Part shown: positions 1-41,581 of the stretch, in pieces
Numbering within the stretch: position 1 is the first letter of the stretch
Layout of the letters: every line of letters begins with the position of its first letter
NCBI GenBank assembly: GCA_023265045.1
Contig: JAHFUQ010000020.1
Span: forward strand, 1 to 41,581
DNA: 41,581 nt
Direction of reading: 5' to 3'
Source: Acidimicrobiia bacterium
GTDB lineage: Bacteria > Actinomycetota > Acidimicrobiia > Acidimicrobiales > AC-14
Position numbers and translations under genes: made by a program
Notes under the pieces: generated by a model
Seen by the model: only the letters and a program-made list of their open reading frames with translations
Told to the model about the DNA's origin: nothing
Databases searched by the model: none

Positions 1-81
1 GCCGGTGGGGACGGCGCGGCCGGCGGGGACGGCGCGGCCGGTGGGGACGGCGCGGCCGGCGGGGACGGCGCGGCCGGTGGG
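1..81. repeat. 18-bp tandem repeat inside FHA gene
   Basis: Four full 18-bp units and a half unit run from the window edge (1-18, 19-36, 37-54, 55-72, 73-81). They are identical except that base 6 alternates T, C, T, C, T, so the higher-order period is 36 bp. Read on the minus strand each unit encodes PPAAPS. The array may continue outside the window. Such in-frame repeats change copy number easily and would alter linker length. Confidence 0.9.
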
Positions 82-446
82 CCGCCCGGCAGCGTGAGGT
101 CCGGTTGTGACGCCGGTGGAAGCGGGACGTCGGCTTCGGCCGTCGGCGTCCCGATCTCGAGGACAGCGATCTCGGTGGCGGCCATGCGGATGAGGTCGCC
201 CGCGTGCAGGGACTGTTCTACCCCCTTGGCCAGGTCCACGCCGTTGACGGTCGTGCCGTTGGTGCTCCCGAGGTCGGTCACGATGAGCCCGCCCGGCGCC
301 ACCACGAGGACGATGTGGCGGCGCGACACCCCGGCGTCGCCGACCACGAGCCCAGAGCACTCGCGCCCCACTTCGAGGGAGCCGGGCTCGAGCGCCAACC
401 GGCGAACGGGCTTGTCGGGCTCCCGTACCTCGATCACCGCGCTCAC
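1..446 (-). CDS. FHA-domain protein, 3' end outside window
   Basis: Partial gene starting with GTG at 446 and running off the left edge of the window. The visible 148 residues hold a forkhead-associated domain at about residues 5-100 with the usual phosphothreonine-binding signature: GR near 27, SRRH near 41 and STNGT near 63. After that comes a Pro/Ala-rich linker that becomes a perfect PPAAPS repeat at the window edge. FHA domains bind phosphothreonine peptides, so this is a likely reader or substrate of the kinase encoded just upstream. The start overlaps the kinase stop codon (GTGA), which implies translational coupling. What follows the linker cannot be seen. Confidence 0.85.
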   Translation of the reverse strand, partial: MSAVIEVREPDKPVRRLALEPGSLEVGRECSGLVVGDAGVSRRHIVLVVAPGGLIVTDLGSTNGTTVNGVDLAKGVEQSLHAGDLIRMAATEIAVLEIGTPTAEADVPLPPASQPDLTLPGGPPAAPSPPAAPSPPAAPSPPAAPSPP

Positions 447-2254
447 GACGTCCTCCCTTTGGCCCGCGCCAGCCGCCGGAACCGCCCCACGGCGACGCCA
501 GCCCGACCGGTGAACAACCCCGCCGACCCGCCGAGGAGGGCCGCAAGCAAGAACGTGAGCACGCCCGGCTCCTGCGCCGCCAACAGCGCGCCGAGCAGCG
601 CGAGCGCGCATCCGAGCGGACCGCCGAGGAGGACCATCGTCGCCACGCCGGTCTTGCGGCGACGCCCCCGGCGCATAAGCCGAAGGACCGACTCGGCGTA
701 GGCGACAAGGAACAGCGTGGCGGCGATGGCGACGACGCCGGGAAGCGTGAGCAGACCAGACCGGTTGGGCTTCAACCCGAACGAGCGCGAGCCGGCCGCT
801 CCGAGGGACAGCTTCGCCGTCACCTTGCCGCCGGCCAGGTAGCGGCTGCCGGCCAGGTCGAGCGAGGCGGTGAACGAGCCGTCCGGCTGGGCCGTGGGCG
901 TCACCGTCTTCGACCCGATGCCGACCCCCGCCATCGACAGCTTCATCGTGACTGACGCGGGCGCGCCCGAAGGCGCCCGGCCGTCCACGATGATGGGCTC
1001 GGCGAGGTCGACGGTGACGGTCTTCGCGGAGCTGATGTCGACGCCGTTGACACGGACCTCAGCGGCGCGGACGCCGCCGCCGTGACCGGGCGCACCGAGG
1101 CCGAGGAACCCGACGAGGAGTGCCGCCACAACGAGCCCGGCCGCCCAGGCCACCAGCCGGGTGGGGTAGGGCGGCTTCTCGACCATTTGCCGCACCGGCG
1201 CCAGCACCACGCCGTCGTGCTCGATCGGTTTCGCCTGGCCGGCGCGGGCGGTGATCGTCGCTCGCACGGGGGCCGCCACCGGTACGGTGGCCACGGTCAC
1301 CGGCGCCGGGGCTTGGCCCGGGGGCGGTGCAGTCTGGCGTTCCGTCGCCGCCACGATCAGCGCCGAGCCCATGACCGCCACCTGGCCGCGGGCCAAGGGC
1401 CAACCCGGGCCCCACGCGGCCGTAGCTGCCTCCGCCAGCGCTACGCCAAAGGTCTCGGCGGTCGCAAACCGCTCCTCAGGACGGGTCGCCAGGGCCTGCA
1501 TCACCACGGCCGCGATCGGGGAGGGTATGGCGGGCGCCACCGACGAGAGCGGCGTCGGCTTCTCGTGGACGTGGCGGTAAAGGATCGCCAGGGCGTCCCC
1601 GTCCTCCGGAAAGGGAAGGGTCCCCGAAAGGAGCTCGTAGAGCATCACGCCCACCGCGTAGACATCAGTGGGCGGGCCCAGCTCTGCCGCCTGTGCTTGC
1701 TCTGGGGCCATGTACGCGGGCGTGCCGAGCACTTCGCCGGCGCGGGTCGCCATGATGTCGTCCCCGCCGACGACCTTGGCGATACCGAAGTCGGTCACCT
1801 TTAGCGCGCCGTTCGACGAGAACAGGAGGTTCTCCGGCTTGACGTCGCGGTGGAGGATCCCGCGTTGGTGGGCGGCGTGGAGGCCTGCGCAGGCGGCGAG
1901 GACGAGCGCGCACGCCGCCTCCGGGGTGACCCCAGCGGACGTGAACTTGCTCCACACCGTCCCGCCCGGCAGCTTCTCCATCACCAGCAGGCACAAACCG
2001 TCTGCCTCGACGTAGTCATAGACCGGGACGATGTGGGGGTGGTCGAGCGAGGCCAGCAGGCGCGCCTCGGCCACAAAGCGAGCCCGCACGGCCGGGTCGG
2101 CGCCGAAGGCTCGGGGCAGTTGCTTGATCGCCACCTCGCGGCCGAGTTGCTTGTGCCGACCTTCGAGCACGACGCCCCACCCGCCTCGGCCCAGCTCGCC
2201 GCCTACATCGTAGGAAGGCAGCGCCGCCGCCACGCGATCGCGGTCGAGGCTCAC
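443..2254 (-). CDS. Membrane Ser/Thr protein kinase with four TM segments
   Basis: 603-residue Hanks-type kinase. The kinase domain (about 15-285) shows the Gly loop GRGGWG, ATP-binding Lys44 in VAIK, catalytic Asp137 in HRDVKPEN, DFG at 155-157 and APE near 183. A Pro/Ala-rich juxtamembrane stretch leads to TM1 (about 366-387), a beta-rich extracytoplasmic domain of about 110 residues, then three more TM segments (about 502-525, 536-560, 565-585). Three extra C-terminal TMs and the lack of PASTA repeats are unusual; most actinobacterial kinases have one TM. The GTG start at 2254 overlaps the stop of the upstream membrane gene. An open frame extends further upstream but only as an overlap with that gene, so it is not used. 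Likely autophosphorylates and signals to the downstream FHA protein. Confidence 0.9.
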   Translation of the reverse strand: MSLDRDRVAAALPSYDVGGELGRGGWGVVLEGRHKQLGREVAIKQLPRAFGADPAVRARFVAEARLLASLDHPHIVPVYDYVEADGLCLLVMEKLPGGTVWSKFTSAGVTPEAACALVLAACAGLHAAHQRGILHRDVKPENLLFSSNGALKVTDFGIAKVVGGDDIMATRAGEVLGTPAYMAPEQAQAAELGPPTDVYAVGVMLYELLSGTLPFPEDGDALAILYRHVHEKPTPLSSVAPAIPSPIAAVVMQALATRPEERFATAETFGVALAEAATAAWGPGWPLARGQVAVMGSALIVAATERQTAPPPGQAPAPVTVATVPVAAPVRATITARAGQAKPIEHDGVVLAPVRQMVEKPPYPTRLVAWAAGLVVAALLVGFLGLGAPGHGGGVRAAEVRVNGVDISSAKTVTVDLAEPIIVDGRAPSGAPASVTMKLSMAGVGIGSKTVTPTAQPDGSFTASLDLAGSRYLAGGKVTAKLSLGAAGSRSFGLKPNRSGLLTLPGVVAIAATLFLVAYAESVLRLMRRGRRRKTGVATMVLLGGPLGCALALLGALLAAQEPGVLTFLLAALLGGSAGLFTGRAGVAVGRFRRLARAKGRTS

Positions 2255-3492
2255 GACTCGTCCACCGGGACGATGACCGTCGGCGGGGCGGGGGGCGGCT
2301 CCGGCGTTGGGAAGGGCGCGGGCTCGGTCGGCAGGCGGCACGGGACCACGATCGGCGGCGGTTCCGCCGCCGCGGCCACGACCTCGGTTGGCGGGGCCGC
2401 CAACGGTTCCTGCGCGGGCGGTTTCGCGACGACCGGCTCCGGCGCGGCCGGCGCGAGCTCCTGTGCCTGCGCCGTTGCGGCCGGCTCCGGCGCGGCCGGT
2501 TCGGCTGCGGCTGGCTCCCCGACCGGCGGCTCCTCCACCCACGACCCAAGCTCCGGGGTCTCATCCACCGGCGGCAAGGCCGGCTCCTCCGCGGGCGCTT
2601 CCAGCACAGGCTGGGGAGGCGGCGCTTCGAGGACGGGCTGGGGAGGCGGCGCTTCGATCTGCGGCGGTTCCGGACGCGCAGGCAGCGCCAGCGGCTCCTC
2701 GTCCTCTTCCTCGTCTTCGTCGTCCGCGGGCGCGGGCGTCACGTAGCCCAGGGCGAAGAACACAGCGCCGCTGACCACCATGATCGTCAACCACCGCCCG
2801 ACCCCCGGCACGAACACGCGTGTCGCAGAAAGCGTGAAGTTGATGAGCAGGCCGAGCCCGATCCCGGGGGTCATGAACCGCAGCGCACGTCGCCAGCGGT
2901 TCGGCGGCAGGCGGTGGCGGGCCAGGCCGATCAGGGCCCCCAGGAACGACACGATGGTGAGGATGGCGACGCCGATCCCGAAGAGGCCGTAGACCGAGAA
3001 CAGCGAACCGCGGACGTCCATCACCCCGGTCTCCTCGGCGACCACGTGGCGCTCCGCGTCGAGCAGCTTGACCGACCCGGGGATGAGGCCCGTGGCCTGG
3101 CCGTCGAGGCCGCCGAGGTCGAGGGGGAAGCGGCGCGAACCCTTGGCGCCGGGGGCGACGGTGAGGGCGACCGCCGTGTCGTAAGCGAAGAACGTCAGCC
3201 CGACGACCTTGCCTTCGAGGCGCACGATGCGAATGTCGAGGGGCCGACTGCTGTTGTTGGTCACTTCGACGACGAGCAGCGCCGACGCCTTGGGCGAGAG
3301 CCGGATCGGTCGGGTCTCCGACGACTCGCCGACACGCTTTTCGTCCACCCGGGCGTCGATCGACACGCCGGGGACCGAGGCGCCCGCGGCCGGCGCGAGG
3401 GCCGCGCCGAAGAAGGCCACGACGAGCATGGCGATGGTCCCGACTACGGCCGCGGCCGCGGCACGGCGACCGCCGGTACCCCTCACTGCCAT
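2251..3492 (-). CDS. Four-TM membrane protein, partner of the kinase
   Basis: About 413 residues, family not recognised. An N-terminal signal or anchor (about 10-35) is followed by a beta-rich extracytoplasmic domain (about 40-160), three TM segments (about 166-190, 203-223, 233-252), an Asp/Glu patch (257-266) and a long Pro/Ala/Glu cytoplasmic tail that includes a duplicated APPPQPVLE. The order 'TM, beta domain, three TMs' repeats that of the kinase encoded next, suggesting the two sit together in the membrane. First gene of the operon, with its stop overlapping the kinase start. Start is uncertain: ATG 3492 is used; GTG 3537 lies in frame upstream, and GTG 3486 is 8 nt after a TAACCT box and could be leaderless. 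Confidence 0.75.
   Translation of the reverse strand: MAVRGTGGRRAAAAAVVGTIAMLVVAFFGAALAPAAGASVPGVSIDARVDEKRVGESSETRPIRLSPKASALLVVEVTNNSSRPLDIRIVRLEGKVVGLTFFAYDTAVALTVAPGAKGSRRFPLDLGGLDGQATGLIPGSVKLLDAERHVVAEETGVMDVRGSLFSVYGLFGIGVAILTIVSFLGALIGLARHRLPPNRWRRALRFMTPGIGLGLLINFTLSATRVFVPGVGRWLTIMVVSGAVFFALGYVTPAPADDEDEEEDEEPLALPARPEPPQIEAPPPQPVLEAPPPQPVLEAPAEEPALPPVDETPELGSWVEEPPVGEPAAAEPAAPEPAATAQAQELAPAAPEPVVAKPPAQEPLAAPPTEVVAAAAEPPPIVVPCRLPTEPAPFPTPEPPPAPPTVIVPVDES
2609..2657. repeat. 27-bp direct duplication
   Basis: One 27-bp unit at 2609-2635 is followed directly by a second copy that matches for 22 bases. It encodes the doubled APPPQPVLE segment in the tail of the membrane partner protein and is an in-frame length-variable site. 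Confidence 0.85.
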
Positions 3493-3548
3493 GGAGGTTA
3501 CTGGGCCTTTCCTTGTCGGTGCCGTTTCCAGACGCACCCGGTCCCGTG

Positions 3549-3567
3549 CGGTTACACGGTGTAACCG
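3549..3567. promoter_or_regulatory. Perfect 19-bp palindrome, candidate operator
   Basis: CGGTTACACGGTGTAACCG is a perfect palindrome of two 9-bp arms around one G. It lies between the divergent starts of the kinase operon (minus, 3492 or 3537) and the 80-residue gene (plus, 3595). The size and symmetry fit a binding site for a dimeric repressor. No regulator of that kind is encoded nearby, so the protein that binds it is unknown. Confidence 0.6.
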
Positions 3568-3594
3568 GAGCGGCCGCCGAACGTCTAGGGGATC

Positions 3595-3837
3595 GTGGAT
3601 CCCGCCGCCGCCGCTCGCCTGCTCGACAAGCTGCGCCGCTTCATTGCGACCGAGCTCGACGATGACGAGCGCGCCCTCTTCGGAGCGCTGATCGCGCCGG
3701 GTGTAGCGAAGGCGTACACGGTCGAGGACGATGTGGAGGCGTACGGCATGGTCGGCTGGGCGCCGAGCGACCTCCCGGACTCGTTGGTGGCCGAACTAAG
3801 GCGCGGTGGGGTGCGTGTCGAGGGGCTCGGGCTCTGA
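3595..3837 (+). CDS. Small acidic protein of unknown function
   Basis: 80 residues from GTG 3595. No signal peptide or TM. The N-terminal half is helical and charged (an Ala-rich helix, then a TELDDDERALFGALIAP segment); the C-terminal half is short and ends VRVEGLGL. It is divergent from the kinase operon across the palindrome and convergent with the sigma-factor gene, whose 3' end it overlaps by 42 bp. No family recognised. Codon use (G/C-rich third positions) matches neighbouring real genes. The tail-to-tail overlap means one of the two ends is constrained by both frames. Confidence 0.6.
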   Translation: MDPAAAARLLDKLRRFIATELDDDERALFGALIAPGVAKAYTVEDDVEAYGMVGWAPSDLPDSLVAELRRGGVRVEGLGL

Positions 3838-4533
3838 GCCGTACAACGCGACCTCGGCGATCACCTGACCCGCGCATGCAGGGCACGCCCGGAGGTGACG
3901 GGCCAGCGCGACCACGTCGCCCGGGTCGAGGGCGCTGAACTGAGGGCACCGGGCTCCTTGGCGGCGCACCATGAGCTCGAGCGCGAGGGCGTCGCGCAAG
4001 CGCTGGCGCGCTCGGTGCACGATGACCTTGGCCGTCCCCGGGGTGACGCCCAAGGCCGCGGCGACGTCGGCGGGCGAGAAGCCGAGGTGGGTGACGAGGG
4101 CGATGGCGGTGGCGTCCCGGCGCGACAGCCCGGCGACACATCCGGCCACCAGCTCGGCCAGCTCGGTCAGCTCGGCGACCTCTTCGGTGGACGGGCCCTT
4201 CTGGGCCGGCTCGATCGCCGACTCATCGTCGAGACTGTCGACGGGGTTGCGGCCGCGCAACCGGTGCTGATCCACGACCGCGTGCCGGGCAATGGCCAGC
4301 AGCCAGGGACGGAACCGGTCGGGCTCCCGCAGGGTCGCAAGCCGTTCGAGGGCCCGCGCGAAGACTTCCTGCACCAGTTCGGCGGCCAACTCGCGGTCGG
4401 CGACGTTGTCGTGCACCACCCGGCTCACAGCCCGAACGTTGGCGCGATACAGGGTGGCGAACGCGGCCGCGTCACCACCTAGGGTCAGCTCGACGAGCTC
4501 ACCATCCGTCCTCGTATCCGCCGTCGCGACCAT
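3796..4533 (-). CDS. ECF sigma factor with C-terminal zinc-finger motif
   Basis: 245 residues. Sigma region 2 covers about 18-90 (LYRANVRAVSRVV and AAELVQEVFARALERL) and region 4 about 125-182 with its helix-turn-helix (LGFSPADVAAALGVTPGTAK). After region 4 comes Cys196 and then H213-x3-C217-x2-C220, the zinc-binding pattern of ZAS anti-sigma factors, here fused to the sigma factor itself; no separate anti-sigma gene is adjacent. The ATG at 4533 is chosen because TACGAT ends exactly 6 nt before it, giving a leaderless mRNA; the open frame continues upstream into the tRNA genes but only as antisense of tRNA. Directs RNA polymerase to an unknown regulon. Confidence 0.85.
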   Translation of the reverse strand: MVATADTRTDGELVELTLGGDAAAFATLYRANVRAVSRVVHDNVADRELAAELVQEVFARALERLATLREPDRFRPWLLAIARHAVVDQHRLRGRNPVDSLDDESAIEPAQKGPSTEEVAELTELAELVAGCVAGLSRRDATAIALVTHLGFSPADVAAALGVTPGTAKVIVHRARQRLRDALALELMVRRQGARCPQFSALDPGDVVALARHLRACPACAGQVIAEVALYGSEPEPLDTHPTAP

Positions 4534-4539
4534 GTCCGC

Positions 4540-4545
4540 ATCGTA
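4540..4545 (-). promoter_or_regulatory. -10 box of the ECF sigma gene
   Basis: TACGAT on the minus strand, 6 nt before ATG 4533. This places the transcription start at the start codon, so the mRNA is probably leaderless. Confidence 0.55.
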
Positions 4546-4604
4546 CGCCTCGGCCCTCAACTCTGCGCCGCACCCCTGCGGGATGTGAAAAGCTGGTCGG
4601 CCGA

Positions 4605-4679
4605 GGTCCTGTGGTGCAGCTTGGAGTGCACGCCGCCCTGTCAAGGCGGAGGTCGCGAGTTCAAATCTCGTCAGGACCG
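4605..4679 (+). tRNA. tRNA-Asp (GTC)
   Basis: Full cloverleaf. Acceptor arm GGTCCTG pairs with CAGGACC (4605-4611 with 4672-4678), the D stem is GTGC/GTGC, the anticodon stem CCGCC/GGCGG closes the loop CTGTCAA with anticodon GTC, and the T arm has loop TTCAAAT. Discriminator base G73. CCA is not encoded and must be added enzymatically. Confidence 0.95.
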
Positions 4680-4683
4680 CTAC

Positions 4684-4759
4684 GGTCGGGTAGCTCAGTA
4701 GGCAGAGCGCGCGCCTGAAAAGCGCGAGGTCACCGGATCGACGCCGGTCCCGACCACCA
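4684..4759 (+). tRNA. tRNA-Phe (GAA), unusual T loop
   Basis: Four nucleotides after tRNA-Asp. Acceptor GGTCGGG pairs with CCCGACC (4684-4690 with 4749-4755), D stem GCTC/GAGC, anticodon stem CGCGC/GCGCG closes loop CTGAAAA (anticodon GAA), T stem ACCGG/CCGGT. Discriminator A73, and CCA is encoded (4757-4759). The T loop reads ATCGACG, so position 54 is A in place of the near-universal T. The pair is probably co-transcribed with tRNA-Asp. Confidence 0.95.
4744..4755. repeat. 12-bp repeat, tRNA-Phe copy (candidate att site)
   Basis: CCGGTCCCGACC, the 3' half of the T stem and acceptor stem of tRNA-Phe, recurs exactly at 9594-9605. The two copies bracket the accessory genes. tRNA 3' ends are common integration sites. 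Confidence 0.4.
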
Positions 4760-5028
4760 CATAAGTGCTGGTCAGGGGTAATGCGGCCAGCTCGATTCTC
4801 GCTCCGATATCCGAGGCGTGCCCTATCCGTGCCCATAGAAATCGGCACTCGGCGGCAGCGAAGCGGTCAACGAAGGGCACGAACGGCAATGGAATGCGCT
4901 GCGCAATCCGACTCGCGACCGGCAGCGGATCGTCGTATCGGACCGCGGTTGGGGACCCTTTTACGGCCGGCCGGTCTCCTCGGAGTCGGCGCCGACGTCT
5001 TCACGCTCAGTGGTGATCTCACCGGCCC

Positions 5029-5565
5029 GTGAGTGACTTCACCTGGTTCGACAGGCTGGTGCACGGCATCCACACTCTGCGGGTCGTGTTCGCCAGGGAA
5101 CTGTCGTGGCAGGACATGCTCGTCGTGGGGTTCAATCTGGACCCCATGACGGCGACCACCGAAACGCTCGGCGAGCAGGAGTGGCACGAGGACAGCAGCG
5201 TCACGATTCGGACCGGCAGCCATCTTGGCTGGGGCTACGCCGTCCAGACCGTCCTCGAACTGACTGACGACGAAGACCAGCTCGGACGCCTCTCCCACGT
5301 GGGGGAAGCGTTCGTGCTTGCGTTCACTGAGACGATCGAATGGTTCGGGTACGCCACCGCCGGCGCCTTCGTCTCGGGGTTCGACATGGTGTTGCCCCAG
5401 GCGAGGCCGCCGCACCCGCGGTTCGCATCGCAAATGGCCGAGGCGGGGTTCCTGGAGCACCTCCCGAATCCCCGGATCGTCGGTCCACGGTTCGTCGAGC
5501 TCGCCTTCGGCGTGACGCTCACACCCGCGTTGGTCGAAGGTCCACTGTCGAGCGTCGTCCGATGA
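5029..5565 (+). CDS. Uncharacterised protein, possibly DUF6461-like
   Basis: 178 residues from GTG 5029. Soluble, acidic, with no signal peptide. It opens with a helical segment (FDRLVHGIHTLRVVFARELS), then a beta-rich region with tryptophans, and ends with a low-charge tail. The layout recalls the actinobacterial DUF6461 family, a weak recognition based on the opening segment only. The stop overlaps the start of the next gene (ATGA, 5562-5565), so the two are translationally coupled. It lies in the accessory block after tRNA-Phe. Confidence 0.65.
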   Translation: MSDFTWFDRLVHGIHTLRVVFARELSWQDMLVVGFNLDPMTATTETLGEQEWHEDSSVTIRTGSHLGWGYAVQTVLELTDDEDQLGRLSHVGEAFVLAFTETIEWFGYATAGAFVSGFDMVLPQARPPHPRFASQMAEAGFLEHLPNPRIVGPRFVELAFGVTLTPALVEGPLSSVVR

Positions 5566-5861
5566 GACGTGTTCTCGTCAGCCTCGCGTGTCTTGCTGTC
5601 CTCATGGCAGCGGTCGTCCTCCGAGAGAAGGCGGGGGGACCGGCACAGCCCGCGACTCCCCCACCGGCGGCGGACGTAGGCGGCCCGTGCGATTACGTCC
5701 GCTCGCACTTGTCGGAGTTTCCGCCTGGAGCAGTCGCGTGCGGCGAGCGGAACGCCGACCCGGGCGTGGCGGTACCAGTGCCTCCGTCGGGGCCGAGTCC
5801 TGCCGTCTCGCTACCGGCACTGGCGCCCTCACCAAGGCCACTCCCGACGACTGTCCCCTAA
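5562..5861 (+). CDS. Small secreted or membrane-anchored proline-rich protein
   Basis: 99 residues from ATG 5562. The first ~20 residues form a hydrophobic signal or anchor (RRVLVSLACLAVLMAAVVL), with no clear lipobox. The rest is Pro/Ser/Ala-rich with two cysteines (in GGPCDYVRSH and VACGERN) that could form a disulfide outside the cell. No family recognised. Its start overlaps the stop of the preceding gene by 4 bp, so the two products are probably made together. Confidence 0.6.
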   Translation: MRRVLVSLACLAVLMAAVVLREKAGGPAQPATPPPAADVGGPCDYVRSHLSEFPPGAVACGERNADPGVAVPVPPSGPSPAVSLPALAPSPRPLPTTVP

Positions 5862-6245
5862 CGCGACGGACGGAGGGCCGCGTGTGCAGCCATTGCGCCG
5901 CCGACCTAGCCCGTCACGCCGCCTGACACGAGCGCGAACTCCATGCGTCCTCTTCGCCGCCGATCGAGGCGCCGTCGACACTGCTCTTCAGGATCCGCTC
6001 GAGCGCCTGTCTGGTCTGCAACGACAGCCGGTCGCTCGCCAGGTGTCCCGGGTTGTTTATCAGCCCAGGTGCGTGCACAGACCACCGCCTGCTGCCCCCC
6101 TCTAGTTCCGCGCGGCCAGCGGGGTCGACTGCCGGCTAGTTGAGCCAGATCCTTGGCGTGCGTGGGGGCCAGGTTCGAGACGCGCCAAACGGGCGTACGG
6201 TTCCCTGCGAAGTTGCCCCGTGTGTCGAGATCGAGGAAATCTGCC
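5862..6245. other. 384-bp gap, no convincing gene
   Basis: No confident gene here. A minus-strand frame of 54 codons (GTG 6078 to stop 5914; VHAPGLINN at the start, then a charged helix SLQTRQALERILKS) looks protein-like and may be a gene remnant. An open plus-strand frame at 6153-6245 continues into the coiled-coil gene but has no ribosome site and unlikely composition. I tried to fold a tRNA from 6130-6225 and could not. Confidence 0.5.
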
Positions 6246-6575
6246 GTGGAGGAAGAATGGCGCCAGAAGGGCGCAACGCTCAGCGACAAGACAGCACGCA
6301 AGGAGTTCGGGTTGAGCCAGGCGGAGATCGAGGCGGCGATCGAGGTCGGTCAGCTTCAGTACCGAGTCGGTGTGATTCACGGGAATCCGTGGTTGAGGCT
6401 CCTGCGGCGCGAGGTCGAGGAACTCATGCAGAGCACCTACAACGACCGCGACCATCGGCAACGCCGGGCGAAAGCGGACCTCGCACGAGTCGACCGCGAG
6501 TTAAAGCATCTGCGAACCGAAGTCGCCGCCCTGGAGGAGCGGCGCGCAAGACTCCTCGACGATCTGCAAAATTGA
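6246..6575 (+). CDS. Small coiled-coil protein with conserved N-terminal motif
   Basis: 109 residues from GTG 6246, chosen for the Shine-Dalgarno GAGGAA seven nt upstream. The first half (KGATLSDKTARKEFGLSQAEI, then GNPWLRLLRREVEELM) resembles a widespread family of small hypothetical proteins with this motif; the second half is a coiled coil (about 70-107, heptad Leu/Val) that suggests oligomerisation. The GLSQAEIEAAIEVGQLQYR segment looks like a helix-turn-helix, so a DNA-binding role is possible but not shown. Convergent with the VapC gene. Confidence 0.7.
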   Translation: MEEEWRQKGATLSDKTARKEFGLSQAEIEAAIEVGQLQYRVGVIHGNPWLRLLRREVEELMQSTYNDRDHRQRRAKADLARVDRELKHLRTEVAALEERRARLLDDLQN

Positions 6576-6686
6576 GGTTCGCCCGGCCGCCGCGCGTTCC
6601 GTACTGCTGCAAGGCTAACCGGGCCGCCCGTCCCTGCTCCGCTGTCCGGTGGCCTTGCCCGACAGAACGCGCCGCGGAGGCGGCGG

Positions 6687-7064
6687 TCACACGACAAGGA
6701 GATCAAGGGACGGATCGAGACGGCGGAGGTCGTCCGGATCCGATGTGACGACCCGCTGCGCCGCTCGGCGCGCACACACGACGACGTGCGCATCCACAAC
6801 GTCGGCTGTCCCACTCGCGGCGAGCAGCCGACCCACGTTCGTGGCGTCGACTCGGTCGAGATCGACGACATAGGTCGTCGGCTGGCGGAGGAGCCGGGCG
6901 AGTCTCACTTGGCGCTCGGGTCGCCGGATGGCCTGAGCCAGGGCGCTCGCCGGAACCGTTACCGTCGCTCGCGTCTCGCTCGCCCGAGCCAGCAGCACGA
7001 TCATTCGGCGGTCGTTTCGGTCGAGTGCGACCAGCCCGCCAGCATCGAGAGCGATACCGGCCAT
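6687..7064 (-). CDS. VapC-type PIN-domain toxin
   Basis: 125 residues. PIN fold: LDAGGLVALDR with Asp7 at the N-terminus, an acidic cluster TADVVDAHVV (Asp88, Asp91) and TSDPDDLRRLDP (Asp109) at the end. These acidic residues would hold Mg2+ for RNA cleavage. The usual second acidic residue is Gln44 in ALAQAIRRP, a variant that I believe is common in this subgroup. The start overlaps the antitoxin stop by one base (TGATG), so translation is coupled. Likely a ribonuclease inhibited by the antitoxin encoded before it. Confidence 0.85.
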   Translation of the reverse strand: MAGIALDAGGLVALDRNDRRMIVLLARASETRATVTVPASALAQAIRRPERQVRLARLLRQPTTYVVDLDRVDATNVGRLLAASGTADVVDAHVVVCARRAAQRVVTSDPDDLRRLDPSLDLLVV

Positions 7065-7321
7065 CAGGCGGCCGACCCTCGCCCTCGGCGATTGCCGAGT
7101 AGCTCATCCGCCCAGGCGCGTTCGTCATCCGTGAGGGGCCCTCCGGTCTCGCGCAGCGCCTCGGCCAGCAGCGCTCCCCAGCCGGCGACGTCATCGAGGG
7201 CCACGGACACGGCGTGCTGGACGAAGCCCGACACACTCGGCGCACTGCCGGCATCGACGAGCTTGCGGATCCGGTCGAGCTGGGCCGCATCGAGCGTCAC
7301 CGTCACCTTGCGAGTCGCCAT
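7064..7321 (-). CDS. Ribbon-helix-helix antitoxin, VapB-like
   Basis: 85 residues. The N-terminus (MATRKVTVTLDAAQLDRIRK) is a ribbon-helix-helix DNA-binding motif; the C-terminal half (about 45-85) is the flexible toxin-binding tail with GPLTDDERAWADELL. Start is ATG 7321, not the upstream in-frame ATG 7333, because TATGGT ends exactly 7 nt before 7321 and overlaps the alternative start. Such antitoxins normally repress their own promoter. Confidence 0.85.
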   Translation of the reverse strand: MATRKVTVTLDAAQLDRIRKLVDAGSAPSVSGFVQHAVSVALDDVAGWGALLAEALRETGGPLTDDERAWADELLGNRRGRGSAA

Positions 7322-7328
7322 ACCGATC

Positions 7329-7334
7329 ACCATA
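7329..7334 (-). promoter_or_regulatory. -10 box of the vapBC operon
   Basis: TATGGT on the minus strand, 7 nt before ATG 7321. The mRNA would be leaderless. Confidence 0.55.
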
Positions 7335-7498
7335 CTTCTCGGCCAGGGCGAGGCCGACCATGTCGACGGTGATCTGAAGCGATCGAGGGCCAGAGCGCAA
7401 CGTCGCGCTCCCCCTCACCATCAACCTCGCGCAGCCCCGCCCGCTACTGTCGGACAACAAGGTCGTCGAGATGCGTCGGCGGCGATGTAGGAACGGGA

Positions 7499-8056
7499 AT
7501 GGCCAAGCTGATCTACGCGTCGAACGTGTCTCTCGACGGCTGTACCGAGGACGAACGCGGCGCCTTCGACTGGGCGACACCGGACGACGACGTGTTCGCG
7601 TCCATCACCGACCTCATGCGGTCCGCGGGCACCTACCTCTACGGGCGGCGCATGTACGACGCGATGGCCGTTTGGGAAACCGACGCCGCCCTGGCCGCGC
7701 AATCGGACCTGATGAGCGACTTCGCGAACGTCTGGATGGCGGCGGACAAAGTCGTCTACTCCACGACCTTGGCCGCAGTGTCAACCGCCAAGACCCGGCT
7801 CGAACGTCACTTCGACCACGGCGTGGTACACGAACTGAAGGCCGCGACCACAAGCGACCTCATCGTGGGAGGTCCGAACCTCGCGGCACAGGCTTTCAAG
7901 GCCGGGCTGGTTGACGAATGCCACCTGTTCATCTGGCCCGTCGTCCTCGGTGGGGGCAAGCCGGCGCTGCCCACCGACACGCGCGCCGAGCTCGCGCTCC
8001 TCGACGAGCGCCGATTCAGCAACGGCGTCGTGCGCCTCCGCTACCGCCCTCTGTAG
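7499..8056 (+). CDS. RibD C-terminal/dihydrofolate-reductase-like protein
   Basis: 185 residues. The fold is that of the RibD reductase domain: opening MAKLIYASNVSLDG, a GTYLYGRRMYDAM segment, and the NADPH-binding DLIVGGPNLAAQAFKAGLVDECHLFIWPVVLGGG. Riboflavin-pathway RibD has an additional deaminase domain, which is missing here, so this is one of the many stand-alone members with unknown reductase substrate. AGGAAC about 7 nt upstream supports the ATG start. Member of the accessory block. Confidence 0.85.
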   Translation: MAKLIYASNVSLDGCTEDERGAFDWATPDDDVFASITDLMRSAGTYLYGRRMYDAMAVWETDAALAAQSDLMSDFANVWMAADKVVYSTTLAAVSTAKTRLERHFDHGVVHELKAATTSDLIVGGPNLAAQAFKAGLVDECHLFIWPVVLGGGKPALPTDTRAELALLDERRFSNGVVRLRYRPL

Positions 8057-8176
8057 GAAGCCACGTCCTGCTTCCATGGGAACGCTCAGGCTGACGCCAC
8101 GATTGGCTATGAGATCGAGCCGGGCGCGACCACCCAGTCGCGCTTATTGGCGCTTCGGCTTCACTACGATCTGGTG

Positions 8177-8989
8177 TTGGCGCCGATCCGCTCCACTGTC
8201 ACCCTCCCGAATGGCCTGACGCTCTCGTACGCGGAACAAGGCGACCGCTCTGGTCCCGCGCTGGCGCTGTTGCCCGGGCCGACCGACTCCTGGGTGTCGT
8301 ACGAGCCGGTTCTCGAAGCGATCACCCTCTCCATTCGCACCGTCGCCGTGTCCCAGCGCGGGCACGGTGACTCCGACAAGCCAATGACCGGCTTTCGAGT
8401 GGAGGACTACGCCGCCGACGTCCCACTGCTCCTCGACGCGCTTGGCATCGAGCGGGCAGTGTTGGCTGGGCACTCCGGCTCTTGCCTGGTCGCCCGCCGC
8501 GTGGCGATCGACAGGCCGGAACGGATCGTCGGCCTAGTGCTCGAGGCGTCGCCGACGACCCTTCGAGGCCATGCGGGGCTCGAGGCATTCGTCGCGTCGG
8601 TCGTCTCCGGTTTGGAAGACCCCATCGACGCCGCCGTCGCCCGATCCATCGTGGTCGACACCTCGACGGAGCGCGTCGCTCCCGGGATGGTTGACCGGTT
8701 GGCCGCCGAGGTCCTGAAGGCGCCAGCGCGGGTATGGCGGGAAATGTTCGCAGACCTGTTGACGTACGACGACGTGGAGGACCTCGGGCGGATCACCGCA
8801 CCTACATTGCTGATCTGGGGTAGCGCCGATGGACTGCTGCCACGAGCCATGCAGGACCAACTCCTCTCCCGCGTCGCCGGTGCAGAGTTGCTCGTGTACC
8901 AGGGCGTCGGCCATACCCCGCGATGGGAGGACGCGTCGCGCTTCGCTGCTGATGTCGCCGCCTTCGTCGAGCGATCGGTTCCCGCCTGA
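8177..8989 (+). CDS. Alpha/beta hydrolase
   Basis: About 270 residues. Alpha/beta-hydrolase fold: oxyanion region LLPGPTDSW, a QRGHGDSDKP loop, nucleophile elbow GHSGS (the last Gly of GxSxG is Ser), then Asp in IWGSADGLLP and His in GVGHTPRWED, the full catalytic triad. No signal peptide, so cytoplasmic. Substrate unknown. Start is uncertain: TACGAT ends 6 nt before TTG 8177, giving a leaderless start; GTG 8174 or TTG 8147 are other in-frame choices. Confidence 0.85.
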   Translation: MAPIRSTVTLPNGLTLSYAEQGDRSGPALALLPGPTDSWVSYEPVLEAITLSIRTVAVSQRGHGDSDKPMTGFRVEDYAADVPLLLDALGIERAVLAGHSGSCLVARRVAIDRPERIVGLVLEASPTTLRGHAGLEAFVASVVSGLEDPIDAAVARSIVVDTSTERVAPGMVDRLAAEVLKAPARVWREMFADLLTYDDVEDLGRITAPTLLIWGSADGLLPRAMQDQLLSRVAGAELLVYQGVGHTPRWEDASRFAADVAAFVERSVPA

Positions 8990-9093
8990 GCCTTGCCCGA
9001 GCGCCACCGGCCCGATCGATGGGACGGCGGCGCTCATGGCAACGCTCCCGACCACGTGGCCGACCAAGGGCGCGTCGCCGGGCCGGAGTTGGT

Positions 9094-9522
9094 TCAGAGC
9101 GCCTGCCGGGACCCCGACTCGACGCCGAGCTGTGCCATCATCGTCATCGAATCCCAAACAACTTCGTGCTCGACGATCTCGCCGTTTTCCACGCGGAAGT
9201 AGTCGGCATACGGCAGGTCTAGGGCGTTACCGGACGCCGGGACGGTGCCTTGAGGGGTCACCAGATCGCCCTGGTGCGTGCCTTGGAATCGGCCGGAGAC
9301 GAACACTTCGTTTCCGGACTCGACGGCCCGCACGACCGTCATGTGCGCGTCCGGCAGCGCGGCCTTGAACGAGCCGAAGAACGCCTCATGTTCGGCTTTG
9401 TCGAACGCCCCGGCTGGTGTGACGGTAATGCAAGCGTCTGCGAAGCATGCGCTCACCGCCTTGAGGTCGCCTGCGCCGGCACTGCCGTAGAAACGGTCGA
9501 CAACGTCTCGAGCCTCACCCAT
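9094..9522 (-). CDS. SnoaL-like/NTF2-fold protein
   Basis: 142 residues. Cone-shaped NTF2-like fold of the SnoaL type: helix RDVVDRFYGSAGAGDL, then FADACITVTPAG, HEAFFGSFKAALPDAH, and the beta-rich end ADYFRVENGEIVEHEVVWD. Members include polyketide cyclases, isomerases and proteins with no known reaction, so no substrate is assigned. A purine-rich Shine-Dalgarno (GAGAAGGGA) precedes ATG 9522. Last gene of the accessory block. Confidence 0.8.
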   Translation of the reverse strand: MGEARDVVDRFYGSAGAGDLKAVSACFADACITVTPAGAFDKAEHEAFFGSFKAALPDAHMTVVRAVESGNEVFVSGRFQGTHQGDLVTPQGTVPASGNALDLPYADYFRVENGEIVEHEVVWDSMTMMAQLGVESGSRQAL

Positions 9523-9593
9523 CGGTGTCCCTTCTCCCGTCGGTCAGCGGAAGGTAGCAGGCGGCAGTGTCTCGATTCCGGCGGAGTGGCGGA

Positions 9594-9605
9594 CCGGTCC
9601 CGACC
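9594..9605. repeat. 12-bp repeat, distal copy (candidate att site)
   Basis: CCGGTCCCGACC, identical to the 3' end of tRNA-Phe at 4744-4755. It lies between the last accessory gene and the ABC transporter operon, where an island boundary would be expected. Confidence 0.4.
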
Positions 9606-9742
9606 GCCCAGATCGGAGATATGGCGCGGCATGCCGGGGCGCGGACCTCAGCCGTCTCTCCCCGTTTCTCTGCGCCGGGTGTACCTTCCGAACTGGGGCC
9701 ACGCATCGAGGGGAGGGCTTCACCGACCGTACGGAGGGATAG

Positions 9743-11131
9743 GTGGATCACTTTTTGAGGGGCGCCATCACGCGGCGCCGGTTCATCCAGGGAGCGGCCG
9801 GGCTCACGGTCTTGGCCGCCTGCGGCAAGAGCGGCACGACCAGCAGCACCCAGGGCAGTACGTCCATCGTCGAGCCGGCAAAGAAGCTGTCGGGCGACCT
9901 GAAGCTCCTCGTTTGGAGCCACTTCGTTCCGCAGCACGACACATGGTTCGACCCCTTTGCGAAATCGTGGGGAACGCAGGTCGGCGTCAACGTAAGCGTC
10001 GACCACATCGACCAGGCGGAACTTTTCACGCGCGCGGCGGCCGAAATCCAGGCCCGTGAGGGCCACGACCTGATCGAGTTCATCTCCCCGCCGTCCAACC
10101 TCGAGCCCAGCGTCCTCGACCTGGCCGACGTCAACCAAGAGGCGGCCAAGCGCTTCGGCAAGCAGATCGAGCTGTGCACGAAGTCCAGCTTCAATCCGAC
10201 CACCAAGAAGTTCTACGGGTTCTGCCACGGCTATGCCCCTGACCCCGGGGACTACCGCAAGAGCTTGTGGGAGAAGGTCGGCCTTCCCAACGGGCCTTCG
10301 ACGTACCAGGAGCTGCTGGACGGGGGCACGAAGATCAAGCAGATGGGCACCCAGATGGGCATCGGGATGTCCAACGAGATCGACTCGAACATGGCCGCGC
10401 GCGCCCTGATCTGGTCCTACGGCGGGTCGATACAGGACGCCAACGAGAACGTCGTCTTCAACTCGCCGCAGACCATCGAGGCCGTCGACTACATGGCCCG
10501 GCTGTTCAAAGCCACCATGACCGACGAAGTGTTCGGATGGAACGCGGCGTCGAACAACCAGGGCCTCATCGCTGGCAACCTGTCGTACATCCTCAACTCG
10601 ATCTCGGCCTACCGGAGCGCGCAAACGGCCAATCCCGCGGTGGCCGACGACATCTATTTCACATCGCCGCTCAAAGGACCAACCGGCAAACAGCTGGCCA
10701 GCGAGCACGCCATAATGGTCTACGTCATCCCGCAGCACGCCAAGAACCCCGACGCGGCCAAGGAGTTCCTGCTGCACCTCGTCGGCAACTACAAAGAGGC
10801 GACGAACAACAGCAAGCTCTACACGCTCCCGTCGTTCCCCTCGACGGTGACCGACGCGAACACCTGGCTCGACACCGACCCGTTCGGCTCGAAGCCCGCC
10901 AACAAGCTGGCGCTGCTCAAGGACGCGGAGAAGTGGAGCGCCAACATCGGCTACCCCGGGCCGGCGAACGCGGCCGAGGGCGAGGTGTTCTCGACCTTTG
11001 TGCTCCCGCAGATGATGGCCAAGGCGGCGCGCGGCCAGCTGAGCGCGAAGGACGCCGTGGCCGAGGCCGAGGGAAGGATCAAGACCATCTTCCAGCAGTG
11101 GAGGGACCGCAAGCTCGTCGGCGGGCGTTAG
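9743..11131 (+). CDS. ABC sugar-type solute-binding lipoprotein
   Basis: 462 residues, family 1 extracellular solute-binding protein. The N-terminus has a twin-arginine motif (TRRRFIQG) and a lipobox LAAC with Cys27, so it is probably Tat-exported and lipid-anchored. The body has the family layout: KLLVWSHFVPQHDTWFDPF at the start, IEFISPPSNLEP, and AKEFLLHLVGN near the C-terminus. GTG 9743 follows GGAGGG. It is the first gene of a four-gene importer operon. Substrate unknown, most likely a carbohydrate or polyol from the family. Confidence 0.9.
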   Translation: MDHFLRGAITRRRFIQGAAGLTVLAACGKSGTTSSTQGSTSIVEPAKKLSGDLKLLVWSHFVPQHDTWFDPFAKSWGTQVGVNVSVDHIDQAELFTRAAAEIQAREGHDLIEFISPPSNLEPSVLDLADVNQEAAKRFGKQIELCTKSSFNPTTKKFYGFCHGYAPDPGDYRKSLWEKVGLPNGPSTYQELLDGGTKIKQMGTQMGIGMSNEIDSNMAARALIWSYGGSIQDANENVVFNSPQTIEAVDYMARLFKATMTDEVFGWNAASNNQGLIAGNLSYILNSISAYRSAQTANPAVADDIYFTSPLKGPTGKQLASEHAIMVYVIPQHAKNPDAAKEFLLHLVGNYKEATNNSKLYTLPSFPSTVTDANTWLDTDPFGSKPANKLALLKDAEKWSANIGYPGPANAAEGEVFSTFVLPQMMAKAARGQLSAKDAVAEAEGRIKTIFQQWRDRKLVGGR

Positions 11132-11142
11132 GGCGCCACCGA

Positions 11143-12176
<1,034 letters not shown>

Positions 12177-12180
<4 letters not shown>

Positions 12181-13076
12181 CCACCACCAAACGGCGATAC
12201 GTGCTCGACCGGGAACGGGTCCTCGGGCCCCTCCTGCTGTCGCCCGCCGTCCTCTACATCGTCGCCCTGGTCGCCGTCCCGTTCTTCCTGGCCATTGCCT
12301 ACAGCCTGAGCGACATCACCGTCGGCGACCCGTCGTACGACTTCGTGGGGCTGCGCAACTTCCGCGCCATCTGGCATGACGACGTGTTCAGGAGGTCGCT
12401 GCGCAACAGCCTGTTCATCACCGTCGTGACGATGGTCCTCGTCGTCGTCCTGGCCAAGGTGCTGGCCCTCGTCCTGACCCAGGATTTCCGCGGCAAGTGG
12501 CTGGTGCGGTTCCTCATCCTGCTCCCGTGGACGACCCCGGTGTCGCTGGCGACGATCTCGTGGCTGTGGCTGCTCGACTCGCTGTTCAGCCCCATCGACT
12601 GGGTTCTGCGCTGGCTCGGGCTGCTCGACGGCAACCTCCATTGGCTGGGCAACGACCACCTCGCCATGGTGTCGGTCATCGCCGTGCAGGTCTGGCGCAT
12701 CGTGCCGCTGGCGGCGGTGATCATCATGGCCGGCCTCGTCGCCATCCCCCAGGACGTCCACGACGCCGCCGAGGTGGACGGGGCCGGCTTCTGGCGCAAG
12801 CTGTTCGGGGTCACCATCCCGCTGACGTTGCCGGTGACGGCGGTGGCGGCCTTGTTCGGGGCGATCCTGACCTTCACCGACATGACCGTGGTGTACGTCC
12901 TCACCCGGGGCGGCCCCATCGACGCGACGCAGATCCTGCCGACGTGGGCCTTCTTCAGGGGCATTCAAGGCGGCAACCTGGGCCAGGGCGCGGCCATCGC
13001 CCTGTGCCTGTTTCCCCTCCTGCTCATCGCGGCCGTGCTGATCCTGCGTTCGGTGCGGAAGATGGAGGTGCTGTGA
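12177..13076 (+). CDS. ABC sugar permease, inner membrane subunit 1
   Basis: 299 residues with about six TM segments (MalF/UgpA type, from LLLSPAVLYIVALVAVPFFLAIAY). The EAA loop that docks on the ATPase is DAAEVDGAGFWRKLFGVTIP, about 90 residues from the C-terminus. Both ends overlap neighbours by 4 bp (GTGA at 12177-12180 and 13073-13076), so the operon is tightly coupled. Confidence 0.92.
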
Positions 13077-13927
13077 ACCGCCGGTACATACGGCGCCGGC
13101 GCGCCAGCCGGGCCGGCCTCTACGCCCTCGTCACCGGCTTCACCCTGTTCGCCGCCTTCCCGTTCCTCTGGAGCCTGGTGACCATGTTCAAGGCCGACCA
13201 GGACCTCTACCAGCGGGACAACAACCCGTTCATCTTCAACAAGCCGCCCACCCTCAAGCACCTCGACCTGCTCATCAACGGCACCGCCTTCGGGACCTTC
13301 GTCGACAACACGTTGCTGGTGGGTCTCTGCGTCGTGCTCATCACCCTGGCCGTCAGCCTGCCCGCCGCATACAGCCTCGCCCGCCTCAACCTCCGGTGGG
13401 GCGGCGGCATGGCCGTCGCGATCTTCTTCGTGTACCTGATCCCGCCGTCGCTGCTGTTCCTGTCGTTGTCGCGCGTCGTCTCCTACCTCGGCCTGCAGGA
13501 CTCCCGGTGGGCGCTCGTCGTGCTCTACCCGACGATCACCATTCCGGTCTCGGTGTGGCTGCTGCTGGGGTTCTTCAAGTCCATCCCCAAGGACATCGAG
13601 GAGCAGGCGATGGTGGACGGCTACAGCCGGATGGGCGCCTTCGTGCGCACCGTCCTGCCCCTGTCGTTCCCCGGCATCGTGGCCGTGTTCGTGTTCTCGG
13701 GCACCCTCTCGGCCAGCGAGTTCATCTATGCGCTGGCCTTCGTGTCCCAGACCGCGCAGAAGACGATCTCGGTCGGCGTCCCGACCGAGCTGGTGCGGGG
13801 CGACGTGTTCTTCTGGCAGTCGCTCCAGGCCGCCACCCTGTTCGTCGCCGTCCCCATCGCCCTCGTCTTCAACGTCTTCCTGAAACGGTTCATCTCGGGC
13901 TTCACCATGGGCGCCGTCAAGGGCTGA
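13073..13927 (+). CDS. ABC sugar permease, inner membrane subunit 2
   Basis: 284 residues, MalG/UgpE type with six TM segments. Starts GTG 13073 inside the stop of subunit 1. The EAA loop is EEQAMVDGYSRMGAFVRTVLP. Ends FISGFTMGAVKG, a usual C-terminus for this family. Last gene of the importer operon. Confidence 0.92.
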   Translation: MNRRYIRRRRASRAGLYALVTGFTLFAAFPFLWSLVTMFKADQDLYQRDNNPFIFNKPPTLKHLDLLINGTAFGTFVDNTLLVGLCVVLITLAVSLPAAYSLARLNLRWGGGMAVAIFFVYLIPPSLLFLSLSRVVSYLGLQDSRWALVVLYPTITIPVSVWLLLGFFKSIPKDIEEQAMVDGYSRMGAFVRTVLPLSFPGIVAVFVFSGTLSASEFIYALAFVSQTAQKTISVGVPTELVRGDVFFWQSLQAATLFVAVPIALVFNVFLKRFISGFTMGAVKG

Positions 13928-14139
13928 TCACCGGCGCTTGGGACGATGCCGCCCGCACTCAGCTGCGCAGCCGGCGTCGCCGGATCATGCGGGCGAGGGA
14001 GCAGTGGGGCGATGATCCTGCCGCGTCCGCGAGGGCTTACGCTTCGACGTCGTGATCGCGGGTGTCCACCGGCACGGACACTTCTTCAGCGTCGACGTGA
14101 CGTCCGCGGTCGCGCACGACGCCGCAAGGGTCGGACCGC

Positions 14140-14616
14140 GTGGCTAGCGGCTCGAGAGCCTTCGACGCCGTCGTCGCGGCCGGCGCCAACAAGCGCGTGG
14201 TGATCCCGCTGCCCTTCGATCCCGATGCGGCGTGGGGTCGCAAACTCGTGCACCGCGTGGGCGGGACGGTGAACGGCATGCGGATCCGGGCGGTGATCGA
14301 GCCTTTCGGAGACGGCCTGGGGATCGCCGTCGGGGCCGCGTGGCGGCGCGACTGCGGCCTCGGTCCCGGCGACGAGGTCGCGGTCGTGCTCGCCCCCGAG
14401 GGCCCGCAGCGCGACGACCTGGCGCCGGACATCGCCGCTGCCCTGGAGGCCGAGCCGGCAGCGGGCGAGTTTTTCGACTCGCTCGCTCAGTTCTACCGGC
14501 GCGGCTACCTGCGGTGGATCGACGCCACCACCCGCCGCCCCGAGGTCCGGGCGGCCCGGATCGCCGAGATGGTCGAGCTGTGCGGGGCGGGGTTGAAGGA
14601 GCGTCCCAAGGCTTAG
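14140..14616 (+). CDS. DUF1905 / YdeI (OmdA)-family protein
   Basis: 158 residues from GTG 14140. The N-terminal DUF1905 beta-barrel covers about 8-90 (LPFDPDAAWG, then GLGIAVGAAWRR and GLGPGDEVAVVL). The C-terminal half (about 95-158) is the OmdA region with LAQFYRRGYLRWIDATTRRPEVRAARIAEMVELC. Members are linked by name to bacteriocin protection but their molecular function is not known. No signal peptide. Confidence 0.85.
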   Translation: MASGSRAFDAVVAAGANKRVVIPLPFDPDAAWGRKLVHRVGGTVNGMRIRAVIEPFGDGLGIAVGAAWRRDCGLGPGDEVAVVLAPEGPQRDDLAPDIAAALEAEPAAGEFFDSLAQFYRRGYLRWIDATTRRPEVRAARIAEMVELCGAGLKERPKA

Positions 14617-14668
14617 ACCGGATTCGTCCGGGGACGAGGTAGCCACGCGTACCTTGGCGTGGTCGGTG

Positions 14669-14937
14669 CTATCCGACCGGCGTTCCCGCCAGCATGCGAT
14701 CGAGGTCCTCCGGCGTGGGGAGCGTGAGAGGGTCGAGGCTCGCGACGCCCGAGAGCACGTCGCACAGGTGCTGTAAGACGCCGTGCGCCGCCGGGCCGTG
14801 CGTACGGGCAGAAGGCGCCGCTCGGGATCATCGTCCTTCTCCAGGCGGGCGAGGGCGAGCTCGACCGCCCGCTGCGGGTCCCCCACCAATGCCTCCCAGA
14901 CGGCCGACCGGACGTCGGCCTCGCGCGCGGACGCCAT
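14669..14937 (-). pseudogene. Small helical protein gene broken by a frameshift
   Basis: From ATG 14937 a frame reads MASAREADVRSAVWEALVGD and onward through LARLEKDDDPERRLLPVRTA; the natural continuation, HGVLQHLCDVLSGVASLDPL to LAGTPVG and a stop at 14669, is in another frame. The 269-bp span is not a multiple of three. The join is near 14780-14820. A single indel, in nature or in assembly, explains it. About 89 residues when restored, helical, no family recognised. Confidence 0.55.
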
Positions 14938-14964
14938 GGCCGCCCATCTTCCCATCGGGATAGG

Positions 14965-14970
14965 TAGCGT
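14965..14970 (+). promoter_or_regulatory. -10 box of the zinc-ribbon gene
   Basis: TAGCGT, 7 nt before GTG 14978; predicts a leaderless mRNA. Confidence 0.55.
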
Positions 14971-14977
14971 TGGCGCC

Positions 14978-15169
14978 GTGCTGATGGTGAAATGCAAGGG
15001 CTGCTACACACCGTTCGCGGTGCCCGACCAGATGGACGAAGCCCAGTTCGCGGCTGCGTCCATTCCGACGACGGCGCTGCCGTGTCCCGAATGCCGGATC
15101 CGCCGCCCCTACGACAAGGGCGACTACTACTTCGGGTCCAGCACCGGGGACCTTCCCTCCCTCTGGTGA
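14978..15169 (+). CDS. Small zinc-ribbon protein
   Basis: 63 residues. Two Cys pairs, CKGC at 6-9 and CPEC at 36-39, would bind one zinc ion in a ribbon fold. The rest is short and ends with an aromatic GDYYFGSSTGDLPSLW. GTG 14978 is used because of the -10 box 7 nt upstream; ATG 14984 is in frame just after. Its 3' end overlaps the remnant of the MFS gene on the other strand. Function unknown. Confidence 0.75.
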   Translation: MLMVKCKGCYTPFAVPDQMDEAQFAAASIPTTALPCPECRIRRPYDKGDYYFGSSTGDLPSLW

Positions 15170-15860
15170 GGCCTGAGCAGGGCCGGTAGCGCGGCTGCCC
15201 TGGCAAACCCGGTGGCGGCCAGCAGGGCGGGCTGGTCGAGCGCCCACGCCGCGTAGAGCACGAGGGAGCAGAGGTCCACGCCGAGGGACGCGACCGAGGT
15301 GACCGTCGCCCGCGCCCGGCCTTCGATACCGGCCTGCAGCTGGGCGTCGACGACCACCAGCACCGCCTGGTACAGGAAGGAGGCGATGGCGATGCCGGCG
15401 ACACCTATCGGACGGTGCAAGACGCCGGCGGCGGCGAAGACGGCGACCGCCGGCGAGGACGAGGCCGAGCGTGCGGGGACAGAACCGTCTAGCGGCGCCG
15501 CCGAGCGCGGCCCCGGCGGCGCCGGCGGCCAACGCCTCCATCGAGCCCGAGCCGAGGGCGCCGCCGAGGCCCCACAACACGAAACCGCCGGCGAAGCCCG
15601 CATAGTGCCGGGCCGGTGATCCAGAGCACGTAGCCCGCGGCCTGGAGGACCGTCGACGCGGCGAGCGGGAACCGGCGCGAGAAGCGGTCGGCGAGGACGC
15701 CGGTGGGCACCTCGGCGAGGATGCCGACGGCCGACCACACGAGCAACAGCCTGGAGATCTTGGCGTCCGACAGGCCCGAGTCGGCGAACAGCAGCGCGTG
15801 CAGGGGGTAGATCGGGATGGTCTCGGAGCGAAGGGCCCAAACGAGCCACTTCCGGCTCAG
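15127..15860 (-). pseudogene. MFS transporter remnant
   Basis: Three segments of a major facilitator superfamily protein follow each other in three frames. The first (from about 15860) has ALLFADSGLSDAKI and VGILAEVPTGVLADRFSRRF, the loop 2-3 signature; the second reads FVLWGLGGALGSGSMEAL; the third carries IAIASFLYQAVLVVVDAQLQ, LYAAWALDQ and ends at 15127. The total is about 245 codons against about 400 for the family, so there is also an internal deletion after the second segment, and no start codon is found ahead of the first segment. Not functional. Confidence 0.75.
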
Positions 15861-15975
15861 CGGGCCGACCTCAGGATGGACCGGACGTCAGCGGTGGCGC
15901 ATGAAGCGAAGGGTACCGGATCGAACGAATCGGTGAACTACCGTTTCGCGGGACCAAATCCGTCCCGCCCGGCGT

Positions 15976-15981
15976 TATTTT
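15976..15981 (+). promoter_or_regulatory. -10 box of a small membrane-protein gene
   Basis: TATTTT, 7 nt before ATG 15989; leaderless. Confidence 0.55.
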
Positions 15982-15988
15982 TCGTGCA

Positions 15989-16171
15989 ATGGACGTTGAG
16001 GCAGGCCCCCACCCGAACCTCCTCCCGGACTGGTACATGCCGGCGCCGGCCGAGCGCACGACCCCCCTCCCGGCGTGGTGCCGTTGGATCGCGATCCTGA
16101 TCATCGCCGCGTTCGTCCTCATCAACGCGTACGGGCTGTGCAGCACCTACGGCCACGTTGGTTTTGGATAG
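15989..16171 (+). CDS. Small single-TM membrane protein
   Basis: 60 residues. A Pro-rich polar N-terminus (about 1-30) leads into one TM segment (WIAILIIAAFVLINAYGLC, about 33-51) and a short tail. The start is supported by the -10 box 7 nt upstream. No family recognised. Shares no strand or overlap with the remnant transporter on the other side. Confidence 0.7.
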   Translation: MDVEAGPHPNLLPDWYMPAPAERTTPLPAWCRWIAILIIAAFVLINAYGLCSTYGHVGFG

Positions 16172-16213
16172 CGCCGGTTTGGGGTAGCGGCGGCTCGAGG
16201 AAGCGAGGCTGGG

Positions 16214-16219
16214 TACCCT
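16214..16219 (+). promoter_or_regulatory. -10 box of the Hsp20 gene
   Basis: TACCCT, 7 nt before ATG 16227. It decides the start against the upstream GTG 16221. Confidence 0.55.
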
Positions 16220-16226
16220 TGTGCCC

Positions 16227-16613
16227 ATGTCGAGCGAACGTGCGACACACGAGAAAGTCCGCGACGCGACCATCGCCGTCGAGGCCGAAATGCGCCCGCA
16301 GGGCGTGCCCGTCAACGTCTACGAGACCAGCGCGGCACTGATGGTTGTCGCGCCCATCCCGGCGGTGACCGCCGACGACGTCACGATCGAGGTGCGGCCG
16401 GGGCGGCTGCGGTTCTGGGCCAGCGTACGCAGCGCCGCGCCGCGTGATTACCTGGTGCACGAGTGGGAGTACGGCGGGTACGAGCGCGAGATCGACCTCC
16501 CCGACGGCTATGGCGCCGGCGTGGAGTCGTCCCTCGCCAACGGCCAGCTCGCCATCAGGGTGCTGCGGGGCGCCGCCGCCCCTCAACTGACGACCAAGCC
16601 CAATCACGCCTGA
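16227..16613 (+). CDS. Hsp20/alpha-crystallin-type small heat-shock protein
   Basis: 128 residues. The alpha-crystallin beta-sandwich runs about 30-118: VNVYETSAALMVVAPIPAVTADDV, then VHEWEYGGYEREIDLPDG and the family signature LANGQLAIRVLRG. Such proteins form oligomers that hold unfolding proteins without ATP. The chain is short, with little N-terminal extension, so oligomer size could be small. The stop at 16611-16613 is in the same frame as the next gene, whose coding begins 24 nt later. Confidence 0.85.
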   Translation: MSSERATHEKVRDATIAVEAEMRPQGVPVNVYETSAALMVVAPIPAVTADDVTIEVRPGRLRFWASVRSAAPRDYLVHEWEYGGYEREIDLPDGYGAGVESSLANGQLAIRVLRGAAAPQLTTKPNHA

Positions 16614-16624
16614 TCGCAGGCTCC

Positions 16625-16630
16625 TAGCAT
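16625..16630 (+). promoter_or_regulatory. -10 box ahead of glutamate dehydrogenase
   Basis: TAGCAT, 7 nt before CTG 16638, the same spacing as the other leaderless genes. No ATG or GTG exists between it and ATG 16773. Confidence 0.45.
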
Positions 16631-16637
16631 CGGAGCT

Positions 16638-19600
16638 CTGAGCGACGCGGGACACGGGGGGGCGCTGGCGCGGGACGACGATCCGGCTCTGAGCCGCGCC
16701 CTGGCGCCGATCCTCGCCGCCCTCGACCGCATCGCCCACGACCGGCCCAAGGTCCGCCGCGACTTCGCCTCGATGGCCCTGCGGCGCGTGGCGCCGGCGC
16801 AGCTGGCGAGCGCCGAGCCCGACACCGTCGCCCGGGCGCTGGCTGACTCCTTCGCGTTTGTCGACAGCCGCGCCCCCGACGAGATCGCGGTGCGTTTGAT
16901 CGACCCGGACGTCGCCCTTGACGGTGGCCCGGCGACCGGGACGATCCTGGAGGTCAGCTGCGACGACCGGCAGTTCATCGTCAGCACGGTCAAGGAGGAG
17001 CTGCACCAGCTCGGCCAGCGCGTCGCCCGCCTGCTGCACCCCGTCATTGGGAGCGAGCGGACGGCGGACGGGCGCCTGGCGGCCGTCCTCCCGGCCCGCG
17101 CGGCCGTCCATCGCGACTCGTTCCTCCAGGTCGAACTGGGCAGCCGCTTCCCCGCGGGCGCGCGGCGCGCCCTGGTCAAGGCGATCAAGAGTGTGGTCGG
17201 CGACGTGTTCGCCACCACCGACGACTTCTCGGCCATGCGGGCCCAGATCGCCGAGGTGGCGGCCCGCACCCGCGAGTACGCCGCGGCCCGCTACGACGCC
17301 GACGAGGTGAACGAGGCCGCGGCCCTGCTTGACTGGGTCCTCGACGGCAACTTCGTCTTCCTCCGCACGAGCCGCGGCGGGACACGGCTCGGCGTCCCCA
17401 TCCGCCAGGCGACGGCGGTCGCCCCCGCCCGACCAGACGGCGGCCGCGACGACCTGGGAACGCCCCTGTTGCGCATAACGCGCACGGCGGAGACGAGCAC
17501 CGTCCACCGCCAGGTGCCGATGCACCGGATCGAAGTGCTCGAGGTGGGACTCGACGGCGCGGTGGAGGGCACGTTCGAGGTCGTCGGCGTTTTCAGCGAC
17601 AAGGCCAACGACGAGCCGGCGGTCCTCATCCCCGTGCTGCGGTGGAAGCTGCGGCGGATCCTCGAACTGGAAGACGTGGTGCCGGGCAGCCACGACGAGG
17701 CGGCGCTGGTGTCGCTGTTCCAGGTGCTCCCCAAAGAGGAGTTGTTCGACTCGGAGCTGGCCGCCCTGCGCCAGACGATCGTCGGGCTGCTGGCGGCCGA
17801 GGACCAGCAGGCGGTCCGGGTCCGGCTGCGAGTTGAGCCCGCCAGCCGCACCGTCTCGGCCCTGCTGTCGATCCCCCAGGAGCTGTACTCGTCCGCCCTC
17901 CGCCGTCGCCTCGAACGCTTCCTGATGGCCCAGTTGGAAGGGGCGTGGGTCGACGCCCAGGTCGCCCTCGGCGACCGAGCGGACGCGATCCTGCGCCTGG
18001 TCGTCCACATCGACGGCCCCCTGCCGGAAGGCGGCGTCGATTCGCTCGAACGGGAGGTCCGGCTGCTGTGCCGGACCTGGGACCAAGAGCTGGCGGCAGC
18101 CCTGGCGTCGCGCTTCGGCGAGGCGCGGGCGAAGCGGCTGGCCCAGCACTACGCCGACTGGTTCCCCAGCGGCTACCGCGCCGCCATCGCGGGCGAGCGG
18201 GCGGTGGACGACGTCCTCGAGCTGGACCGCCTTCTCACCGCCGGCGAGGGCATCGGCATCCGGATCACGCCCGACCCGACAGGTGAAGCCGATGCCCGGT
18301 TCAAGGTCTACGTCGCCGGTCCCGCCATCGAGCTGTCGAGCCTCCTGCCCATCATCGAGAGCCTCGGGCTCTGGGCCGTCGAGGAGGAGCCGTGGGCGCT
18401 CGGCGCCGGCGACGCCGCCGTCCACCTCCACGACTTCGGGGTCCGCACCGCCAGCGCGCCGGGCGCCGGGGAGCGCCTCGACATCGAGCGCGACGGTCCC
18501 CGTCTCGCCGACGCCGCCCGGGCGCTCTGGAGCGGTCGGGCCGAGGTCGACGCCCTCAACCGCCTGGTCCTGCGGGCCGGCATGCCATGGCCGGACGTCG
18601 CCGTCGTGCGTGCCTACCGCCGGTACCGCTCGCTGGTGGGGACCTCGTTCACGACCGGCTACGTGGACGACGTGCTGGTCGAGAACGCGACGGTGTGCCG
18701 CGCCATCGTCGAGCTGTTCGCGGCCCGTTTCGACCCCGCGGCGGCCGAGTCGGTGGAGGCGGTGCGGGCGCGCATCCAAGCCCGTTGCGACGCCGTGCCC
18801 CGGCTCGACCATGACCGCATCCTGCGCGGGCTGCTCGCCCTGGTCGACGCCACCGTGCGGACGAACCGCTACGCGACGGCCAGCGACCACGTCGCCCTGA
18901 AGATCGCCAGCGCGGCGGTGCCCGACATGCCGCGCCCCGTTCCCTTTCGGGAGATCTTCGTGCACGGCCCGGCGGTGGAGGGCATCCACCTCCGCTGGGG
19001 GCCGGTGGCACGCGGCGGGGTCCGCTGGAGCGACCGGCCCGACGACTACCGCGGCGAGGTGCTCGGACTGATGCGGGCCCAGGTGCTGAAGAACGCCGTC
19101 ATCGTGCCGACGGGCGCCAAGGGCGGGTTCATCGTCAAGCGCGGCCGCTACGGCCCCGCCGCTGGGCCTGACGCCGTGCCCCACGCCTACGAGACGTTCA
19201 TCGCCAGCCTCCTGGAAGTGACCGAGGGCGACGCCGACAGCTACCTGGTCGTGGCCGCCGATCGGGGCACGGCCAAGTTCTCCGACCTCGCCAACCGGGT
19301 CAGCGAGGAGCGGGGGTTCTGGCTGGGGGACGCATTCGCCTCCGGCGGCTCCCGGGGCTATGACCACAAGGCGCTCGGCATCACCGCCCGCGGCGCGTGG
19401 GTGGCCGTCCGCCACCACTTCGACGAGCTGGGGATCGACCTCCAAGCGGACGCCGTCACCGTGGCGGGGATCGGCGACATGTCGGGCGACGTGTTCGGCA
19501 ACGCCATGCTCCAGTCGAACCGGATCCGCCTGGTGGCGGCGTTCGACCACCGCCACATCTTCCTCGACCCGCGCCCCGACCCCGCCGCGTCCTTTCAGGA

Positions 19601-21320
19601 GCGGGCCCGCTTGTTCGCCCTGCCGTCGTCGTCCTGGGACGACTACGACCGAGCCCGGATCAGCGCGGGGGGCGGCGTGTGGCCGCGGCTCGACAAGCGC
19701 ATCGAGCTGAGCGCCGAGGCGCGCGAGGTCTTGGGCGTGAGCGCCGACCACCTGACCGCGCCCGAGCTCATCCGGGCGATCCTCGAGGCGCCCGTCGGCC
19801 TGTTGTTCGCGGGCGGGATCGGGACCTTCGTCCGCGCCAGCGCCGAGCCCGACCAGGACATCGACGACCGGACGAACACCGAGGTGCGGGTGGACGGCCT
19901 GCACGTGCGGGCCCGGGTGGTCGGCGAGGGGGCCAACCTGGGCTTCACCCAGCGCGCCCGCATCGAGTACGCCCGCCGGGGCGGGCGCATCAACACCGAC
20001 GCCATCGACAACTCAGCCGCGGTCGACATATCGGACCGCGAGGTCAACCTCAAGATCCTGCTGCGCGCCGCCGTCGACGCGGGCGAGATCACGATGGACG
20101 AGCGGGACAAGTTCCTGACCGAGGCGTGTGACGACGTCGTCGCCGCCGTCCTCGACGACTGCCTCAACCAGAGCCTCGCCCTCAGCCGCGCCCAGGCCGC
20201 CAGCCCCCACTTCATGGACGCGGTCGAAGCGCTGCTCGTCGAGCTGGAAGCCAGCGGGGTGCTCGACCGCTCGATCGAGGCGCTCCCGACGACCGAGGAG
20301 ATGCGCGCCCGAGCCCAAGCGGGCGCGGGCCTGACCCGGCCCGAACTGGCGGTGCTGCTGGCGGGGGCCAAGCGCCGCCTGGCCGCCGAGGTGCTCGAGT
20401 CCGCCATCCCCGACCAACCGGCGTTGCGGGTGGCGCTGGTGCGCTACTTCCCGGCCGCGATCACGGCTCGCTTCGACCACCTGCTCGACGGCCACCGCCT
20501 GCGGCGGGAGCTGATCGCGGCGGTCGTCGCCAACGACGTCGTCAACCGGATGGGCGCCACCTTCGTCAGCCGGGTTTCGGCCGACACCGGGGCGTCCGCC
20601 GATCAGGTCGTCACCGCCTACTGCATCGCCTGGGGGGTGGCCCGGGCCGGCGAGCACTGGGACCACACCGCCGCTTCAGCCGTGAGCACCCTGCTTGAGG
20701 CCCTGACCAGGGACTACCTCCGGCGGGGCGAGACCGACATCGCCGCCACCGTCATCCGGGACCGGCCGACGTTCCTCGAGCTGGAAGCGGCCATGCCGGA
20801 GATCGGGAGCGCGGCGCGCCGGCGCCGGCGCACCCGGCGGGCGGAGGCGCTGGTGGACAGCGGCGTCGACCCGGGCTCGGCCGTGAACTGGGCTTGCGTG
20901 GAGGAGCTGGAGATCGCGCCCGACATCGGCGCACTGGTCCGCCAGACGGGACGGCCGGCGCGCGACGTGGCCGACGCCTTCTTGCGCGCCGGTGAGTCGC
21001 TGGGCCTCGACCGGCTCGTCGACCTGCTCCGCAAGGCGCCGGTCACCGACCAGTGGGCGCGCGCCGCCTGGCAGGGCCTGCTCGACGATCTGGACGAACT
21101 GCGGCGCGAGGCCGCCTACCGCGCTTTCGTCGAACACCCCGAGCGTGACGCCCCCGACGCGGTGGCGCGCTTTCTCGCCGCCCGCGCCGAACCCGTGCAC
21201 GAGGCGGTCGCGCTGGTGCGGGAGATCGAAGGAGGCCCGTCGGCCCGCCTCGACGCGATCGCGGTCGCCGTGCGGGCGGTCCGGCGGGGGATCAGCGCCT
21301 CCTCGCCGCCGCTGTCGTAG
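16638..21320 (+). CDS. NAD-specific glutamate dehydrogenase, large type
   Basis: 1,560 residues from CTG 16638 (1,515 from ATG 16773). Large bacterial NAD-GDH (Bac_GDH family): an N-terminal regulatory half with ACT-like and helical regions, then the catalytic domain with GPVARGGVRWSDRPDDYRGE, the catalytic-Lys region LKNAVIVPTGAKGGFIVKRG and NAD-binding GIGDMSGDVFGNAMLQSNRI. Converts glutamate and NAD+ to 2-oxoglutarate, NADH and ammonia. The usual opening of the family (RRVAPAQLA onward) would be only a few residues from ATG 16773, and about 45 coding-like residues lie before it, which favours CTG with TAGCAT 7 nt upstream. Cytoplasmic, probably a multimer. Confidence 0.93.
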   Translation: MSDAGHGGALARDDDPALSRALAPILAALDRIAHDRPKVRRDFASMALRRVAPAQLASAEPDTVARALADSFAFVDSRAPDEIAVRLIDPDVALDGGPATGTILEVSCDDRQFIVSTVKEELHQLGQRVARLLHPVIGSERTADGRLAAVLPARAAVHRDSFLQVELGSRFPAGARRALVKAIKSVVGDVFATTDDFSAMRAQIAEVAARTREYAAARYDADEVNEAAALLDWVLDGNFVFLRTSRGGTRLGVPIRQATAVAPARPDGGRDDLGTPLLRITRTAETSTVHRQVPMHRIEVLEVGLDGAVEGTFEVVGVFSDKANDEPAVLIPVLRWKLRRILELEDVVPGSHDEAALVSLFQVLPKEELFDSELAALRQTIVGLLAAEDQQAVRVRLRVEPASRTVSALLSIPQELYSSALRRRLERFLMAQLEGAWVDAQVALGDRADAILRLVVHIDGPLPEGGVDSLEREVRLLCRTWDQELAAALASRFGEARAKRLAQHYADWFPSGYRAAIAGERAVDDVLELDRLLTAGEGIGIRITPDPTGEADARFKVYVAGPAIELSSLLPIIESLGLWAVEEEPWALGAGDAAVHLHDFGVRTASAPGAGERLDIERDGPRLADAARALWSGRAEVDALNRLVLRAGMPWPDVAVVRAYRRYRSLVGTSFTTGYVDDVLVENATVCRAIVELFAARFDPAAAESVEAVRARIQARCDAVPRLDHDRILRGLLALVDATVRTNRYATASDHVALKIASAAVPDMPRPVPFREIFVHGPAVEGIHLRWGPVARGGVRWSDRPDDYRGEVLGLMRAQVLKNAVIVPTGAKGGFIVKRGRYGPAAGPDAVPHAYETFIASLLEVTEGDADSYLVVAADRGTAKFSDLANRVSEERGFWLGDAFASGGSRGYDHKALGITARGAWVAVRHHFDELGIDLQADAVTVAGIGDMSGDVFGNAMLQSNRIRLVAAFDHRHIFLDPRPDPAASFQERARLFALPSSSWDDYDRARISAGGGVWPRLDKRIELSAEAREVLGVSADHLTAPELIRAILEAPVGLLFAGGIGTFVRASAEPDQDIDDRTNTEVRVDGLHVRARVVGEGANLGFTQRARIEYARRGGRINTDAIDNSAAVDISDREVNLKILLRAAVDAGEITMDERDKFLTEACDDVVAAVLDDCLNQSLALSRAQAASPHFMDAVEALLVELEASGVLDRSIEALPTTEEMRARAQAGAGLTRPELAVLLAGAKRRLAAEVLESAIPDQPALRVALVRYFPAAITARFDHLLDGHRLRRELIAAVVANDVVNRMGATFVSRVSADTGASADQVVTAYCIAWGVARAGEHWDHTAASAVSTLLEALTRDYLRRGETDIAATVIRDRPTFLELEAAMPEIGSAARRRRRTRRAEALVDSGVDPGSAVNWACVEELEIAPDIGALVRQTGRPARDVADAFLRAGESLGLDRLVDLLRKAPVTDQWARAAWQGLLDDLDELRREAAYRAFVEHPERDAPDAVARFLAARAEPVHEAVALVREIEGGPSARLDAIAVAVRAVRRGISASSPPLS

Positions 21321-21323
21321 GGT
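21318..21323 (+). promoter_or_regulatory. Possible -10 box ahead of the nuclease gene
   Basis: TAGGGT, overlapping the GDH stop. It would start a transcript near 21330 with a 5' leader of about 20 nt holding GGCGGAGGGG. Confidence 0.35.
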
Positions 21324-21351
21324 GTTCCCCGGCGGAGGGGACAACGCGACC

Positions 21352-21381
21352 ATGCACCCGATGAGCCTTCCTGAGCGCTGA
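21352..21381 (+). CDS. 9-codon leader ORF
   Basis: ATG 21352 encodes MHPMSLPER and stops at 21379-21381, where the TGA overlaps the ATG of the nuclease gene by one base. The purine-rich GGCGGAGGGG about 10 nt upstream is the only ribosome site in this intergenic stretch and fits this ORF, not the nuclease start. Ribosomes ending here would restart on the nuclease gene. Too short to be recognised. Confidence 0.4.
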   Translation: MHPMSLPER

Positions 21382-22307
21382 TGGCTTCGACGCCCCCCGA
21401 TTGGCCGGGCCACAGGCCCAGGCCGAAACCGCGGACGCTCTGGAGCGACCTGGGCGGCCTGTGGCAGCGGTTCCGCGGGCTGCCGTTCCTCCCTCAGCTG
21501 ATCATCGGGCTGCTCCTCACCATCGTCGTGGTGGCGGTGGTCTCGATCCCCTTCCGGTCGAGCCCGACGACCAAAGTCACCATCCGCACGTCGACCACCC
21601 TGCGCGCCGCATCGACGTCGTCCACCTCCACCTCCACGACCAAGCCGTTGCCTCCGGGTGACGACAAGGTGGTCAAGACGGTCATCGACGGCGACAGCTT
21701 CGAGACCAACGACGGCGTCAAGGTCCGGCTCCTCGGCGTCGACGCCCCGGACATCGAGACGGCGGACTGCTTCTCCGCCGAGGCGACCACTCACCTGCAG
21801 AGCCTCATCGGTCCGTTGCGGTCGGTGCGCCTGGTGTACGACGCGAGCCGCACCGACACGCTGGGGCGCACCCTGGCCTACGTCTACCGCCTCCCCGACG
21901 GGCTGTTCCTGAACCTCGCCATGGCCCAGGACGGGTTCATGTTCGAGCTGAAGCGGCCACCGAACACGGCCCATGCGGACGAGCTGGCGGCGGCCGTGGC
22001 AGACGCCCGCACGGCCAAGAGGGGCCTGTGGGCGACCTGCAACACGACGACCACGACGACGACTACGGCCCGGGCGACGACGACGACCACGGCCCGGGCG
22101 ACGACGACGACGGCGGCGCCGGCCACCACCACCACGGTGGCGGCGGCGACCAGCAGCACGTCGACCCCGGCGCCGACATCGACGTCAACAACCGTCCCGC
22201 TCGTCCTGGAGGGGGCGCCCTGTCCGGTGCCCGGCGCCACCGGTGTCTTTGCCGACGGCAGGACGGCGGTCTGCGCGGGCCTGATCCCGATCTGGCGAGC
22301 GGCGTAG
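21381..22307 (+). CDS. Membrane-anchored staphylococcal-nuclease-like protein
   Basis: 308 residues. A basic cytoplasmic N-terminus and one TM segment (about 38-58) place the rest outside. A Thr/Ser-rich spacer leads to the SNase domain (about 92-215): VIDGDSFETNDGVKVRLLGVDAPD, Glu/Asp-rich active site, and DTLGRTLAYVY with the catalytic Arg. Then a low-complexity Thr/Ala spacer (about 215-275) and a C-terminal Cys pair (GAPCPVPG, TAVCAGL). Likely a cell-surface nuclease. The start follows a 9-codon ORF. Confidence 0.85.
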   Translation: MASTPPDWPGHRPRPKPRTLWSDLGGLWQRFRGLPFLPQLIIGLLLTIVVVAVVSIPFRSSPTTKVTIRTSTTLRAASTSSTSTSTTKPLPPGDDKVVKTVIDGDSFETNDGVKVRLLGVDAPDIETADCFSAEATTHLQSLIGPLRSVRLVYDASRTDTLGRTLAYVYRLPDGLFLNLAMAQDGFMFELKRPPNTAHADELAAAVADARTAKRGLWATCNTTTTTTTTARATTTTTARATTTTAAPATTTTVAAATSSTSTPAPTSTSTTVPLVLEGAPCPVPGATGVFADGRTAVCAGLIPIWRAA

Positions 22308-22345
22308 GCCGCTCCCGACCAGCAAGCACCAACGAGGAGGCAGGA

Positions 22346-22774
22346 ATGGCACAGCGAAAGGCCAGGGCGAGCTGGAACGGGGACCTGTTCAGCGGCAACG
22401 GGGTCGTCTCGGCCGCGAGCAGCGGCCTGTTCGCTGACGCGCCCGTCTCGTGGCCGGCCCGCACCGAGGAGCCGGGCGGCAAGACGAGCCCCGAGGAGCT
22501 GATCGCAGCGGCCCACGCGGCGTGCTTCTGCATGGCCCTGTCGAACGAGCTCAGCTCCCGCGGCCACCCGCCCGAGCGCCTCGACGTGGAGGCCACCTGC
22601 ACGTTCGTGCCCGGCGCCGGGATCACCACCATGGACCTCACGGTCACGGCGGCCGTGCCCGGCGCCGACGAGGCCGCCTTTCAGGAGGGGCTGGCCGCCG
22701 CGCAAGGGTCCTGCCCCGTGTCCAGCGCGCTCCGGGGCAACGTGGAGATCAACGTGCAGGCGACCTTGGCCTGA
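22346..22774 (+). CDS. OsmC/Ohr-family peroxide reductase
   Basis: 142 residues, start ATG 22346 behind a strong GAGGAGG. The OsmC fold is clear: TSPEELIAAAHAACFCMALSNEL holds the first conserved Cys on the central helix and AAAQGSCPVSSALRGN the second. The pair reduces organic hydroperoxides at the expense of thiols. Likely part of oxidative-stress defence with KatG further along. Confidence 0.9.
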   Translation: MAQRKARASWNGDLFSGNGVVSAASSGLFADAPVSWPARTEEPGGKTSPEELIAAAHAACFCMALSNELSSRGHPPERLDVEATCTFVPGAGITTMDLTVTAAVPGADEAAFQEGLAAAQGSCPVSSALRGNVEINVQATLA

Positions 22775-22814
22775 GCGCGGACCCGGGCGCTGGCCTGACC
22801 TGCGGGTTCCCGCC

Positions 22815-22820
22815 TACGGT
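22815..22820 (+). promoter_or_regulatory. -10-like box
   Basis: TACGGT, 9 nt before GTG 22830; near-leaderless start of the cupredoxin-like gene. Confidence 0.4.
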
Positions 22821-22829
22821 ACGGGGCCT

Positions 22830-23189
22830 GTGAAACGCACCCTTCCCCGCCGAACCGCCGCGCTGGTCGCGGCGGCGCCCCTCGTGCTCATGCTCGGCGC
22901 GTGCGGCCACGCCAACGCCCACCGTTCGATCACGTCCACCCTCGTCAGCGGCGCCACCGGCTACTTCCCCGTCAACATCATCGCCAACAAAGAGGACACC
23001 CTGTTCCTCAACGTCGGGAACGGCACCGAGAAGGTGCACGGGTTCACGATCGAGGGGTACCAGGTGGCCAAGACGGTCGACCCCAACCAGACGCTGAAGG
23101 TGAAGCTCCACCTGGGCCGGGCGGGGACGTTCAAGATCTTCTGCCAGCTCCACCCCGCCCACCAGACGGCCACCCTGATCGTCAGGTGA
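22830..23189 (+). CDS. Cupredoxin-like secreted lipoprotein
   Basis: 119 residues. A signal peptide ends in the lipobox LGAC (Cys25). The body is a beta-sandwich with a copper-site pattern: a His in EKVHGFTIEGY and, at the end, FKIFCQLHPAHQT, which gives Cys and His ligands in the order expected for blue-copper proteins. It could carry electrons or hold copper at the membrane surface. Metal content is inferred. Confidence 0.8.
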   Translation: MKRTLPRRTAALVAAAPLVLMLGACGHANAHRSITSTLVSGATGYFPVNIIANKEDTLFLNVGNGTEKVHGFTIEGYQVAKTVDPNQTLKVKLHLGRAGTFKIFCQLHPAHQTATLIVR

Positions 23190-23215
23190 CCGGCGCCTTA
23201 ACGCGGGGGCGGCGG

Positions 23216-23221
23216 TACCCT
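23216..23221 (+). promoter_or_regulatory. -10-like box of the leucine dehydrogenase gene
   Basis: TACCCT, 9 nt before GTG 23231. A near-leaderless transcript. Confidence 0.4.
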
Positions 23222-23230
23222 GAGCGTTAG

Positions 23231-24313
23231 GTGAACGTGTTCGACCGCATCGAGGCGGACGGGTACGAGCAGGTGGTTTACTGCCAGGACCAGCCGACCG
23301 GCCTGAAAGCCATCATCGCGATCCACTCCACCAGCCTCGGTCCGTCCCTCGGCGGTACGCGCTTCTACCCCTACCCCACCGAGGCCGACGCCCTCGAGGA
23401 CGTCCTGCGCTTGGCCAAAGGGATGACGTACAAGGCCGCCGTCGCCGGGCTCGACCAGGGCGGGGGCAAGGCCGTCATCATCGGCGACCCGGCGACGGAC
23501 CGCAGCGAGGGCCTGATCCGGGCCTACGGCCGCTACGTCGACTCCCTCGGCGGTCGGTACATCACGGCCGAAGACGTCGGGACTACGCAGGCCGACATGG
23601 ACCTCATCCGCCGAGAGACCCGCTACGTGACCGGGGTGAGCCCGGCGCTGGGGGGCTCGGGCGACCCGTCGGTGGCGACCGCGCACGGCGTGCGGTGGGC
23701 GATGAAGGCGGTGGCGGCCCGGCTGTGGGGCGATCCCGAACTGGTGGACCGGCGCATCGTGATCTCGGGCGTCGGCAAGGTGGGGACCAGCTTGGTTGGG
23801 CTGCTGGTCGAAGACGGCGCAACAGTGGTGGTGGCCGACGTCGTGCCCGCGGCCGTGGCCCGACTCGTCGACCGCTATGGCGACCGCGTTGGGGCCGTCG
23901 ACGTGGCGTCGGCCCACACCGCGCCCTGCGACATCTTCGCCCCCTGCGCCCTGGGCGGGGTGCTCGACTCGGCGCGGATCCCCCAACTGGGCTGCGCCGC
24001 GGTGGTGGGATCGGCCAACAACCAGCTCGCCGACCCGTCCTGCGCCAAGCTGCTCGCCGACCATGGCATCGTCTACGCCCCGGACTATGTGGTGAACTCG
24101 GGCGGGATCATCAACATCTCCGAGGAGCGGTCCCCGACCGGCTACCACCAGGAACGGGCCTACGCCGAGGTCCGGCGCATCTTCGAAACGACCGCCCGGG
24201 TGCTGGCGGTGGCGGGGGAGGAAGGCGTCACCACCGCCGAGGCGGCCGACCGCATCGCCGAGCGGCGCATCGCCGATATGGCCCGGGTCCGCCAGATCCG
24301 GACCTTCCGATAG
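23231..24313 (+). CDS. Leucine/valine dehydrogenase
   Basis: 360 residues, Glu/Leu/Phe/Val dehydrogenase superfamily. Substrate-side lysines are Lys68 (GMTYKAAVAGLD) and Lys80 (QGGGKAVI); the NAD-binding GVGKVGT sits at 180-186. Closest in style to leucine and valine dehydrogenases, which oxidise branched-chain amino acids to 2-oxoacids and ammonia. The next gene, a 2-oxoacid dehydrogenase E1, would use the product, which supports this role over phenylalanine dehydrogenase. Confidence 0.88.
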   Translation: MNVFDRIEADGYEQVVYCQDQPTGLKAIIAIHSTSLGPSLGGTRFYPYPTEADALEDVLRLAKGMTYKAAVAGLDQGGGKAVIIGDPATDRSEGLIRAYGRYVDSLGGRYITAEDVGTTQADMDLIRRETRYVTGVSPALGGSGDPSVATAHGVRWAMKAVAARLWGDPELVDRRIVISGVGKVGTSLVGLLVEDGATVVVADVVPAAVARLVDRYGDRVGAVDVASAHTAPCDIFAPCALGGVLDSARIPQLGCAAVVGSANNQLADPSCAKLLADHGIVYAPDYVVNSGGIINISEERSPTGYHQERAYAEVRRIFETTARVLAVAGEEGVTTAEAADRIAERRIADMARVRQIRTFR

Positions 24314-24365
24314 CGCCTTGACTGGACTTGTCCCGAACCTGCAGACCGCGGAGGTCAAAACGGCT

Positions 24366-26426
24366 ATGAACGACGCAGTGAGCCGCCACACGGAGCTGGG
24401 CCTTTCTGGCGACGACCTCGTCGCCATGTACCGGCTCATGGTGCTCACGCGGGCAGTCGACCAGAAGGTCTGGAACCTCCAGCGCATCGGCAAGATCCCG
24501 TTCGTCATCCCCGGGCAGGGCCAGGAGGCGGCCCAGATCGGCTCGGCGTGGGCGCTGCGGAAGGGCTACGACGTGGCACTGCCCTATTACCGCGACTTCG
24601 GGGTTGTGCTCGCGCTGGGGATGACGCCGGAGGAAGTCGTCCTCAACTCGCTGGCCCGGCCGGACGACCCCAACTCGGGCGGGCGCCAGATGCCCAACCA
24701 CTGGGGCTGCCGCCGCCTCAACATCATCACCGGCTCGTCGCCGATCGCCACCCAGCTGCCCCACGCCGCCGGCCTGGCCAACGCGGCCCGCATCCGGGGC
24801 GAGGACCGGGTGACGGTGTGCTGGTTCGGCGAGGCGACCGCGTCTCGCGGCGACTACCACGAGGGCCTCAACTACGCCGGCATCCACGGCCTGCCCCTCG
24901 TGCTGGTGTGCGAGAACAACGGGTACGCCATCTCGGTGCCTGAGACGATGCAGTCAGCCGTGCCCAACGTGGCCGACAGGGTCGCCGGGTACGGGTTCGA
25001 GGGCGTCGTGGTCGACGGCAACGACCTTCTCGAGGTCTACGCGGCCACGTCGGCGGCGGTCGACAAGGCGCGCCGGGGCGGGGGGCCGACGCTGGTCGAG
25101 TGCAAGACCTACCGCCTCCTGCCCCACACGTCCGACGACGACGATCGCCGTTACCGCACCACCGAGGAGATCGAGGCGTGGCGGGAGAAGGAGCCTCTGG
25201 GCCGGATGCGCCAGTACCTCCTCGAGCATGCGGTGTTGACCGAGAAGGAGGAGGAGAAGCTCGTCGAGCACGTCCGCGACGAGGTCAACGAGGCGGCCGC
25301 GCAGGCTGACGCCCGGCCCGTGTCGACCCGGGCCATGGCCTTCGAGCGGGTGTGGGCCCGGCCCGTGCGGCCCATCCCCCGGGTGCCTGCGGAGGTGCAG
25401 CAGCACGTCGTGCTGCGCCCGGAGCTGCCCCGCCCGGCGACCGGCGTGGAGCGCAGCGTGCTGGACACCGTCCGCCAGACCCTCGACGACCTCATGGCCG
25501 ACGACGAGCGGGTGTGCGTGCTCGGGGAGGACGTCGGGATCATGGGGGGCGTCTTCCGCGCCACCGACGGACTGCTGGCGAAGTACGGCCCGGGTCGGGT
25601 CATCGACACGCCGCTGGCCGAGTCCTCGATCGTGGGCATCGGCATCGGGCTGGCCCTGGCCGGGTTACGGCCGGTGGCCGAGATCCAGTTCGCCGACTTC
25701 CTGCACTCGTGCGTCGACCAGATCGTCAACGAGGCGGCCAAGATCCACTACCGCTCCAACGGCGACTTCTGCGTCCCGCTCGTCATCCGGGCGCCGTGGG
25801 GCGGCGGCACCCACCGGGCCATGTACCACTCGCAGGCGGTCGAGGCCATGTACGCCCACGTCGCGGGCCTGAAGGTGGTGTGCCCCTCGACCCCGTGGGA
25901 CGTGGCCGGGCTGCTGCGGGAGGCGGTCGACGACCCCGACCCGGTGCTGTTCCTGGAACACAAGCTGACGTACCGGCGGGTGAAGGGGCTCGTACCCGAG
26001 GGAGACTGGCGCGTGCCGATCGGGGTGGCCGACGTCGCCCGCTCCGGGGACGACATGACGATCGTCACCTACGGCCGGCACCGCCACCTGTCCCTGCAGG
26101 CGGCCGAGACGCTGGCGGAGGAGGGCTACTCCGTCGAGGTCATCGACCTGCGCACGATCTCGCCGCTCGACCGCGACGCGGTGCTGGCGTCGGTGATCAA
26201 GACCGGCCGGCTGCTCATCGTCCACGAGGACAACATCAGCTTCGGGGTCGGCGCCGAGGTCGCGGCCATCGTGGCCGAGGAGGCGTTCTACGATCTGGAC
26301 GCTCCGGTGCGGCGATTGGCCATGCCGGACGTGCCCGCCATGCCCTACGACGAAACCATGGAGTCGGCCTTGCTCATCGAGGCGGAGGACATCGTGAACG
26401 CGGCGAAGGCGCTCCTGAACGAGTGA
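24366..26426 (+). CDS. Fused alpha-beta E1 of a 2-oxoacid dehydrogenase
   Basis: 686 residues joining both E1 subunits. Alpha part (about 1-340): thiamine-pyrophosphate site with FGEATASRGDYHEGLN and CENNGYAIS; the usual GDG is GEA at 155-157. Beta part (about 355-686): ERVCVLGEDVGIMGGVFRATDGL, IGIGIGLALAGLRPVAEIQFADF, and RAPWGGGTHRAMYHSQ. The neighbour upstream points to branched-chain 2-oxoacids as substrate. No E2 or E3 is in the window. ATG 24366 follows GGAGG at 11 nt; TTG 24318 is an alternative 16 codons earlier. The stop overlaps the next start. Confidence 0.9.
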   Translation: MNDAVSRHTELGLSGDDLVAMYRLMVLTRAVDQKVWNLQRIGKIPFVIPGQGQEAAQIGSAWALRKGYDVALPYYRDFGVVLALGMTPEEVVLNSLARPDDPNSGGRQMPNHWGCRRLNIITGSSPIATQLPHAAGLANAARIRGEDRVTVCWFGEATASRGDYHEGLNYAGIHGLPLVLVCENNGYAISVPETMQSAVPNVADRVAGYGFEGVVVDGNDLLEVYAATSAAVDKARRGGGPTLVECKTYRLLPHTSDDDDRRYRTTEEIEAWREKEPLGRMRQYLLEHAVLTEKEEEKLVEHVRDEVNEAAAQADARPVSTRAMAFERVWARPVRPIPRVPAEVQQHVVLRPELPRPATGVERSVLDTVRQTLDDLMADDERVCVLGEDVGIMGGVFRATDGLLAKYGPGRVIDTPLAESSIVGIGIGLALAGLRPVAEIQFADFLHSCVDQIVNEAAKIHYRSNGDFCVPLVIRAPWGGGTHRAMYHSQAVEAMYAHVAGLKVVCPSTPWDVAGLLREAVDDPDPVLFLEHKLTYRRVKGLVPEGDWRVPIGVADVARSGDDMTIVTYGRHRHLSLQAAETLAEEGYSVEVIDLRTISPLDRDAVLASVIKTGRLLIVHEDNISFGVGAEVAAIVAEEAFYDLDAPVRRLAMPDVPAMPYDETMESALLIEAEDIVNAAKALLNE

Positions 26427-28309
26427 GCTTCGGCACACGGCGGATCGGCGGGCTCTTGGTCGTCGCGCTGCTGGCGACGACCGCGTGCACCAAGTCGACG
26501 CCGGCGCTGCCGCGCGCCGAGGTCGGCCGGTTCCTGGACGCGTGGTCGACGTTCGATGCGGCCACCATGGGCGGCGTCATGGCCGGGGCGCCGCCCGATT
26601 TCGCCGCCCTCGTCACCGGGATGAAGAACGACCTGGAAGTCACCGCGGCTCGGTTTGCCGCCGGCAAGGTGGCCTTCGGGAAGACCAAGACCGAGGCCGA
26701 CGCCCAGTTCCAGGCGTCGCTGGACCTGGCCGGGCTGGGGACGTGGGAGTACGCGGGAGCGCTGCACCTGACGCGCACCGGCAAGGTGTGGCGGGTGGTC
26801 TGGTCGCCGGCCGTCCTCCACCCGGTCTTGGAGGCCGACCAGCACTTCGACCGCACCCGGCAGTGGCCCGTTCGGGCGCCGATCCTCGGCGCCAACGACG
26901 CCTCACTGGCCTCGATGCAGGACGTTGCGGTGGTTGGTTTGGCGCCCGGGCGCATCAAGGACCGGGCCCAGGTGGACGCCGTCCTTAAGCAACAGCTGGG
27001 CGTCGAGCCGGGGGCCATCACCGCCGCGCTGACCGCTCCCGGGGTGCAGCCCGAGCACTTTGTGCCGATCGCCAATGTGCGGCTCGACCGGTTCGCGGCC
27101 ATACGGCCCATCCTCGAACCGGTCCCCGGCGTCTTCTTCCAGAGGACCCAAGCCCGGCTCTCGCCGTCGGACGGCTTCGCCGCCCACGTGCTCGGACGGG
27201 TCGGCGAGATCACCGCCGAACGGCTGGCCGACCTGAAGTTGCCGTATGTGGTGGGGGACCAGGTCGGCCTGTCCGGGCTTGAGGCTGTCTTCGAGCGCCC
27301 GCTGGCGGGCGCTCCATCCGGCGACGTGCGCATCGTCGCCGCCGACGACAAGCCCGTGCGCACGGTGTTCCATTTCCCGGGCGCGCCCAGTCAGCCGATA
27401 CACCTGACGATCGACGCGGCCGTCCAGGCGGCGGCCGAACAGGCGCTGGCGGGCATCAGCCAGCCGGCCGCACTGGTCGCCATTGACTCGTCCAGCGGCG
27501 CCGTGAAGGCGGTCATCAGCCGGCCCCTGAGCGAAGAGTTCAACCGGGCCCTCGCGGGCCTGTACCCGCCCGGGTCGACGTTCAAGGTCGTCACCACCGA
27601 GGCACTGCTCGCCAGCGGCGCCACGCCCGACACGCCGGCGCCGTGCCCCCCACAGGCGACAGCAGGCGGCCAGGCGTTCGTCAACTTCGAGGGCGAAGCC
27701 CTGGGCGGGACCACGCTGCGGACGGCCTTCGCCCAGTCATGCAACACCGCCTTCGTCGGGCTGGTCGCCAACCTGCCGGCCGAGGCCCTGAGCGACGCGC
27801 TCAGCCTCTTCGGGTTCAACCGCCTGAGCACCTACCCCGGCTTCAGGCTGCCCGTCGCACTCGGCATGTTTCCGATGCCGAAGGACGCGGCCGAGAAGGC
27901 TGCCGCGGCCATCGGCCAGGGATCGGTCGTCGCGAGCCCGATCCAGATGGCCTCGGTGGCCGCGGCCGTGGCGAGCGGCGCCTGGCAGGCGCCAAGTTTG
28001 ATCGCCCCCGAGCCTGGCCTCAGCCCGCCCAGGCTGTCGCCCCTGAACCCGGCCGTCGCCGCCTCGCTGCGCGACCTGATGGCCGAAGTCGTCCGCACCG
28101 GCACGGGCACGGCCGCGGCCGTCCCCGGCCAGCAGGTCGCGGGCAAGACGGGCACGGCCGAGATCGGCGCCGACCCCAACCAGACCCACGCCTGGTTCAT
28201 CGGCTTCCGCGGCACGCTGGCGTTCGCGGTGCTGGTCGAGAAGGGCGGCGTCGGCGGCCGGGTGGCGGCGCCGATCGCAGCCAAGTTCCTGACCGCCCTC
28301 GCCCCCTGA
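26423..28309 (+). CDS. Class B penicillin-binding protein, lipoprotein with MecA-N-like domain
   Basis: 628 residues from GTG 26423, overlapping the E1 stop (GTGA). Signal peptide with lipobox ATTAC (Cys22). Residues about 30-145 look like the NTF2/MecA_N domain, then a dimerisation region (about 150-320) and the transpeptidase domain with all three motifs: Ser385-T-F-K388, S439-C-N441 and K575-T-G577. It cross-links peptidoglycan outside the membrane and would bind beta-lactams. A lipid anchor in place of a TM segment is unusual for this class. Confidence 0.88.
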   Translation: MSFGTRRIGGLLVVALLATTACTKSTPALPRAEVGRFLDAWSTFDAATMGGVMAGAPPDFAALVTGMKNDLEVTAARFAAGKVAFGKTKTEADAQFQASLDLAGLGTWEYAGALHLTRTGKVWRVVWSPAVLHPVLEADQHFDRTRQWPVRAPILGANDASLASMQDVAVVGLAPGRIKDRAQVDAVLKQQLGVEPGAITAALTAPGVQPEHFVPIANVRLDRFAAIRPILEPVPGVFFQRTQARLSPSDGFAAHVLGRVGEITAERLADLKLPYVVGDQVGLSGLEAVFERPLAGAPSGDVRIVAADDKPVRTVFHFPGAPSQPIHLTIDAAVQAAAEQALAGISQPAALVAIDSSSGAVKAVISRPLSEEFNRALAGLYPPGSTFKVVTTEALLASGATPDTPAPCPPQATAGGQAFVNFEGEALGGTTLRTAFAQSCNTAFVGLVANLPAEALSDALSLFGFNRLSTYPGFRLPVALGMFPMPKDAAEKAAAAIGQGSVVASPIQMASVAAAVASGAWQAPSLIAPEPGLSPPRLSPLNPAVAASLRDLMAEVVRTGTGTAAAVPGQQVAGKTGTAEIGADPNQTHAWFIGFRGTLAFAVLVEKGGVGGRVAAPIAAKFLTALAP

Positions 28310-28428
28310 TGGCTGAAGTCGAGCTTGCGTACGACCGCATGGTCAGCCGCCTGATCGCGATCGGGCCGGCCGAAGTCGTCTACGGCCGGCTCGGGTTGCG
28401 CGCCAACCGTGCCGCCGCCGCGACATAG
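28309..28428 (+). CDS. 39-residue ORF coupled to the PBP gene
   Basis: ATG 28309 overlaps the PBP stop by one base (TGATG). The 39 residues are helical (MAEVELAYDRMVSRLIAIGP, then RLGLRANRA). No TM or family recognised. The overlap is the main evidence that it is translated; it could also be a chance frame. Confidence 0.4.
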   Translation: MAEVELAYDRMVSRLIAIGPAEVVYGRLGLRANRAAAAT

Positions 28429-28445
28429 CCCCGCCGCGGCGGCGG

Positions 28446-28451
28446 TACGGT
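28446..28451 (+). promoter_or_regulatory. -10 box of the YjbR-like gene
   Basis: TACGGT, 7 nt before ATG 28459; it decides the start against GTG 28450. Confidence 0.55.
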
Positions 28452-28458
28452 GCCGGCC

Positions 28459-28869
28459 ATGGTGACCCTCGAGGACGCCGCCCAGATGGCCCGGGACCTG
28501 CCGGAGGTGGTCGAGGGCGAGCGCCACGGCCATCGCACCTGGTTGGTGGCAGGCAAGGGCTTCGCGTGGGAACGGCCCTTCAGCAAGGCCGACGTCAAGC
28601 GCTTCGGCAAAGCCACCCCGCCCGACGGGCCAATCATCGCCGTACGGGTGGCGGACCTGAGCGAGAAGGAAGCCGTGCTCGCAACGAACACCAAGGGCTA
28701 CTTCACCATCCCCCACTTCGACGGCTACGCCGCCTTCCTGGTCCAGCTCACGACCGTCACCAAGCGCGCCCTGCGCGAGGCGCTCGTCGACGGCTGGCTG
28801 TCGTGCGCTCCCGACACCATGGCCGAGGCGTACGTCGCCCGGGAGCGAGAGCGACGCCGGGGCCGCTGA
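28459..28869 (+). CDS. MmcQ/YjbR-family protein
   Basis: 136 residues. YjbR fold: the opening MVTLEDAAQMARDLPEVVEG, then TWLVAGKGFAWERPFSK, the central KYVRV-like strand (IIAVRVADLSEKE) and the closing RALREALVDGWLSCAPDTMA. Members adopt a CyaY-like fold and are thought to bind DNA or small ligands; no reaction is known. Stop at 28869 is six nt from the end of the convergent esterase remnant. Confidence 0.85.
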   Translation: MVTLEDAAQMARDLPEVVEGERHGHRTWLVAGKGFAWERPFSKADVKRFGKATPPDGPIIAVRVADLSEKEAVLATNTKGYFTIPHFDGYAAFLVQLTTVTKRALREALVDGWLSCAPDTMAEAYVARERERRRGR

Positions 28870-28875
28870 CCCGAG

Positions 28876-29678
28876 CTAGCGGCTGGCGTAGAAGCGCAGG
28901 TAGTCGGCGACGTGCTGGCGCCAGTAGGCCCGGTCGTGCTGCCCGGGCCAGACATGCAGCTCGGCCCGCGCCAGGCCCGTTGTCAGCCGCGTCGAAAGGC
29001 TCTCCGCCGAACCCCGCAGATCGTCGCTCTGGCCTACGTCCAACCACACCGCGCCGTCCCAGGCGGCCAGCCGGTTGAGGGCGCTCGCACTGGCGTCGAC
29101 CACCGCGCTGTGGCCGCCGAGGCGGGAGAAGAGGTCGGGACGGGCGGCGACGAGCCGGATGGCCGACGCGCCTCCGGCCGAGATGCCCCCGATGGCGCGG
29201 TCAACCCTCGTGGCCGATGTCGGCAGGTTGGCGTCCGCCCAAGGCACGACGTCGTCGACGATCATTGCCGCCGTCGAGCCGAGGCCAGTGTCGGGCATCA
29301 CCACGATGAGGGGCGGGATCTCCTTGGCTCGTCGGCGGTGGACACGAGGCCGATGGCCGGCCACTGCGTCTCATCGGTCGCCGCGCCGTGCAGGAGGTAC
29401 ACCGCCGGGTAGCGACGGTCGGGGAGTTCGCGGGCGCACGGCGGGAGGTAGACGGCGACCCGGCGGCCGCTGACCCGGGACGTGTCGAGCGAGCCGTGCT
29501 CGGCGGTGCATGCGGCCAGCGACGGACCCGGCGGCTCGGTGGCGGGCGCCGCGGGGGTCGGGGCCAACGCGCTCGTGGCGCTGACCGCCGTCGGCGCCGG
29601 GGCCGCGCGGTCGGGCGATGTCCTTCCGTCGCACGCGGCCGCGGCGGTCAACAGCGCAACGACGGCGACATTCCACAT
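28876..29678 (-). pseudogene. Secreted esterase (Esterase D type), frameshifted
   Basis: Frame A starts at ATG 29678: lipoprotein-type signal (VALLTAAAAC), a Pro/Ala-rich spacer, then SGRRVAVYLPPC and AVYLLHGAATDETQWPAIG. The fold continues in frame B from about 29330: EIPPLIVVMPDTG, the nucleophile elbow GGISAGGASA, and HVWPGQHDRAYW with the catalytic His. The span, 803 bp, is not a multiple of three. One indel near 29320-29340 breaks an otherwise intact gene; the triad residues remain. Strain mutation or assembly error both explain it. Confidence 0.75.
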
Positions 29679-29710
29679 CCAACTGGTCGTGCACCATCGT
29701 CGCGCCCCGA

Positions 29711-29917
29711 TCAGCGGCCCTGTCGCCAGCGCCGGACGGCCACCCCCGCCCAGACCAGCTCGACGACACCGAACGGCCATGCGCCGGCCAAGAAACCGTA
29801 CGAGCTCGACAGGACGCACCCGGCGGCGAAGGCGAGGACGAACCGCGGCCCACGGGCCTCGAGGGCGTACGTCGTCATCATGAAGGTGAGCGCGACCACG
29901 CCGAAGGCCGTGATCAT
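29711..29917 (-). CDS. Small conserved membrane protein
   Basis: 68 residues, two or three hydrophobic segments: ITAFGVVALTFMMTTYALE, FVLAFAAGCVLSSSYGFLAG and WPFGVVELVWAGVAVRRW. The charged loop after YALEARGP and the final VAVRRWRQ give an orientation cue. It resembles a widespread family of tiny actinobacterial membrane proteins of unknown role. The longer open frame upstream belongs to the scar region and is not used. Confidence 0.7.
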   Translation of the reverse strand: MITAFGVVALTFMMTTYALEARGPRFVLAFAAGCVLSSSYGFLAGAWPFGVVELVWAGVAVRRWRQGR

Positions 29918-29970
29918 CGTGGACAGCCGGAGCCTTGACGGCTCAGCCGGCGCCGGCGAGTGTGCATTGC

Positions 29971-30045
29971 ATGACCACGCCGGGCGCGTTCGCCACCGAG
30001 CTGCGCGTAGACCCAAAGGCCGTGCGCACCTTTCTCCGCCCGGCG
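29971..30045 (+). pseudogene. Truncated helix-turn-helix protein
   Basis: About 25 residues starting at ATG 29971. The pattern FATELRVDPKAVRTFLR is like the DNA-binding motif of Lsr2-type or phage regulators that recognise a residue order 'DPK-x-x-R-x-F-L-R'. After that the frame reads as antisense of the neighbouring remnant. Confidence 0.4.
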
Positions 30046-30047
30046 TT

Positions 30048-30218
30048 GAGGTCGTACCTGAACCACGGATCGACGGCCGCCCCCCAAGGTCGCGCCGCGC
30101 ACCCCGGGCACACCACGAGGACCTCGTCGGCGAAGGCGTAGGGGTGAGTTCCCGCGTCTCGCATGCGCTCCCGATTCGCCACGCGACAAGGGTCGCGCTC
30201 GGTTCCGCACGCGTCCAC
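30048..30218 (-). pseudogene. Truncated zinc-binding-type protein
   Basis: About 57 residues from GTG 30218. HPYAFADEVLVVCPGCAARP holds one Cys pair; a full protein would need a second pair, which is absent. Coding sense ends at DPWFRYDL, right where the oppositely oriented remnant ends. Confidence 0.4.
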
Positions 30219-30371
30219 CGCACTCCGGGCCGTACTGCACGACTACTTCGCGAGGGCGACCACGACGACGATGGCCCGGTACCACGACTCCGCCCAGGAC
30301 GTACCCGACGGCCTGCACATCCCGCAATGGTCGTGGGACGGGCTAAAGACAGCTGAGGCGCCGGCCGGGCT

Positions 30372-30377
30372 TACGCT
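30372..30377 (+). promoter_or_regulatory. -10 box of the DsrE-family gene
   Basis: TACGCT, 6 nt before ATG 30384; predicts a leaderless mRNA. Confidence 0.55.
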
Positions 30378-30383
30378 GGGTCC

Positions 30384-30746
30384 ATGCAGATCCTCTACAT
30401 GGCCACGAGCGGGTCGGCGGATCCGACCCGCGCATCGATTCCCTTCCACCTGGCGGTCAACGGCTCGGTCGAGGTCGGCCACGAGGTCGGCCTCGTGCTC
30501 GCCGGCGACGCCACCGAGTTCCTCCGGCCTGACCTGCTCGCGGCGTCCGAGGGCCTGGGCCTGCCGCCTCTGCGCGAGCTGTTCGCCAAGGCGCGTGACC
30601 ACCAGCTTGCGGTCTACGTCTGAAAGGCCTGCGCCGTCGCCCGTGGGGCGACCGAGGACCAGCTCGCCGGCGTGGGCGGCCAATGGGTTGCCCCGCCTGA
30701 CGTCGCCCGGCTCATCGAGGAGGCCGACCGGGTCATCACCATCTGA
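30384..30746 (+). CDS. DsrE-family protein, probable selenoprotein (Sec at TGA 30621)
   Basis: 120 residues when TGA 30621-30623 is read as selenocysteine. The N-terminal 79 residues match the DsrE/DsrF-like fold: MQILYMATSGSADPTRASIP, VNGSVEVGHEVGLVLAGDAT, LPPLRELFAKARDHQLAVYV. The TGA follows; the same frame continues K-A-C-A-V-A-R-G-A-T-E-D-Q-L and ends RLIEEADRVITI with TGA 30744. The TGA is residue 80 and forms U-K-A-C, where I expect family members to have C-x-x-C. A hairpin 12 nt later fits a SECIS. Alternatives: a nonsense mutation or read error of TGC. Likely a thiol/selenol relay protein; its partner is unknown. Confidence 0.72.
30624..30652 (+). promoter_or_regulatory. Candidate bacterial SECIS element
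   Basis: After TGA 30621-30623 come 12 nt and then a perfect 7-bp stem, GTCGCCC (30636-30642) with GGGCGAC (30646-30652), capped by GTG. The loop starts 19 nt after the TGA and contains G and U. These match the known rules for bacterial SECIS: an apical loop with G, about 16-37 nt from UGA, in the coding region. GC-rich DNA makes hairpins easily, so the case rests on the position and the coding evidence together. Confidence 0.6.
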
Positions 30747-30759
30747 TGTCATCGGGAAC

Positions 30760-30790
30760 TGGTGTTCTACCAAATCTGGATTCACTCCAG
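30760..30790. promoter_or_regulatory. Two adjacent inverted repeats, candidate Fur operator
   Basis: TGGT-N5-ACCA (30760-30772) and CTGGA-N5-TCCAG (30776-30790) sit side by side, about 20-50 nt before the Fur start. The second covers the -35 position relative to TAGGCT at 30799-30804, so a bound regulator would block transcription of fur and katG. Fur-type regulators of KatG often repress their own operon. Confidence 0.45.
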
Positions 30791-30798
30791 CCCTGGGA

Positions 30799-30804
30799 TA
30801 GGCT
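30799..30804 (+). promoter_or_regulatory. -10 box of the fur-katG operon
   Basis: TAGGCT, 6 nt before GTG 30811. Confidence 0.55.
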
Positions 30805-30810
30805 GCGGGC

Positions 30811-33460
<2,650 letters not shown>

Positions 33461-33511
33461 CCGACGCCATGCTCTGGTTCGCCCGCGGCGCCTGACCCCT
33501 AACCGAACCCC

Positions 33512-33582
33512 CGCCGGTACAGCGTTAGCGTCGTGATTTCGGCCTCGAGGGCGCGAATCACAGCGCTAACGCTGTACCGGCG
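33512..33582. terminator. Long hairpin between katG and purF
   Basis: A perfect 19-bp inverted repeat, CGCCGGTACAGCGTTAGCG at 33512-33530 and its complement at 33564-33582. After two mismatched bases the arms pair again over GTGATT, giving about 25 paired bases around a GC-rich loop. No T run follows on either side. Located between convergent genes, so a two-way transcription stop is the likely function. Confidence 0.6.
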
Positions 33583-33615
33583 AAGCCCAAGCCCTGACGG
33601 CGCCCCCGCCGGGGA

Positions 33616-33639
33616 GCGATCGACCGGGCGATCGACCGG
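33616..33639. repeat. 12-bp direct repeat
   Basis: GCGATCGACCGG occurs twice in tandem (33616-33627 and 33628-33639) in the katG-purF intergenic region. The unit holds the palindrome CGATCG. No function is evident. Confidence 0.6.
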
Positions 33640-33684
33640 GCGTCGCCGCCGAACGACGACGACGTCGCCGCCGCCGGGCGCCCG

Positions 33685-35190
<1,506 letters not shown>

Positions 35191-35210
35191 CGAGGCATTG
35201 TCGCACAGGC

Positions 35211-37490
35211 TCAATGTTCCGCCGCCGCATCCATGGCGTCGGGCAGCGAGTTGCGCCAGCGGGCGACCGCCTCGGCGAGGCTGACGTCGACCAGCCCGTG
35301 GATGGCGATGCGCGCCCCGCCGGCGCGTCCCAGCACGGTCCGAGGAACGCCGGCCGCGGTCGCCCGCTCGGCCACCTCGTCGAGCCGCTTGGGCGCGACG
35401 CAGGCCACAAAGCGCGACGGACCCTCGTGGAAGAGCTGGGCATGGCCGCTCACGCCGCTCACGTCCACGCCGATCCCGCTGCGTACGGCCATCTCCGCCA
35501 GCGCCAGGCCCAGGCCGCCGTCGGCGACATCGTGGAGACCCGCCAGCAGGTCCTCCTCGACCAGCTCCCGCACCAGCTGGCACGCGGCCCGGTGGCGTCC
35601 GATGTCAAGGGCCGGAAGCGTGCCGCGGCGGTGGCCGTGGAACTGGGCCGCCCACCGGGCGCCGGCCAGGGTGGGCGCGCCGCCATGGGCCCCGTCGTCG
35701 CCCAGCAGCACGATGGCGCCTCCGTCGACCAGGCCGACGCCGGGCGGGCGGCGGGTGAGGTGGTCGATGAGGCCGACCATGCCGATGACGGGCGTGGGAT
35801 CGATGTCCTGGCCGGCGGACTCGTTGTAGAGGCTGACGTTCCCGCCGACGACGGGGACATCGAAGGCCCGGCACGCCTCCGAGACGCCGTCGATCGCCTC
35901 GGAGAGCTGCCACATCACCTCGGGGTGCTCGGGGTTCCCGAAGTTGAGGTTGTCGACCACAGCCAGGGGCTTGGCGCCGGCGCAGGCCAGGTTCGCCACC
36001 GCCTCAGCCATGACCAGGGCGGCGCCGGCGCGGGGGTCCACGGCACACCACCGGCTGTTGCTGTCGTTGGTGACGGCGAGCGCCTTGTCGGAGCGCGGCA
36101 GGCCAGGCGCTTTCAGCCGCAGGACGGCCGCGTCACCGCCCGGCCCTTCGACGGTGTTGAGGAACAACTGGTGGTCGTATTGGGACCAGACCCACGACGT
36201 GTCGCCCAGCATGGCGAGGAGATCCGGCCCGCAGTCCACCGGGGGCGGCAGCCGGGACGGGTCGTCGGCGCGGCGGGCGTCGAGGTCCGCAGGCGGCCGC
36301 AGCGGGCGGTCATAGCGAGGTGCGTCCTCGTGCAGCGAAGCGGCGGGCACATCGGCCAGCAACCGGGCGCCGGGGCCGGGACCGTCGAAGAGGCGCAAGC
36401 GCCCGCCGGGGACGACGCGGCCCACGACGGTGGCGCGGATCTCCCAGCGCCGGCACACCTCCATTACCGCATCGAGGTGCTCGGGTTCGACGATGGCCAG
36501 CATGCGTTCCTGGGACTCGCTCGTCATGATCTCGGGCGGCGTCATTCCCGCCTCCCGCAAAGGCACGGCGGAGACATCGACGTCCATCCCCATCCCGCCG
36601 CGTGACGCCGTCTCGCTCGTCGCGCAGCTCAAGCCGGCCCCGCCCAGGTCCTGGATACCGGACACGAGATCGGCTCGATACAGCTCGAGGCAGGCCTCGA
36701 TAAGCCGCTTCTCTTCGAACGGATCGCCGACCTGGACGCTCGGCCGCTTGGCCGCGTCCCGGTCGTCGTCGCCGCGGTCGCCGCCGTCGCCGTCGCCCGC
36801 CGACCCGAACCCGGCCGACGCCAGCACGCTCACCCCGCCGATCCCGTCCCGCCCGGTCGCCGACCCGAGCAGCACCGCCAGGTTTCCCTCACCCGTGGCC
36901 CGGGCGAGGAGGAGGTCCTCGACGCGCAGCAGCCCCAGGCACATCACGTTGACGAGAGGGTTGTCGGAGAAGCAGGGGGCGACGCACAGTTCGCCGCCGA
37001 CCGTCGGCACGCCGACCGAGTTGCCGTAGCCCGAGACGCCGCTGACGATCCCCTCGAGGAGCCAGCGGTTGCGGGCGGTGTCCAGGGGGCCGACATGCAG
37101 GGAGTCGAAAAGGGCGATGGGGCGGGCGCCCATGGTGAAGATGTCGCGCAGAATGCCGCCGACGCCGGTGGCCGCGCCCTGGTACGGCTCGATGGCCGAG
37201 GGGTGGTTGTGGCTCTCTATCCGGACCGCCACGGCGAGGCCGTCGCCGACGTCCACGACGCCCGCGTTCTCGCCGGGGCCGACAAGGACCCACGGCGCGT
37301 CGACGGGGAACCGCCGTAAATGGATCCGTGACGACTTGTATGAACAGTGCTCCGACCACATCACGCCGTAGAGGGCGAGCTCCAGCTCGTTGGCCTTCCT
37401 CCCCAGAATGCGCTCGATCGAGACCGCTTCGTCGTCGGTGAGTCCCAGCGCGCGGTGCAGCGACGGTGCGGAGTCGGCCGTTGTGGTCAT
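35211..37490 (-). CDS. purL: FGAM synthase, subunit II
   Basis: 759 residues, small-type PurL that works with PurS and PurQ. Active site: SEHCSYKSSR, with His near 46, and RIESHNHPSA; the ATP domain follows, with the GGAGLS and MAEAVANLACAG segments. It forms FGAM from FGAR, ATP and glutamine. An Asp/Gly-rich insert (SAGDGDGGDRGDDD near residue 235) is not expected in the family. TAGGTT ends 6 nt before ATG 37490, so it has a leaderless promoter of its own, apart from the purE-Q group. Confidence 0.95.
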   Translation of the reverse strand: MTTTADSAPSLHRALGLTDDEAVSIERILGRKANELELALYGVMWSEHCSYKSSRIHLRRFPVDAPWVLVGPGENAGVVDVGDGLAVAVRIESHNHPSAIEPYQGAATGVGGILRDIFTMGARPIALFDSLHVGPLDTARNRWLLEGIVSGVSGYGNSVGVPTVGGELCVAPCFSDNPLVNVMCLGLLRVEDLLLARATGEGNLAVLLGSATGRDGIGGVSVLASAGFGSAGDGDGGDRGDDDRDAAKRPSVQVGDPFEEKRLIEACLELYRADLVSGIQDLGGAGLSCATSETASRGGMGMDVDVSAVPLREAGMTPPEIMTSESQERMLAIVEPEHLDAVMEVCRRWEIRATVVGRVVPGGRLRLFDGPGPGARLLADVPAASLHEDAPRYDRPLRPPADLDARRADDPSRLPPPVDCGPDLLAMLGDTSWVWSQYDHQLFLNTVEGPGGDAAVLRLKAPGLPRSDKALAVTNDSNSRWCAVDPRAGAALVMAEAVANLACAGAKPLAVVDNLNFGNPEHPEVMWQLSEAIDGVSEACRAFDVPVVGGNVSLYNESAGQDIDPTPVIGMVGLIDHLTRRPPGVGLVDGGAIVLLGDDGAHGGAPTLAGARWAAQFHGHRRGTLPALDIGRHRAACQLVRELVEEDLLAGLHDVADGGLGLALAEMAVRSGIGVDVSGVSGHAQLFHEGPSRFVACVAPKRLDEVAERATAAGVPRTVLGRAGGARIAIHGLVDVSLAEAVARWRNSLPDAMDAAAEH

Positions 37491-37496
37491 GCGCTC

Positions 37497-37502
37497 AACC
37501 TA
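37497..37502 (-). promoter_or_regulatory. -10 box of purL
   Basis: TAGGTT on the minus strand, 6 nt before ATG 37490. Starts a separate purL-purF transcript. Confidence 0.55.
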
Positions 37503-37559
37503 CCGGGACTGGCGCTACGTGGCGGGCGAGGGTACTGGCATAAATCGCCGCAGTTCGTG

Positions 37560-37565
37560 TACGTT
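37560..37565 (+). promoter_or_regulatory. -10 box of the KPKRGRKRT-motif gene
   Basis: TACGTT, 7 nt before GTG 37573. Overlaps one arm of an inverted repeat, ACGTTT (37561-37566) with AAACGT (37579-37584), that spans the start codon and could be an operator. Confidence 0.5.
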
Positions 37566-37572
37566 TATCATT

Positions 37573-38031
37573 GTGTCCAAACGTGCTGCGAAAATTGAAG
37601 AAGCGCCTGTAAAGTCCAAGCGATCCAGATCTCCCATGTCCGACAGCCACAAGGCGGCACTGGCTGAGGGACGGGAGCAAGGTAGGGCCGTTCGCCGCTA
37701 CCTGGAAGCGATCGAAGCGCACAAGCCCAAGCGTGGGCGGAAGCGCACCCAAGAGTCCATGCAAAAGCGCCTGGCGATGATCGAGGAGCGTGTCGCATCG
37801 GCCGACCCCCTCACCCGCCTGCACCTGGCGCAGGAGCGGATGGACCTCATGCGCGAGCTCTCCACCACCGACAACGGGGTGAATATCCAAGAGCTGGAGG
37901 ACGCATTTGTGGCCTCCGCCGAGCCCTACGGCCGGCGCAAAGGCATCACGTACGGCGCTTGGCGTGAAGCCGGCATCGACCCGTCGGTGCTGCGCCGGGC
38001 TGGCATTCGCCGGGGTGGCGAAGGCGCTTAG
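37573..38031 (+). CDS. Conserved basic protein with AT-hook-like motif
   Basis: 152 residues from GTG 37573. Lys/Arg-rich opening (VSKRAAKIEEAPVKSKRSRS), then EGREQGRAVRRYLEAIEAHKPKRGRKRTQ, a motif like an AT hook, then a helical pair (SMQKRLAMIEERVASADPLTRLHLAQERMDLM) and an ending with ITYGAWREAGIDPSVL, a possible DNA-binding helix. It resembles a conserved actinobacterial family of unknown role. ATG 37636 is the alternative start, but the -10 box 7 nt before GTG 37573 favours this one. It splits the purine cluster and is on the opposite strand. Confidence 0.75.
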   Translation: MSKRAAKIEEAPVKSKRSRSPMSDSHKAALAEGREQGRAVRRYLEAIEAHKPKRGRKRTQESMQKRLAMIEERVASADPLTRLHLAQERMDLMRELSTTDNGVNIQELEDAFVASAEPYGRRKGITYGAWREAGIDPSVLRRAGIRRGGEGA

Positions 38032-38066
38032 TCCCCCGCGGGGACCGAGGAGTTCCGTTCGGGCTT

Positions 38067-38104
38067 CCACCCTCAGCGGTTGCTTCGGGCGCCGCTGAGG
38101 GTGG
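38067..38104. terminator. Bidirectional hairpin terminator
   Basis: CCACCCTCAGCGG (38067-38079) pairs perfectly with CCGCTGAGGGTGG (38092-38104) around a 12-nt loop. It lies between convergent genes and its right arm enters the last codons of purQ. No T run, so termination may need Rho or work poorly as an intrinsic site. Confidence 0.65.
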
Positions 38105-38765
38105 TTGTCAACCCGGCGGCCAGGCCGGCCCAAAGCGGGCGGCCGTCCTGTGACCCGAGTGGATCACACGCGCGCTCCGGGTGAGGCATGAGCCCGACGA
38201 CATTGCCCTCGGCGGAACAGATGCCGGCAATGTCGTCCACTGAGCCGTTGGGGTTGTCGACGTACCGGAGGACAACTCTTTCAGTGGCGCGCAGCTCGGT
38301 GAGCGTTTCCTGAGAGCACGTATAAAGCCCCGAGAAATGATTGATCGGCAGCCGCAGGACGGCGCCGGGCGGGGTTGCACGGGTGAGGACCGACAGGTTG
38401 GAGTCGACTCTCGTTTCAACGACGGCGCACAGGAAGCGGAGTTTACGGTTCTGCCGTAGGGCGCCGGGAAGCAAGCCGGCCTCAGTCAGGACCTGAAACC
38501 CGTTGCATATGCCGATCACGGGGCCGCCGTCTCGGGCGAAGTCGGCAACTGCGGTCATCACCGGACTGAACCGGGCGATGGCGCCGGGACGGAGATAGTC
38601 CCCATGCGCGAACCCGCCGGGCAACACGATCGCGTCGACCTGGTGCAGGGAAGGATCGCCGTGCCAGAGCAGGCGGGGCTCCATTCCCGAATCCGCCACC
38701 GCCTCGGCCACGTCATGCTCGCAGTTCGACCCCGGAAACACGACGATCCCGACCGTCGCCGTCAT
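38073..38765 (-). CDS. purQ: FGAM synthase, subunit I (glutaminase)
   Basis: 230 residues, class I glutamine amidotransferase. Nucleophile Cys in VIGICNGFQVLTEAGLLPG; the His-Glu pair is in GLMPHPERA near the C-terminus. Supplies ammonia to PurL. ATG 38765 overlaps the purS stop (ATGA). Its 3' end carries the terminator hairpin. Confidence 0.95.
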   Translation of the reverse strand: MTATVGIVVFPGSNCEHDVAEAVADSGMEPRLLWHGDPSLHQVDAIVLPGGFAHGDYLRPGAIARFSPVMTAVADFARDGGPVIGICNGFQVLTEAGLLPGALRQNRKLRFLCAVVETRVDSNLSVLTRATPPGAVLRLPINHFSGLYTCSQETLTELRATERVVLRYVDNPNGSVDDIAGICSAEGNVVGLMPHPERACDPLGSQDGRPLWAGLAAGLTTTLSGARSNR

Positions 38766-39019
38766 TCCTCCACCGGGTCCAGCGTGACGTCGGCGTCCTC
38801 GATGACGGGGTTGGTCAGCAGGCGGCGGCATAGAGCGACGACCTGTTCGCGCGCCGCCGGTTCGTCGGCGGCCTCCACCGTGAAGCGGATGGCCTTGCCG
38901 ACCCGGACCTCGGTCACGCCGTTGTAGCCGAGCCCCGCCAGGGCGCGCTCGATCGTCGCGCCTTCCGGGTTGGCGATCCCCTCGCGGGGCCTCACCTCGA
39001 CCAGGGCCTGGAACCTCAC
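38762..39019 (-). CDS. purS: FGAM synthase, subunit PurS
   Basis: 85 residues, normal length. Typical pattern: VRFQALVEVRPREGIANPEGATIERAL, NGVTEVRVGKAIRF and the closing LLTNPVIEDADVTLDP. PurS bridges PurL and PurQ. GTG 39019 overlaps the purC stop, and the stop overlaps purQ. Confidence 0.94.
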   Translation of the reverse strand: MRFQALVEVRPREGIANPEGATIERALAGLGYNGVTEVRVGKAIRFTVEAADEPAAREQVVALCRRLLTNPVIEDADVTLDPVEE

Positions 39020-39891
39020 GCCGTCACCCCCGGCCAGTCGTCGAGCGCGAACCCGGTCACCCGCTCGTAGGACTCGCGGTAGCGGTCCCGGGTGGCGCGC
39101 ACGACGTTGTAGGGCAAGAACGGCGGCGGGGGCGACTTGTCCCAACCGCTCGCCTCCAGCCAGTCGCGCAGGGGCTGCTTGTCGAACGACGGGGGCGTCG
39201 AGCCCGGCTTCCACGTCTCGACGTCCCAGAAGCGGGAGGAGTCGGGCGTGAGCACCTCGTCGCAAAGGGCGAGGCGGCCGTCGATCCAACCGAGCTCGAA
39301 CTTGGTGTCGGCCACGATGATCCCCCGCTCCGCGGCCTGGTCGGCGGCGCGCTGGTAGACAGCCAAGGAGATGGCGCGGGCCTGCTGGTACACGTCGTCG
39401 CCGACGAGCTTGGCCGCCTCGTCAGGCGAGATGTTCTCGTCGTGCTGGCCGATGTCGGCCTTGGTCGAGGGGGTGAACAGCGGTTCGGGGAGCTTGGCGG
39501 ACTCCTCCAGTCCCGACGGGACAGCGATCCCGTGGATGGTGCCCGACTGGCGGTACTCCTTCCACGCACTGCCGGAGACGTAGCCCCTCACGATGCACTC
39601 GATGGCGATCATGTCGGCTCGGTGGACAAGCATGATCCGGCCCGCGAGGTCGGGCCCGAGCTCGGCCGTGGCCTCGGGTGGCGGGTCGGTGGAGATCAGG
39701 TGGTTGGGCACGATGTCGCGCACCTGATCGAGCCAGTAGACGGTCATGGCCGTGAGCACGCGTCCCTTCTGGGGGATCGGCTCCCGCATCACCACGTCGA
39801 AGGCGGAGATGCGGTCGGACGTGACCATCAGCAGGCGGCCCTCGCCCGCGTCATACACGTCGCGGACTTTGCCGCGGTGGGACAGGTTCAC
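39016..39891 (-). CDS. purC: SAICAR synthase
   Basis: 291 residues. Opens SHRGKVRDVYDAGEGRLLMVTSDRISAFD, the nucleotide and substrate loop of PurC, with IECIVRGYVSGSAWKEY and DTKFELGWIDG further on. Joins CAIR and aspartate with ATP. GTG 39891 overlaps the purB stop. Confidence 0.95.
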   Translation of the reverse strand: MNLSHRGKVRDVYDAGEGRLLMVTSDRISAFDVVMREPIPQKGRVLTAMTVYWLDQVRDIVPNHLISTDPPPEATAELGPDLAGRIMLVHRADMIAIECIVRGYVSGSAWKEYRQSGTIHGIAVPSGLEESAKLPEPLFTPSTKADIGQHDENISPDEAAKLVGDDVYQQARAISLAVYQRAADQAAERGIIVADTKFELGWIDGRLALCDEVLTPDSSRFWDVETWKPGSTPPSFDKQPLRDWLEASGWDKSPPPPFLPYNVVRATRDRYRESYERVTGFALDDWPGVTA

Positions 39892-41198
39892 TCGGTCGTC
39901 ACCTCGCCCAGAGCCTCGAACACGGGACCGGTGTTGCGCAAAGCCCGTGGTAGGGAGAACGCATCGTCGAGCGCGGCGGCGGCCAGGGGCACACGGGGGT
40001 CCTCCTCGAGGACGGCGCGGAACGGGCGGCGCTCGGCCCACGCGGTGGCGGCGTCGTCCTGCACGACCCGGTAGGCGTCGTCGCGGCTGAGGCCGCTCGT
40101 GACCAGCGCGAGCAGGACCGGCTGGCTGAACACCAGGCCGAGCGAGCGGTCGAGGTTCTCCAGCATGCGGTCGGGGTTGACGACCAGGCCGTCGATGACG
40201 GTGCGCAGCTTGGTCAGCAGGTAGTAGGCGAGCAGCGACGAGTCGGGCAGGATGACCCGTTCGACCGACGAGTGGGAGATGTCGCGCTCGTGCCACAGGG
40301 CGACGTCCTCCAGGCCGGCGCCGAGGTTGCCCCTCAGGATGCGAGCCAGTCCGGCCAGGCGCTCGCAAGTGATCGGGTTGCGTTTGTGGGGCATGGCCGA
40401 CGAGCCCTTCTGGCCGGGTCTGAAGGGCTCCTGCGCCTCGCCTACCTCGGTGCGCTGGAGGTGGCGGATCTCGGTGGCGATCTGCTCGACGGTGGCCCCG
40501 ACCGCCGCGCACGCCCACAGGTACTCGGCGTGGCGGTCGCGGGCGATCACCTGCGTGGCAGGGGTGGGCGTGAGGCCCAGGGCCTCGCACACGTGGCGCT
40601 CCACGGCGGGGTCGATGTTCGAATAGGTACCGACGGCGCCGGACAGCTTGCCGACGGCGACGGCGTCGCGCGCCCGTTGGACGCGCTGGCGGTCGCGGTC
40701 GGCCTGGAGGCAGTACAAGGCGAGCTTCATGCCGAAGGTGGTGGGCTCGGCGTGCATGCCGTGGGTGCGGCCCGCCATCGGGGTGTCGCGGAACTCCAGG
40801 GCGCGGCGCTTCAGCGCCGCGATCAGCTGCGTCGAGGCCTGGACGAGGAGGTCGGCGGCCTGGGTCAGCGTGGCGCTCAGGGCGGTGTCAACCACGTCGG
40901 ACGAGGTGAGGCCGTAGTGGACCCAACTGGAGGCGGGCGGGCCGATCGCCTGCTGGACGACGTCGACGAACGCGGCCAGGTCGTGGTCGGTGACCGCTTC
41001 CCGGGCGGCCACCGCCTCGACGAACGTGGCATCCGTGACCGGCGCCCGCTCGCGCACGGCCTTGGCGTGCGCCTCGGGGACGACGCCCAGAGACGCCCAC
41101 GCTTCGGTCGCCAGCACCTCGACCTCGAGCCACAAGCCGAACCGGGCCTCGTCGGTGAACAAGGCAGCCATCTCGGGCAGCGAGTAACGGGGGATCAC
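39888..41198 (-). CDS. purB: Adenylosuccinate lyase
   Basis: 436 residues. Fumarase/ASL superfamily with [26 protein letters not shown] (catalytic His) and the signature [14 protein letters not shown]. It removes fumarate from SAICAR and from adenylosuccinate. GTG 41198 is 28 nt after the purE stop. Confidence 0.95.
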
Positions 41199-41226
41199 CG
41201 GCGCACGGAGGGGAGCGGCGGGCGGG

Positions 41227-41581
41227 TCACTGGCCGCCGGACCGCCGTTCGTCGAGCTGGCGGGCCAGGTCGGCGTCGGCGACGGCGAGCATCTGTACGA
41301 CGAGGAGGGCGGCGTTCATGGCGCCGTCGATGGCGACCGTCGCCACCGGGATGCCGCGCGGCATCTGCACCGTCGCGTACAGGGCGTCGACCCCGTTGAG
41401 GGCGCCGCCGGAGAGGGGCACGCCGATGACCGGGAGCGTGGTGTTCGCGGCTACGGCGCCGGCCAGGTGGGCGGCCATGCCCGCGCCGCAGATGAAGGCC
41501 GCATAGCCGTTGGCCCGGCCGTTCTGGGCGAACTCGGCGACGGCAGCCGGCGTGCGGTGGGCCGACATCACGTGCTCCTCG
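41227..41581 (-). CDS. purE: CAIR mutase (class I PurE), 5' end outside window
   Basis: Carboxy-terminal 117 codons of PurE; the start lies beyond the right edge. [14 protein letters not shown] holds the class I signature, and [31 protein letters not shown] and [24 protein letters not shown]-like segments are clear. It moves the carboxylate of N5-CAIR. First gene of the visible purE-B-C-S-Q run; a purK would be expected next to it outside the window. Confidence 0.92.

Follow-up and report, generated by a model that had tools for sequence, protein, structure and literature searches.

Selenoproteins of the DsrE-like family have been reported from bacteria on several occasions. One is listed for Desulfovibrio vulgaris, as one entry among 285 (PMC1794560), two were described from the Sargasso Sea (PMC1088965), the GOS data include 19 'DsrE 2' and 2 'DsrE 1' selenoproteins (PMC2398784), and the family appears in the tables of PMC9312934 and PMC13188914; the last four bear out the statement in the initial annotation of the locus described here that DsrE-like proteins are a known bacterial selenoprotein family. 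A review of 2026 treats them as predicted with high confidence and the function of such families as largely uncharacterised (PMC13188914). In the descriptions available, the published DsrE-like UxxC selenoproteins belong to Pfam PF02635, carry Sec as the first residue of U-x-x-C and have a hairpin after the UGA. No DsrE-like selenoprotein from Actinobacteria was found in the accessible portions of the literature searched, and the word DsrE is absent from the main text of PMC12013277 and PMC5029168. The DsrE fold is also that of the sulfurtransferases DsrE (of DsrEFH) and TusD (of TusBCD). According to PMC3397948, DsrE-Cys78 of A. vinosum binds sulfur as a persulfide and is essential, and TusD-Cys78 of E. 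coli is also an essential residue. YedF, which combines SirA and DsrE domains, is described as having a CGxC redox motif in its DsrE domain and as linked to selenium through its genomic setting (PMC5322559). E. coli YchN (1jx7) has a C-K-T-C motif followed by R-G. To our knowledge the function of YchN has not been established.

The window, by which we mean the whole stretch of 41,581 nucleotides analysed here, carries on its forward strand a gene at 30384-30746 that is predicted to encode a DsrE-family selenoprotein of 120 residues, with an in-frame TGA at 30621-30623 as Sec80 and a terminator TGA at 30744-30746. Translation with the TGA as U places Sec80 in the context VYVUKACAVARG, in agreement with the initial annotation, which had proposed a 120-residue DsrE-type protein running across the TGA with a U80-K-A-C83 motif; the second position of U-x-x-C is Cys83 (TGC, 30630-30632). 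The read-through protein matches the Pfam DsrE family over residues 1-119 (58.6 bits, E 8.8e-16), whereas the 79-residue stub before the TGA reaches 18 bits, under the cut-off of 22.7. Completion of the Pfam domain by read-through counts in favour of a selenoprotein, and the match above cut-off together with the motif UKAC agrees with the DsrE-like selenoprotein family. An NCBIfam search gave no match. Compared with the published DsrE-like UxxC proteins (reference WP_014524487.1), to which we liken it by descriptions of family and motif, this representative comes from the Actinomycetota. Unlike DsrE and TusD it has Sec for Cys, an additional Cys83 and no other PF02635 match on its contig, and unlike YedF it has no SirA domain and carries Sec in the motif.

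TGA in the same column is found in 41 actinobacterial loci, which represent 37 distinct 45-nt stretches. Sixteen of these loci belong to the main family and come from searches of 248 genomes, of the class and of named records; the other 25 come from a search of the phylum. They were chosen for carrying TGA, and Cys at +3, which was no selection criterion, is present in 41/41. The gene is full-length in one frame in 36 of the 41, is cut by the contig end in L075 (TGA present), and has one end absent or in another frame in L070, L149, L151 and L152, through either decay or assembly error. All 14 full-length genes aligned are 120 codons long when the nearest ATG or GTG is taken as the start. Across 14 aligned sequences, identity to the copy in the window falls as low as 30%.

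Full-length TGA homologues among the 248 related genomes are those of G049 (74% identity), G038 (64%) and G111 (29-30%). With a three-row profile, 25 of the 395 genomes searched in the class gave a match at E <= 1e-8. A single TGA is present in 12 rows, 11 of which have it where expected; the copy in G077 is broken, and the match in G460 covers residues 60-120 only. An alignment scan of named records gave six loci (L072-L077), two of which (L072 and L073) lie on the same contigs as G049 and G038 and were counted once. The named records concerned are an Acidimicrobiales MAG (the contig of G049), a Thermoleophilaceae MAG (L074) and an Actinomycetota MAG (L075); L076 is a C-terminal remnant on the same contig as G002, and L077, a weak match without TGA that looks unrelated, was excluded from the count. 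A 14-row profile matched 94 of 396 genomes of the phylum at E <= 1e-6. TGA is present in each of the best 25 rows, of which G837 supplies two, and the first stop-free row ranks 26th. The first 29 rows examined comprise 25 with TGA, all U-x-x-C, and 4 without a stop, all Ser-type; 20 further rows taken from lower in the ranking comprise 3 U-x-x-C, 1 P-G-U, 2 Ser-type and 14 C-x-x-C. Left out of the 41 are the U-P-G-C loci L033, L039, L040 and L041, and the broken loci L027/L057 and L031/L076; three U-x-x-C loci outside the count (L157, L158 and L160) would bring it to 44.

Single-sequence scans of genome contigs and viral contigs returned no relative, and phage records gave no match to the gene. 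Plasmid matches numbered four, and the two examined are Ser-type. One Ser-type DsrE open frame (L079:3001-3348), on a Microvirga lotononidis plasmid, coincides with no listed gene; the PLSDB table has only 3 features for that whole plasmid record. The broken copy in G077 (G077:C57, L027/L057) has its pieces in different frames, in a genome with a SelA match, and G002 (G002:C99, L031/L076) retains only the C-terminal remnant, its SelA match consisting of two fragments.

If the UGA were a true stop, the locus would be a DsrE gene that has been truncated or has decayed; a sequencing error could also account for the TGA. UGA is an ordinary terminator here, used at the end of this very gene, and decay does have precedents in the broken copies of G077 and G002 and in the four TGA loci with a missing or out-of-frame end. 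These points are outweighed by the recurrence of the same TGA in 41 loci with Cys83 always retained, by the DsrE domain being whole only with read-through, and by selection past the TGA. In all 43 within-group pairs pN/pS after the TGA is below 1 (0.20-0.88, and 0.09-0.67 before it), ratios that are rough because pS is often near saturation. The closest pair (G049) gives 0.28 after the TGA and 0.33 before, and in the diverged group some downstream values approach 1. A codon TGC or TGT at 30621, which the initial annotation had named as fatal to its proposal, is likewise opposed by the same TGA in other genomes. We regard a true stop or a sequencing error as scarcely credible.

Just past the UGA on the forward strand the transcript is predicted to form a hairpin of the bacterial SECIS type, with a stem of 7 bp (30636-30642 / 30646-30652) and the loop GUG (30643-30645), which starts 19 nt past the UGA. 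These values fall within the limits given for bSECIS elements in PMC13188914, namely a spacing of 16-37 nt and a G among the first two bases of the loop; no SECIS family in Rfam matches the hairpin. When columns are numbered from the T of TGA (1), the two sides of the stem are columns 16-22 and 26-32, separated by a three-base loop. Among the 41 loci all 7 of the fixed pairs are formed in 28, 6 in 9 and 5 in 4. The loop is GTG in 34 loci and GGG in 7, and the 24-nt element has a folding energy of -7.5 kcal/mol or better in 38. Paired cells make up 93.4%. Shuffling gives 83.6%, with 0/500 shuffles reaching the observed value, and sliding the register gives 34-68%. Cells with a double change number 18 against a shuffled mean of 3.5, and are located at three pairs, a number of pairs that is unremarkable (46/500 shuffles as high). 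In a 20-row set that included the four U-P-G-C loci, 92.1% of cells are paired vs 76.4% after shuffling, and 98/500 shuffles were as high for pairs with a double change and 343/500 for further pair types, so that neither measure stands out.

The 16 homologues without TGA form 2-5 of the 7 pairs, L045 and L069 being out of register, and they differ from the 20 TGA rows by a Mann-Whitney p of 1.5e-7 that is uncorrected for relatedness, the paired counts of the two sets touching at 5. In 33 of the 41 loci the Arg in the loop is encoded by CGT, a codon that accounts for 4 of the 141 Arg codons in four in-frame genes of the window. Taken alone, the hairpin of the window shows no exceptional stability given its composition (z -0.64 and -0.88), and the codons with which its stem overlaps (A-R-G) are conserved. 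Of the 798 TGAs in the window, 26 are followed by a comparable hairpin within the allowed spacing, and 1 of the 798 has one at exactly 19 nt. Judged from the aligned loci, the hairpin is conserved and covarying just downstream of the UGA. A covariance model of it, run against the organism's own genome, found only this gene clearly (next best E 0.54) and so reveals no further selenoproteins there.

The fragmented draft assembly to which the window belongs, as contig C280, comprises 4.3 Mb in 323 contigs and is 85% complete with 5.9% contamination. The selenocysteine machinery that the initial annotation had proposed to look for is all present in this assembly: SelA (401 bits) on contig C235, SelB adjoining it (259 bits, with the SelB winged-helix domain), SelD (334 bits) on C67, and tRNA-Sec in two copies on small contigs (G000:C92:2123-2214, reverse strand, and G000:C102:1020-1111, forward strand; 65.4 and 64.8 bits, anticodon TCA by ARAGORN). 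The two copies differ at 3 positions, and over 1069 bases their flanks share 87.6% identity; the bin may hold a second, related strain, or the locus may have been duplicated. The window, selAB and selD contigs have a GC content of 0.705-0.723 and tetranucleotide profiles correlated at r 0.986-0.990; r is 0.955-0.970 for the short tRNA-Sec loci and 0.947-0.983 for stretches of other genomes. Composition supports, but does not prove, a single organism for the window and the Sec genes. Of the 14 TGA genomes tested, 12 have a SelA match above the cut-off, and the other two, G421 (78% complete) and G528 (56% complete), lack a full SelA. Since SelA is widespread in the class (256 of the 395 genomes, and 9 of the 11 TGA genomes of that draw), its co-occurrence with the TGA gene does not discriminate, and is consistent with a selenoprotein and no more.

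Conservation speaks for read-through and not for its chemistry, and a near-cognate or suppressor tRNA might insert Trp, Cys or some other standard residue at the UGA. It is highly unlikely that this is the case, as the UGA occupies the position of a redox Cys and is followed by a covarying hairpin at fixed spacing, the Sec machinery is present in the assembly, and the stop-free homologues examined have Ser or Cys at the site, never Trp. The original suggestion of a probable selenoprotein is therefore strengthened by the conserved TGA, the hairpin and the machinery, and we estimate at roughly 0.93 the probability that the gene at 30384-30746 encodes a selenoprotein in which UGA 30621 is read as Sec. 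SelB with Sec-tRNA would bind the hairpin through its GUG loop and deliver Sec at this codon, and the terminal UGA at 30744 would end translation of the DsrE-type protein.

Homologues aligned at residue 80, a comparison that the initial annotation had recommended, carry TGA in the 41 loci and Cys in a separate C-x-x-C group. These actinobacterial Cys-type DsrE proteins (C-S/G-A-C; L163, L166, and L030 in G003) share family and motif with the TGA-encoded proteins and have Cys for Sec. They score 66-77 bits with the phylum profile, compared with 100-167 for most TGA rows, and are outscored by the best Ser rows as well. With Cys at this column in the profile, any Cys protein inside the U-x-x-C group would be expected near the top of the ranking, and none appeared among the phylum rows examined. 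In a tree of 64 rows, built on 119 columns and with many forks unresolved, the U-x-x-C proteins, 39 in number, cluster together (support 92/76; recovered in 94% of bootstrap trees). Their cluster adjoins three long-branched Cys-type rows (91/82) and lies apart from the Ser group. DsrE-like UxxC selenoproteins are in print, and none was found for Actinobacteria in the literature searched; most likely we are dealing with a new actinobacterial branch of the known family. The organism's own genome also encodes Cys-containing paralogues without TGA (VSVCPRSTE.., G000:C170:2081-2422 and G000:C12:3361-3630).

An AlphaFold2 model from 22 sequences (pLDDT 95.9, pTM 0.88) has as its best matches in the PDB YchN (1jx7), DsrE (2hy5), 3mc3, 3pnx (Swol_2425) and chain A of TusBCD (2d1p); a lectin match from a single-sequence PDB search was dismissed as chance. 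YchN, the best Foldseek match, shares the layout of U-K-A-C...R-G but has Cys for Sec and is only 18% identical in the structural alignment. Profile alignment places column 80 on the Cys of YchN (E 1.3e-5); for the Cys of yheN/TusD and residue 78 of DsrE, on which it also falls, the E values are marginal (0.012 and 0.019). With respect to DsrEFH/TusBCD, the DsrE fold is thus present with an active residue at the position of residue 78, marginally so by sequence alignment, and no co-encoded DsrF/TusC partner was found, C280 having no other PF02635 match.

The position of Sec80 on the DsrE Cys78 column, together with Cys83 as in a YchN-like C-x-x-C pair, makes a small selenol/thiol enzyme the most likely function, a proposal to which we give even odds. 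The Sec80 selenol would attack a persulfide, disulfide or peroxide, and the intermediate would resolve as a Se-S bond with Cys83. As the main alternative, the selenoprotein may be no redox enzyme and may instead carry sulfur or selenium in a DsrE/TusD-like relay, as would suit the alignment of Sec80 with the persulfide-carrying Cys78 and the occurrence of a different DsrE-type TGA gene after selA-selB in three relatives. We consider this rather unlikely: the second Cys at +3, shared with YchN and not with the aligned DsrE/TusD stretches, suggests a resolving residue, there is no second PF02635 match on the contig, and no neighbour family is common to more than two of the 16 neighbourhoods.

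In the window the gene is followed on the forward strand by genes for a Fur-family regulator (30811-31290) and a KatG-type peroxidase (Pfam peroxidase, 31274-33460). The fur-katG setting pointed out in the initial annotation does adjoin the window copy, but tblastn for Fur and KatG found neither in the 15 other neighbourhoods (3.7-12.4 kb, some ending near the gene), so neither is a conserved neighbour and a general role for them is not suggested. Apart from DsrE stubs, no family occurred in more than two genomes across the 16 neighbourhoods, which were of unequal length and analysed with a crude ORF caller. A TACGCT at 30372-30377 (forward strand), 6 nt before the ATG, is a possible -10 element on sequence grounds only, and would make the mRNA leaderless.

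Further DsrE groups with TGA were encountered. The organism's own genome contains a second such gene (L047, G000:C241:7413-7754, reverse strand) with the motif P-G-U-A-x-[FY]-R-G, in which Sec takes the second Cys position. Relatives with 60-64% identity and TGA are L094 (G008), L095 (G049), L096 (G004) and L097 (G006), and L159 (G755) is also of the P-G-U type. A hairpin lies 21-22 nt past the UGA in 4/5 P-G-U folds and is missing from the best fold of L094. In G004, G006 and G008 the P-G-U gene lies downstream of selA and selB in the same orientation, about 2.2 kb past selA, and the selB ORFs that precede it match SelB. A third TGA group has U-P-G-C in L033 (G191), L039 (G141), L040 (G111), L041 (G038), L106 (G049) and L107 (G235), and U-P-[FY]-S, with Ser at the second Cys position, in L103 (G225), L104 (G241) and L105 (G209); both forms have a similar hairpin. 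It is possible, if improbable, that the Actinomycetota harbour a largely unrecognised and diversified set of DsrE-fold selenoproteins that form a selenium/sulfur relay to cellular targets, the selAB-linked copies perhaps feeding the selenium pathway itself. This proposal draws on the encoding of P-G-U proteins after selA-selB and on there being no Cys member in the U-x-x-C rows read.

Annotation that takes the TGA as a stop would shorten these DsrE-type genes. Read as selenoproteins, they would give the family a wide actinobacterial membership in which the SECIS element is defined, the fold model is confident and the place of Sec is clear, and both the recoding and the chemistry of DsrE-like selenoproteins would thereby become testable.
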